Positions 1-64,000 of a DNA stretch of 64,000 bases are shown in pieces. Position 1 is the first letter of the stretch; each line of letters opens with the position of its first letter. The notes beneath the pieces were generated by a model. The model worked only from the letters and a program-made list of their open reading frames with translations, had not been told where the DNA came from and made no database searches. Origin of the DNA: Tetmemena sp. SeJ-2015 (lineage: Eukaryota; Ciliophora; Spirotrichea; Sporadotrichida; Oxytrichidae); assembly GCA_027382625.1 (NCBI GenBank), contig JAJKFJ010021742.1, positions 1 through 64,000 of the forward strand, in the 5' to 3' direction. The position numbers and the translations under genes were made by a program.

Positions 1-1114
1 TCAAACTTTAAAGTTTTCCATATTCATATCCTGAGTGCTCAGTATTATATTCTCTTAGATATATTTATAAAGGTAAAAAATGCAAGAAAAATATTCAAAA
101 AATAAATTTTACTCTGAATTTAAATATTTCAAATATTTAAATTTAAAATAAAAAAAATTAAAATTTTTTTTCCCCAAAATTTTTAATTGATTTTCTTTTT
201 TTTTAACCGTTAAGAATTTCCAAAAATTTTTTTAAAAAACCCTTTTTTAATTTTTTTCCCATAATTGGTTTTAAAAATTTCTTTCAAAATTAATTTATTT
301 TTTTTTTTTTTAAATTTTTTTCTTTTATAAAAAAAAAAAAGAATTTAAAAAATTTTTTTTTTGAAAATATTATTTTATTTTTTAAAAAAATAAAAAAATA
401 GTAATTTGTATTCCTCTTCTTCATCACTCCTGCAAAATTAGATAAATTTTATTTTCTTTATTAAATGAATTATCATTTTTGCCAATTACTGATCTCTTAG
501 GTCTTTAAATTTTGAAAAATAACAAAGTTAATCTTCGTAAAAGTATTTATGTAGTTTAAGAATTAGTTTTACATAAATTTATAATTCATGCGAATACTTT
601 TATTAAAATTATGAAAATAAAAAGGGTTTAAAATTTTAAAATTTTTTTAACTTCAAAATCTAAATTTTTAAAAAGGGGGCAAAAATTTTTATAAAACAAT
701 AGATAATTTTAAAATTTGTTCTTTAAAGGAAATAAATTTTAATGAAGGAAAATATTAATCCTTTAAACTTTTAGAAAAAAGAGACTAATTCAATTTAAAA
801 TTTCCTTTTTTAAAAAATTTAATAAAAGGAAGTTTTAAATTTTAAAAAAAAAAAATTTTTTTTCCTTTTTAATTTTAAAAATTAAAAGAATTTTTAAAAA
901 ATAAATTTTGGCCCCAAAAAAATTTAATAAAATCCTTTACTTGGAAAACCCTAATTATCCAAAAAATTAAAAATTTCCCAGTTTTTTAAAAATTATACAT
1001 TAAAAAAATTCCAATTTTTTAAATATAAGTTTTAGGAGATATCCCAACCAAATTTATGGGTTTGAGTGGGCAAGCCTTCATTTAAAAAATTTCCTACTGA
1101 AAACTTTTTGGGAA
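1..1114. other. AT-rich stretch of doubtful consensus, no gene seen
   Basis: The sequence consists largely of long A and T runs with odd G4-G5 and C4-C5 blocks. I find no reading frame, RNA gene or paralog of the rest of the window. The adjoining repeat at 1115-1385 is recognisable only as a homopolymer-distorted copy of cleaner sequence at 40.1-40.4 kb, so this end is probably a poorly polished contig edge. Confidence 0.5.
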
Positions 1115-1385
1115 TTTTTTAATATTTAACGTTTTTTTAAAATTTTTGGGAATTAAAAAGGGTAAATTTGTTTATATTTTTCCATTTTAAAACCACGCCT
1201 TCTCAATTTTTTTTTCTGAAATGTTGTAAAAAGGGGGAAAATCCAGGCTACAAAAACCCTTAAAATTTTGGGCCCCAAGCTACCCTCTCTTCTTTTAAAA
1301 CCCCCGGAAACCCCCTTTTTCTAAGTCCCCAAACTCCCGAAAAAAGTGGCATTTTGTGTTTTTTAATTCCGGGACCACAATATTA
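1115..1385 (+). repeat. Dispersed repeat R3, copy 1 (distorted)
   Basis: This segment matches the reverse complement of about 40128-40355. Shared landmarks in the same order are AATATTTAACG, CTTCTCA, CTGAAATGTTGTAAAA, ATCCAGGCTAC, an AGCTACC-CTCTCTTCTTT block, CCCGGAAACC, TTCTAAGTC and TTTTTTAATTCCGGG. The copy here has many inserted G, C, A and T bases in runs, whereas the copy at 40 kb reads cleanly. No coding function is apparent. The 40-kb copy lies in an IES of gene 4 and is not seen in the same IES of gene 6, so it behaves like a mobile or dispersed germline repeat. Confidence 0.7.
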
Positions 1386-1392
1386 GAACCTT

Positions 1393-1881
1393 AAAGTTAT
1401 TAATTACTTACATCCCTAGGATCTTTAATTCACTAGCTATCATAGAGAAACGTGGATTCCTTGATTAATTAATAAACTTGGTTTCTTATAATAAATTATT
1501 AGCAAATTCTTTTAAAAAGTTTAGAGTTAAAAAGCAGTAGAAAAGTAGGAATAATTTAACAAAATGTCTGCAATATTTACTAAAAGACTGTAAAAGAAAA
1601 ACTTAGTTTAGTGGTTTTTGTCTTAGCCTACTTTATCCTTCTTATTGCTGAGTAGACTCAGGGGTATGCAGCTATTTTTAAACTGCTTTGAGAGGAACTT
1701 TCCCATGCTTTTTGGTGGATCCCCTACCTATTACACTTCAGTAACTTCAGTTAAATAAAAAACATAGACAAGTTAATTTTTAAGTTGCTGTTGACTCAAA
1801 TTCAAATGTACAAAATCTATTTCAGTTATTTTTTTATCCTTATATACTTGTACAGATAGCAATACCTTATAAATTAATTTT
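1393..1881 (+). repeat. Direct repeat D1, copy 1
   Basis: About 490 bp are repeated in the same orientation at 3543-4023, starting at AAAGTTATTAATT and ending near the ACAGATAGCA motif. The two copies are clearly homologous with scattered substitutions and small indels. The repeat carries the first exon of gene 1, including its start codon, so this is an upstream duplicate of a gene start rather than a simple transposon. Confidence 0.85.
1564..1880 (+). pseudogene. Duplicate first exon (signal peptide) of the gene 1 family
   Basis: An ATG at 1564, in the context TTTAACAAA-ATG-TCTGC identical to the gene 1 copy at 3721, opens with MSAIFTK and LQKKNLVQW. After a one-base frame change a hydrophobic core follows (LSLVVFVLAYFILLIAE), which looks like a secretory signal peptide, and then TQG. 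The downstream VAVDSNSNVQ is equivalent to VAIDSNSNVPKQ of copy 2. Nothing further of gene 1 follows before the second copy, so this looks like a stranded first MDS or a dead duplicate. The frame break may be a consensus error, since nearby sequence is poor. Confidence 0.6.
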
Positions 1882-3542
1882 GGGGGACGGAAGTGCACCT
1901 CCCCTCTTTTTTTTATGATCAAAAGTGCGAAAAAATAGTACATATCAACCGAAATCGGCATAAAACGCTAAAAACTTAAGAGTTTTTGGCCTTTGAAATT
2001 TCCTTGAGGTTCAAATTTCATGATTTCAATTTTTAAAAATGATATATTTTTTTTTTATTTAAACTAATTTGAAGTCTACAAAATGATTTTGGGATTTCAT
2101 CTCCTTTTTATTAACGAATCAATTTCATCATATGATTCAGCTTCTTCAAAAGAGGGATTAATTATTAAATGATCCAAGATAGGGGGAGAAGTTTTGCACT
2201 TAAATTTAAAAATTTAATGATCTTGCTATAATTAATGAATAAATCATTCAAAATTTTGAAAATAGTATTAAAGGCCCTTCTCTTTTTGTAAAATTCAGAG
2301 TAAGAGAAAAAATACTGCAATAAAATTAATTTATCCCCAAATTTAAAATTTTTACTTACAAAAAATTCTTCTTAAGAAAAATACTTTTAAAAAAGAGGGG
2401 AATTTCTCTAATTAGAGAAACGATAGATTTTTTTTTTTTGGTCAAAGGAAGATTTTAAATTTTTAAGGGAAAACAAACCCATGGAAAAAAATTTTTTTCC
2501 CCGCCCCAATTTCTCCAAAATTTAAAAGTGCGCATTGGTGGCAAAAAGGTATTTTTGGGGGGGCCCAATTTCAAAAAATTTTGATGTGAAATCTTGAAAC
2601 TTAAAAGTCCCAAATGAGGAAAAATTAAAATTTTTTTCCTTTATCCTGCAAAGAAAATTTAAATTTGGGGGGTTAAAGGGGTGGCACTTCCTAAAACTTT
2701 TTTGCGAGGGATTTGGGATTTTTTGGGAAACGGGTTTTAAATTACTGATAAGGGTGACACACCCATCCCTTAGATAAAAATAAAACTGGAAAAGGGGGGT
2801 TTAGTTATTTTTGAGTTTTTTTCGCGTTTAAAAATTAAAAAATCTTTAATAAGTGTATTTTAACATTTTAAATGAAAAAATTTAAAAATATTAAAACAAT
2901 TTTTTTACTTTTTTTAAAATAAATTTTAAAATGGGGTTTTGATTATACAATAATGCCTCTCCTTCATAAATGGTGTAATTTTATCGAATCAGATTTCAAG
3001 GCTCTTATTTTCAGAAATTGGGAATACCTCTTTTAGCATGATTATGATGTTATGAGTAGTTTACTTTTGTGTGCCATTAAGTTTTCTATTTAAATAATGT
3101 ACTGAATTAAATAAACGCTAACGAGTAATCTAGAATAGTTGTATTAATGCAATTTATAACAAGTAATCAATTCTTAGTTTTTAACCTTTAAAAAAGCTAA
3201 GCCTTAAAATTTCTAAAGTAAGTGATTCCTTGTCAAAATAACTATTGCTTTTCGATGTAAAATTTTTTCCTTAAAAAATACATTATGGCGGAATTAGACA
3301 TCAGCACCTATTTTCCATTATTTTAATTTGATTCTAACTAATTACAATTATTAGAACTATAACATAATACAATTCTAAAGAAAATAATATAAATACAGAA
3401 GGAGAGTATCTATTATCTTTATGCTGAAAATAAAAATAATTAATTTAAAAAATTGCTTAATATTTAAATTAAATACTAATACTTGTTATTTAGTACTAAA
3501 CATTTGGAAAAGGAAAAATTATCCATATATTGTTAATTTCTG
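1882..3542. other. Intergenic or IES sequence, no gene seen
   Basis: The stretch is AT-rich with scattered short G/C runs (around 2500-2760) of the same distorted look as the first kilobase. No reading frame supported by a paralog, no RNA gene and no recognisable mobile element are visible. Confidence 0.5.
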
Positions 3543-4023
3543 AAAGTTATTAATTCTCAATTATCATGGGGCACTAGGATCTTTAATTAACTAGCTATAC
3601 AAGAGAAACGATGATTCCTTGATTTATTAATAAACTTAGTTTCTTGCAATTAATTATCAGTAAATACTTTTAAAAAGTTTAGAGTTAAAAAAAGTAGATA
3701 TGTAGGAATAATTTAACAAAATGTCTGCGATATTTACCAAAAGTCTGTAAAAGAAAAACTTAGTTTAATGGATATTTGTACATGTCTACTTAATTCTTCT
3801 TATGTCAGAGTAAACACAAGGAGTATACAACTATTTTTATAAACTGCTTTGAAAGGAAGTTTCCAATGCTCTTTGGAGGGTCAATTACCGATTACACTTC
3901 AGTTACTTCAGTTAATTAAAAAGATAAAAATTAATCATTCAGTTGCTATTGACTCAAACTCAAATGTACCAAAACAATTTCTGTTTTTATCCTTATATAC
4001 TTCTACAGATAGCACTACCTTTT
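3543..4023 (+). repeat. Direct repeat D1, copy 2
   Basis: This is the second copy of the repeat at 1393-1881 and is the cleaner of the two. It lies directly upstream of the R2 repeat at 4108 and holds the first exon of gene 1. Confidence 0.85.
3721..4023 (+). CDS. Gene 1 first exon: signal peptide
   Basis: The start ATG at 3721 follows TTTAACAAA, identical in the duplicate at 1564. The N-terminus reads MSAIFTKSLQKKNLVQW and then a hydrophobic run IFVHVYLILLM followed by SEQTQG, consistent with a cleavable signal peptide and entry into the secretory pathway. A frame break follows near 3850. Farther on, VAIDSNSNVPKQFLFLSLYT is typical of a beta-propeller strand in this family. The start was chosen because it is conserved in both copies and precedes the hydrophobic segment. 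The 3' exon edge was not fixed. Confidence 0.55.
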
Positions 4024-7000
4024 TAATTCATTTATTTAAATAAAAATTGTTTATAATCATAAAGACTAAGATTCGTAAATTTCAAACAATCTAATTCTAT
4101 AGTAAAAATTTTAATTAAAATCGGTGATTGGCTAAAATAAAAAATGGAGAATTGCAACTTCGTGTTAGTTAAAATCTTTCAAACAACCCCTAATCAGCAG
4201 CTCGTTCGATAGCTCATTAAAATTAATATGAGTTTTTTCTTTAATCATCTTCGTAGCACCTCTCAACAGTGAGATATGACTAATGCATTCTTTATCATCC
4301 TCATCGTTTATCAATCCCTCATCCGTCCATCTTCATTAACTAATATGTTGAGTGTCGCTTAAATTCTTTAGTAGAGTGCTCCACACAAAAAAGTATTGCA
4401 AAGGATTAAAAAGTTTCTTAGAAATTCCATTGCTGAATTCAAATGGTAATAGATTGATTATTTGAGAATCTGACACACTTCAACTGCCACTCCTTTACTA
4501 TTCCATTATAATTTAATATCCAATTTAAATTCTCTTTGTTATTAAATTCTCAGGCTATATTATTGTATTACGTTTGTAATTTTTAATAATTTTGCTTTGC
4601 ATTTTGAAATTTAAATATATAGAATTTTATTGAATAAAAAAAAAACTAATCTAAATCCCATAATTCTTGGAATTACTTCTCTATCTTTATGAGACCCGTA
4701 GTGATCGGCTTTAACTTGACTCTTCTACGGAAAAGATGATATTATGGGGCTATTCTTTCACATCCACTTAATATTTTTAAGTCTCAGAGGTTAAGAAAGT
4801 TTTATTTAAACCTCAAATATAATGTTAATGTATGAGTTCTTTTCAGCTAGGAAGAGTCTAAAGTATATGTAGCCATGACAGATACTTCAAACATATATGT
4901 GTTTCAATCTAGTTCTGGAGTCAAGTTGGTAATTCTTCCTTTGCTTATTAATCCTTATCCCAGGCTGCTTTTGCATTTAACTAGCTAACAACAAATGCGC
5001 TTACATTTATTTATACTTATCCAGGATATCTATCACGTGAATATATTTTTCTAGCTTGATAACAACCTTAATCTGTACGTCTCATTTAGACAGCCTACTC
5101 AGACCACAACAACAACTTCGGACAAACTTGATAAAAAGGGCAAAGTCGTGGGGACAATCACAACCACTTCAACAGTCGCCGGTTAGGGCTGGAATCTAAT
5201 TTTATATTTTTTCATCTTATTGGCTTTTCGGTTTCATATCTGGCAGCTACGTCTATCGCACCATTTAAAATACAGTCGAAATTTATTTCAAAATTTTTGA
5301 ACAAGCAGATTACAGGTTCCTCCAATCTCATTATCTATGTTTTTATACATTTCTGAGATAGCATTTAATACCAACAGAGATATTCTATACTAGACTGGAC
5401 TATTGCTTCATAAAGCTTCAAATGTGCTCTATCCTTCAATCGTAGGCAGTGACCTTAGTACGGGTCCTAGCAGAACCAATACTACTTTCATTCAAATGAC
5501 CAATCTTGACCTTAATTCATAATAGAATAAATTTTCATACTTAGGCACAAAGATAGACTGCATATCTGTTTTTGGCTAAGATATTATCTACAGCACTTTC
5601 GTCAAAAGCATTAATTAATTATTGCATATTAAAACCTATTTTTTAGCAGCTCTACTACGTATAAGACAACTTTTGTGCAAAAATAATATTTATTGCAGAA
5701 GGTAACTGTCAGTCTTAAATATTTTGTGTAGAGCACTAAAACTATGTAAGAATTACTACCATATTTAATTCAATTATAGATAATTAACTTCTAATGCAAA
5801 CATTTTAGCCATTATTTTAAGAATATTAAGCATTAGTCAATTATTCTTAAATCTACTAAATCAAATAATCATTAAAAAAATGGGCATGAAGTTATAAAAT
5901 ATTTTTAGATAAATTCACAGAAATTCTCTAATTTTATTGAAGATCTTATTTCAATTGTATATTTACTATAAAGCTGTTTCAATTTCACAAGTATATCTAA
6001 TGGGAGATGACTATTTAATAGATAATTTGTTTTATGACGTTGGAAGCATGCAGATTGGATTATTTCTAATAGATTTCGCAGCCTCTGCAACCTAGGCTTC
6101 TATCAAGTAGAAGATTTTTAATGGATACTCCTTATCTACCTTCTACACTCATGCTGCACTTACTTTTGTGAACTTAAAATTAATGAGTTTTAACTCTCAG
6201 CCAGTCATGTACTTTGTTGGCAAGACCTCTAACTACTTTATTTATCTTCATTATTAGAAATATAAGTAGCAAACTATTATAATTTAAGCTTACTTAATAA
6301 GTTATAATAGCGGAAACAGTATCACTTTTACACCTGGCTTGCTATCTTCCACAGAATAGAGTGCCCATTGCTTCTCTTAATCAATTTTTGAGCAGGCCTT
6401 TTTGAGTGAACTATAATTTTGTTCGATTTTTAACTGAAGACGTACACGACAATTATGTTCCTGAATACAGACAAATCTTTAATTACTTATTCTTTGGTGA
6501 CTCGCATCCAAACTTCTACTGAGGCTGGAATCCTAGCCGTTTCAACTTCTAAGAAGATACTTTGTCCAGCCTATCAAAAGCTAATTGCGTACACTGATGC
6601 GGCCCAATATACTTGCTATGCTTCTGGAGTTGCTTAAGACATCATCACCACTAAGCCATTCACATTTGAGTCAAGCTTATTAAAATTAAACCTTGTGCTC
6701 TGATCTAACAATAACTTACACTATTTAAACAGCCAATCCTTCTATTTTCTCTCTTGATCCTTCAACAGGGATAATTAGTTGCACAGCTCCTACAACTAGT
6801 ACTCTTGGGACAATTACTTTAAAGCTTATAGGGACTGCTTCTGTTTCAACACCCCATTCAACTTATGGAGCATTAAGTCCCCTCACCGCCTAAGTAACTT
6901 ACACAGTCAAACTAAAATTATTAAATTAGAAAGTTAGTGAATAAATGTCCGCAAATATTGCAACTTACGGAGGAATCTCAAGTCACTTAAGATACCTACT

Positions 7001-10000
7001 TCCCTAGTTTAGTAATATAAGTACACAAACTACTTTTAATACATGAGAGAAATTCAGCCTTGTACCATTGCAACTGGATGAAGCACCCTGCAAGATTTTC
7101 CACACAGATGCAGTGAGAGGCAGCAACAAGGGCCGCCGATTAAATACTACTAGGTGAGTAGGAAATCAACTAGGTCTCCACCTTCTGCGGCTTGTGTTAT
7201 CATTTAGAGCGTTTGGTGGTTTATAACGTTGAACTACCTGACTCCATTGCTCATAATTGGAACGTCGGTGGGAAGGGCAGGCACAGTTCTAACGCCATCA
7301 TCATTAGAGACACAGTTCCGAAATTGGGGAGGTAATAGAGTGGATCCTCAAACACCCTTTGTGATGTAATTTCGGGCTATCTCATGACATCGCCTATAAG
7401 CACAATAATATAATCCCTATAAGAATAGCTAACAGATAATGAATAATAATAACAGTCAAACTAAATTCTACAATAAAAATGAAAAAATTGAATTTAACTC
7501 ACTCAGTTTAGCTCAACAAGGTTGCGATCCTCAAGCTCTCCAAATTTTTTTAATCACATACCCTAGTTCAATACCTAATATGTTGTACACTTATGCCTAA
7601 GCTTCATTTCAAATTTTCATCAATGAAATTACTATTAGTGATCCCCTATGCTAAGTCTAATAAATATAAACTCTTTAAATCATGTATTCAGTTGTGTATG
7701 AAAACTTAACAACTCAATAAAATATACGCTTTGACTCCTCTATAGATAAGAATATATTTATTATTCGAAATATCCTATAAATTAAAATAAATTAGTGGCA
7801 GTTTAAGTATCTTAAATAGAAATAAATTTAGTAACTTAGCTTGGCAGAGTATTTAAACTGTAATACTTTTCAATTAAAAAGTTTTATTAAGCTTGCATAG
7901 AAAAATAATAAAGGTCGTATTAAAATTTGAATGAGAGCTCTATTAACATTATTAATAACAAAAAATTGATTAATTTCTAAAAGCTGGCTAAAATAATTAT
8001 GAAATGAAAAGAAATAAAGAAGATTTAGCTATATATGTTTTAAGCACTGATTTATATTTTAACAAACTATCTTTTGAATAAAATTCTGGATATAATTTAA
8101 AATAATAATTTCGCTATTACAGTAACTTCAATTAAACAAACTTAAATGAAATAATTTTTCTCATAAGTATTTATAAAATGGATCCTGGTTGAGGCAATAT
8201 TTTCTATAAAATAAGTGGGTTGTGCTAAGGAATGACTAGCTATTCTATGACATTTTGCATAACCTATACAGCAATTCCTTAACTGAACTGTAGCCCGACT
8301 TAAGTTACCACTATTGACTATTCTTAATTAGATGCTCAAGTATATCAGATAGGCTCTGGTGCTTCAGATTTAGTTCCTCTCACCTGCTAAACTTCTCCTT
8401 CTTTTATTTATTCTGGCTGCAAATAATTTTCTATTCAGACCACTCCTGACTTGGGCTCGCTAAATCCATTCTATCTGACTAAAAATTTAGACGTCTACTA
8501 TACAAATATAAAAATGTGGCACTAAATCCAATTTAATTGTAAATGAATATTATTTTAAGCAGAAATTTTAAAGGGGAATTAGTTATAGAATAAAATATAG
8601 TTTCTTTGCAATTTAACAGTCTATTTTTTATTTAAAAACTTCTCTGACATGATTCAATTTATAAATAATTTATTTTTTTTCCATTTAACAGATTTTAGTC
8701 TATAAAGATATATATTCTTTTATTTTGAAATTAAGAGTGAAATTAATTGCTTCAAAATTAAAAAGTTAAAATTGTTATTAAAATTATTTGAATTTGAGAA
8801 ATTAATTTTTGGGAAAGATTATAATGAAAAATCCTTTGGCTAATCAAATGCTTAAAGACTCCTCATATAATTTAAGCTAATTTGAAGCTTATGTTATTTT
8901 AAGAAAGGCAAGTGGGAAAATAAACTAAGATTTATTTTAAATGGTTTTAATTATACTTAGGAGTTAAATCAAACAACTTTTAACTTATCTTATAGAATTA
9001 ATTAAGAAATTATTTTTATAGTCACCAGTTATTGTAGACATCATTTAAATAATTTAGCATAATTTTTATAGTAATAATTTAATTTCAATTAAATTGCATC
9101 TGATTATGCTACATATAATGTAAATTGTCTATAAGGTATCAAGGTTTTCTTTTCAAGTGAACGAAAAATTAATTTTTATTAATTTTCTTGTTTATAAATG
9201 ATTATAAGAATCTAAAATTTATTAAAATATATTGTGAACAATGCGATTCAGTGGTGATTACAATGAACCCGTTTGTTGAAGAAGCCTCTCAAACGAGCTA
9301 CACTATTGGAATGACAAAAATAGGCTTTACAGTGACTGAGTGGACCTACTCTCCAACAACCACAGATTGAAATATTTTTTGTGGCACATTTACTTATACC
9401 CTTCAAAATATTGAGCAAAGTGTGCTAGCGCTTGTTTCATAGAATCAAATCACTAATATCTTTGAAGTTTTCTCAGATGACTATACTATTCCTTCTTAAT
9501 AACTTAAAATTAAAGTCAAAGGAACTTTAAGCTCAGGAAAATTTAATTCCCTATTTAAAATATGCAGTATATGCTATCCTTTTAGATATTATTAATCCTT
9601 GTGACTAGTATACTCTTATGTCAATGGCTCCAGTAACAGAGGTCTAATTAAAAATAAATTGTCTATTTTATTACTGATCCATAAAAGATTTTTACAATAC
9701 CTCAAAATGCTTTTAATGAAGGAATGCCTCCCACATACTGCACATCTATTTATATGGAAGATCTAATAATCAAACCGAGTTTTTATTTTAGAGAACAGCC
9801 CCTGCTTCTATTATCGTTAAAAATTATATGAATATCGGAATCAAATTAAAATAATAAATGAAGAGTTTAAAAATTTTGGCCGTTGAAATGTGAACATTTT
9901 AGCTTGATATGGGGCTATATTGGTAGCTTATTGAAAAATAATTTGAGTTTTTTCTTTAATTATCTTTTTATGATCTCTCAGCAGCAATATATGATGTGTG

Positions 10001-13000
10001 TAAACTCTTGACTGAGCTAGCTTCAATGATAAAATTTTCTTAGAATTTCATGTTGAATCGAATGGTGCAATAATTTTTCAAATCAGACACACTTTAACTG
10101 ACACAAAATTGTTCCATTTTAATTAAAAAATAACTTAATTCAAGGTTTCCATTAAATTCTCAGCTATATTTCCAGCGGTACAGACTCTTCATTGACGCTC
10201 AAAATTTAATTATAATTTTTATTTATCAAAATTTAGTCTAATGACTACAGTGATTATGGCGATTACATGTACAAAGTTAAGAGAACATACCAGTCAGTTA
10301 CTAAGTAATATAACTATGTCCTGTCCATAAGAGTGCTTTAAATTTGCCTCGACGTGATATCATTAACAAATTTATAATTTATTTGTTGTATCCTACTCAG
10401 TGTCAGATATTATTTACAAGATTACTGATTCTAAATAAATACAAAAGCTCACTGATTGGGAAATATTCCCAGATGTAAACCCGCCTGTATGCGAATAGAT
10501 TAGCTACTCTATAGTTCTAAACAGCATCACAGGAGATCTTCCAAGTTTTATGAACTTTGATAATCAAACTATGTCGTTTTAAAAATCAAAATAAGTAATA
10601 ATTGTTCTCAGTTTATTCTATCACTCCAAAAGATGCAGGAATCTATCATTTAACAATAAATGGAACTTCTTCAGGAATCAGTAAATTTGAAGCATTCTCA
10701 CTCACAGTTGTTGATCCTTGCAAGGATGCTATCTTGAGACAAAATATAGTTTTAGATCAAGAATACTAAATTTAAAAGCTTATGATAAACTTAAACTTTA
10801 ATTAAATTTAAGTACATTTGTTAAAAGATATTTATTCAGCATGAAAAAGTGGACATCTTCTATAAATGATCCCTATTGTCTTGATATTGAATACAAAGTG
10901 CAATATGCAGGTATTGATACTCCTGATTAAATTATCAAGTTCTATTTATTATTTCGACGACAGCAGTTTGACCTTCAAAGTTCAATCTTATTTAAATCTA
11001 ACAATACTTATCTCTCAGGACTCTCTTGCTTAATAACTGTGACGGGGTCTACTTACTACGCAACAGAAACATTTTAATTCAACTTGAACTTTACAGGTGG
11101 TTCTAAATCTACACCTTCAACTCCAACTACTAAAGGAGATGTGTAAGCTTTCGATGTGGCCATCGATTTTACAAAAATTACTAAGCAGTTATCTGCTACA
11201 ATTAGTGATGTTAGCTAAAATGGTGAGGCTGTAATTTCATTCTCTGAGGATATGAAGCTCATTAATCAAAGCTATTATCAGTATTTGAATACCACAATGC
11301 AAATTAAAGTTAAGAAATAGAGTGATACTCAATCTTTAGCGGGATGGGCCATTTCAAACCAGGACAGCTAAAATCTTTATGTTCAGCTTAATATTCCAGA
11401 CCCTAGCTCTATATCAATCTCTCAGGTAATGATAAGTATTACCACTTATAAAATGAATAGTCTTACGACAAACTTCAGGTGAAGTTCATAGAAGAGCAGT
11501 TCTATATTTCTAGCAATCTAGACGCTATGATAACTGATGGATATCTAATGACTGAATCGATCCCACCTCAATAGTCCAATAGCTGTAAATTTTTCTTTCT
11601 TAAAATCCTTATAGCAACTGCTGCTATGATATCTTCCTTTGCCTCTGCTACTTCAACTGCTTTAACAGGATCATTTACCTTCAATTTGATTATAGCAATT
11701 GCTCTAGGATTTAGCTTAAGCAATTTGTGGATGCTTTTGAATACTCTTTAACTTATAGTCTTCATGCCTTTCTTGCAACTTTCTCTACCAGCTACTTTTG
11801 TGAACCTTTGCCAAACTTTATCTTTTTTTTTTATCAGATATAGCCAACTTGAACTTCAATTTATTTTCTTCATCCCAAAAGATTAGATAAAGTAGTATTT
11901 TTCCCAGATTTTAGCGGCTAGTAATTCAGAAGCTCAAATGAGCACTAATTTTTAGATTATGGATATCTTTAAAGAGAGTGAAATAACTTTTGATTTGTGT
12001 CCTATCTATTAAACGAGTATAAATAAAGTTAAAAGCCCAGATTTGGCTTAAAATTTAGGAACTTTGTTCTTAGCCTTAATAGGTTTGGGTATGCTAACTG
12101 GCACTATCTTCTTAGTTTAATTTTTGAGCAAGAGAATCCAAATGTAAATGCTATACTTCATTTTGAATCTTCTTATAGTGTTGGGAAAATTATCTAGATC
12201 ATAAAGGACAAGATATTCTTCAATGCTTTTCTACGCCCAATTATAAAAGGATACATGAATTTTCTCTTTGCTGTCAACCTCCAATTTAATTAAAATTATT
12301 TTCATCAGTAAGATAATCGATCTTGATAATTTATTAGGCGGTAAAAATTTAGTCTCAGATAATTGCAGTTACTATGGCTCTGGTTTTGTATTCTTTGCCG
12401 ATACTCTCTTATAGATTTCTCTCTAACAATAAACAGGTACCTTCCTTTTTCTAGTTGATCACTTTAGTAACTTGATAAGGAAAAATTCAAAACAAGGGTT
12501 GGGTCTCTATACCTATAATCATTTTTTAAATGGATTATTTTTATATAATTTTAAGTGTGAAGTCAGATCAAGGTGTCAACATCCTCTTTTTTCTCTTAAG
12601 GAGATAAATGTTTTGCTTTGCCATTAATTTCTAAGGTGACTGGCCGATCTTCCAAGTTTTTACACTTATAATGACAAGTTTGGGATGTTTATCTTTCTAA
12701 TTACTTCGCAGACCTTTCGATAACATGAATTCACAAATGATAGAGATCATTAACTATTTATGACATTTTTATAACGAACTGACTATATTGAGCTTAGCGT
12801 ATTGCTTAGTTCCCTTTTCTCTGGACGTATTTGATGAGGCAACTAAAGATATTAGAGAATCGCTTGGCATCACCATGTGCCTGATAATTGCACATTTTAA
12901 CTTAAATTCTCTTTTATTAATTGCTCTGAACATGCTAATAAACTATGCGAATTTGATTGGCAACCTCCTCATATCTTTATTTGGACTAATAAACAAAAAG

Positions 13001-13606
13001 CTACAAGAAAAGTTAAAAATCTACAAAGAGAAGAGAATGAAGGCAGAATAGCAATTTTATATTAAGCTAAAGCAGTCGTAAGAGCTGTAAGCAAAAAAAG
13101 AGGCAAGGATGCTTGAACTATCCAGTAAAACAATAGATGAATTAATTCCTTATGATGAGTCAGCCTTCACACTCAGCTAGACTTTTGAAAATTTTCAAAG
13201 TCAAAAGAAATAGAAAAGGAATAATAGTTTCATATTTTATCTTTATTTAATGAACAACAAAAGAACCTTGTAGAAAGATTAAGCTTTTGAAGCAACCAGT
13301 TCCTCTCCAATAGAAAGCAAGAAAATCAAATTTTCTAAGATAGCGAAGAAAATCAGAATAAAGAAGCAATGGGAGAAAGGTTTTAATAAATTAATTAGTA
13401 AGACGACATAAATATTGACCTCAATAGAATATTAAATTAATTATTTAGGATTTAATTAATTTTTGCAATATGTTAAATAAAATTCTTTTACTTTTTAACT
13501 GGAATATTTAAAGATCAAAGATCTGAATAAGAAACAACTTTTCAAGATGATTTTACTCCAAAACCTAAATACAGTTGAGAATTTAATTAAGATCGATAAT
13601 ATTTGA
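3721..13606 (+). CDS. Gene 1: large multidomain CADG/propeller membrane protein, split by IESs
   Basis: This is the gene-level span; exons are listed separately. Reading TAA/TAG as Gln and TGA as stop gives, in order: a signal peptide, propeller-like segments (5.3-6.6 kb), cadherin-like CADG domains (6.7-11.4 kb), a multi-pass membrane core (11.6-12.9 kb) and a charged cytoplasmic tail ending at TGA 13604-13606. AT-rich blocks between exons are interpreted as IESs; three mini-IESs are resolved exactly. Several one-base frame breaks remain, mostly at T or A runs (for example near 9555, 11430 and 11830). The architecture suggests a cell-surface protein, but its role is unknown. Exon edges other than the resolved junctions are approximate. 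Being the only CADG gene here with both the propeller and the membrane core on one strand within 10 kb, it serves as the reference for the array. Confidence 0.7.
4030..5090. other. Probable IES region of gene 1, includes repeat R2
   Basis: No protein-like frame is supported here. The first half is occupied by the R2 repeat (4108-4560). The remainder is AT-rich with no recognisable feature, and it is followed by coding-like sequence from about 5094. Confidence 0.4.
4108..4560 (+). repeat. Dispersed repeat R2, copy 1
   Basis: The segment is related to 30140-30440 on the minus strand and to 9936-10180 on the plus strand. Shared landmarks are AAAATCGGTGAT, GGAGA-TTGCAACTTCGTGT, TTAATATGAGTTT and CTTCTTT/TTCTTTAAT. 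With the 9.9-kb copy it also shares the CAGACACACTT-AACTG block and ATTAAATTCTCAG-CTATATT. No coding potential was recognised. It sits upstream of gene 1 exons, probably within an IES. Confidence 0.75.
5352..5580 (+). CDS. Gene 1 propeller-like segment
   Basis: The plus strand reads EIAFNTNRDILYQTG, HKASNVLYPSIVGSDLSTG, FIQMTNLDLNSQQNKFSYLG and CISVFGQ without TGA. The spacing of aromatic and small residues resembles beta-propeller blades at the N-terminus of this family, but I see no diagnostic motif. Upstream (5094-5350) two overlapping open frames compete: a T-rich one (TTTTTSDKLDKKGKVVG) and one with a hydrophobic run. The exon start is therefore uncertain. Confidence 0.45.
6123..6290 (+). 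CDS. Gene 1 propeller-like exon
   Basis: The frame GYSLSTFYTHAALTFVNLKL followed by QPVMYFVGKTSNYFIYLHYQ is open to 6290, with TAG and TAA in Gln positions. The VMYFVGKTS-type strand recurs in plus-strand segments of gene 3 (for example AYMVGMSDK at 26.6 kb), which supports a repeated propeller blade. The upstream block 5600-6120 and the downstream block to about 6430 are AT-rich and probably IES. Confidence 0.55.
6439..6637 (+). CDS. Gene 1 propeller-to-CADG linker exon
   Basis: The exon reads FLNTDKSLITYSLVTRIQTS, STSKKILCPAYQKLIAYTDA and QYTCYASGVAQ, and continues past TAA into DIITTKPFTFES. The ratio of polar to hydrophobic residues and the Cys positions fit an extracellular segment. It lies directly before the first clear CADG domain. 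Exon edges are approximate. Confidence 0.55.
6735..7030 (+). CDS. Gene 1 CADG (cadherin-like) domain exon
   Basis: The frame contains PSIFSLDPSTGIISCTAPTT followed by LGTITLKLIGTASVSTPHS and TYTVKLKL. The 'F-LD-STG-I---P-----G-----L-GT' pattern is the core of a dystroglycan-type cadherin-like domain, an extracellular beta-sandwich usually met in calcium-dependent adhesion proteins. TAA and TAG codons fall in Gln positions. The exon ends near a TGA at 7033-7035, where the GC-rich insert begins. Confidence 0.7.
7038..7400. other. GC-rich island inside gene 1
   Basis: GC content is about 46% by hand count over 7081-7380, against roughly a quarter in the surroundings. The minus strand is open without TGA for over 80 codons (NDDGVRTVPALPTDVPIMSN and, further on, MITQAAEGGDLVDFLLTQQY). 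The plus strand is also open over part of it. I recognise no family in either frame. It lies between two CADG exons of gene 1, so it is most likely IES content: a nested MDS of another gene, a transposon piece, or a foreign insertion. Confidence 0.5.
7441..7840 (+). CDS. Gene 1 CADG-region exon
   Basis: The frame is open for about 130 codons: NEKIEFNSLSLAQQGCDPQA, LITYPSSIPNMLYTYAQASF, IYSVVYENLTTQQNIRFDSS (approximate) and DKNIFIIRNILQIK, with numerous TAA/TAG in Gln positions and no TGA. The GCDPQ motif and alternating hydrophobic strands match inter-domain sequence elsewhere in the array. The following block (7841-8225) is AT-rich and presumably IES. Confidence 0.6.
8226..8548 (+). CDS. 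Gene 1 CADG-region exon
   Basis: The exon is very clear: SYSMTFCITYTAIPQLNCSP, TTIDYSQLDAQVYQIGSGAS, DLVPLTCQTSPSFIYSGCKQ and TTPDLGSLNPF, with six or more TAA/TAG as Gln. Paired cysteines and the T/S-rich beta-strand pattern fit an extracellular domain. The frame closes at TGA near 8547, in AT-rich sequence that continues to about 9180 and is probably IES with no other content. Confidence 0.7.
9188..9843 (+). CDS. Gene 1 CADG-region exon with a 12-bp IES
   Basis: The exon starts with CEQCDSVVITMNPFVEEASQ and continues YTIGMTKIGFTVTEWTYSPT. It then meets a TGA that disappears if a 12-bp IES at 9370-9381 is removed, giving TTTD-CGTFTYTLQN, a standard motif of these domains. IFEVFSDDYTIPSQQLKIKV and KGTLSSGKF follow. 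Two one-base frame changes, at about 9555 and 9660, lead into ITDPQKIFTIPQNAFNEGMP and PTYCTSIYM, the next CADG domain. The frame changes occur in A/T runs and may be consensus errors. Confidence 0.65.
9370..9381 (+). other. Mini-IES, 12 bp, pointer TTG
   Basis: TTG at 9367-9369 is repeated at 9379-9381. Deleting the 12 bases between and including one copy joins GAT-TGT-GGC-ACA, removes an in-frame TGA, and yields D-C-G-T-F-T-Y-T, a motif expected at this place in the domain. The pointer is short, so the exact edges can slide by a base. Confidence 0.6.
9936..10180 (+). repeat. Dispersed repeat R2, copy 2, within a gene 1 IES
   Basis: The segment is related to 4209-4560: AGCT-ATT-AAAA, GAGTTTTTTCTTTAAT, TTCTTAGAA-TTC-AT, CAGACACACTTTAACTG and ATTAAATTCTCAG-CTATATT occur in the same order and spacing. 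It lies between the gene 1 exons ending near 9840 and starting near 10381, so R2 is part of an IES. Confidence 0.75.
10381..10755 (+). CDS. Gene 1 complete CADG domain exon
   Basis: The exon reads VSYSVSDIIYKITDSKQIQK, LTDWEIFPDVNPPVCEQISY and SIVLNSITGDLPSFMNFDNQ, then after removal of a 28-bp IES TMSFSVYSITPKDAGIYHLT and SLTVVDPCKDA. The order 'Y-VSD----F----P--C---Y------G-LP-F--FD--------DAG-Y-L------------F-L-V-DPC' is the full cadherin-like domain of this family, about 110 residues. TAA and TAG are read as Gln. It is extracellular by position, before the membrane core. Confidence 0.75.
10579..10606 (+). other. Mini-IES, 28 bp, pointer GTT
   Basis: GTT at 10576-10578 recurs at 10604-10606. 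Removing 10579-10606 joins ATG-TCG-TTC-TCA-GTT and restores the frame across the middle of a CADG domain (TMSFSVYSITPKDAG). The removed 28 bases are almost pure A/T. This is strong evidence for germline IES organisation because both flanks belong to the same domain. Confidence 0.75.
11140..13606 (+). CDS. Gene 1 membrane core and cytoplasmic tail
   Basis: The segment opens with DVAIDFTKITKQLSATISDV and MQIKVKKQSDTQSLAGWAIS. After one frame change near 11430 it continues NDKYYHLQNEQSYDKLQVKF, then a basic/polar stretch and hydrophobic segments: LKILIATAAMISSFASATST, FNLIIAIALGFSLSNLWMLL and NTLQLIVFMPFLQLSLPATF. The last two correspond to the LWGMINVVQILVHLPL-NFPAN motif of genes 2, 4 and 6. 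Further hydrophobic segments near 12.65 and 12.8-12.95 kb follow, then a K/E/Q-rich tail ending at TGA 13604. Frame changes occur at a T10 run (about 11820) and near 12.0 and 12.6 kb. It is a multi-pass membrane protein C-terminus. Confidence 0.7.
12755..12775 (+). other. Mini-IES, 21 bp, pointer TAAC
   Basis: TAAC at 12751-12754 is repeated at 12772-12775. Removing 21 bases eliminates an in-frame TGA and joins GAG-ATC-ATT-AAC-GAA-CTG, giving E-I-I-N-E-L, which aligns with EIFNELCIF in gene 4 (minus strand, 32.8 kb). The match to the paralog supports the excision. Confidence 0.7.
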
Positions 13607-13859
13607 ATAATTAATAGAGTTGTACCACATTTTAAAGCAATTAAATAAGCATATTCATAATAAGATAGATCATAAATAGAGCCATTTAAAACTAATAAGT
13701 ATTTTTTCCTTTATTATTATTTTTTTATTCTATCCTTAACATAATAAAAATTGTAATCGACTTGAAATTTCTACTTTAATTTATGTAAAATTTAATTATG
13801 AGGTGAAGATTTCCATTTTTATGTACAAGAAGTTATTATATCTATTTTAATAAATTCTA

Positions 13860-14222
13860 AGCTATATCCAACTAAGAATAAGGGCGATATATCTGGGTTT
13901 TCAGCTAATATAAACCAAAACAGTTTCTAGAATAGTAAAAGTGGTTCATCGTTTTTCTAATAAAGCTAGATTAATAGGTTTTAATTTAATTATTTTTTTT
14001 TATAGAAAATGCCGCGAAAAATTAATTTAAATTAAAATGACTGAGATTCCTGTCAAACCAAAATCAGGAATAACCGGCTTCTTTAATAATATGTATTAAT
14101 CGAGTGATTTGAATAATGAAGACTTCTAAAATAATCTTAAAACTAATGAGTAGAAAGATTAACATGAAAATCAATAAGAACTTAATCAAAGGGATGTGTA
14201 TTTTTTGAGCCAATTTTTATGA
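13860..14222 (+). CDS. N/Q-rich coding-like segments, possible distal exons of gene 1
   Basis: Two plus-strand stretches read GDISGFSANINQNSFQNSKS and, after an AT-rich gap, MTEIPVKPKSGITGFFNNMY followed by QSSDLNNEDFQNNLKTNEQK, ending at a TGA near 14220. N/Q/S-rich low-complexity sequence is typical of ciliate cytoplasmic tails. They lie beyond the TGA at 13604, so they would belong to gene 1 only if that TGA falls in an IES. Otherwise they are a separate short gene. Confidence 0.35.
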
Positions 14223-14327
14223 TCAATTTTAGATAACAGAAATATTTACGCTTACTTAAAATAATAATTGCATAATTTTGTATTTTCTCCAATATCCATA
14301 AATAAAGTATATTTGTAAAAATTAAGA

Positions 14328-14850
14328 TCAGATATTTCTAGGAATCGATTATAAATTTCCAAAAGTCTGCCAAGGCTTTTTTACGGTGGATTAATCTTTA
14401 ATTTTTTGAAGAGTCAAAGACTCCTTTTTAATATTTTCCAAGTCTTTGAATATAGTATCCGCCTTTTTTGTTTTAATAGTTTTATTTTTCTTCTTAGCAA
14501 ATTTGGATATCTGTTTTTAAGTGATGGCATTTGTCTATGAGAAGATCTCCCTAAGATTTTGTGGCTCTCTGAATTTGTTAAATGTTTCTTTATTGTTTTT
14601 AAAATCTGCGTTAATTTGACTTTACAGATCTTATGGTTCTAAATGGTCGCTAGGCTCATCGGAGTTTATAGAGAGTTCGTTGCTGTCAAAATTCATTCTC
14701 TAGAAATTTTGGTATTCCTTAAAATTGCCCATTAAGTTTTCAATTATAATTAAATCAAGGTTAAAAGTCAGATTTTTAGTTATCTCATCTGTATATTAAG
14801 ATGAAGTTCTAACTTGGTTAGGAGAATTTAACTCTAGCTAATCAATTTTA
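14328..14850 (-). CDS. Gene 2 cytoplasmic tail exon with stop
   Basis: About 170 codons are open without TGA. The reading includes LELNSPNQVRTSSQYTDEIT, MGNFKEYQNFQRMNFDSNEL, SINSDEPSDHLEPQDLQSQI, FAKKKNKTIKTKKADTIFKD and STVKKPWQTFGN, ending in TGA. The K-rich block aligns in character with FSKIAKKIRIKKQ of gene 1. The gene uses TGA as its stop while TAA/TAG occur internally, which directly supports the genetic code assignment. The following block to 15.44 kb is AT-rich and probably IES. Confidence 0.75.
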
Positions 14851-17800
14851 GTTTTTTGGCTTATCTTCAACTCAGAATTTATAGAACTTAAAATTATTTA
14901 AATAAAAGAGTGCTAATTATATTTAAATTATGCCAAATAATTTTGTATAAAAAATTCGCCCTTTCATAATTTAACTTTTGTATTGGTTTAACTTTTAATA
15001 TCCTTTTATCTTAAAGCTTTATTTTAGAAGAGTGTTAGGAGCAATGATTCTGCTTTAATATTTTTTAATATTTTGAATTTTTATTTATAAAAAGAAGAAA
15101 TATTTAGCTAATAAAAATATAATAGCCAACAAAAATTGGAGTAAGTTTAGACTTCTGAGCGGGAAATTATCTTAAAATCATAACTGAGATTAATTTAATT
15201 TTATTTAATGAAATTTAATTCTTAATTTGATTAACTATTTATTTGAAAATAAATTAGCTAAGATTTTCATTTTTTTATTGTTGCAAATACTGACAAATAA
15301 AAACTCATATTAAATTAATTTGTACCTTTTAATGAAAATATTTAGATACATCATCATTTAAAATTAAAACTTGCTTTTTTAAAACATAATATATTTATTA
15401 TCATAGCACTTTTATAAATTTAAAATATAAAATATCCATGCTTTACAAGGGCTTACGTACCTTTGATAATCTTGAAATCCGATATATTGACATAATCTTA
15501 TAATAAATATTTGCTTATTTTGAGGATGTAGTTTTCTGGCTTTCTAAATGATGGACTCTCTACACTAATCAATGATCTTTTATTTTCATAATTGCCCTTT
15601 ATTAAGACATAATTTTCTTCCTTTTGGTCCTTTTAGTTAATTTTCTAAACTGAACTGTGAATAGTTTGTGCTTTTTTATGTTTTAATTTTATCCTTTAAA
15701 TAATTTTAACTATCTTTGGTTTAAGTTAGTCAACTCTTTCCAAATTAATTTGTTTAATATTTTTTTTTAATTGATATTTAAAGCATTTTAATTTATTATG
15801 AGACTAATTAAGTTTTAGGGAAAGGGGAAGCTTATTTTTGTCACACTTTTTTTTTTATAAGTTCGATCTCTAGCTATAAACAAATTTAAATTAAAATATT
15901 TTGAAATTTAAATAAGAATTTATTTTGGGCGAATTCCAATTTATCTCAAAATCTTTTTTATCCTAGAATATAATCTAGATAGAATAATTGATTTTAAATT
16001 TCCTTAATGGTGCATTTGATCTCCTTGAGGATGATAAATATGTTAATTGATATATTAAGAAGAGTCAAGAAAATTAATATCCAGCCAAAATTGTACTTTT
16101 AAATATATTTTACTGGATATCAGGGTCCTACTAAAAATCAGAGAACCCTATCAAGCAGTAGCAAGAAAATAAGATGCATCCCTCATTAAATATCTCCAAA
16201 GTATTTCTTTAACCATCATTAAAAGGTTTCACTCAATTATTCATTATAATTTTAATTACTAATTTTAATTTCACTGATAAAAGGTAGATGGATACAAGCA
16301 TGCTTTAAAGTGTGAGAGATTAAAGTTAGAAAATATTTTTAAACAGGAGAGTTCTGCAAAAATATTACCACGATACTAAACCATAATCTTCGAAGTATGT
16401 AAATAAGCTGAAAAATTATTTATTTAATCAGATTATTAATTTAAAAAAACTAATTATAACTAATCTAGGGCGTGTAGACTCGATTTATGAATGAATAATA
16501 TATACGAAATAGGCACTCCCATAATTAATAATATCTCAGGCATATATAAATCAAAGACTACCAAAATTTTGCAAAAATTAAAAATCAATTTAGAAATATT
16601 AGTCTCTTAAAAAATATCTGGATTTAAAGCTACCATTAAAGAGAGAAGTATTAAAGGATTCTTAATCACACTCAGTTAATGATATAAGACGAATTATACA
16701 CTGAAATAAGATATAAATATTAAGATCTCAAATGGTGGATTTTTAACTTTAGTTATCTTATAAGGCAAGGATAAGTTTTATGCCCTCAGAACTCTTTAAT
16801 TACGCTATAGTTTATTCCTCTATAATCAGATTAAGGTTTCTATGGGGCGATTTAACCTATAAATCTGCGTATAGAGCCCCAATTTTCTGAGATATTCTCT
16901 AGTCACTCAAATTAATATTTCCTTTCATGAGAAACGTTACTAAAATAGCAGGCACTGAAAATGAGCAGATAAAAAGAACGAATGCTAACGCTAAAGAAAA
17001 TATCTCAGTTGAGTTTCTAGTTTGTAAATCTAAAATAAATAAATCTTATATGCTCAGCAAACAGTCTAAAGACAACTCAAAATAGCTTTCCAAAAATACT
17101 CTCAAAATAATAAAATTGTGTTGAAGAATAGTTTCTTAGCAATCTATTAAATTTGATTTAATTTTCAGAAGCAATCATAGCTTATATTATGCCAAATCTA
17201 AAGGAATAAAAAACTAATACAAATCTTACATCACTATTTTCTTGGGAAATAGTCTCAAAATAAGTGTGGATATCGAAATTAATCCGAGTAAAGAGAAATA
17301 GATAAACATTTTTTATTTTACATGCTCCCAAGATTAGTAATAAGATTCGTGCTTTCATAGCTTTTTGTGATAGGAAAGTGTATTTTTAGAAATGAATTAG
17401 AATATTGAAAAGATATCCATGAGATAGAAATTATCAGCTACTTCGGTGTCTGGTATATCAAAGATAGATATAATTTATTTTAGAGTCATCAATTACAGAG
17501 CTGGGAAGAACATCAAATTGCGACAAATCGATAAGTGCTTAATAGAAGTAAATCGAATTTGCTGGGAAATTAGAATTGACAAGGGGAAGATGGACTAAAA
17601 TTTGAACGACGTTTATCATTCCCCATAGGTATTAAAGTGAAGCTGATAGAAAGATATTTGTAAATAGAGACCCATAGACAACTGTGTTCAATCCAATCAT
17701 TAGACCCGTTCGAACTTTTCTCAAAATAAATGACAAAGCTATAAAGTTTATTTGGAGGCAAATTTACAGTCATCTTGTAATTACTTAGGCATAGTTTTCA

Positions 17801-20800
17801 AAAGCTTAAAATTTCTTCGAACAAATTTTAACCCTGATTATGCTCTAAAAATATCCTGTTTTAGAAAAGTGATTTCCAAAATGTCTTTGCTCTATAGAAA
17901 TAAAAGTCAAGCGCATAATTGCTTACATATCGAGAAATTAGTTCAGGATTTGAAACAAAAAGCTATATAAACAGTTATCTTTGATTAATCTCAACCACTT
18001 TCCATTCAAAATTTATAGCCTTCACATATCTATTAATACCATCTAGAATTTTTATCTCCATAATCTTTGAATCAATTTCCTCATTTAAATTATTTAGAAA
18101 AAAAGTAATTTTGTTTCAAGGAGATGAAGCTCTCTTTGAATTTTAGATTAACCAATCCATCTAAAGATATGCTTTAAATGAATACTTAAAGAAATTTTGA
18201 GTCCTCTCCAGAGAGAGGGTCTTCTTCGTCAATTTGAGAAGAATTATTCTAAGTGGTAGTTGGATCGATACCTTTTATGTTTATTGTTTACCAATACCTA
18301 ATTTAGCGTAATTTAATTATTATATTAATTAAACCTGGATCTTTTGGGTGCAGGATTAAATAAATTATCTTCTATGAGAGTGATTAAGATTTTAAATCTC
18401 ATGCTATTTACATAATATATTTAATTAATACAACTAGAGGAGCATTAATTATTAAGTTTGGATATTTTCCTTCAATTATAGGGTATCCTATCCCCATTTA
18501 ATTTATTACTACTTTAATTTGATCACCATTCAAGTCTATTACATTTGGAAACTCTATCTATCTCGAATTTATTTTATTCAAAATGCAATATACGTAAATT
18601 ATAATACTATAATTTTTGTTTAAAAATAGCAATTTTACTTTAGTATGCTCGAACAAATAGATTTTAATTAAGTTTAAATATGATTTCTCATAAATTTTGA
18701 GAGTTTAAATTGGTTAAATAAATTTCCAGCTTTGATAGTATAATCTTTGAGAAGATTCATAAATTTTGGTGCTGCGAAGTTCTGGCAAATGAATCGTATT
18801 TTTATATCTAAAGAATTAGTAGGGATGTTAGAATGAGTTCTAGCAAATATTGAAAATGTTTATACTCCGGCAAAGCAATCTTTAAATAAAAACTTCTCTA
18901 GAGTTTGATTCAACTTGCAAAGCTATAATAGTGCCAAGTCTGACTATTTTCGAATATGCTTTCAATGAGACATTTGATTTGAACTCATACTATGTTTCCT
19001 AAGGTATTTAATTGCATAAATAAATAAAAATAAACTTCACACTCATTCACATCATGAAACTTTTAGAAGTTATAGTTGTATGACCCTGTAAAAGTTATCT
19101 GTGAAAGTGTGCTCTGATATCTTTAGACATCTTACAAATTTGGTGTTAATCTCTTCAATTCACAACTTGTCTGAATTTTAACCTTGAATGAGCTAGAAAT
19201 TATTACTCTATTCGGAGTATTAGCAGAGATAGTCATTTTCAATGGCAGATTATTTTAATCACTAGTTAAAATCAATGAAATCTCAAAGCTTTTCTATTCA
19301 TTTACCTGCCATGAGGAACATTAAACTTGATCATCATTTTCAAAACAAGATAGTTTGTAATTAACTATTCCGCATTTCCCGTTTGTAGGATCTCCTATGG
19401 GGTTGTAATGTATTAAACAATTAAAATATTAGACAAGTCTAATCCATTATGCAAGAATATTAAAGCATTAAATTCATATCTTTAGCCATATAAACTATAT
19501 CTTAGCAAGATTCACGAACACTAAGTATAATATTTAGATCGATCTTGAGCTTCTTATTACATAAAATATATTGAAAGTATAGTAATTAATAAATTTTTAA
19601 TCATAATAGGTCTCCTTGATTAAAATATATCCTATGAGTTGATAAACCTTATGCTCTCCAATATAAATTAATTATCTTATTCGCCTATTCCATCTATCGT
19701 TTAAAGAATGTTATCTGACATAGAGAGTAATGGTCTGGGTTGTTTATCATTAACTACTATGGAGTATTTTTAGAAAAACTTGCAGGCATCTAGATCTATA
19801 ACCCAATCTAACTTTAAAATTATAGGAGGATCTTTCAAATAATATACGATATCATCAATTGGGAGGGGTGAAATTTCAGCATCATTACATTAAGTAGTGT
19901 AGCTGATTTTATATTAGAGTGTTGTATAGGAAGATCCCCCAAATGATGCCTTTATTAATTACATTTTTTTATCACCAAATCTTAATTCAAGAAATTGCTA
20001 TCTGAAAGAAGGAGGCCCTACAAATCTCCATCGTCGCTGATACTAAATGCTATTCCCTATTATGATAGCTTAGGAGTAATTTTTAAATTAATTAACTTAT
20101 GATTTTATAATTGAGATTATTTCAAATTAAGGCAAGCAATCTTTAATTAATTTATTTACCTGAAGGAATATCAATATACTCAGTAAGAGAAAGAATAGTT
20201 TGCTGATTTTGATAATTTTCAATAACAAGGGGTGGATCCACAATCCAAGGAAATAACAGAATTTTAGATTATGAGATTGTAACAGGACTTGAAGAACAGC
20301 CAGTGAATGCATTGATTTTAATGTGCAATGTAAAATAAATGTTTCTGAGGAAGAATCAAGCACTCCAGTAAGACTTATTAGATAAAAATATAATATCTTT
20401 TAAAGATAAGTTTGGGAAGGATCTGAATTACCACTTTCAATTACAAGCTTGTTTGCATATATTTAATTAAAAATATTGGAGAAGAATTCAATTTTTTAAG
20501 ATTTAAGAAAGTTCATTTTTAGTGTCAAAATTAAAGATATTATTAAAAAACAAAATTATTAAAGTCCTTAAAATGTTTATTTTTTATTTTAAAATCTATG
20601 ATGATATATTTATTATTTTAATTTCTTAAATAAATTTTGCCTGATTTAATTAATTTATAAAATTAGTTTTCTTCCCAGAACAATTAATTATTCAATGTGA
20701 ATTAATTTGAGCAATCTATGTAAATTTATAATTTTGAATTTGTTTTTAATCTTTCTGAATATGTAAAGTATAAAACAAGCATCAAAAATAGTAATTTAAT

Positions 20801-23010
20801 ATTTTTCAGTAATTTTTTCATAAATTTAATAAAAAATTTGTAGAATGTAATTAAATATTAATTATGAACTTGAGTATTTATTCTTTTAAAATGAAAATAA
20901 CTGATCAATAAATCTTCTATAATCCATAATTTTAAAATTTGCAAATGTAATTAAAGTATTCCCCATGAACACTGAGTCATCTTCATTCTTTTAAAAAAAT
21001 TATACTTGCACTGATAGGTGATAAACTTTTATAAATATTTTAATTGATGAATATAAATTTAATTTATTTTAACTGAAGGGCAATACTATTGCTCATAAAG
21101 AGTTTTGAAATAGTCCTCAAAGACTATTTCTTAGGAAGGACTGCCCAAGAGATAATTATTGCAAGTAAATATAGATTAAAGTAATTAGAATAAAGACATT
21201 AATTAAATAATTAAATAATAATCTCAATGGAATCTTAGAGGGGAATAAGCAAAATCTTATTCTAAAGACAGTCAGGCAAGAGAGTGACCGTAAAACTGTT
21301 ATAGGGAGCAGTAATATTCATACCCCAGAAGGTGTAGTAGCCAATTATAGTTAATTATTTTGTTTCAAGAACTTAACTGAACTTAAAATAAGCTAATTTA
21401 TTAAGACTTATTCATATTTATCAGAAGGTTTCCTTCTAATACTTTTGTAAGTATAAATGGGGAATTCAAAGTTAGAGTTGAATTGTTCTCGTAGGTTTAA
21501 TTAAGTAAAAATATATCTGTAGGTGTATTCGTATTTGATTCATTTTAAAGAGTTTATTTATTCAAAATTAAAGTTATTAAAATTATTTTGGAGATAATTG
21601 GTTGCTATATTTTAGAGTTTAAAGAAATAATTCTTTTAAATTAATCATAATATTATAATTTACATCAATTTAAGTAATTTTTAAATTATTTTAGTTAAAA
21701 TTAAAAATAAAACGACAAATTTTTAGAATTATAAGTTTCTATTTTTTATTTGAGAGGGGGACATTCTATATCAACATTAAAGTTACTATTTTAATAATTT
21801 TTATATTTATTAAATTTTAATTAATTTTCATATAAATTGATTAAAGAAAATTAAATATATTTAAGAGGATTAATTCAGCTGATATTTTGGAAAAGAAACT
21901 TGAGCGACTCCAGGGTTACCAGATGTAGAAACGCTTTAATAGTAAAAATAAATTCTTATTGAAAATTGCAGATCTTTAATTTCATCCTTGCTGATTGATA
22001 ATTGTGCCTATGCACATGGATGAATGAAATTGAAATTCACAAATGTCTCAGCAGCTGGCTTTAATGAACTATAGCTTATTCTAATTTTAGTCTGACCTGC
22101 AAAAGTCAAGTCACTAACTTGTACACTCAACAGCTGTGAATCTTCATCATAGGTAATTTAGTCTCCTTTAAAACTAATTAGAGAATTAAATTTGTATGCA
22201 ATACTTGATTAGTTGAGAAATATTTAGTACACAATTTTCCCACAATATACTGAATCATAAGAAATTTGAAGAGGGATTTGTTGAATATTTGTCGTCTACC
22301 CTATGATTTATGTGAAACTTTGTGCTTATGAGTAATCAGGATAAACTATAGTTTTCGCTTTTTGGCAAGATTGAGCATCCGTTAAGTATATCTAAAGCGT
22401 TTACTGTACTAAAAATTCAGAGTAGTCGTAGCCTGGAGCAGTAAATTTAATTACCACTATATAGAAACCTTTGGTTAATTGAAGCTTATTTGAGATTACT
22501 AGGAAATTATCAGAATTCACATTAAAAACGGGTGTTGATCCTTATTTTAAGTATGAAAGACCATTTTCATCTATAAAAAGAGTAATTTTATGAATAATTT
22601 TTAATCAAGTAGAGCACTCTCTATAATGAGCTGACAAGAAGAATCTGCGAATACTATGTCTAAATTTTTGATAGTAGTTCCATCAGCTAATGTTTCAAGA
22701 GGTATACTAAAGAGTGTTACCGTATTTTTAAACTATGTTTGCTGAAGGTTTGTGCTTCAATTAATTATTTATTTGCAAGAATCTTGAACAATGATTTAGA
22801 GATCATAAGCTGCGTTTTGGAGTGTACTTTAACTTTAATTATTTTTCTATTAACTTTCAACTGTCGCAGTCACAGTGACTAGATATGCACCAAAATAAGA
22901 CTTATCAAAGCTTGCCTTGAATTTTAAAGAATAAGGTGCCAAGCTGAAATAAGCAGTTGCAATTTCTAACAGTTTTGGGTCATTCGATGTAAGAGAATAA
23001 AATATTCTCA
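14328..23010 (-). CDS. Gene 2: CADG membrane protein, no propeller seen
   Basis: This is the gene-level span on the minus strand, read from 23.0 kb down to a TGA at 14328-14330. Exons give several CADG domains (23.0-19.0 kb), the membrane core (17.9-16.6 kb) and a long charged tail (15.7-14.3 kb). The core motif is nearly identical in wording to genes 4 and 6, but the tail and domains are more diverged, so it is a distant paralog. No signal peptide or propeller exons are seen upstream of 23.0 kb on this strand. Instead a plus-strand propeller-like segment starts at 23.57 kb, so the gene is either N-terminally truncated or scrambled with an inversion. IES edges were not resolved. Confidence 0.7.
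15440..15690 (-). CDS. Gene 2 tail exon
   Basis: The minus strand reads LKHKKAQTIHSSVQKINQKD, KEENYVLIKGNYENKRSLIS and VESPSFRKPENYILKISKYL, open throughout, with TAG/TAA as Gln. Its composition is basic and polar, as expected for a cytoplasmic tail between the membrane core and the terminal exon. Confidence 0.6.
16640..17330 (-). CDS. Gene 2 distal membrane segments
   Basis: The stretch includes LLIFSACYFSNVSHERKYQF, ENISENWGSIRRFIGQIAPQ and YRGINYSVIKEF, then NPPFEILIFISYFSVQFVLY, a hydrophobic segment matching the EIFNELCIFISCFLLIIF segment of gene 4. 'ENISENWGSIRRFIGQ' occupies the position of SLYEGLKIGRGS in gene 4. A TGA and frame changes inside suggest small IESs or errors that I could not resolve. 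Confidence 0.55.
17380..17900 (-). CDS. Gene 2 membrane core exon (family signature)
   Basis: The minus strand reads GLMIGLNTVVYGSLFTNIFL, SASLQYLWGMINVVQILVHL, PLVNSNFPANSIYFYQALID and LSQFDVLPSSVIDD, then IFDIPDTEVADNFYLMDIFS. This is two membrane helices joined by a short loop, followed by a polar segment. The same series is found at 34.0-34.6 and 52.0-52.6 kb, and in diverged form in gene 1. It is the most conserved part of the family. Confidence 0.85.
19025..19320 (-). CDS. Gene 2 CADG-region exon
   Basis: The reading NEQKSFEISLILTSDQNNLP, LKMTISANTPNRVIISSSFK, VKIQTSCELKRLTPNLQDVQ and QITFTGSYNYNFQKFHDVNE is open for almost 100 codons with TAA/TAG as Gln. Alternating strands and a conserved Cys match the extracellular repeats. 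Between 17.9 and 19.0 kb no exon was confidently read. Confidence 0.65.
19620..19945 (-). CDS. Gene 2 CADG domain exon
   Basis: The minus strand reads SSYTTLQYKISYTTQCNDAE, ISPLPIDDIVYYLKDPPIIL, KLDWVIDLDACKFFQKYSIV and VNDKQPRPLLSMSDNILQTI. Over 100 codons are open, with seven or more TAA/TAG and no TGA. The 'C-----Y------D--' spacing fits the family's cadherin-like domain. Confidence 0.7.
20085..20345 (-). CDS. Gene 2 CADG domain exon
   Basis: The minus strand reads IYFTLHIKINAFTGCSSSPV, TISQSKILLFPWIVDPPLVI and ENYQNQQTILSLTEYIDIPS, ending GKQIN. The P-x-V-I-x-N-Y-x-N-Q-Q element before a strand with Y-I-D-I-P-S-G is the start of a CADG domain. The frame closes at TGA in AT-rich sequence below 20085. 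Confidence 0.65.
21083..21440 (+). CDS. Unassigned plus-strand coding-like fragment inside gene 2
   Basis: The plus strand reads LLIKSFEIVLKDYFLGRTAQ, EIIIASKYRLKQLEQRHQ and, after a frame change, NNLNGILEGNKQNLILKTVR, QESDRKTVIGSSNIHTPEGV and FCFKNLTELKISQF. GC content is higher than in the flanks and codon use looks protein-like. It is on the opposite strand to gene 2, between the exons at 20.3 and 21.9 kb, so it could be a nested MDS of another gene within an IES. I do not recognise the family. The reading was chosen by eye, and open frames arise easily when only TGA is a stop. Confidence 0.35.
21866..23010 (-). CDS. Gene 2 long CADG exon
   Basis: The upstream part reads SLTSNDPKLLEIATAYFSLA, SFDKSYFGAYLVTVTATVES and AYDLQIIVQDSC, and, after a TGA that may lie in a tiny IES, NTVTLFSIPLETLADGTTIK. 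From about 22590 down to 21866 one frame is open for roughly 240 codons, for example KITLFIDENGLSYLKQGSTP, FTAPGYDYSEFLVQQTLQIY, IPLQISYDSVYCGKIVYQIF and FNFIHPCAQAQLSISKDEIK. It holds at least eleven TAA/TAG codons in Gln-like places and no TGA. These are at least two consecutive extracellular CADG domains. Confidence 0.8.
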
Positions 23011-23564
23011 TTATAAAATAGGAAATTCACAAAAGTTTTGTAAATAAATACTTTGAAATGATAAAATACGAAGGTTATAGAATAATACCCCCACTTATAA
23101 AGATCCTTACTTTTGTAACAATAGTTATATTTATAAATAAAGTTAAAATTATAATTAAATTGCTTCTAAATTATAATATCTTATTTCTCTTTTATTTATA
23201 ATTAAGCATTCCATTATGAATGGATTACTTTAACCTCATCATATTTTAATAAGGGAGCTAGACACAATTAGGGAATTTAAAAGCCCTTTACAGATAAGAG
23301 ATTTAAAAAAAATATATATTTAAATTCTTTGTAAAATGTTGATATAAAAGTATCCATTTCGAGTCTCTTCTTTTTAACTAATCAACATTTCTTTATTAAA
23401 CAAGGAAAATTAATTTGTTTTAAAATGTATCTTTTATAGAATCATATTTATACTAAATATTTTAAAAGTATGATTAATAGAATTTAAAAATAGTGGTATC
23501 TAATACTGTAAGGGGAGAATTGTGCTTCTAAGAAACTAGCTTTCCTTTGATTATTGGTAAAAAT
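23011..23564. other. Divergent spacer between gene 2 and gene 3
   Basis: The spacer is AT-rich and no exon was read. If genes 2 and 3 are separate, it is their shared upstream region. If they are one scrambled gene, it is an IES. No promoter motif can be supported. Confidence 0.35.
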
Positions 23565-26500
23565 GAATTCATTTTTAATAGTCAGCATAAGTGGAACCAA
23601 CTTACTTCGGCATGAGCATGTCGGATGATGGCGTGAGATATGTTATATTTATGGAATTAATTAAGCAGCGTAATTATTTAAGATTAAATTTAACCATCTT
23701 AATAATATATTTTAAATTACCACCTCACTATTTAGTATTTTATATATGTTAAATACTTATTTGACATTAGAATTTTATGATGTTATTGCAGGCAAAACAA
23801 ATGATTAACAATTTTTGGGAGAAGTTCTTCCAGATTAAGAGAGTCATCTTTTTGTTTCGCTTATAAAAGTCTAAATTCAAATTTTAATAATCTGCAATTC
23901 TTAAAATTCTTTCCAAAAAATTATAAGGTAATAATTAGTATCAATTTATAAATTAAAAAGGAATGATGGGTTAACCGTTATTCTTTAATAAATAATAAAA
24001 TTTCTCTGAGGAATTTCTTTTAAGTTAAAATGCTAATTAATATTCTTTCTTTATTTTAAAAACTTATAATAATGATAAATCTTATAAAAATTTTTTTTGG
24101 ATTTATTAAAAATCATGATTCAAAAGAGCTTAATTTATAAATTAAAATGAATATTATATAATTTTATTTAGAGAAAATTTTTGAAATATTTTTTGAAAGT
24201 CCAAGTACTATGGACTAGATACTTTTTAGAAACAAGTCTGAATGTGTATGGACTCGACATTCAAGATTAAGATGGCTCACTTTCCCCTCAAATTTAAAGC
24301 ATAATTTGGATTTATTTAAAATTAAAGTACTATTTTTAAACAATTCAAAGTTTAAACATAATAATTCAATTTTATGATAAGTTTACACTTCATAGGACCA
24401 TTTCTACATTATAAATTTGAAACTTGCCAGCAAGGATTAATACCATTCATTATCTTATTTTGTCACTTATTTCATAAGATAACTAATATTTAATTTGTAA
24501 ATTTAATAAGTTTATCAATAAATTATTAATTATTTTTATATAAAAAATAATTCAAATATAATGAATTAAATTGTACTTGGAGTTTAGAAAGATGGGGCAC
24601 CTTCAGTTGTTAGGATTTCATAATAATTTAAAGAATAGTTTAATATTTTTAGTATGCTTTTGAAATTTAATTATAATATTTTATAATTGATTTACTTGAT
24701 TTCTTCTACAGGTGATATTACTTATTCTAAATTAATTTTAAATTTCAAAAAAAAAGTATCCAGGTCTCATAAAATAACTTATTTTTATTCGCATCGTATT
24801 TAAAATTTATTTTTAATGTATCATCATTTAAATTTTTAATAAATTGTATTTTCTTTTTCTACAGCCATAAGTTTTGGAGACCAAAGTTTACAATAGAATG
24901 CTGTAAAAATGTAAAATTATAAAATGATATTTTGATATTTTTCTTACAAAGTCTAAAATAAATTATGAATAAAATTTAGATTGTATTACTCTTTAAACAT
25001 TAAAATTTTTTTCCTCAGTTTATTTTGAGTTTTATTATTATAATCAGAAAATTCGTTTTTTTTGCAATTTATGCTTACTTTAAATTCGGTGAGGGGCTGA
25101 CATTGTTTGGAGCATTTATTTTCGACACTGATATTTCATTTTTATATACACTATTATTTCTATTTTAGTGAAATATTGTTATTTGCCTATTAAATCGAAT
25201 TTAAACAAGGGGATATAAATTTATCTCGAGGTAAATTAGTGTATTTTATAAAAGCTCTCAAAAATATTTAAGAATTAATCTAAAAATATGGCATTTAAAA
25301 TTTTTGATATCACTCATCCTTAATTTGAAATACTGAAGTTCTCAACTTAAGATCCCAAACATATAGTGTGCTCAAATTTGTAATCTTATTATTTTTTAAT
25401 ATAAAAGGAGATTTTTTGCTCAAATAGACAATTATTCACAGATCTTGAGTATCTTATTTTATGAAAATTTAAAAATTTAAATAATAAATTAGGTCTAGAA
25501 TATATTAATCGAAATAAATTATAATTTATAAAAGATTATGTACTAATTAGAAATGACTATTAATATAAATATATTTTATTAGGTTTCCATTTTTAATATT
25601 TAATAAATTTAAGTTCATTAATCTAGCTCTGCTAAGTTTAAAAATTAAAGATATTAAAATAGAAATATTTTTCTTGCCTGTAGGATTAATATATAACACA
25701 TGTAAAATTATAAAGCTATTAATTAGGCCAAGTGCCAACCAATAATGTCACAAGCAGTGTCGTGCCTACTATCTCCTTTGGAAAAAGGAAGGTAGAATTT
25801 AAAAGATAATAATAAAAAATAAAAACAACACCCATTTCTACAACTTCTCTGAGATCTCCTTATTTTTTGTTAGTGAAGAATGGTAAATAAATTACTTTAA
25901 TTTTAAATGCTATCGATTGTTTAAATATGTAGAGACAGAGGCTCCCTCCAGATAAATAGATTTTAAAGAGGTAAATTTCTCATAAAAGCGACAAAATACT
26001 GAAAGAGAAAAAACTGCAAATTACCTGAACTATTATCTCAAAAAAAATTTCATCTCAAAAATTGTAGATCCATATTATATCTCTGCCAGCAGCCTAAAGT
26101 TTTCTTCGAAATATTAAATCACGCTCGATCTGAAGAAAAGGGATCAACCATAAGGATACATAGAGAGCTTCTTATACTCACAAGGCCATTAAACATTTCT
26201 TCTTCTTCTTTCTAAGAAACAGTCTACCAATAAAAATACTATTACACCCTCATTTTTTAGCTTAATTCAAGACTAAATTTCCAATTTTAGACTCAAGGAT
26301 CCTCATATTTTATTTTTTACTTAAGATTATGTAATGATTCTTAAATCATAATAATCCAACTTTAAATAAAATATCTTTTTATATGGAATTGAAAATATAA
26401 AATATATATTTATTCTTTGGTTAATTAAAATAATCCTATAATTGATAGTTAAAATTTGAATCGCTGTTTCCTTTTTTATTAAAGTTTTATAACTTCTAAT

Positions 26501-29500
26501 TAATAAAATGTTGAAAAATATAATTGGTTGGTTGATAGATAATTGTTATTAAATATGTTTATTTTTTAAGTATCATAGTTCTGACTCAAATGAGCAAGGC
26601 AGTGCATATATGGTGGGAATGAGTGACAAAGTGGAAACAACTAAATATTTTATACTTCATATCAGTATTCGATAATTAAGCAGCTCTTGTTAAAACTTAC
26701 GGTAAGATTCAATATCTTAATAAATACAGCTTTACCAAGTCAATACTCATTGTTTATCAATTACTTTTAATCATATTCTAGATAAGTATTTATTGATTAA
26801 TAAAATAAATTTTCAATTAGATAAATTCAAGTATTCAAAAAACTAATAAGCTTGCAAATTTAGAATAAGAGCGTTTAATTTAAAGTTATATTAGCTTAAG
26901 AATGGATGAATCCGCTTGTTTAACATCAGTTTATATAATTTTTAAAAGACATTTTAATTGAATCTATATTATAAATCAACGAGAAATCCTGCCATAGTTA
27001 TTCCAAAGAAATTAAATTTATTTAATTTTTATTTTTTGAATAATTTATAGAATTAAGCTTAGAAGCCTTTGATCTTTTCGATTTTTTCCCCTTTTTTATA
27101 ATGGGATTTTGCTTAATCGGAGGTAATAGATATTCGAAATAAATAAAGTAGTAGAATTTTATTTGAGACCTAATGTTAAGAACATTTACGCCTAGATGAG
27201 CAATTTTTTAAACCAAGGTTCAAATCCTACAAACTTTTTTTTAGAATAAATTCCTATACAATATTTATAGCAGTAGTAGCATAATAATAATGCAATAGCA
27301 GCAGCACAAATTGTAAAAATAGCTAAAGAGTTATTTCAGATGAAAAAACAAAATTAATTAACGTAAGGATAGTTTGGAAAGAGGAAAAGTTGGAAAATAA
27401 ATAAAAGGTCATTCAAAATAATGAAAATCAAACATGGAACTGTTAAGCGCAAACACGCAATTAAAAATATGGACAATTATTTAACTTGAAATGGTTTTCA
27501 TTTATTCCTAATGCTTCAACTTTAAAATCTCTTTTTTAATTTTCTCGTTATCAATTAATATTCTACTATCTACTATTGATTTTTAATTTTTGTAGTAAAG
27601 TTTTTTCCAATTTCAAAATCCCTCTTTGAAGTTATTTGATTTATAAATAAAAGGAAATGTCTAAATAAATACAAACACAATATTAATAATATAATTATAA
27701 TTTTGATTGTAAGATGAAGAAGTTAGAGCTCACTTTTATAAATTTCCTAACAGCCAATAAGTAAATTAGATTTTATGCTGAACTCTTGTTTCAGATTTAA
27801 GATTTTTTGTTCATACAATAACGAAGAAAATATTGCCATTTGGACTTTGAAATTAGCTAATTTTAAAAATGAATAATTTTTTTATAAGCTATTAATATCT
27901 TGATTTTTCAAATGAATTTTTAATACAGAGAAGAATTTACTGGGAAATAGAAAGTATTAAGAATGGAAATCAGTAGGAGATAAAACAGTGGCAGCTAATT
28001 TGTTTGACTTTAAATCTCTATGAATAATACCTTTAAAGTAATTAAATTAGATATTGCAATTAATAAAAATTATCTCTAACCTAGCCTATAGTGACTAAAA
28101 TTAAAAATATGTTACAAAATAATATATACAATTATTCTTTCCTGATTTAAACTAAAAAATCTCTTTAATTCTTTTAATTTCTAATGAAATAAATAGAGAC
28201 CGCATAAAGTTTTCAATAATTCTTTGAACTATTTCAAACTTTCTTTTAAAATTTTAATTGATGCAAATTGATTATAATTAAAATTATGCTTACAACATAA
28301 TGACTATTGACAAAGCTATGTAATTTTTTTCATTTATATAACAAACCTAGATCAATTCCTAAAACGCCCTCAAGTCTTATCGAATGCAAATATTTCAACA
28401 AATAAATTAAAAAAGCTTTAAATAAAATAAGCATATCACAATGTATCTAAATTTGGTCATAGTATTTCAAATCAAATTTTAATCTTTACTTTATAAATTT
28501 AGACAAAACTTTATTCTACATTAAATCAGCAAAATATCAATTAAAGAAAATAGATAATTAATTAAAATAATAAATTAATCGGCTGCTGAAATGTTCGTTC
28601 TGTATATTATAATTTTTTATGTTTTTAAATAATTAAATTAAAATATAAAATGCTTGGGCATCTCTTCTGACGATTATTTTTATTCCTTTCAATACGTTTA
28701 AAATTATAATTTATATTTTATTTTTTCTATTTTTATTTGCATTTTAAAATTTACAAAAGAAATTTAATTTAAATAAGTTTTTGATAAAACATCCTAATTC
28801 GTAAAGCAAAAAATTACATTTATTTTATGCAATTTAACATAATTCAAAAAATTGAATGTTCCTTATTATATTTAACATCAATTTTATTAAAAATATAAAA
28901 TTTGGAACGTCCTGGTGCAATAAATATAAAATATAATATTTTAAAAGCCTAAGGTTAAATTTATTTAACGAAAAGAATGAAATATTTTTTTAGAGAACAA
29001 TTATAACTTTTTTACAATCGCAAATAGTTTAATCCTATTAATTTATTTGTGGCGGATTATGATAACAGTAGAATAATCTATGGCTATGAGTAAGGTGGTG
29101 CACTCAAACATAAAGCATTTAATATGATTTGCTCTAACTATATGGCTTTGATCAAGCCCTACAAGGGGAATTTCTATAATTATTAAATATACTTTCTATT
29201 TCTTGGCTGTAGTGCTGATGAGCTGTGATCTAAAGTTATTTTTATCCTAGTTTGAAGATGAGTAGTCGTGACTCTGCAGTTGATTCTTATCTTGAGCAGT
29301 GGGAGGTGGCTGCAAATAAGTGAATAGTTTTGGCAAATTGAATCCTTTAAAATGAAAATTTAATTACAGATCAATTCTATGCAATTTAATGGATTAGATT
29401 ATGAGATAGCTATCAGGATAAAATTTAAATTATGCTGATTAAATTTTCACCCGACGTTACCATTTTTTATTCTTCAGAGATCACTTTATAACTTGCTGAA

Positions 29501-30115
29501 ATATTTAATTTTTAAGAAGATACTCAATTCATTGCTACTAATCTAATTATTTAAATATCCTGATAATATAGAACCTCAATCTGTGAATTAATTTCCTGAT
29601 CTAGCACTATAAACTTCTTTAATACCCCAAGTTTAATACTTTTTGATCGGCAATATCTCTTACCCAATAGATCTCAATATAATTTTATTTATTTCACTCT
29701 TTATATTACTTATCAAATTTGATAAAAATCTCAAAAGCAAAGTGATTTATACTTTAACAAATCCTGCAACCTCAATATCATTAGATGGAATAACAATGCA
29801 AAGTTGCGATGACTTCTAACCTTCACTTGAGTTAGCTGCTACAAATCCAAGTGCACGAGTTCCCTCGTTTTTAAAATTAGTAAAGGACTAATTCGGAGGG
29901 ATGACTTTTCAAGCTGGAGAATGTATTTATTTTTGCTTATTTGAGGTTCTGATGCAGTTAAAGGCGATTACTCTGTCATTTTAAAGGTCACTTTAAATGA
30001 TGGCTCCTAGTATGCTTACACTATGTAGAATTTTAATAAAAAGAGAAATTCAAATTTAGAGTATTAAATTAAGAATGGAACATCAAGTACAGTTGAAGTG
30101 TGTCAGATTTAAATT
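23565..30115 (+). CDS. Gene 3: propeller-like and CADG segments on the plus strand, no membrane core
   Basis: Scattered plus-strand segments share the family style: PTYFGMSMSDDGVRYVIFME (23.58-23.66 kb), GSAYMVGMSDKVETTKYFIL (26.59-26.65 kb), FVADYDNSRIIYGYEQGGAL (29.05-29.11 kb) and one CADG domain (29.6-30.1 kb). Large AT-rich blocks lie between them. No signal peptide, membrane core or tail was found on this strand, so this may be an unfinished or truncated gene, or inverted MDSs of gene 2 or gene 4. The 3' part is duplicated at 47.5-48.9 kb. Confidence 0.45.
25755..26420 (+). CDS. Unassigned coding-like stretch
   Basis: Two overlapping plus-strand frames are open without TGA: SVVPTISFGKRKVEFKRQQQ to DKILKEKKLQIT, then YYLKKNFISKIVDPYYISAS, SLKFSSKYQITLDLKKRDQP, GYIESFLYSQGHQTFLLLLS and SLIQDQISNFRLKDPHILFF. 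The base composition of 25.92-26.26 kb is less AT-rich than the surroundings. It does not look like CADG or propeller sequence, and no family was recognised. With a single stop codon such lengths can arise by chance. Confidence 0.3.
26700..29040. other. AT-rich block, probable IES content
   Basis: No supported coding sequence was found. There is an AGT/AGC trinucleotide-rich patch near 27265-27320 and otherwise A/T-rich sequence. Confidence 0.4.
29041..29225 (+). CDS. Gene 3 propeller-like segment
   Basis: The plus strand reads FVADYDNSRIIYGYEQGGAL, KHKAFNMICSNYMALIKPYK and GNFYNYQIYFLFLGCSADEL, then TGA. The 'DYDNSRIIYGYEQG' strand-turn-strand fits a propeller blade. Exon edges are unknown. 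Confidence 0.45.
29640..30115 (+). CDS. Gene 3 CADG domain, duplicated in gene 5
   Basis: The reading is LTNPATSISLDGITMQSCDD, FQPSLELAATNPSARVPSFL, KLVKDQFGGMTFQAGE and, after a frame change, SDAVKGDYSVILKVTLNDGS followed by QYAYTMQ. It aligns with LGITLDNCNDLQLSFQLISS and ADYNLNLVVEINDGSQYSFP of gene 5 at 48.4-48.9 kb. It is a complete cadherin-like domain, with no membrane segment following before the R2 repeat at 30140. Confidence 0.7.
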
Positions 30116-30139
30116 AATAATTAACACCATTCGATTCAG

Positions 30140-30440
30140 CATAAAATTATTAGGACTTTTTAATCCTTGCAACTTTGTGTGGGAGTGGACTCCATCAGAG
30201 AGTATAAGCCGACATAGTTAGATGAAAGATGAAGCATGATGATGAATGTATGAAGATGTGCGCATCATATCTCGCTCCCCTCGCGAAAGAGCTATGAAGG
30301 TGACTCAAGAAGAAACTCATATTAATTTTGTAATAAACTATTGAACAAGCGATGATAGGGCGAATCTTTGATTTTAACTGACACGAAGTTGCAACTCTCC
30401 ATTCTAATTAATTATAACCAGATCACCGATTTTAATTACA
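30140..30440 (-). repeat. Dispersed repeat R2, copy 3, inverted
   Basis: The reverse complement matches 4108-4420: AAAATCGGTGAT, GGAGAGTTGCAACTTCGTGT, AATATGAGTTT, GCGAGATATGA, and AAGG-ATTAAAAAG at the far end. It sits between convergent genes 3 and 4. The corresponding spacer between genes 5 and 6 does not show it, so it arrived after the tandem duplication or was lost from one copy. Confidence 0.75.
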
Positions 30441-30859
30441 AATGTCCTACCTATATTGAATGTCAGGTGTAAGACGAGGAGGAGGACTGAGATAGTAGTA
30501 ATGGCGGAAGTTGGAGTCGCGCCTCTCCGCTTCAGGAGGAACTTTTACACATATTGACTAGGAAAGATGGTTAGTTAACGCAACAAGTTAATAACAAGAG
30601 TACTCTCGAGTCTTCTTTACAGTTTGGCTGATTGCAAAGTCACTTATTCTCTTATATATAAAAATGAGAAGAATATAAGTTTTAGATGAGTAGTTAAGAT
30701 ATTTAATCAACAAATATATGAATTTCATTTATCTCGAATCATTTTTGTAGTGTGATTAACTCACTTTCCTTTTATCAAGCAAAGTAGTTATTCGATTTTA
30801 TTTGTTCCTTCATGACATCCTCAAAAAATATTTAAATTCAAATTTGGCTAATGAAGAAG

Positions 30860-31205
30860 TCATTAGGAATTTACCATCACTTTATACAGTTGAGATTTTA
30901 GGAGTCTAAGACTCTTCTTGTGTTTTAGATTCCTATTGATTATGAATCTAAGTTCTGTTTTTCTAAGATTTAAATCTTCGTTTTCGTGTTTGGTTCTGAT
31001 TGGTCTAAAATTATACAGGATATAATATGAAAACTAAGCTTTTCTTTTTTTCTTCTGCTTTTAAGGTTTTTCAGAGTCATTTTTGTCTTCAAAATAGTAA
31101 TTTATGTTCTATCTTTCCATGACAACTGCACAAGTAGATACATTATCATCACTTTCCTAAACAGATTATCTTTTCTAATATGTTTCCATTAGATCTTTAT
31201 TTTTC
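30860..31205 (-). CDS. Gene 4 terminal tail exon
   Basis: About 110 codons are open: NKDLMETYQKRQSVQESDDN, VSTCAVVMERQNINYYFEDK, NDSEKPQKQKKKRKAQF, RTKHENEDLNLRKTELRFII and KKSLRLLKSQLYKVMVNSQ, then TGA. The tail is basic and cytoplasmic. Gene 6 has the same end at 49860 with its own TGA. Confidence 0.75.
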
Positions 31206-34200
31206 AAAAAAAATGAATGTAAAGAAATAATTAATTTTTACAGCAAATTCCAAATTATACTAAGATTGTAAATTAGTTGAATGAAGGAAGAAAATAATAA
31301 AAGGTTTATAAATTTATGGCAGTTGATAGCGAAATTTGTCTCCTCTTGTAAGATTATTAAGAGATATTAAAAAATTATTTATTAAATCTCAGCAAATTTC
31401 TCTTGAGCTTTTTATGATGCGTAAACTAGTTATAATCGTCTTTCTATCGATTATTTTATTTTTTTCACTCCATAATTTGCTCACAGACAATTAATAATTT
31501 CTAATTAAACAAAAGAAAATCGATTTAAATGATGAATCGTTAACTTTATTTGTCGAAGATAACCTTATTTAATGTGGGATATTAGTTTTATTGAATTCTC
31601 AATTTATTTAAAATTTTCAAATATATTCTAGATTAACAAAATTTTGAAGTGTTTTTTTTATGAAAATATTTTTTATTTTAGGTCGAATTAAACAGCATTT
31701 ATAGATTTTTTTATTTGGATAAATTACTATTATAGCAATCTTCTTCTACAGTTTTCTTCATCTATTTTAATCTTTATTTAAAATTAAGGTAATGTTTATA
31801 GCATTATGCACAAATGGCTTAGAAGCTCGTTTAAAGATTAAAAATGTGAATGATGATTGAGTTGCTTCTGTCTATCTAAATGCAAGAGTACAATTGTTGG
31901 TTCCATGTTATAACTCATTTTTTTCAAATTTAGCAACCTATCTTGACATTAATGGTGCATTAAGGAGTTGGAAAAAAAGGTTAAAAACTTTAAGTGAAGA
32001 GTTGACTAGATGTAAAACTACTTTAGTACTGACTAACTTAGCTTATGCCTAGTAAGAAGAAGTATAGCAATGATTATTACCCTGCTTCTCCTTTGAAGAG
32101 CAGCAGGGAGGCTAGTCTGTAAATCGATGAGTCCAAAATTTTTAGTTTTACAGCTATGCCTTTGTTTATACCCCAAGGGAATCTTAAGCCTTTTCTAATT
32201 CTAAATTTATTTTTAATCTTATCTTTTTCAGGAAATTCTTATAGAATATTATTTTCAATTATTTCATTATCATCCTCGTTTGTCTCGCAAAAATTGGAGA
32301 TTTTTAAATCTTTTACGTTTTTCTGAAATTTACAATGTTTTTTGTATGGGTAACAATTTTCTAAGATTAAACAAGAGGATTGAATATGAAACCTTCACTT
32401 AAAATTATAAATTCATCAATTAATAAAACTTGTGTATATTTGAGTAGGAGTATCTACAAAATTAGCTAACTTATTGTCTTATTGAGTAATTTGCTCTTAA
32501 TATATTTTCTTTTAATTAGGATTAGCAATTCCTACTCTCATAAAGATAAAAGTATAATAATTTTTATCTCTTCTAAAATGCCATACTAAGTAATTTAATT
32601 CGAGCTTTAATATTTCTAAAATACTATTTGAATTTTAATAGCACATCTTTCAAAATAAAACTCATATTAGTCACTACATTTATAAGAGTTAGGCCATCAA
32701 AAACCAACCTGTGTTGTAAGAAATAAATTAATCATAAAATATTTTAATATCTGGATCAGATTAGAATTCAGAGAAAATTATCAATAAAAAGCAAGAGATA
32801 AATATGCACAACTCATTGAAAATTTCAAGATAGTTCTTCCTTTTTTCTTCAAAAGGCTTTATATTTACTTTACGAGGATCAAGTAAATTAGGATGAGAAT
32901 GCTTTGTAGAATCATCGTCTGTAGTTAGAAAATATTTTATTATAAACTGGTGAATTTGCCATGAAAATAGCCATAATTGCAAACCATAGTCTCCTAAAAA
33001 TGTAAATGTACTAGAAAATAATATTTTTTTATCAGAAAAACAAACTCAAGAAATTAGATCCTCTACCGATTTTCAAGCCTTCATAGAGAGATCCTATCTG
33101 CTTATTGGTGTTTTAATTATTAAGGTTCAATTTTCCAGATATCAGAAAAGCAATGAAAAGCAAAGGAAGTGCTATAGAGCTAATGAAGATAAAATAAGAA
33201 AGAGCAAGGGAAAAATATTCTGAAGCATTTCTCTTTTATGGATTATATTTTTAATCATCAATATTTAGCAAGGTATCTATTGATAATTCAAAATAACTTT
33301 CAAGATAAAAAGTCATTATTGGGTTAAAAAAGAGGACCTTAGATACAAAGAATTAAGAGTTTCAAAAAATACTAACTTCGGGCATTTTTTTAAAATAAAT
33401 TAATATCTAGCCACAATCCAAGGCTCGGACAAAAATTAAAAATGCCCTCATTATTTATTTTCCAAAATAAGATGGTAATAAAATATTTGAATACATTAAT
33501 TCCCTCTAAACTAATATTTAATGGAGAAGTTTTATGAGCTCTCAATCTATAGTTTTAAAATGAAAAGATGTCTACCTTCATTTCTGCTCTCTAGACATAT
33601 TATACAATTATTCTACAACTTTATCTATGAGAGTTTTAACCTCTTAGTAGTCCAAAATAACATAAAGATTTAAGAGATAAAGCAAATGGCATTTACAGGT
33701 TTTATTTAAACTTTGAATAAATTACCTTAAATATCTAATTATATATCATATACTATGAAGGAGGGCCAATTCTTTATGTTTTAATTTGATATTCTAAAAA
33801 CTTAGATAATTTGTCAAGCATCTAATGTATACTACTCGAAATTAAGAAACAATAAGATCTTACAACACTATAGGCTTAGAAAGATATTTCAAAGCAACAG
33901 TTGACAAAGACACTATCGACAAAAGCATAAAGTAAATGAAGATACATTTTTTATTACTTCCCAGATTCTAAATAAGGTTCTTACTTGTGTACCTTAGAAA
34001 TATAGGATATTTTGCTTATAAGTCATCATCTCTTTTAAAAGATATCCATTAACTGAAAATTATCTGAAGCTTCTGTATCTTCGAAGTACAAGAATGAGTA
34101 AAAAATAAAGTCCTCTATCATTGATAATTTAAAACATTAATCATATTTAGAGAAAGAGAAGCATAAATTTTAATTGCTGAAATTTATTTAAATTCCAACA

Positions 34201-37200
34201 AGCATAATATAATGCAAAACCGTATGAAATATTTTGATAAAAATATTGTTTTATTTTTTTCCTCATTATATTGAGGAAGGAATTAAATCAAATTGCGAGA
34301 TGTCGATTAAAGCTGAATAAAAATAGATAGTGTTTGCGGGAAAGTTCTGCGTCAAAAGTGGTAAATGGACTAATACTTGCACGACATTTATCATTCCCCA
34401 AAGATACTGCAAAGATGCAGACAAGAAAATGTTTGAAAACATTGACCCATAAACTACTGCATTCAGGCTGGCTATGATTCCACCCTAAATGCTTTTCATA
34501 GTTTCTGATATGCCTATTAAAATTAATTCCTAACTAAAATACCATCATTTCTCAATTAAGCAGGAACAGCTTTAAAAATTCGATACATCTTCTTAAGGTA
34601 CTTCTTTCTTTCCAAATTTGTTATTATTCCCTCCTTGATGAAAGTAACAGAAAGCAAATCCCCTTTCTAAAAATTTTATAAAAAGCATACCTTACAGTTC
34701 TTGACACCTAATCTGGGTCTTAGAATTAAATTTGCAAGCTTAGTATTCTCTAAGATATGCTCGTTACTTTCCAGTTAAATTTTAAAGATTAAGATTTTAG
34801 CGTTCGAGAATTAAGTATATCAATCTTTAGCACTTGTTCGTTAAATTTGTCTATACTTAAATTTGTATTTAAGTCTGGTTCAATATAACTAACTATAGCT
34901 TCACTAAAAAGTATTTGAACTTATCCTTGAACAGATATGCTCTTGATTTTCGCAGTTATGAAGTCTTGATCTATCTAAGTATCATTTTAGACTGGCTCTG
35001 TTGGAATGTTACTGTTACCATTATCAGGAGGTATATTAGTTATTCCTATAACTGTGACTTATTGGTAGTATTTGGAGAATCTAGGATTTGGATTTAATTA
35101 AATTAAAATTGTCATCAATAAGAACTATTTTGATATTCCAAGTTAGAGAAGGAAAATTTTATATTTTTAATTTACTGGCGGCGAAAAAGTTAAGACTGGA
35201 AATGTACCTTCTATGAAGTATTTACCTAGTCCGTAGTCTATTTAATATAGTGAAACTGAATCACCATCTTCATCCATAGTTGAGAGAAAGTTAAGCTCGA
35301 CTTAATTTTTTTATAAATCACCTGCCTTAACAATTATTTGTTCTAGAGGAGAGACAAAAATAGGAGCAGCAAGATTTTAGCATTTGAAATTAACTCTTAC
35401 TGGAAGCGAATCTGAAGTTACTCCAGTATTTTATGAGCCTTAAGTTCCTCCTGTTTTTGTAATTATAAAATAATATGAATGTCAATGTTGTAGCTTATAT
35501 TTAGAGATCTTGTACTCCAGCTAGACAATATATATTTTAAATCTTGCTTGGAATTCGATTGTATTTTCAAAGCTAATCCATTCTTTGTATTTACGATTTC
35601 AAATCTTTAAAGCAAGCATTTTTCGCAGTATATTTAATAATCTATCTTGAAGGATAATGTACACTTATTTTTCCTCCTAAAAACTAGAGAAATATTCTCG
35701 CATTTCTCCTGTATTTATGTAATAAACTATTTCTTGATTAAACTTCTGGAGATCTTCATTGGTAGGCACTAAATTAATGCTTTCGCAAGAAGGAACTATC
35801 GAAACTTAAAATTACTTATAGTCAACTGTTTAAGTTTAGGCAATAACTATGACAAAAATTTAAATCTTCTACCCTATGTTGCTATTCTAGGCATTAAATG
35901 AAATCTTATATCCTTAAATCTAAAAATTGTGTAATTTTTTGCACTCTATGATAGCGTTGTTTATTGAGCAAGCTGCTTAATAAGTAATAGGCCCACAAGC
36001 TCCAAAAGATTTCTCTAAATCAGCGTAATTAACTTCACAAATTATTTAATTGTAGATAAGTTATAAATTGCAGGAGCTTTGCATTATAAATTCAACTATA
36101 AATCTAGATCACTTATATAGGAGGTAATTTAATCGCATGGGAGTGAAACTATTAGATAAATAGTTTGATTCTTGTTGTAAAATTCATTAATACCAACCCA
36201 TTGATCGCCATTTAGTACGTAGGTGTATTTCCCAACATCTAAAATTTAATTATATAAATCTTTTTGAAGTAATTTTATAGAGAAGTAGAGAGAAAGAATT
36301 TAGTAGAAGATAATTGTTATCACTCTAAATTTAATTTTTGCATTGAAATTATATTTTTTATGATAATTTAATATAAATCTCATTTTATAGAGTTTCAAAA
36401 TACTTAAAATAATTGTCAAATGGTTTGGATTATATCAAAATTTAAAAAGGTCTATTTTCAGACTTATGAAATAAATTAATTTTTAATTCAATGAAATAAA
36501 TTTTTTAAAATAATTTCCTTTTTTAAATGATCTGGTATCTCGTGAAATAAGGATTAAAAATATAAAGATTAATAAAATATTAAGAAGCAGTAAATATGTT
36601 TTATTAGCTAGAACATAAAAGTTAAAAATAAATACAGGGTAGTGCAATCAAATATTATAATTTGCCTTCAAAGTATGGAAATAAGGATATTCTATAAAAA
36701 ATCTTAATGGCTAATGCAAATTGTGCTGAGGATGGATGTACAACTCTTTTGAAAAACAGACTTGATAAAAGAAAATGAATTCGAAAATAGGAATAAAATT
36801 GAACTTGTTGTGTCACAGGACTAAGAGGTGCTGGACCAGAAAATTTAATCTTTAATTCGTGAGAAGATTTTAAGTATATATTAAATAATATACATTATCC
36901 CAGTTCCGAGGTTCTTAGCTACGATAACCTCTATCTCCAGATATTGACAAGTGAAAAATGAGTCATTCTTATCTCTAACATTTTACATGAAATACTTATC
37001 TGTAAGGATTATATGTATTTAATATTTGAAAAGTATAAATCGTTATGCTCAAAATATTGCTACACTCTTTTACTTTATTTAATAAAAATTTAATTAAATA
37101 TACAACTTTAATTATTTAAAGCATATGTAAATAAAAATAAGCACATTTGGGATTTGAGTATTGCCAATCTATAGCTTAATAAATTGCTTAAGTACTGATA

Positions 37201-40200
37201 ATGAACATAATGACTCTTTCATTTTCGAATTAAATAAGGTCGTTGCCGCATTCAGAGTCAATATTAACCTAAATGGTGAATTAGGTTAAAGAAGCTGATT
37301 ATAAAATATAAAGATTATTATGCCTTAATATCCAAAATATATATTTAGGGTACTAAATACTCATCTGAAACTGCAGCTTGTAAAACACTAGTTCCTGACT
37401 GCAAATTAAAATTTCTTGGAATTTCACTAGAGCCATTGACAAAGATCAAAATAATTTATAAAGATCAATTCGAAGGTGACTGCGCATATTTTAGTTTAGA
37501 GGTAATCCATTAAGTCGATTGCATTTGTAAGAACAGGATAATCTTCTGCCAAAAGATCTAATTAATAATCATAAGGTTGGTCAATTGCTCCTTCTGCTTT
37601 ATATAAGGGATAAGAGTTGCAATCAGCCTGGATTGTGAGGGCAATAATAACGTAATCAAAAATAAATCAGAGGATTCGTCTCCCAGAGAGGCTAAAATTA
37701 AAAAAATAAAATGTATTCTATTTACTTCGAAAATATTTTTAAAATGAATATATGTTATTATTTTAAATAAGTTAGAATTGCAACATTATTTTTAATGAGT
37801 ATTATGTTTTCAGCTTTGTTTTTCAAAATTTTAAACTGATGGAGTGACTGTTGACCTACGTTAACGGAGAGCAGGCTGAGTTTCCTGATGGAGCGTTCCT
37901 GATATAGTGGCCGTTTTTTTAAAAGTTCTATATTCTCGCCGAAATTTAATTGAAAAACCGAATTTTAATAAAATAATTAAGAACATCTCTAAACTTTTAA
38001 ATTTACCGGATTCGTTTATTCGTTTAAATTAAGGCGTACCCATCTCTACGACCGCACCTGAATTCCCACTAATCCACCATTCCACCGCAACTAAACTTAG
38101 AGATCAGGTCCACCAGGGTGCCACCGCGGTCCAACATGTACGATCTCGCCTCTAAGCGCTAACAGTATCAGGAAGCCGGAGTGTGATCCATGGCCAGTGC
38201 GGAGTGCCCCCAGGGGCGAGGGTTCGAACCCTGCTGGTGACCAGAGACGGTTTTGCCTGTGTGAGACGGTGTTTACAGTGAGGACTTGGTAAGGATGAGT
38301 AGAGCGGCAGGAGAAGTGAGGGACGGTTCTAAGAATCACCGGCAGGGTTCGAACCCTCGCCCCCTGGGGGCACTCCGCACTGGCCATGGATCACACTCCG
38401 GCTTCCTGATACTGTTAGCGCTTAGAGGCGAGATCGTACATGTTGGACCGCGGTGGCACCCTGGTGGACCTGATCTCTAAGTTTAGTTGCGGTGGAATGG
38501 TGGATTAGTGGGAATTCAGGTGCGGTCGTAGAGATGGGTACGCCTTAATTTAAACGAATAAACGAATCCGGTAAATTTAAAAGTTTAGAGATGTTCTTAA
38601 TTATTTTATTAAAATTCGGTTTTTCAATTAAATTTCGGCGAGAATATAGAACTTTTAAAAAAACGGCCACTATATCAGGAACGCTCCATCAGGAAACTCA
38701 GCCTGCTCTCCGTTAACGTAGGTCAACAGTCACTCCATCAGTTTAAAATTTTGAAAAACAAAGCTGAAAACATAATATTGAGTGGCTGTTAATATATTAT
38801 TTGTTACTTAGATCATAAATTAAAATAAATCTAGTATGAAGGTAAAACATCATAATTCGTATAGTCCGCCTATATGTAAAGCAAGCCTCCAATTAATTAG
38901 GCAGGTGGGAAAGGCAGAGCCTAACTTGGATTTTAAACTAAAAAGGCATCGTAAATATTTTATATTGCAAGCTAAAAATTAATAGAAGATTTATTTAGTC
39001 CCAAATTAATATTTATTTATTTCCTTTATTTGAAAAGTATAAGTTTTATTGTTATGATAAACTTAGGTTTTCTTCTGTAATTTTTAATTTCAAATATTTT
39101 AAGAAGATTTTCATTAAGTAAAAATAATTTTTTAAAATTCATTAAGATTAATTCTTCATTTAATATCTATCAATATCTAATAAAAACTCTTCAATTAATG
39201 TATCTATCTATATCAGTCAATTAAATTTCATATTCCTTAATTAAATTAGCTATAGAATATATGTACTAATATACGTTCAGCCCCGATTTTTCAAAAATTT
39301 TCAGTCTCCTTCTGCAAAGCCTGGACAGCGAGGGCGAAGCTCTTGTCAATCTTTGTTAAAACTTGATACTGTAAGTGCTCTTTTTCGGCCAAGTATTGCT
39401 AGAGAATTTTTTTTTTTTAAAAAAAGAGGCAATTTTACCTTATTAAATCCCACAACTATAGGGAAATTTATGGATTTGAACATGCCAATCATGGATGTAT
39501 TTGAAGCCACTTCTCTAAAGATCAGTAAAAATACTTTTAAAAATGGCCAATTACTGGAAAAGCTGGATTCCTAGCCATAAGTGAAAAATCGTGGCTGAAC
39601 ATATAATATTTTATTATATACTGATAAATATTACTTTTTAAATTAGCAAATTATTTTAAATCGTAAGAGATAAACTTAAATTAAGTTTAAATATTTCTAT
39701 TCATAATTGAAATTAATACCATAAAATATTAATGGCATCTTTATATTTTATGACTAGAGTTGTATAATGATTAATTTGTAAATTAATATATCAACCTCGG
39801 TTTTTTAAACCGATTTTTCTAACTACAAAATAATGCTTTGTTTCACAATTACGTCAAGAAGGAATTTAGTAAATGCTTGGCATAAATTAAGAGAAAATTA
39901 GAAACAATCCTTTTTTATCTTGATTTTTTAATTTACAGTTTTATTTAAACTGTTAATATTATTTGTTCCTTTGTTAATTTTTTTAATTGAAGTTAGTTTA
40001 TTATTGTCATCCCGGAATTAAAGTAAAGTAAAGTAAAGTAAAGTAAAATATTAGGAATGTAATTAATAATCAATTTAAAAACCAGCACTTATTCAGTACT
40101 AGTTTGAAAATCGTACTATTATCCTATGTAACCCGGAATTAAAAAACACAACTGCCACATTTTTCGGGAGTGGAGACTTAGAAGTTGGTTTCCGGGAGTT

Positions 40201-43200
40201 CGAAAGAAGAGAGGTAGCTGGGCCAAGATTCAAGTTTTAGTAGCCTGGATTCCTCTTTTACAACATTTCAGAAAAGAAATGAGAAGGCAGTTAAATGAGG
40301 AATATATCAAATTCCATTTCTAATTCAAATTAATTAAAAGACGTTAAATATTAAAATTCCATGTTGGTAATATTATAATTTTTGAGTTTAGTTTGCGGGC
40401 ATAGTTCTAGATCGTAAGTTGTTGCAAAGTAGGCAGCAATATTTATCGAAGTTGTACCTGACTGTAAAGTATAAGTATTACAAAACATAAAACTAATTAA
40501 TAAAATTAATAAAATATTATCTACTATCAATAAAAGGTTTTATTACTGGAAGATTTATAACAAATATCTTATTTGTTGTGCAATCTGGAATCATCAATAA
40601 TTTTAGGGAGCTCATTACTGATATATTCTTCCCCAAAAATGTGTAATAAGAATAGATTAATAGCTCATTTTTATCACCAAGGCCTTACTATTTAAAAACA
40701 TAGATCTATATTAATCTTTTTGCCATAAATTAAGATTATATTAAATATAAATTCCTCAAAATTAGGTATAATTATTATTTATAGATTGAAAACAGTTACA
40801 AGATATAATTATTGAGATTTTAATTAATCACAATATGTAAGTTTAGGGTCATTTTCGTTACAATTTAAGCTAAATTTTGAATACCTTCTCCAAAAATGCC
40901 TCTTTTTAATAAAATAAGCTTTTATATTTATGTAGTTAAGGAAACTATTTAAACTCTACAACTACAATGAAAGTTTGGCATAAAAATAGAAATGTTAAAA
41001 TTCTCTGTTGTCTTTTATTTTTCTCACTGAGATCTTAAAAAAAGAGTTTTCTGAGTAATTTCCTAAAAGAAATCTTAAACTGAATAACTCGCTTAATGAA
41101 TCATAAATGATTGTTTAAATCCTCTACATTTTAAAATGATATTTTATTTAATAACTATTTGGATACATCAATCTGTATTTTATCGGATAATATATTGAAG
41201 GGGGAATTTAACATATCGAGCGTTTAGTTATATTAGTCCAGAAATTCATATTGCAAATTAATCTTTATTTTTTAAATATTTTTTGAGAAGTTAATATATT
41301 ATGTTACAATTGCCCACAGTCAGAAGTAGTGTTTAATTGGACAGTTGGAAATTAAACGTAAATAAATCCACCTGCATTTTATAAAACTCTCACAGGATCT
41401 GGAGTAGATATCACTGTGAGAGAAGCGTAGTAGCAAGGATTTATGATATTTACTTGGATAGGGAAAAATTATATTTAGTAGTTTTAGATTGTTGAAACCT
41501 CTAAATAAATAGTAGTTAATCCTAAGTAATCCAAAACGTTCGTATAGATCTAAAGATATATTTTATTTTATAAATTAAAATTACTTAAAATGTTTAGAGA
41601 AGTATTTCAGATCTTTGAGAATTGCTCTTTTTAATAATTTAAATTGCCTATATTTATCTTTTAAGATACTCATTCTTTCTATAATTTTAGAGAAAAAGTG
41701 TACTATAGTATAGAAAATATTTTTCTTTCTGCAATTTTAAACTAGATATTTTGAATTTTATCTTAATTTGTCAGAGTAATTTACTGAGAGAAATAAAATC
41801 TAAATTTCAGTGTTTTTTACTTTAATTACTCATTATTATTTGTATTATCTTAAAATTTAGAAATTAAAGAGCTCCATCTTCCATACTGTAAGAAAATGGA
41901 CTGCCAATAAAAATAATATCAGAAGATTCTACATCAGCGGTAGTGCTATTGAGACGTACTTAAACTGAAAGGGGCATACAATCTTGAACTATAACACTGA
42001 ATTTAATACTGAAACTGAAAGTTTAACCGAGTAGATATTCTAAGGGCAAACTGCTTTAATCATAATTAGCAGTAATCTGGCACGGATTATATATATTGAT
42101 GGCTATAGCTCTTTATGTAGTGTTTATTATCGAATTCGGACCTGGTATGTTCGATTAAACAGAAATTTGATAGGAGTATTCCACAAGTTTATCAAGACTT
42201 TTAATAAAGAGAAATCCATCTTTTTAATTCACATCGAAGTTAGCTACTTCGCTGTTATTTTAAAATAAAAATTAAGTTATCTGTAGAATTCCAAAGCTCA
42301 TAAATTACATAAGGATTGCAAAGATAATCATCGAAGCTTAAGCCAACATCAAGGATTTCATAATCTTATTAAACTTGTAAGATAGAAAGATTTATCGAGG
42401 CTTGAGAATTCTTAAATTCATATCCATAGTTAACGCAAATAAAGATTTATAGAAATATTTATTAGCAATAATCTTGTAGAATGAAAGTAAAAGAATAAGT
42501 AAAAGAAGAGATTGAGCCTTTATTTATTTTAAAATCTACTTGCCTGAGACTGAAGCCGTTATTTCTATGGTGTAAGATCCTACTAAATCATCGGTGAAAT
42601 CATTAGGACCTGTAAAAGCAGGTGCTTAAGTATTGGTGAAAGGAACTACAATAGTATCAAAGTGGCTACTGTCAGACTGAGATGAATAGAATTATAAATT
42701 AATTCGAAGAAGATTCGATAAAATGTTTTATAAATTCTATATATTATTCTAAAAAAATATCTTATAATGGGGTAATAATAATTTATATGCTGTTTATCCA
42801 GATGGACGCTTAAAAATTGGACGGCTATCTTCCTTATTCTAAAATTATTTAATTCTACTTTAATGCTTAACTTGGGTATTTTGTTCAGTATGCTTTGACT
42901 AAACTTATTTTCCATTGATAATTGGAGGAGATAATTAAATTAGATACTACCAGTTAAGTTGCACCCCTTCAGCTTGATTTTGCGATATACAACAGCTAAC
43001 ATTACTATGCTTGATATATTTTTATTTTAATGCCTTTGTAGGAATGTCATAAGATAAGCTACTTTTGGATAGTTCTCTCACATAAAATGTCATCTTCTTG
43101 TCCTTGATAAAAATAATTATTTTATTGTCAATTATTTAGACCTAAGTTTCATTAAATTTATATTTCATTTAGAAGAAAACATAATTTAATATAGAACATT

Positions 43201-46200
43201 TTTCAATTAAAATAAATCAATAAGTCATATTTTATTGTAAGCATCTTCGCTTGTTTTATTGCATAAATTTTATTATACTAAAAAGAATTCGTCTTTTTAA
43301 GTATCTTAATAATACTAAATTATTTTTAATAGGCATCTTTTTATTTTGTGGGAATATGATACTTCATTTATTAAGGGTGACAAAAATATAAAAAGAATGG
43401 GTAGCATAATCTCTTTCGCTCAATAAAATAGTTTAAATGATTGCATTAATTCGTTATCAATCACTAATTATACTCTTTAAAAATGATAAATGTTGAATTA
43501 GTTTGGGCTAAATATTTCAGCATGGATATAACTGATTGCACAGCACTTGATATCTATTTAAATATAAATATCCAAGAGGACTTATTGGAACCCAAAATTA
43601 TAATTAAAATTGCGTTGGCAGTCAATCAAATATCTGGATCATTAATAATTTAAAACTTAAATCTATAATTGTATCCTTTCTAATGGATTAATGTAAAATA
43701 ATTCAGGTTTATTTATGTTGTAAATTCAAATTCTGCCAAGAAGGAGCATTCATGAAATTTCCCCTTTATAAAAAAAGATTGAGGGAAAAGACAAATTTTT
43801 TAATGGCTTTCAGAATAATTTTATAGAGTTCCACCTAAAAGAGTATCTTGTTAATTTTCTTAAAGATATGAGCCTATATTTATTTTAAATTAGAAAAGAC
43901 ATTTTACTTCTTGTAAATATAATTCATTGACAATAAAATTAGTTCGTTCAGCTGTATACGACTATATTCATTATTTTTAAATGACTCTATTAAAAATAAT
44001 ATAGTAATTATCATTTGTGTATATTATATAATTAGTTAAATTTGGACCCTATTCATTGAATCAGTTAATAAGCGTATGTTCAATGGATGGGACATGCACT
44101 TCTTTAAATTAAATTAAAAATCTCTTCTTATCAAATAGAGTTTGCTACTCCCTCCACGATTAAATTAAAAAATTATTATGTTTATAACATTCTTATGGTT
44201 ATAACATTCATTATAAACATGAAATATATAATAAGTACTCATGATACTCCCAAAATATAAAGATATTCAACTTTCATTTTTGCTATAATCCAATCATCTT
44301 TCCAACTAATTCTCTCCTTATTTTAATAACTGAACTTACTGAATATCTAACTTAAATATATAGTAAGGATCATATTCATTCTAAAATATAAAAATGTCAC
44401 TTACCCACCCATTACAACACTCTAAAATAATTCTAATCATAGAAGACCCCTTTATTTATCTAGAATAATAAAATGGAGGGTTAAACAAAGTAAATTTTTT
44501 TAAAAGTTTAGATTCGTTATAATTCACTCCAACAATTATATTTTAGTTAAATTCATCACCTAAACTATACTTGAAAACTAGCAGAAGGGCCTCACTTCTC
44601 TTAAAGCAAAATATAATCAGTAATCTGTATTAAATGTCAACTTTTCAAGGGCTCTATTTTATATTCTTTAAAGAAAAAATAAATAAGTAGAAAGTAATAA
44701 AATTTTATTAAAGAAAGTTCTATTTGTTTAAAAATATATTTTTAATCATTTATAATGAGAAAATTTATTTTATATATTAAAAGTTTTTATATAGATTAAA
44801 TACATGAAATTCTCTAGAGACAGAAATTTATATTTCGCAACTGCTTAAGACCATAAATAAATATTTGGAAATTAAATTTAACAAAAAAGCGTTATACATT
44901 AAAATTATTTGATTTTAGAGAGTATCGATTGCTTTCTTATTAAGATTCTAGCCGAAGTTTTATATTTTCCTATAATTAAAAATAATACTGTGAAACTATA
45001 ATTGAGATTTAGTCTGGTCTTATTTTAGAATTTCATCTTTAAAAAAACTCAGATTTTATCTTCTTCATTAATACTTTCACAATTATGATATTTATTTAGC
45101 TTTAAAAATTTAAGCAATTTTATTTATTCTCATCATTAATTTATGTCTAAATTTAAAATATAAATCTTTATTCCCTCTTTTGTTTAAAATTAATGTAATT
45201 ATTAAAAAAAATCTGAATAAAAATATTGAGTTATTTGATGCTATTATAAATTTAACCCTTATAACAAATTCTTGAGATTTTCTACTGATACACCAATGCA
45301 AGTTAAGTAAATAAAATCATCACATTTTTAAGTTCTCTCTTTTATTAAAGCCGGCTCACTTCAGATAGAAATATAAAATATTGTTATAGCTTAACTGGAA
45401 TGGATTTGGCATATGATAGTTCATTCTTTGTTGCTAGTTTTTAAGCACATAGATTCCACTAACTACATTTTAAAATAAAATCATTTCCCTATTTTATCCC
45501 TCTCCACCTTTTACCATCAAGACTTTTTGTAAGCACTATATTTATTACATTTTATTTTAGATATCCAATATACAACACCCTAAATCAAACTATGATGATT
45601 ATCATATATATTATATTTAAATAAAATGGGAAATCAATATCTTTAATTAGGGAAATTCTTTTATTTTAGAGAATCTTTATAAAATATAAATGTTAATTAA
45701 ATTAAAAATCGAAATTAGAAAAGTTTCTTCATTCTAAAGATTAGTCGTTATTGATTTGGGGTTTACTGATATCTTGACCTTGTAGAGAAAAAAATAATCT
45801 TTTTAAAAAATATATGTTATCATTTAGAACTTTATTGATAAACTTATTTAAATAATTTTATTGTGATTTGTAGTAACTGAATCTCTCATTGATGCGACCA
45901 GATAGTAGCTTGTAAGGATTATTTTTATTTTCTGAATTAATTTTAGTTATCTTACAAGTTGTTTGAGAGACTCTTCTATGAACTTTGTAGTGATTCAGAT
46001 GATAATATATGCCAATATGACTATAGAAAACACATTGATAGTGTAATTAATCTTGACAATTTTCTATAATTACTTTTTAATTGCAGCCGTTATTTAAGCT
46101 AAGCTACCTTAATCGAATTTTTCCATTCTATTATAGCCAAATTATAGCATAATCTTCATTTTTTTAGAAAATACTTATAAATTGGAGAGTCGGATCCTGA

Positions 46201-46990
46201 TCTTAGATATAACCTAAAATATTTTATAAATTTATATTTTGTTTGTATGTTCTTTTTGAAATCAAAATCCAAAATGTTTTCTCTATTGTATTAGTCCCTT
46301 AAAATTACATTTACTATATTTTGAATTTAATTTTGATTTGATGCCTTGGAGTATCTAATGATAATAAATAATAAATTATTAGATCCCCAACTAAATTTAA
46401 AAATTAACTCAAGTTCTTCTTGGCTACTCTTTATAAATTATTTAATATTTTAAAATGCCTCAATTTATTTATTTATTGCTCTTAATCATAGAGAAACATT
46501 CTTTATAGTATGAAAATCTTTATAATTGGAAGATGATTATTTAAAGATCATATTAATGTTCTATTAAATAAAATATATAAAATAATAGAAGGAGAACATA
46601 TAATTTATTATGCTTTTCTTAATTATTTCTATTCTTTTTTTTTGCAATTAGGTGTTATTTTTCGGGGAAATTAAAAATAAACATTTTTTGTAATGTTATA
46701 AATATATTGGCCGATTCTGGAGTTATTATGTATTTTAAGCAGAAATAAATGCAAGGAATTTTTGTACGTAAAGTTTTGCCTTCTTCATGGACTTTAAATT
46801 ATGGTCTGATCAAATATTACCCTATCATTGATTAAAATTAATTTAGATTCTACTGCTATTGCTTAATTTAAAAATTTATAATATCACACTAAATCGTAAT
46901 AGCTTAAGAATTTTAAAGAAATTACTATATTTAACTTTCTTGCTAATATTGCACTAGTGTTTGGCATTGTCTCGAATCCTTTAAATTATC
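30860..46990 (-). CDS. Gene 4: large CADG/propeller membrane protein (duplication copy A)
   Basis: This is the gene-level span on the minus strand, with the stop TGA at 30860-30862. It is collinear with gene 6, and shared exons define the gene: an N-terminal propeller-like region (47-43 kb), CADG domains (43-35 kb), a membrane core (34.6-32.6 kb) and a charged tail (31.2-30.86 kb). Three IES junctions with pointers are resolved. A foldback element and a receiver-domain remnant sit in its IESs. The coding copy has some defects: one extra base near 38.86 kb, a TGA facing CGA in gene 6 near 34.54 kb, and a frame break near 42.26 kb. The start codon is unsettled; an ATG at 46788 (reading MKKAKLYVQKFLAFISAQ) is one candidate, conserved in gene 6 at 63774. 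Confidence 0.75.
31800..32190 (+). other. Copy-A-specific insert with plus-strand coding-like sequence
   Basis: This segment is missing from the equivalent place in gene 6 (about 50.6 kb). The plus strand reads VYL-NARVQLLVPCYNSFFSN, LATYLDINGALRSWKKRLKT and SEELTRCKTTLVLTN, and in a shifted frame MPSKKKYSNDYYPASPLKSS, REASLQIDESKIFSFTAMPL and FIPQGNL. It is opposite to gene 4. It could be a nested MDS of an unrelated gene within an IES. The family is not recognised. Confidence 0.4.
32640..33300 (-). CDS. Gene 4 distal membrane exons
   Basis: The upstream exon (33300-33030) reads ESYFELSIDTLLNIDDQKYN, SEYFSLALSYFIFISSIALP, LLFIAFLISGKLNLNNQN and IGSLYEGLKIGRGSNFLSLF. The next (32990-32640) reads QLWLFSWQIHQFIIKYFLTT, PFEEKRKNYLEIFNELCIFI, SCFLLIIFSEFQSDPDIKIF and YNTGWFLMA. 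Several hydrophobic helices alternate with basic loops. Gene 6 has both at 51.06-51.75 kb, including GWFLIGLTLFNIGVNMSVIL. SLYEGLK is a conserved loop of the family. Confidence 0.75.
33340..33790. other. Extra sequence in gene 4 relative to gene 6
   Basis: The distance between conserved exons is about 400 bp longer here than at 51.77-51.83 kb in gene 6. The content is AT-rich with no recognised feature, so it is probably an enlarged IES. Confidence 0.45.
34020..34580 (-). CDS. Gene 4 membrane core
   Basis: The reading is WYFSQELILIGISETMKSIQ and GGIIASLNAVVYGS, continuing into the helix pair, then IEDFIFYSFLYFEDTEASDN and FQLMDIF. It is collinear with the intact gene 6 core. A TGA at about 34.54 kb faces CGA (Arg) in gene 6. 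It is not explained by a pointer pair and so looks like a mutation or a base error. Confidence 0.7.
35150..36120 (-). CDS. Gene 4 membrane-proximal CADG exons
   Basis: The lower part reads PLEQIIVKAGDLQKNQVELN, FLSTMDEDGDSVSLYQIDYG and LGKYFIEGTFPVLTFSPPVN. The D-E-D-G-D run is the calcium-type motif of cadherin-like domains. The upper part reads IVEFIMQSSCNLQLIYNQII, CEVNYADLEKSFGACGPITY, YKISFNAQNSNIGQKIQIFV and VSIVPSCESINLVPTNEDLQ, with many TAA/TAG as Gln. It matches 53.09-54.13 kb of gene 6. Confidence 0.8.
36260..37160. other. Probable IES between gene 4 exons
   Basis: The block is AT-rich and poorly conserved with gene 6 (54.26-55.0 kb). No coding or mobile feature was recognised. 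Confidence 0.45.
37343..37668 (-). CDS. Gene 4 CADG exon next to the foldback-bearing IES
   Basis: The reading is FDYVIIALTIQADCNSYPLY, EGAIDQPYDYQLDLLAEDYP, VLTNAIDLMDYLQTKICAVT and, after a frame change, VNGSSEIPRNFNLQSGTSVL followed by QAAVSDEYLVP. The homologous exon in gene 6 (55150-55534) is intact over the same stretch. The 5' edge is set by the 10-bp pointer at 37659-37668. Confidence 0.8.
37800..38777. mobile_element. Foldback / MITE-like element inside an IES
   Basis: Two arms of about 440 bp (37800-38240 and 38336-38777) are reverse complements with one indel (G4 against G5 near 38194/38372) and one mismatch near the tip, around a loop of about 95 bp. A TGAGT at 37796-37800 recurs at 38779-38783 just outside, a possible target duplication. 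The arms are much more GC-rich near the loop than the surrounding IES. The equivalent IES of gene 6 lacks it, so it inserted after the duplication. No transposase frame was recognised. The two arm-encoded open frames are mirror readings of the same palindrome and are not evidence of a gene. Confidence 0.85.
38175..38245 (+). promoter_or_regulatory. tRNA-like segment with B-box in the foldback arm
   Basis: The arm contains TGGCCAGTGCGG (A-box-like) at about 38190 and GGTTCGAACCC at 38221-38231, an exact RNA polymerase III B-box / T-loop pattern with a pairing stem (GAGGGTTCGAACCCTG), followed by TGGTGACCA. The same B-box is mirrored at 38345-38355 on the other arm. I could not fold a full cloverleaf with an anticodon, so this is tRNA-like, as in SINEs, rather than a tRNA gene. 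Confidence 0.5.
38822..38960 (-). CDS. Gene 4 short CADG exon (frame-shifted relative to gene 6)
   Basis: The reading PPAQLIGGLLYIQADYTNYD matches PPAELVGGLLYIKGD of gene 6. Between this motif and the pointer the copy here has one base more than gene 6, so the downstream join is out of frame here but in frame there. This is either a real frameshift in gene 4 or a consensus error. Confidence 0.65.
39312..39590 (+). pseudogene. Decayed response-regulator receiver domain fragment within a gene 4 IES
   Basis: The plus strand has LDSEGEALVNL (matching the 'NGxEALxxL' helix of receiver domains). In another frame, 100 bases on, it reads MDLNMPIMDVFEATSLKIS, the 'D-MPxMDGxEA' phospho-acceptor region with Val in place of the usual Gly, followed by PITGKAGFLAI in a third frame, near the expected 'PIIALTA'. 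Receiver domains in ciliates are typically part of hybrid histidine kinases in phosphorelay signalling. The frame changes and the A/T runs between the parts indicate decay or poor consensus. It lies between gene 4 exons at 38.96 and 40.38 kb on the opposite strand and is absent from gene 6. It could also be a nested MDS of a kinase gene. Confidence 0.6.
40019..40045 (+). repeat. Microsatellite (TAAAG)5
   Basis: Five perfect TAAAG units lie directly after CCCGGAATTA, which recurs at 40133 at the edge of repeat R3. The position suggests an edge of the R3 insertion. Confidence 0.8.
40128..40355 (-). repeat. Dispersed repeat R3, copy 2
   Basis: This is the clean copy of the repeat seen distorted at 1115-1385. 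On the minus strand it runs from AATATTTAACG to TTTTTTAATTCCGGG. It lies in the IES between gene 4 exons at 38.96 and 40.38 kb. The gene 6 IES is about 400 bp shorter and lacks it. Confidence 0.75.
40385..40693 (-). CDS. Gene 4 CADG exon
   Basis: The reading is QQGLGDKNELLIYSYYTFLG and KNISVMSSLKLLMIPDCT, then MFCNTYTLQSGTTSINIAAY and FATTYDLELCPQT. It matches gene 6 (QQILGNKNEVRIYSYYRFLG; SVMSSLKLLLVPDCEQNEIY). The 5' edge is the AAATAG pointer at 40688-40693. Confidence 0.8.
40694..41160 (-). other. IES of gene 4, 467 bp, pointer AAATAG
   Basis: CTATTT (plus strand) occurs at 40688-40693 and 41155-41160. Joining at one copy gives GTA-TCC-AAA-TAG-TAA-GGC, which reads V-S-K-Q-Q-G in frame. 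The gene 6 counterpart (434 bp) joins in frame at the same place although the IES sequences differ. Confidence 0.85.
41161..41555 (-). CDS. Gene 4 CADG exon
   Basis: The reading is YTNVLDYLGLTTIYLEVSTI and QNYQIQFFPIQVNIIN, and later EFLDQYNQTLDMLNSPFNIL and KIQIDVSK. It is collinear with gene 6 57573-57978. The edges are set by the CTTTA pointer at 41551-41555 and the AAATAG pointer at 41155. A frame change lies in the middle. Confidence 0.75.
41556..41869 (-). other. IES of gene 4, 314 bp, pointer CTTTA
   Basis: TAAAG (plus strand) occurs at 41551-41555 and 41865-41869. The join gives GGA-GCT-CTT-TAG-ATC-TAT (G-A-L-Q-I-Y) in frame. The gene 6 counterpart is 332 bp with the same pointer. 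Confidence 0.85.
41870..43020 (-). CDS. Gene 4 propeller-end and CADG exon block
   Basis: From high to low coordinates it reads NQAEGVQLNWQYLIQLSPPI, ING, FKRPSGQTAYKLLLPHYKIF, then APAFTGPNDFTDDLVGSYTI, EITASVSGKQ, ILDVGLSFDDYLCNPYVIYE, KSLDKLVEYSYQISVQSNIP and LEYLLGQTFSFSIKFSVIVQ, ending SSDIIFIGSPFSYSMEDGAL. It covers the end of the propeller region and two CADG domains. Gene 6 matches throughout. A one-base frame change near 42.26 kb is shared in position with gene 6. Confidence 0.75.
43021..46990 (-). CDS. Gene 4 N-terminal region, exons not fully resolved
   Basis: The region is conserved in patches with gene 6 (60.0-64.0 kb), for example FKQISSAVQSVISMLKYLAQ near 43.5 kb and ITKINSENKNNPYKLLSGRI near 45.9 kb, but many frame changes prevent a continuous reading. 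By position it should encode the propeller-like repeats and the signal peptide. Candidate start ATGs at 46788 (gene 4) and 63774 (gene 6) both follow CATAATTTAA. Confidence 0.45.
44178..44220. repeat. Small inverted repeat
   Basis: ATGTTTATAA at 44178-44187 and TTATAAACAT at 44211-44220 form a perfect 10-bp stem around a 23-nt loop that also holds two direct TATAACATTC copies. It is not conserved in gene 6, and its role is unknown. Confidence 0.6.
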
Positions 46991-47454
46991 AATAAATCTC
47001 ATTTATAAATCTATAAAAATATATGGTTCTATAAAAATGAAAATAAATCAGAATTCAAAAATAGAACTAAAACAATTTTTAGAGATATTTAAAGAGTTTT
47101 AATTTTTTAAAAAATCAATTATAGAATTTAATTACAACAAATTGATTTTCGATAAAGCTGTAGTTGAAATATTTTGAAGTCCCCTTTATCTATGCTATAA
47201 GAAACCATCAATAACAAATTCTTATTTATAATATCTAAAAGAAAGATTAGGTGCAAACACAATTAACTTCCACAAACAGTTTATTTATTTAAAGAATCGC
47301 TCGCAATTAATATAGTAGGAATATTGTTTTAACAAAATTTAATGCGCATGACTAATTTATTTTTTTAAAGATATTCTAATTCTCCTCTGAATTGATTTAA
47401 ATAATTTAATTTATTAGCTGTTATATTACCAAATAAATTTGAAATAAATAATCC
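46991..47454. other. Spacer between gene 4 and gene 5
   Basis: The spacer is AT-rich. No coding sequence or motif can be supported, and homology to the second copy cannot be tested because the window ends at the equivalent of about 46970. Confidence 0.35.
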
Positions 47455-48924
47455 AAGTAGCAGCAGTAGTAGCACTTATGGATTATAGCTTACTACTGGC
47501 AAATCTATGATAATAGGCCTCCAAGATAATTTAATATTATACTGGCAGCCATGATTTTTAGTTGCTTGCTAGAAACTTATCTTTTACTATAAGAAACTCT
47601 ATTAATATTTAAATCATATGTTTTGTCTTATTTATATCTAATTTAAATTTGAATACAAATGTAACCTATAATTGCAGAATAAACAATTAAATATTTTTTT
47701 AATTTAAAAAAATTACTTTTTGCAATAAATTTTCGAGAAGAGTTTTCAGTACCTGCTCGGTACTCAAAAGTTAACTATTCGCCCTAATTTTTGGTTTTAT
47801 TAAGATTGAAACTATAAATTTTTTAGAAATCGAGACTGAACTATAAATATTATTTATTTCGAGAAAGGTACGGCGCTTCCCTCATTTCAACCAATTTCTT
47901 TTATAATGTTTAGTTATATAAACTATTTTAATTACTTCTTTGGTTATTGAGACTAGCTCTTTTTCTCTTTCAATTATTGACTCGGAAAGTATTATAATTA
48001 TTTTTGCGATTTTATCTTATAACTTAAAATAAAATACTACGAATCAATTCATCTAAAATATATTCTTATAAATAATTTAATCACTCTCTCTCCACAAAAT
48101 ATTACAAATTAGGCTTTAAAAATGAGCATTAATGTTAAAAATAAATCTATAATTAACTTTATATCATCTCTAATAAATTAAGTATTACTTAGACATATTT
48201 CTCATTTTAGAACTGAATCTCAATTTCAACAGTAGAAGTTATTGTTAGCGCTGGCACTGGCTAGCTAATGCCCTAAGTCTAAAAGTATTCTGCCTCGTAA
48301 TTTACTCTTCCAGATTTTTTATAATGACAATTTTAAATTACATGAGTATTTTCTCTAGGATGCAATAGAATTTAAAGCGGGAGACGATCCGCTTTAATTA
48401 AACTTATTAGGAATAACTCTAGACAATTGCAATGACTTGCAGCTTTCTTTTCAACTTATTTCATCTTCAAAGAATATAGATTTTTCAAATATCATTAGCA
48501 TAACTAATGGATTCTTGGTAGTTAAGGAATAAATAAAATATATTATTCTTGTTACCTAAAAATTATAAATAAAATAATCAAAAAGAGGAGTTTATATAGC
48601 AAAAGGTGTATTGTCTTCTTAAATAAATGTTTATTTTATTAAAATTTTGATATAAATAGCAATTAAATGCTATTATGTAAGATAACTACAGCATATTATT
48701 AGTTATTTGTATCTATTTTAATTTTTCTTAAGTTCTTATTTCCATTTTAAACGTGATTATGAATAATTTTTAAGGGTGCTACCGAATCAGATGTGGCTGA
48801 CTATAATTTAAATTTGGTAGTGGAAATCAACGATGGGTCATAGTACTCTTTCCCAATCTTAGTTAAGTTTAATTTTATTTTTTAAAGATTTAACCTCATT
48901 GCTATGGAGGCTAGTTTAGTATGA
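47455..48924 (+). CDS. Gene 5: CADG segment, duplicate of the gene 3 3' part
   Basis: An AGC/AGT patch at 47460 opens a short frame (SSSSTYGLQLTTGKSMIIGL). Clear exons are STVEVIVSAGTGQLMPQVQK (48.21 kb), DAIEFKAGDDPLQLNLLGIT, LDNCNDLQLSFQLISSSKNI and IISITNGFLVVKE (48.35-48.53 kb), and KGATESDVADYNLNLVVEIN, DGSQYSFPILVKFNF (48.77-48.88 kb), ending at TGA 48922. The exons align with gene 3 at 29.6-30.1 kb. There is no membrane core, as in gene 3. Confidence 0.6.
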
Positions 48925-49859
48925 GTGAACCTCAACCTACTATAGTCCATTAAAAGGAAAAAGGTTTAATTTCCTACAATCTCTAAACTGTTTCTTATAG
49001 CATAAGTGGTTGTACCATTTTCTATTCTTCAATAAAATAATTTTAATATTAAAGACACTAAATTTCTAATTCTTTTTAATTAGGATACAAAATATTGCAA
49101 TTATAGAAGATACATAAATATTAATGGGCAAGATTTTATCCAGCATTAAAGGAGAGCTTTGAGTATATGGTAATAACAAGTATGTGAGAATTTTTATTTT
49201 TTTTACTTCATTTGACTAGCATAATTTCTAAATAAGTTTAAAGTGAATATTAAATTTTAATATTCAATCAAAAGTAATAATTATTTTATTAACTTATTTA
49301 ATTTTGCATTTATGACTTTAATTTTGTTTTTAAATTGAGAGGAAAAGCTTCTAAAATCCTCAAATTAATAGATTATTTTTTAACAAAGATAGTAAATTGT
49401 TATTTATTTCACTTTATTCCCTTCATAACCTTCTATAAATTATTTTGAATGATGGTAACTAGTGAATTTTAAATTTGTACTATTAATAAAGGGTGTAAGT
49501 AAGCAAAGGAAAAAAACTTTTTAAAAAAGTGGAAGCATCAATGGGGAAACAGTGGAGTAATTTATGAATGAAACGTATTAATTTGCTCAGTAACTTTATC
49601 TCATTAGATTTGGAAAAATTATGTCTTCTATTCTCCTAAGAATGAGATAGAATATAAGCTAAATTAAATATAGAATTAAATCTTAATGTATAAAATATTC
49701 TCTTGGCAATTAAATCATTTTTGTAGTCTGATTTTAATAATTTACTATATTTTCAAGCAACGAAGTTATTCTATTAATTTTAGTTCTTCATGACATCCTC
49801 AAAAAATTTAAATTCAAATTTTGCCAATGAAGAGGACATAATGAATTAACTATTATTTT
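48925..49859. other. Convergent spacer between gene 5 and gene 6
   Basis: The spacer is AT-rich with no gene. From about 49.7 kb it becomes similar to 30.73-30.86 kb downstream of gene 4. The R2 repeat present in the gene 3/4 spacer is absent here. Confidence 0.5.
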
Positions 49860-50180
49860 TCATAATTGAGTTTACCCGAGTCTAAGACTCTTCCTCTTAT
49901 ATTTTATATTCTTAATGCTTAGATAACTAGGTTCTGTTTTTCTCTGATTTAAATCTCCGTTTTTTTGTTTAATTATGATTGTTAGTCTAATAAAAAATAT
50001 CAATAAATTTAGAGAGCTAAGCTTTTCTTTTTTTCTTTAGTGATGGTATTTTCCTAAGGTCAACTATGTTTAATAAAATAGTAATTATATTCTAATTCTG
50101 CATTACCACTGCATAAGTAGAATTATTATCTTCATTCTTTTAATAGTTTTCTAAAATTTATTATTTCGAAGTCTGTTCTC
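49860..50180 (-). CDS. Gene 6 terminal tail exon
   Basis: It ends IKQKNGDLNQRKTEPSYLSI, KNIKYKRKSLRLGQTQL and TGA, matching the gene 4 tail. Upstream, STYAVVMQNQN matches STCAVVMERQN. A frame change lies between the two parts. Confidence 0.65.
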
Positions 50181-53100
50181 TAGGATCTCAAAAATAAAAT
50201 CTATTAAAAAAATATTATAAAGGTATAAATATATTTAAAAAGGATCTATATGATATGAAATTTATAGTTTAGGGTATGATCTATATCTAAGATTGGCTAA
50301 AATAAGAATGAATAGATTTAATATCAATTCTCTTTCGAAAGTTCAATCTTCAACTGTCATTCTTTAATAAGTTTTAATTTGACTTTTAAATTCTTTCATC
50401 CAATACATAATTTAAACTATATTTTCAGACTAGCCATTTTATTGAAATTTATAGCTTTTCAAACAGAGCAGTGAATAGATTTTTAATATATATTTTAATA
50501 ATAAGGTCCTTGAATTAATACTTTTTAAATAAAAATTATTTTAGATCAAATTTAAACAGCATTTCAAGGGTTTTTTACTCAGTAAATTGATATTGCCTTT
50601 TTATTTTTCTTAAGATTGACTTTTCTACCTTACTCTTTACATTTTCAGGTGCTTATGTTTCTTATAGAAAATTATTTTCAAGATCAAGTATTTCAGCTTC
50701 CTCGATTGGCATTTCTTCCATCTCTAAAATTGGGGATTTTTTAACCTTTTCTGTTTTTGTGAATTTTTTAACTTGTTTCGCGCGATGTACTCTCTTCTTT
50801 GGTAACACCAGAGGATTGAATATAATACTCTAGCTTTAAAATATATTTAGAAAAAAGAAAAAATAGTTATATTTGAGTTGGAGAGTCATGTTAATTAGCT
50901 AATTTATTAGAATTCTGAAAAGAAAACAGTTTCTATTTAAAGGAATTGAAGAAACCTAGTCTCAAAAATAATAAAATTATGAATTAAATTATCTCTTTAA
51001 GATGGAGGCTATCTTCAAAGATTTAATTCGTTCTCTGTAGCTTTTAAATTACTATATGTAATTTAATATTACATCTTTCAAAATAACACTCATGTTAACC
51101 CCAATATTAAAGAGAGTAAGGCCAATCAAAAACCAACCTATGTTATAAGAAATATCATTTGTTTACATATATAAAGAAATATCTGGGTCAGATAATAACT
51201 CAGAGAAACCGATCAATAAAAAGCAAGATATAAATATGCAGAACTCATTGAAAATTTCAAGAATGTTCCTCCTTTTTTCTTCAAAAGGCTTTAAATTTAA
51301 AATACTTTATGATGATCAAGTAAATAAGGATGAAAACACTTTGTAGGATCATCATCTACAGCTAAAAAACATTTATTTATGAACAGGTGAATCAGCCATA
51401 TATATCACCATAATTGCAAACCATAATCTCCTTAAAATGTAGATGAACTAGAAAATTTTATTTTTGCAGAAAATCAAGCTCAAGAAATTAGTTCCTTCTC
51501 CTATTTTTAATCCTTCATATAGAGAACCTATCTACTGGTTGGTATTTTCACTCTTTAAGTTCAATTTTCCTGTTATCAAAAAAGCTAAAAACAGAGAAGG
51601 GAATATCAAAGAACTGATGAAGAGAAAATAAGCAAGAGCAAGTGAAAAATTTTCTGTGTCATTTCTATTCTGTGGATTATATTTTTAATCATCAATATTT
51701 AGTAGGGTACCTATCGACAATTCAAAATAGCTTTCAAGAAAGAAGGTCATTATTGGATTAAAGAAAAGTACTTAAGATAATAATTTAATTATATTTTCAA
51801 GATAATTTGACGAATATCTTTTGTATACTACTCTCTAAGTAAAGAAATACAAAGATCTTACATAACGACAGGCTTAGAAAGAAATTTCAAAATAGCGGCT
51901 GATATAGAAACTGCTGACAAAAGCATAAAGTAAATGAACATACATTTTTTATACTTCCCATATTCTCTATGAGGTTAGTACTGTCGTATCTTAAGAATAT
52001 AGGAGATTTCTCATTAAATTCGCTTAATTAAAAAGATATCCATTAACTCAAAGTTATCAGTTACTTCTGTATCTTCGAATTCTAAGAAAGAGTAAAAATA
52101 AAAGTCCTCAATTATTGAAGGATTGAAATCAATGAATAATATGTTATGAATGAGTGAGTAATGTGAAGGCTCAATTTTTAATAATCTTTCTTATATTATT
52201 AATTGGCCAAAGAAATAATGAATCAGATTTCTTATAAATTTAAGATAATTTTGTTTATAATATTGACGAAGGAATTATATCAAATTATGCAAGATCAATT
52301 AAAGCCGAATAGAAATAGATTGTGTTTGCTGGAAAGTTCTGCGTCAAAAGCGGTAAATGGACTAATATTTGTACGACATTTATCATTCCCCATAGATACT
52401 GCAAAGAAGCAGTCAAGAAAACATTTGAAATCATCGATCCATAAACTAATACATTAAGGGTAATCATCATTCCTCCCTAAAGGCTTTTGATAGTTTCTGA
52501 TACACCTATTAAGTTTAAATTTTAGCAAAATTACCATCGTCTCTCAGTTAAGAAGGAATAATTTTTAGGATTCGATACATTTTCTTCAGACTTTTCTTTC
52601 TTTCCAAGTTATAAATTATTCCTTCTTTGATAAAAGTTACAGTCAAAAAATCAGCTACCTAAAATAAAAATTTATAAAAACATATGATGCTTACATTTCT
52701 TGAAACCTGATCAGGGTCCTAGAATTAAATTTGCAAGTTCATTTGTCTATTACTTATGCTTGTAACTTTCCAATCAAACTTTAAAGATTATTTTTTCAAC
52801 GTTTTAGAATTAAGAATTTCAATTTTTAGTAATTGATCGTCGAATTTGTCTTAATTTAAATTTAATGTCTGGGTCGATATAACTAACTATAGCTTCACTG
52901 AATAAAATATGTACTTATCCTTAAACTGATATGCTCTTAATTTTGGCAGTCAAATAATTTGAATTTTATTAAGTTTCATCTGGATCTGTTGGAGTATTAC
53001 CATTATCATTGGGCACATTAGTTATTCCTACTACAGTTATTTACTGTTTATATCTTGAGAATCTAGGATTGATATTTAATTAATTTAAATTTTCATCCTT

Positions 53101-56100
53101 CAGAACTATTTTGATTTTCCAAGTGAGAGAAGGAAAATTATATTTTTTAATTTACTGGTATTGATATATTGAAATCTGGAAATGTCCCTTCTAAAAATTC
53201 CTGACCAGGCCCAAAGTCAATTTTTGATACTGTAACTTAATCTTCATCTAAGTCCATCATAGAGGGAAAGTTAAGCTCTACTTAATTATTTTATTAACCG
53301 CCTGCCATAACTTTTATGGGTTCGAGAGGAGAGACAAAAATTGGAGCGGCAAGATTTTAGCATTTAAATTTAACTCTAATTGTAAGAGTATCTGAAGTAA
53401 CTTTAGTATTTTAAGTTTATGTAGTGGTTTTCGTTTTAATTATAAATATTATATGAATGTCGAGACAAAAGCTTAGATATAAAGTTCTTGCACTCCTACT
53501 AAGCAATATTTTATATTTTTAATCATCCTTCTGATTTGATTGTACTTTAAAAGCTAATAATCCATTCTTTGTTTTTACCATTTATAATCTGTTATTCAAG
53601 AATGAATCACAATAATACTTATATCTTATATCAAGATCTAGAGAACATGGATTATCACTTTAGAAGTTTGAGAAATATATTAACATATCCCCTGAATTGA
53701 TGAAATAAACTACTTCTTGACTATATGTCTATAAGTCAACAGAGCTAGGGACTAAATGCATGATGCTTGAGCAAGATGAAACTATCTACACTAAAAAGGT
53801 AGCAGTATCCATGTAAAAATATTATTAGTCACTTGCTATAATTAGAATTTCAATTTTCTGCCCTATATTACTCTACTAGCCATAAAATGATAATTTATTT
53901 CCTTTCATCGAAAATCTCTACAACAAAGAGCATTCTACCGCAGCGTCATTTATTGAACAAATTGGTTCTAAAGTTATACCCCCGCAAGCTCCATAGGAAC
54001 TATCTTTAATATCGAGATATTACACTTCGCAAATTTTTAATTTATAGATAAATTAAAATTTCAGAAGCTTTGCATTCGTAACTTGGCTATAAATTCAGAT
54101 CACTTATTTAATAGAAAATTTCATCACAAGGAAGTGAAACTATAAGATAAATAGTTTGCTCCAAGATGGGAAATTCCGATGCCCCAATTTTTGAATATCC
54201 TTATAGCACATATCAGTACTTTCCAACATCTAAAATAATTCATTATAAATCCTTATAGTTGAGATCTTATTTAACATAGAGAGTGGAAGTATCTAATAGA
54301 AGGAAATTGTTATCTTCCTAAATTAGTTTATATATCTTAAAATTTGAAATTATTTCCTTATCAAATTTATATAAATTGAAATAATTCAAACAAAACTAAT
54401 CAAAACTTATTTATTATGTTGTAAATTTATTTTAAAGTAATAAAATATAACAACTATTATACAATTTTTTTTAATTTAATCAATTGTGAAATAAATAAGT
54501 TTCAAGAAAATTTAAATAAACTAAATGATCTTGAAGCTTGTGAAATAAGTATCAATAATTAAAGATAATTTATATAATTCAAATATTTATTATAAATTTT
54601 AAAATAAAGAATGGTTATTAAATTTAGTTAAGATTTAATCACTCAATTTGCTTTGCTCTTAAAAATAGAATTAGAGTTAATTTTATATATAATAATAATA
54701 TAGGTATGAAAATCCAACATATCATAGATAACCCTACCTAGAAGATATTTAGGCCAATTAAATCTAATTCTCAAAAATAATTAATAAAAATTATATATTT
54801 ATGAGGTTAAACTTTAACGAAAACCTTTTTCTAATATTGACAAAATGTTAATAAAATATATGGTTAATTTGAAGTTTATTATTGTATAATTTATAGAAGT
54901 AAAGTTTAACCCTGATCTTAATTTTATTTATCATACAAATTTTACTTATTTATTAAAAAACATTGATGTGTTAAAATTTTAATTTAAAATAAGCGCATTT
55001 AGAGTCTTAGTATTGCCAATCTATTGTCTATAAAAGTTTGGTGGGACCGACAAATTAAACTAACACTCTTTCTTTATTGAATGAGATCTTGTCATTACTG
55101 CATTCTGTTATAAAATTTACCTAAATCAGAATATCTATTGACCCTGCTTATAAAATATAAGTATGAAGTTCCCAATATATGCACCAACAAGCTTTAGGGC
55201 ATGGTAATATCATCTGATAGCGCAACCTGTAAAATACTAGATCCTGACGCGATTTAAAAATTGCTTGGAGCTTAAATGCCATTAATATCTGAGATAGAAG
55301 CAATTTTTTAATAAATAATTATGTTTAAAGAGAGTTGGAAGGTTACAGGGCAAATCTGTGTTCTCAGCTTTTTCTTTAAGTCAACTACATTTGTTAGAAT
55401 AGTATAATCCTCTGCCAAGAGATCAAACTTAAAATCATAATCTTCTCCTATAGCTCCATCAGCCAGTTATAAGGGATAAACTGCGCAATCTGCCTTGATA
55501 TTAAGGTCAATAATTACGTTATCAAAAATAAATCAGAGGAAATGCCTCCAAGAGTGGACAAAATAAATAAAATCAAAATGAATATTATCAGAAAGTGTAT
55601 GAATATTAAAAATGTTATTATTGTAAAGAAGCTATAATTCTACAATTTTAAAGTGCATAGAGTGGCTGTTAATATATTTTTGTTACTTAGATCATAAATT
55701 AAAATAAATCTAGTATTTAGGATTGACATCATAATCTGTATGTCTCCTTTAATGTAAAGCAGGCCTCCGACTAATTCGGCTGGTGGGTTAGTCAAAGGCA
55801 AATTTGGATTTAAAAATGAAGCATCGTAATTAACATTATATAAATACAATTAATTTTACTGCGATAATTTTGATTTTAATATTTTTACTTAGATAATTTT
55901 TTATTTTCTTCACTTTTTCTTATCTTCATTTAAAAAATTGTATGATTTTTGAAAATAATTTTAGTTAGTTCTTTAGAAATCGTAAGTTAGTTAATTCTCA
56001 ATAATTATTTTAATTCAAAAATTAATATATATTGGCTGGACTACAAAAGAGAAATTTCTTAAAATAATTATTTTTTTCTCATTATAGAATAAAGATACAA

Positions 56101-59100
56101 GTGATATTTTGAAAAATATTATTGAAACTACTTTAAGTCTTAGAAATCAAGTTAAATATAAAATTATTTTAATTTAAAATTATATAATTTAGGACTACAA
56201 AAATTTTTAAATTTTAATTTTAAGATTTTGATTAAATATAGCTTTATAAATATCGAATATAGAACTAACATGATTTGCAAATTGGCTAATTTTATCTCGA
56301 ATATTTTATAAATAAAATATTTTAAAGATAATTATATAAAACTCTTATTAATTTCTAGAAAAATTACTAAGAATATTTTCATTAATCCCAATATTTGTTT
56401 CTCAATTTCATATGTTTGAAATTATAAATTGTTTTATTTATCAAACAAAATTATATTTTTATTATTTTATATTCGTAAGTGATAAACTTAAATATAATTT
56501 AAGACTAATCATGGCTTTAATTATGAATTATAATTTTATAAGAATTTCATTATTTTGATCGAAATGTTATATAACAAAACTTTTTTAAAAATCTCCCATT
56601 AAATAATTCTTCCGCATCTTTGTCTTTTTTTAGGAATATATGTTCTAAAAAAGAATGAATTATTTCCATTATGAATTTATACTTTAAAAAATATTGAGAA
56701 AAAAAATAAATTAGAATAAAAATGAAAAAAGTTTCTCATTTGTCAATTTTATTTTTATTTTTAGCTCTATGTGGTTTTAAATTGGAATTTAATTTAAATT
56801 AACTATTTATTTGGTGTAAATAGTTTAGTCTATGGGCAAAACTCTTGATCGTATTTAGTTGTAAAGAAAGAAGCAATAGGTATTGAAGTGCTTCCTGCCT
56901 CTAAAGTCCAAATATTACTAAATAAAGACATAAAAATGAAAAAACAAACCAATTTATTCTCTAAAGTTTTATCAATATAAGGATTGTTTACTTAATCAGA
57001 CTGAGCATAAATCTCATTCTGTTCACAATCTGGAACAAGCAATAATTTAAGGGAACTCATTACAGAAATATCCTTTCCTAAGAATCTATAATACGAATAG
57101 ATACGCACCTCGTTTTTATTCCCAAGAATCTACTATTTAAAATAATATATTTATATTAATTTTTGTAGTTGTTAAAAAATTAAGCTAATATAAAACAAAT
57201 TTTCTTTTAAAAAATGAATCATCAATATTTTTACTATAGCAATAACAATATTAAATTATAAGAGTTCTTTTGATTAAAAATTAATTCAGTTGTGGGATAA
57301 AATTTTGAATCTCATGTTTTCTTTTTTATAACTTAACTGGCAAGTTCTCTATAAAGCTGCTCTTATTTTAGATATATGAAATTTTGATTTTTAATTGATT
57401 TATCAAAAGGATTTACTCTCTTTAAATTTTTCTCTCTCTTTATATTACACAAAAAATAAAATTTAAATGAATTTCGAATGAATAATTAATTTCTAGATAG
57501 AAATCATTAACTTATTAATGTTAACTTGATTTGTAAAAAAATAAATATAAATTATATTTTTAGCAAATATTTGGATACATCAATCTAAATTTGATTATTA
57601 CTGATGCTAAATGGTGAGGTAATAGGATCAAGCGTTTTGTTATCTTTGTCTAAAACTTTATATTGCTGATAAATTTATCTCTTTAAATAATTTATATTGA
57701 GTATATATGCAATGCTACAATTCTCCACAATAATCAGTGGTGTTTAGCTATACAGTAGGAAATTAACGGTAGAGAATACTAACTTTGTTCAAATTTTAAC
57801 TTTACAAAACTCTCACAGCTTCTGGTGAAGTTAAGACTGTCAAAGAGGCATAGTAGCAAGAATTTACTATCAAAACTTCGATGGGGAAAAGTTAAGTTTA
57901 GTAATTTTAGATCGTTGAAACCTCAAAGTAAATATTCCCAGTCCCCATGTACTACTCATCATACGTATTTATTTAAAGATTATTAAATAGTAAATTAAAA
58001 GGTATTAAGTTATAATGATTCTTCTATAAATTGAAATATGAAATAATCTATGCTCTTGGATTAAAGGGTTTCTCTTAAAATTATATAGATTTGAAATTTA
58101 TAAATTAAAAAATTAATTTTTAAGCCTTTTTCAGATTTATAATTAAATAATTATCTGCTAATTATTTCAGTCTTTTCTAATTATTTTTCTAAAAATAATT
58201 TTACCTCTGGTAGGGTGATTAGGTGTGATATTTTTCTTTTAATTCTTTTTAACTTATTTTAAAAAATAAAAATATGCATAATAAATCATCTTCTATTTTA
58301 ATTTTTAAAGAGCTTGGTCAACCATATTGTATAAAAATGGACTGCCAATAAAAATAATATTTTTAGGTTCTACTGCAGCTGTAGAGCTGTTGAGTCGAAT
58401 TTAAACTGAAAAGGGTTTGCATCTATCTTCATCAATACTGAATTTAATACTGAAAGAGAAAGTTTAACCAAGGAGGTATATGGGCAAATTGGTTCAGTCA
58501 TAATATGGGATAATTGATTCTGTCTTGCATGGATTAACGATGTTAATTTCTAATTATCTTACATCATTCACCAAACTTATTGAATTATATCCAGGTATGG
58601 ACCATTTAATTTCAAAATAGTACTTTTATTCCACAATTTTGTCAATGCTTTTAAAAAAGAGCGTCCTTAATCTCTGATTTATATCGAAACTGGTATATTC
58701 TAAGGTATTTAAATAAATAAAACTTTGAGTTGCTATTTGTTGTGTAGTTCCAAAGCTCATAAATTACTACAGGATGACAGTCTTTATCATTGAAATTCAA
58801 GCCAACATCAAACATTTCGAATTTTACTTCTACGTCAAAGGTAAAAACATCTTCAGAGGTACGATCATCTCGTGAATCGTATCCGTATTTGTCACTTAAA
58901 AATTAATGATGCTTGTTGTGCAAGTATCTTGCAGAATGAAAGTAAAAGAGTAAGTATAAACTGTGCTAGAGCCTTATTTAATGTAAAATAATAATCTAAG
59001 CCTGAGACCGAAGCTGTAATAGTTATAGTGTAAGAATCTACTGAATCATCGCCAAATGAATTAGGCGCTACAAAAGCTGGTGTCTAAATATTTGTAAAAA

Positions 59101-62100
59101 GTTGCACAACTTATGAAAACCGAGTGTCAGATGCAGAAGAAGAATAGAATTTTAATTTAATACAAAAATTAAAGTAAATTGTTAAGTAAAATCTATTTAC
59201 ATTTCGGAAAAAATATCTTATAATTGAACGACAATAAATTCTATACGGTTTATCCCGATGGAAAATCAAAACTACTACCTTTGTTCTCCTGATTCTAAAA
59301 AATTATATAAATTCTACTAGAATGACTTTCTTGGGTGCTTCCTTCTGTTTGCTTTAAGGATACAAACTTTCCATTGATAATTGGAGGAGATGAAAATAAA
59401 AATGCTACCAGCTAAGTTACCCCACTTCAGCTTGATTTTGCTATTTATAACAGCGAACTTTATTATGCTAGGTATATTTTAATTTTATGCATTTGTTGGG
59501 AAATCGAAAGACTTGTTACTTTTAGATAAATCCCTCACTTCAGATGTTCTCTTTTTGTCGTTGATTAATAAATCATTTAAAAAGACTTAATTAAAAATCA
59601 TTTATCCAAATCTACTCTAATGAAATTAAATTTTTTATAATTAAAAATAAGTTTAAATAATAAGTCCCATTTTAAGATTATTATTTATATTTCAGATTTC
59701 TTCTGGTTTTTAATTACTAATTAAAAAATGCTTTTAAAAAAGGAAGAAATTCTCTTTTCAATAGCTTCAAAGAAATATTTTACTCTCAATTTGAATCTTA
59801 GCGTTTGTTTCGTAATTATCTATTTTATTAAAAATATAATTTTCATACACCTTTATTATTCAAGATAAATATTTATTTTTTAAAAACACTGAGCATAGCT
59901 TCATAGTTATATGCTTTCACTCCCTATTTTAAATAGTGAGAGCGTTTTTATTAACTTTATACTCTTATTCATTTAAGGATGAGTTAATTTTATGAAACAA
60001 CCAAGGAAAGATTCATCATTTTATCTTTTGTGAAATAAATAATGATCTAAGTTCAAGTAGTTTGGGCAAAGTACTTCAGTTCAGATATCTAGGACTGCAC
60101 AGCACTTGATATAAAATATAAATATCCAAGAGACCTCACTAGATCCCAAATAATTTAAAAAAATGGCTCTTGCAGTTAATCAAGTATCTGGATCATAAAT
60201 TAATAAACTTAAAAGTATAAAACCTAAATTCTCTCTATCTAAAGATATGAAAATATAGCAGCAGCGCTTAATTTAGCTTTTAATTTATATTCATTTTGAC
60301 AAAAGCAAAATACTGGAATCTTCTCTTAGATTGCGCCACTATATTTATTTTATTCGATAAAGGATGCTAAAACTATTCCACAAATTCTTAATAGCAAGAT
60401 TGAAGAAAAATAGCAATTTCTAAATTCAAAATAGGTTTTTGGAAATTATAATTCAGTGATAATGAATTAAGTATCTTTAAGCTTTCTCATAAATCTCAGC
60501 TGCAATTATATATCCTATTATTAAAATCCAATTTATATCTTTTTTTAAAAATATGCAAAATGATAATTAATTTAGTTACCCCAGCTGCTAAATTAACTTA
60601 TATTTAGTACAGCATTTCCTTTTTTAGAATCTATCCTCTTTTTCTATTTTTGAATTTAATTGACTTTATGTATGATACAGTCGAGGTAGCAAAGCAATTA
60701 TTTTAAGGTAATTAATCTGGATCCTAACAGATTTTTAATTTTATAGATTCAGTTAATAATCGTTTGCACAATGACTGGTATTTGCACTTCATTATAAAAA
60801 ATATAAATAGTCTCTTCTTATCAAATACAATTTGCAACTCAGTCTACGATTCAATTTAAAATAGAGAAATTACTAATTATAAAGGAATTAAAAACATATA
60901 ATGCTCATATATTCAAATGATTGTAATAATAAAAAGTCAAAACATTTAAGCTGATTATTTCTTCTATTTCTGATCTTCTTACATCCAACTACTCCAGAAT
61001 TGAAATTAAGCTGTTTAAAGCTTTCCTAAAAATTATTCATCAACTTAAAAAACTTTCTAAAACCTACTTTTAACACCTTCTTAATTAGGAAGATGGAAAT
61101 TTTCAATATAACTCTCTCCATTCTTAATTATTATAGCACAATCATGTGGACCCTCAATAGAGGGTGCTAATCTATTAAAAATTATATTGTCAAATTTTAG
61201 AATCCAAAATATTTTTATAGATAAAATAAGATAGTCATCTTCAAGAAATCCAATAAAGCTTTCTAAATAAAATAGTGAAGAATATAATCAGTGTCCCTTT
61301 ATATATTGATTGCTTTTTAGCATTTGGCAAACCAACTTTGCTTTTTTCACCATTCATTTATCAAAATTTAAGACTCTTTTTTATTAGGATCTCCCCATAT
61401 CTAAGATCAAAGAATAAATTGGGTCTTTTTGATTCTTAGCATGGAATTTATTAAAAATTCAAAGAAATTGTACTTTAACTTAAAAAAGTCAAATAAGAAG
61501 AAAATTAAAATTTTATTTAATTATTTTTAAGCTTTCTGAAAAAAAACTTTATGAGGAATTATAATTAATTTATGCGTGAATTTTATATTGATTAGATATC
61601 TGAAATTCTCAGCTCAAGGGTTTTTGTATATTGCTACTTCCGCTGACAATAATTAAATATAATAAATTAAATTAGAAGTTAGCATTATCTAAATCATTTT
61701 AATCAAAATGAAATGCTATACCTATTCATTTAAATATAGGTAGTATTACTTTAGGTGGATAAATTTATATTTTATGGCAAAACTTATTCTAGTGATTCTA
61801 CACGTGGTAGGTAGACATTCTAATTTTAGATTCTCGCTGTGGATCTACACCAAAATTGCTCATAGCAATTAAATTATCTAGTCTTCTAATAACATTTATA
61901 TTAAATTGATTAATCTTCTATATTAATAGATTAGTCTATTAGTGCAATTTATTTTTGTTTACATTAAAACTAAAATCTTCAATCTTTTAATATTATTTCT
62001 TATCATACATTTATATCTTTATTTTAGCTTAATTCCCCTTATTATTGCTTAAAATATTTGTATAAGATTAAATTCTAAAGAATAGATTAACATTTTTATT

Positions 62101-64000
62101 GAAATAATTATTTTTTTAATTTGACCCTTCTAACAAAATCTTAAGTTTTTCTATTCGATAGTCAGGACAAAGTTAAATTAATCTTATTATTGAAATTTTA
62201 AGTATACTCTTTTATTAAAGCCTACTTGGATCTGATAGATTAAAAGTAAACAAATGATAGCTTAACTGGATTCGATTTGAACAATGAAGAATCATTCTTT
62301 TTTGTGAGTTTTTAGAATAAAGATTCAAGCAACTACATTTTAAAATTTTTATTTCGCTATTTAGTACCTCTTCATCTTTTTTCATCAAAACGTTCTGTAA
62401 TATTCTGAATTTACCTCATTTATTATTTTAGAAATCCAATATATAACACCCTAAAACAAACCAATGTCTAAATTTTAATCAATATTTAATTAAGAAAAAA
62501 TAAAAGCCAAGAAATAATTAGAATTAAGAGACATACAAAATGGTTTAATATAAAAATGAAGGAAAACAAATTTTAAATTTACATGAGAGAAATTAATCTT
62601 TCTTGATATTTTAATTTATATTTATGAATGGATTTTTGAATTGGGGATTACTGATTTCTTGACTTTGTTTAAAAATAATACTTTAAAAAGAATATATCAG
62701 AAATGAAATATTAATTTTATTTTTTAAATATATAATTTGTAGCAACTAACTCTCTCATTGCAGAATGTAAATAACATCTAGTAAGGATTATTTTTATTTG
62801 TTGAATGAATTTAGTTATATGTGTTTTTGTCTGTTAGATCAATCTGGGAATATTTTTGTTCCTCAGATTAGAATAGATTAAAATATGGTAGTCTAAATCA
62901 CATAGATAGCGTAATTAATCAGAAACTTCATTTTTATTTACAAATTTAGAAAGATTTAATTACTACACTCTTCAACAGCTACAAAATTATAATTCGAATA
63001 CTTAATATGAAACCCCTTCTTTACTTATGCTTATAAAAGGGGGGAAAAACTTCTTTTTAAAGCACTTTCTTAGCTTACATATTTAAATTATATTATTAAA
63101 TTAGAGCAACTCATTTTTAAACATTTTCATCATTAATATTTTTAGGAAATACACATATACTGGATCTTAAAGTGATGTTAGATATATCCAAAATTGTATA
63201 AGTTAAAATTTGATATATTTTTATATTCACATTAAAGCAATGATATAACATAAATATCTTAAATTTTAGCTTGAATTATTGAAATTACGCTGTTTTAAAT
63301 TAAATTTGGATTTGATGCCTTGGAGTATCAAGTGATAAATAAATAATTCCTTAGATCCCTAGCTTAATTTAAAAATAACTGCAGATTCTCTTGGCTATAA
63401 ACTATTAAATATTTATAATTTAAGATATCTTAATTTTAAATTTAAGTTATTTAGTCCCAAAGTAAAGAAGAATAATAACGAATAAACTTAAAATTCTCTT
63501 CAATAAATATTTTTTAAGATCAGTATAATTATGACTTCGCACTATTTAAAGATCTAAATATAAAAGAGCACCATTATCAAATGCTTATTTTTGATTTCAT
63601 AAATAAATATTTTCATAGCGAAATTTATTCTCATTAGTTTTATCAAAGATTCTTTTTTTAATTAAAGCAATAATTGGGTATTCTTTATAAAACATATTGG
63701 CTGACTCTGGGAATATAATTTATTTGAAGCAAGATTCCTAAGGGTAATTTTTCCGCAGAATTATGTCTTCTCATGGGACTTAAATTATGGTCTGATCAAG
63801 TACTACCCTCTCTAAGATTAAAATTAAATACCTTAGTAGATTCTTGATCTATTACCAAAATATTAAAATAGATAAGCTAAAAATATAAAAAAAAGCATTT
63901 ATATTTTCTTTACTCTAAATAATTTATTAATTCATTAGAAGTTAAAAGCCATTTAATTTTCTTCTTCTTTTTTATAAATAATATTGCTCTAGTATTTGGC
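49860..64000 (-). CDS. Gene 6: large CADG/propeller membrane protein (duplication copy B), runs off the window
   Basis: This is the gene-level span on the minus strand, with the stop TGA at 49860-49862. The 5' end is near or beyond the window edge. It is collinear with gene 4 exon by exon. The membrane core and most CADG exons are less damaged than in gene 4. Defects seen are a TGA facing TAA (Gln) of gene 4 near 58.51 kb, a TGA facing TCA (Ser) near 60.05 kb, and one-base frame changes near 58.7, 58.9 and 59.4 kb. Three pointer junctions are resolved. Confidence 0.75.
51060..51745 (-). CDS. Gene 6 distal membrane exons
   Basis: The upper exon corresponds to the SYFELSID to SLYEGLK part of gene 4. 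The lower one holds the EEKRRNILEIFNEFCIF helix, then SDPDISLYMQTNDISYNIGW and FLIGLTLFNIGVNMSVILKD. These are multiple membrane helices with basic loops. Confidence 0.7.
52040..52560 (-). CDS. Gene 6 membrane core (family signature)
   Basis: The reading is SFLTERRWQFCQNLNLIGVS, ETIKSLQGGMMITLNVLVYG, SMISNVFLTASLQYLWGMIN, VVQILVHLPLLTQNFPANTI and YFYSALIDLA, followed after TAA/TAG codons by the polar loop NPSIIEDFYFYSFLEFEDTE and VTDNFELMDIF. It is uninterrupted and is the best copy of the family signature here, together with gene 2. Confidence 0.85.
53090..54130 (-). CDS. Gene 6 membrane-proximal CADG exons
   Basis: The reading is PLEPIKVMAGGQQNNQVELN, FPSMMDLDEDQVTVSKIDFG and PGQEFLEGTFPDFNISIPVN. 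The acidic D-L-D-E-D run is the counterpart of DEDGD in gene 4. The upper part aligns with 35.6-36.1 kb, including the YTACG-like Cys pair region (SYGACGG by position). It is an extracellular domain just before the membrane. Confidence 0.7.
55150..55534 (-). CDS. Gene 6 CADG exon
   Basis: Over 120 codons are open: FDNVIIDLNIKADCAVYPLQ, LADGAIGEDYDFKFDLLAED, YTILTNVVDLKKKLRTQICP, VTFQLSLNIIIYQKIASISD and INGIQAPSNFQIASGSSILQ, with TAA as Gln and no TGA. It is the intact version of the gene 4 exon at 37343-37668. The 5' edge is the GATTTATTTT pointer. Confidence 0.85.
55535..55710 (-). other. IES of gene 6, 176 bp, pointer GATTTATTTT
   Basis: AAAATAAATC (plus strand) occurs at 55525-55534 and 55701-55710. 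The join gives ACT-AGA-TTT-ATT-TTT-GAT-AAC (T-R-F-I-F-D-N) in frame. It is the counterpart of the 1163-bp IES of gene 4 without the foldback element. Confidence 0.85.
55701..55850 (-). CDS. Gene 6 short CADG exon
   Basis: The reading is YNVNYDASFLNPNLPLTNPP and AELVGGLLYIKGDIQIMMSI, then LNTRF up to the pointer. It is in frame with the next exon after IES removal. In gene 4 the same exon carries one extra base. Confidence 0.75.
56820..57138 (-). CDS. Gene 6 CADG exon
   Basis: The frame is open throughout: QQILGNKNEVRIYSYYRFLG, KDISVMSSLKLLLVPDCEQN, EIYAQSDQVNNPYIDKTLEN, WTLEAGSTSIPIASFFTTKY and DQEFCPQT. It matches gene 4 40385-40693. The 5' edge is the AAATA pointer. Confidence 0.85.
57139..57572 (-). 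other. IES of gene 6, 434 bp, pointer AAATA
   Basis: TATTT (plus strand) occurs at 57134-57138 and 57568-57572. The join gives GTA-TCC-AAA-TAG-TAG-ATT (V-S-K-Q-Q-I) in frame, the same join as in gene 4. The interior is unrelated in detail to the gene 4 IES. Confidence 0.85.
57573..57978 (-). CDS. Gene 6 CADG exon
   Basis: The reading is INTYDEQYMGTGNIYFEVST, IQNYQTQLFPIEVLIVNSCY, YASLTVLTSPEAVRVLQSQN and YCGELQHCIYTQ, with nine or more TAA/TAG as Gln. A frame change leads into QQYKVLDKDNKTLDPITSPF and SISNNQIQIDVSK. It is a whole CADG domain end plus the next start. Confidence 0.8.
57979..58310 (-). other. IES of gene 6, 332 bp, pointer CTTTA
   Basis: TAAAG (plus strand) occurs at 57974-57978 and 58306-58310. 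The join gives GAC-CAA-GCT-CTT-TAA-ATA-AAT (D-Q-A-L-Q-I-N) in frame, paralleling gene 4. Confidence 0.85.
58311..59490 (-). CDS. Gene 6 propeller-end and CADG exon block
   Basis: From high to low coordinates it reads SPPIINGKFVSLKQTEGSTQ, SFDFPSGQTVQNLLSFNYKI, APAFVAPNSFGDDSVDSYTI (approximate N-terminus), TITASVSG, SSTVYTYSFTFILQDTCTTS, LSDKYGYDSRDDRTSEDVFT, FDVGLNFNDKDCHPVVIYEL (approximate start), YYFEIKWSIPGYNSISLVND, NLPIYLLGQTFSFSIKFSID and KNIIFIGSPFLYNMVDQAL. It is collinear with gene 4. A TGA near 58.51 kb faces TAA in gene 4. Confidence 0.75.
59491..64000 (-). CDS. Gene 6 N-terminal region, partly resolved, cut by window end
   Basis: Patches match gene 4 43.0-47.0 kb: ISSAVQSQISELKYFAQTT (60.06-60.13 kb), IHSTNKNNPYQ (62.78 kb) and the CATAATTTAAG-CCC-ATG context (63.77 kb). 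The last bases of the window still match gene 4 at about 46950-46970. Between the patches the sequence is AT-rich and diverged (IES). By analogy it should encode propeller repeats. Confidence 0.45.

Follow-up and report, generated by a model that had tools for sequence, protein, structure and literature searches.

How did one spacer in a set of tandem gene copies come to hold a palindrome of almost 1 kb that the corresponding spacer of another copy lacks? The question is raised by a 64,000-nucleotide stretch of germline DNA of the ciliate Tetmemena sp. SeJ-2015 (contig JAJKFJ010021742.1, positions 1 to 64,000; hereafter the window), in which an earlier note had described a recent foldback insertion in the copy called gene 4. 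Having searched the whole germline assembly (146.2 Mb, 5213 contigs), we consider it likely that the palindrome, 978 bp long, arose when a non-autonomous, foldback-like MITE of palindromic structure entered an existing spacer of gene 4 at a TA.

Anatomy of the palindrome

Self-comparison of the window places the whole palindromic element at 37800..38777 (unstranded; 978 bp, the TA at either end included). Its perfect arms, 37800-38216 and 38361-38777, are complementary at 417/417 bases (100%). The extended arms, 37800-38240 (left, + strand) and 38336-38777 (right, inverted, - strand), are 99.5% identical and are separated by an oriented loop of 95 nt (38241..38335, +). These coordinates and identities bear out the near-perfect 978-bp palindrome that had been described as lying wholly between the pointers. 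With arms of 442 bases and a loop of 95 bases, the element has the long inverted arms and short centre of a foldback. The terminal block, beginning with TATTATGTTTTCAGC at 37800..37830 (+) and repeated in inverted form at 38747..38777 (-), is common to subfamilies A1, to which the window element belongs, and A2. Towards the centre, GGTTCGAACC is present in the left stem (38221..38230, +) and in the right stem (38346..38355, -), and the loop carries a motif, GACTTGGTAAGGATGAGTAGAGC (38283..38305, +), that is found at 66 genomic places with at most two mismatches.

Long reading frames are open on both strands of the element if TAA and TAG are read through, but they lie within the palindrome. Both codons are present inside the Pfam-matching DDE_3 frame (2 TAG and 6 TAA) and MT-A70 frame (2 TAG and 4 TAA) of the same genome, which indicates that they are read as amino acids; each of these frames has a single homologue, in Oxytricha trifallax, with 35% and 56% identity, respectively. 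No conserved protein was found inside the 978-bp element, where, to our knowledge, a reading frame of transposase length is not to be expected, and no homologue was found for one ORF of the window.

The stem sequence GGTTCGAACC, which we take to be similar to a Pol III B box, together with an A-box-like TGGTCTAGGTGGCTAGGAT seen by eye in three family members (L048, L050 and L085), prompted the idea of a tRNA or SINE origin. ARAGORN and Rfam did not support it: the former detected no tRNA either in the window or at 22 loci, and the latter none in window positions 37000-39500 or in 12 locus scans (L052 being scanned twice). A tRNA-Glu-like pattern had 0 genomic matches and likewise missed the host's own tRNA gene. 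The Rfam matches to microRNA families were all below gathering scores, and we read them as matches to a long hairpin, not as membership.

The spacer and its empty paralogues

The element lies between two copies of a pointer-like repeat, AAAATAAATC, at 37659..37668 and 38822..38831 (both +), which bound a putative IES. These repeats start 1163 bp apart in gene 4 (37659 and 38822) and 176 bp apart in gene 6 (55525 and 55701), in agreement with the interval lengths given previously; the gene 6 spacer (55525..55710, unstranded) is bounded by the same repeats but does not contain the element, and self-comparison of the window confirmed that gene 6 lacks the palindrome. On the 3' side of the junction, mismatches between gene 4 and gene 6 are distributed as in coding sequence (third position 27, first 20, second 12), whereas the 5' side has no coding bias (8, 12 and 9), and the frame of gene 4 shifts relative to gene 6 near 37465 and 38868. 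Given a coding signature downstream, none upstream, and these frame shifts, the interval between the AAAATAAATC repeats is plausibly, though not certainly, an IES. Since the frame shifts are common to a further copy on contig C2036, gene 4 may be a decaying copy. Precise somatic joining would fall at GATTTATTTT, without the element. Because the insertion lies inside the pointer-like repeats, removal of the whole spacer during somatic genome formation would still be possible in spite of its greater length; its excision is probable, and the insertion may be harmless. We also observed that gene 4 and gene 6 do not differ at the right end of the spacer (38780-38831 versus 55661-55710; 50 aligned columns, with 2 gap columns), where the adjoining sequence has just 64-76% identity.

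The assembly-wide search for copies and empty sites that the earlier note had proposed returned many family members as well as empty paralogues of the gene 4 site. The right flank matched four places: the window copy, gene 6, and contigs C2036 (89%) and C3843 (80%). Our comparison of filled and empty sites covers three of these paralogues, gene 4, gene 6 and C2036. In gene 6 the empty site is at 55656..55657 (+), where CA is aligned with the TA of gene 4. The C2036 copy is also empty, and aligns without gaps across the site once gene 4 is cut down to one TA. The element falls between pointer repeats that the empty paralogues retain, the second repeat of C2036 being imperfect (TAAATAAATC). That gene 4 is filled and the other two are empty at the same place supports insertion into a pre-existing spacer, and the two empty sites bear out the proposal of a foldback-type insertion into one tandem copy with its pointer-like repeats kept. 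The identity of C2036 to gene 4 is 93% downstream, 86% upstream and 79% in the left part of the spacer; the corresponding values for gene 6 are 73%, 76% and 64%, a range (64-76%) that omits the 50 bases at the right end of the spacer, which are 100% identical. As C2036 is empty, the insertion is younger than the split between gene 4 and C2036, unless both empty copies lost the element cleanly.

The pentanucleotide TGAGT, which flanks the palindrome on both sides, had been put forward as a target duplication. We reject this: none of the 33 family copies with both ends has five identical bases directly outside them (0/33; shuffled mean 0.3), and alignment to the empty gene 6 site gives 145 for the TGAGT model versus 154 for a TA model. 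Identity of one outside base (9/33; shuffled mean 7.1) or of four (1/33; 0.6) was likewise close to the shuffled level, and no duplication longer than TA was detected among the 33 copies, so that TGAGT is best seen as a local coincidence. All 33 copies with both A ends read TA...TA, a count that is partly by construction, as the search pattern starts with TA and allows up to two mismatches; in some copies TA is missing at one end, for example at the right ends of L017, L027 and L044. The two positions outside TA favour A (45/66 and 41/66). On this evidence TA is the most likely target duplication, and we infer that it was indeed duplicated, the proposed copies being 37800..37801 and 38776..38777 (both +). 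Both empty paralogues, gene 6 and C2036, have CA instead of TA at the insertion site, and a C-to-T change before the insertion must therefore be assumed.

A repeat family with a common core

With at most one mismatch, the terminus TATTATGTTTTCAGCTTTG occurs 133 times in the whole assembly (71+62), and a reversed-pattern control 0 times. The loop motif (41+25 occurrences) and a second end type, B (16+16), likewise had controls of 0, and a stretch of outer and left-arm sequence had at least 70 matches (best 40 of 205 candidates scored). Close reading covered part of the family, namely 57 loci (L009-L065) together with L005, L066 and L085-L087. Elements with both ends were counted on 58 stretches, L009-L065 and the window, L005 being omitted as its contig ends inside the element; 33 of them have both A ends, and these are 757-1053 bp long. 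The 133 termini against a control of 0, and the 33 two-ended copies, show that the palindrome is neither due to chance nor a single fold-back read. It is confirmed as an inserted mobile element and represents a new member of a known element type. Neither the loop pattern nor the terminus pattern matched any of the viral contigs, a collection from which records of the source genome are possibly excluded, and no published description of the palindromic family was found in titles and the beginnings of abstracts, with thin coverage of subscription literature.

The exact 12-mers that A1 and A2 have in common fall for the most part in the outermost 31 bases, near positions 151-163 and in the central region, where common blocks span 403-444, 479-512 and 558-599 (L019 coordinates); BLAST matches between the two subfamilies are confined to the same three regions. 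The core, consisting of two GGTTCGAACC stems and a loop of about 95 nt, can be aligned across A1, A2 and B elements, while the core of L050 is not alignable and parts of a stem are missing in L060 and L061. The sequence GGTTCGAA[CT]C is present in both arms of 19/22 A1 and 7/11 A2 elements, and the loop motif in 18/22 and 6/11, respectively. At seven loci (L035, L037-L041 and L043), an A1-like interior stands behind B ends. That a core hairpin is common to subfamilies with different termini was unexpected. Such modularity could have arisen by an exchange of ends, followed by copying between arms.

Several other repeats came to light in the course of this work. The window itself contains dispersed repeats (1390-1880 versus 3540-4033) and inverted repeats (1117-1373 versus 40132-40356; 4109-4550 versus 30027-30441), all 72-82% identical. 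The motif CCCCAAAACCCCAAAACCCC stands at the start of nine contigs, which together with the read-through codons and the Oxytricha homologues fits the germline genome of a hypotrich-like spirotrich ciliate; as the motif is the same read backwards, its reversed control carries no information. An array of CCCCAAAA repeats lies well inside a contig (C2828:3805-4156).

Similarity between the arms

Of the 66 arms of the 33 A elements, 41 (A1 24/44, A2 17/22) have their own element's other arm as nearest relative, whereas 300 random pairings yielded 1.5 such arms on average and 9 at most; arms were oriented by the loop, with L050 not orientable. The two arms are mutually closer to each other than to any other sampled arm of their subfamily in 10/22 A1 and 7/11 A2 elements, and the remaining 16/33 elements have no such mutual closeness. 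Median divergence within an element versus that to the nearest other is 2.0% versus 2.1% in A1 and 1.3% versus 6.2% in A2; in the window element, the arms differ by 0.2% and stand at 2.3-2.5% from their nearest sampled relatives. The simplest account, which these statistics support, is that arms would be kept alike by copying between them, although assembly polishing could mimic their similarity. Since partner arms tend to remain similar, the age of the insertion is not to be read from their identity, which in palindromic elements makes a poor clock. The earlier description of the insertion at gene 4 as recent is thereby weakened: what the data show is that it is younger than a duplication with flanks 79-93% identical.

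Two of the loci, L062 and L066, are one locus present twice. One of their flanks is identical at 279/280 positions, while the other matches well only over the roughly 65 bases adjoining the element (63% over 200). The arms of L062 differ at 1/440 positions and those of L066 are 82% identical over 420 columns, with 40 gap columns, so either L062 has been homogenised or L066 has been altered. At L048, the palindrome continues for 278 bp beyond the element ends, and we considered whether arm copying might here have run on into unique flanking sequence. That sequence, however, proved to be another abundant palindromic repeat, so that L048 lends at most weak support to arm copying. This flanking repeat (L048:731-1008 and 2026-2303; contig C1770) ends in GGCCTTTCCTCGAC and has at least 69 matches in the assembly (best 40 of 644 candidates scored); it has the element at its centre, and the two halves mirror each other over 740 bases.

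Fold-back copying from arm to arm would allow a terminus gained on one side to spread to the other, and by reaching the second side in this way a new terminus could let the module change its transposase. One may speculate that a functional hairpin core is conserved across subfamilies whose arms have otherwise diverged, while arm copying spreads new termini around it and permits such a change, the germline-limited core module perhaps giving rise to a long hairpin transcript; we put this forward tentatively, and find it rather doubtful.

Transposase partner and alternative explanations

A Tc1/mariner-type transposase acting in trans would recognise the inverted TATTATGTTTTCAGC ends, and the element, cut out elsewhere, would be pasted into the gene 4 spacer with duplication of TA. 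The transposase is probably of this type, and the same genome has at least 150 matches to DDE_3, which is Tc1/mariner-like (best 150 of 499 candidates scored). An autonomous element with these ends was not found: among the 100 of 133 termini on which pairing was judged, there were no inverted pairs beyond about 1.1 kb, save on contigs with separate copies, and in 12 DDE_3 loci (L067-L078) no inverted A or B end pairs surrounded the transposase at up to three mismatches. Like a MITE, the element has many dispersed copies with the same ends, and inverted terminal repeats. At 978 bp, and with A copies of 757-1053 bp, it exceeds the size of less than about 500 bp given for MITEs in the available part of one source (PMC9942856). 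It works like a MITE, yet is large for one.

A stretch of 4.76 kb (L066:257-5016) was rejected as the autonomous partner, as it is a B-type palindrome with a nested 3.8-kb transposon that has other ends; L062 is the same site without the latter. The nested transposon (L066:424-4223, contig C3550) has an AAT duplication and carries a DDE_3 transposase as well as a frame for MT-A70, an adenine methyltransferase; the protein closest to the latter comes from Oxytricha (MT-A70, 56% identity). By eye, DDE_3 and MT-A70 lie on the same strand, transposase first and 0.1-4.5 kb apart, on 10 contigs (C3550, C3160, C1766, C1688, C3239, C4460, C1969, C3266, C2050 and C1657), and on opposite strands on C3493. 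The genome has at least 142 MT-A70 matches (best 150 of 187 candidates scored).

Three other origins of the palindrome were weighed against a MITE insertion. It could be a solitary terminal repeat, itself palindromic, from a large Tc1/mariner transposon similar to Thon or Sardine, instead of belonging to an independent MITE family. Its anatomy fits the palindromic terminal inverted repeats of Paramecium, which measure 425 and about 700 bp and have an oriented, unique sequence at the centre, and solo Thon repeats are known as IESs of 512-770 bp, in the accessible portion of that study (PMC3464196). No transposase flanked by a pair of palindromes was seen, however, within the part of the genome that was read; the listed termini pair only about 0.75-1.05 kb apart, and on C2227 (L024) a pair of copies at a distance of 2.7 kb surrounds what appears by eye to be a cellular MORN-repeat gene. 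We consider this origin unlikely. Still less probable, in our opinion, is an element already present before the tandem copies arose, with precise losses in gene 6 and C2036. Elements of the cut-and-paste type are able to excise from a site, but two copies of different age (C2036 at 79-93% identity and gene 6 at 64-76%) are empty with no visible footprint, and one gain is simpler than two clean losses. An artefact of assembly or of a fold-back read is hardly credible: palindromes do assemble poorly, and several family members stand at contig ends, but the same ends and loop recur at many independent loci, the loop is a unique sequence of 95 nt, and the left and right flanks differ. Insertion of a non-autonomous MITE thus remains our preferred explanation.

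Comparison with known systems

The comparison of one filled and two empty paralogues captures the entry of a transposon into a spacer already flanked by pointer-like repeats, a step assumed by models of IES growth. The work also delimits a family built around a conserved core, and opens the way to a search for its autonomous partner and its transcripts. Compared by description, the element has the long inverted arms and short centre of animal and plant foldback elements, which have longer target duplications and internally repeated arms. Among spirotrichs, TBE ends carry telomere repeats and make a three-base duplication. The element resembles TBE and Tec elements in its germline-limited, probably Tc1/mariner-type context and differs in having no genes that were found, while those carry genes in the available text of the Oxytricha/Tetmemena comparison (PMC9797194). 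The same text suggests that TBEs may favour making new junctions over entering existing IESs (PMC9797194).

Entry into a pre-existing IES is possibly also the history of Anchois in Paramecium, which differs in being autonomous, 3.6 kb long and bounded by short terminal inverted repeats without internal palindromes, in what is accessible of its description (PMC3464196). In Blepharisma, MITEs are known both as IESs and nested inside IESs, and the available part of that work describes BogoMITE and MITIES, like the window element, as non-autonomous inverted-repeat elements that are germline-limited, some of them nested in longer IESs (PMC9942856). BogoMITE, of about 389 bp, duplicates TAA/TTA, is C-rich at its end and has a Pogo-type autonomous partner according to the same portion (PMC9942856), unlike the window element, whose duplication is most likely TA and for which no partner was found. 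The terminal repeats of Sardine and Thon in Paramecium tetraurelia, and the solo-Thon IESs, have palindromic arms and a unique oriented centre as well, and solo Thon repeats occur at unrelated germline sites in a Tc1/mariner context, a likeness that rests on the accessible published description, not on sequence (PMC3464196). In contrast to Thon and Sardine, no transposon body was found between two palindromes, and the Tetmemena element, of about 1 kb, combines one core with two kinds of ends. The palindromic ends of Thon and Sardine and the MITE-IESs of Blepharisma would nevertheless appear to be its closest kin, and the best name for it is a non-autonomous palindromic MITE, probably of Tc1/mariner type.
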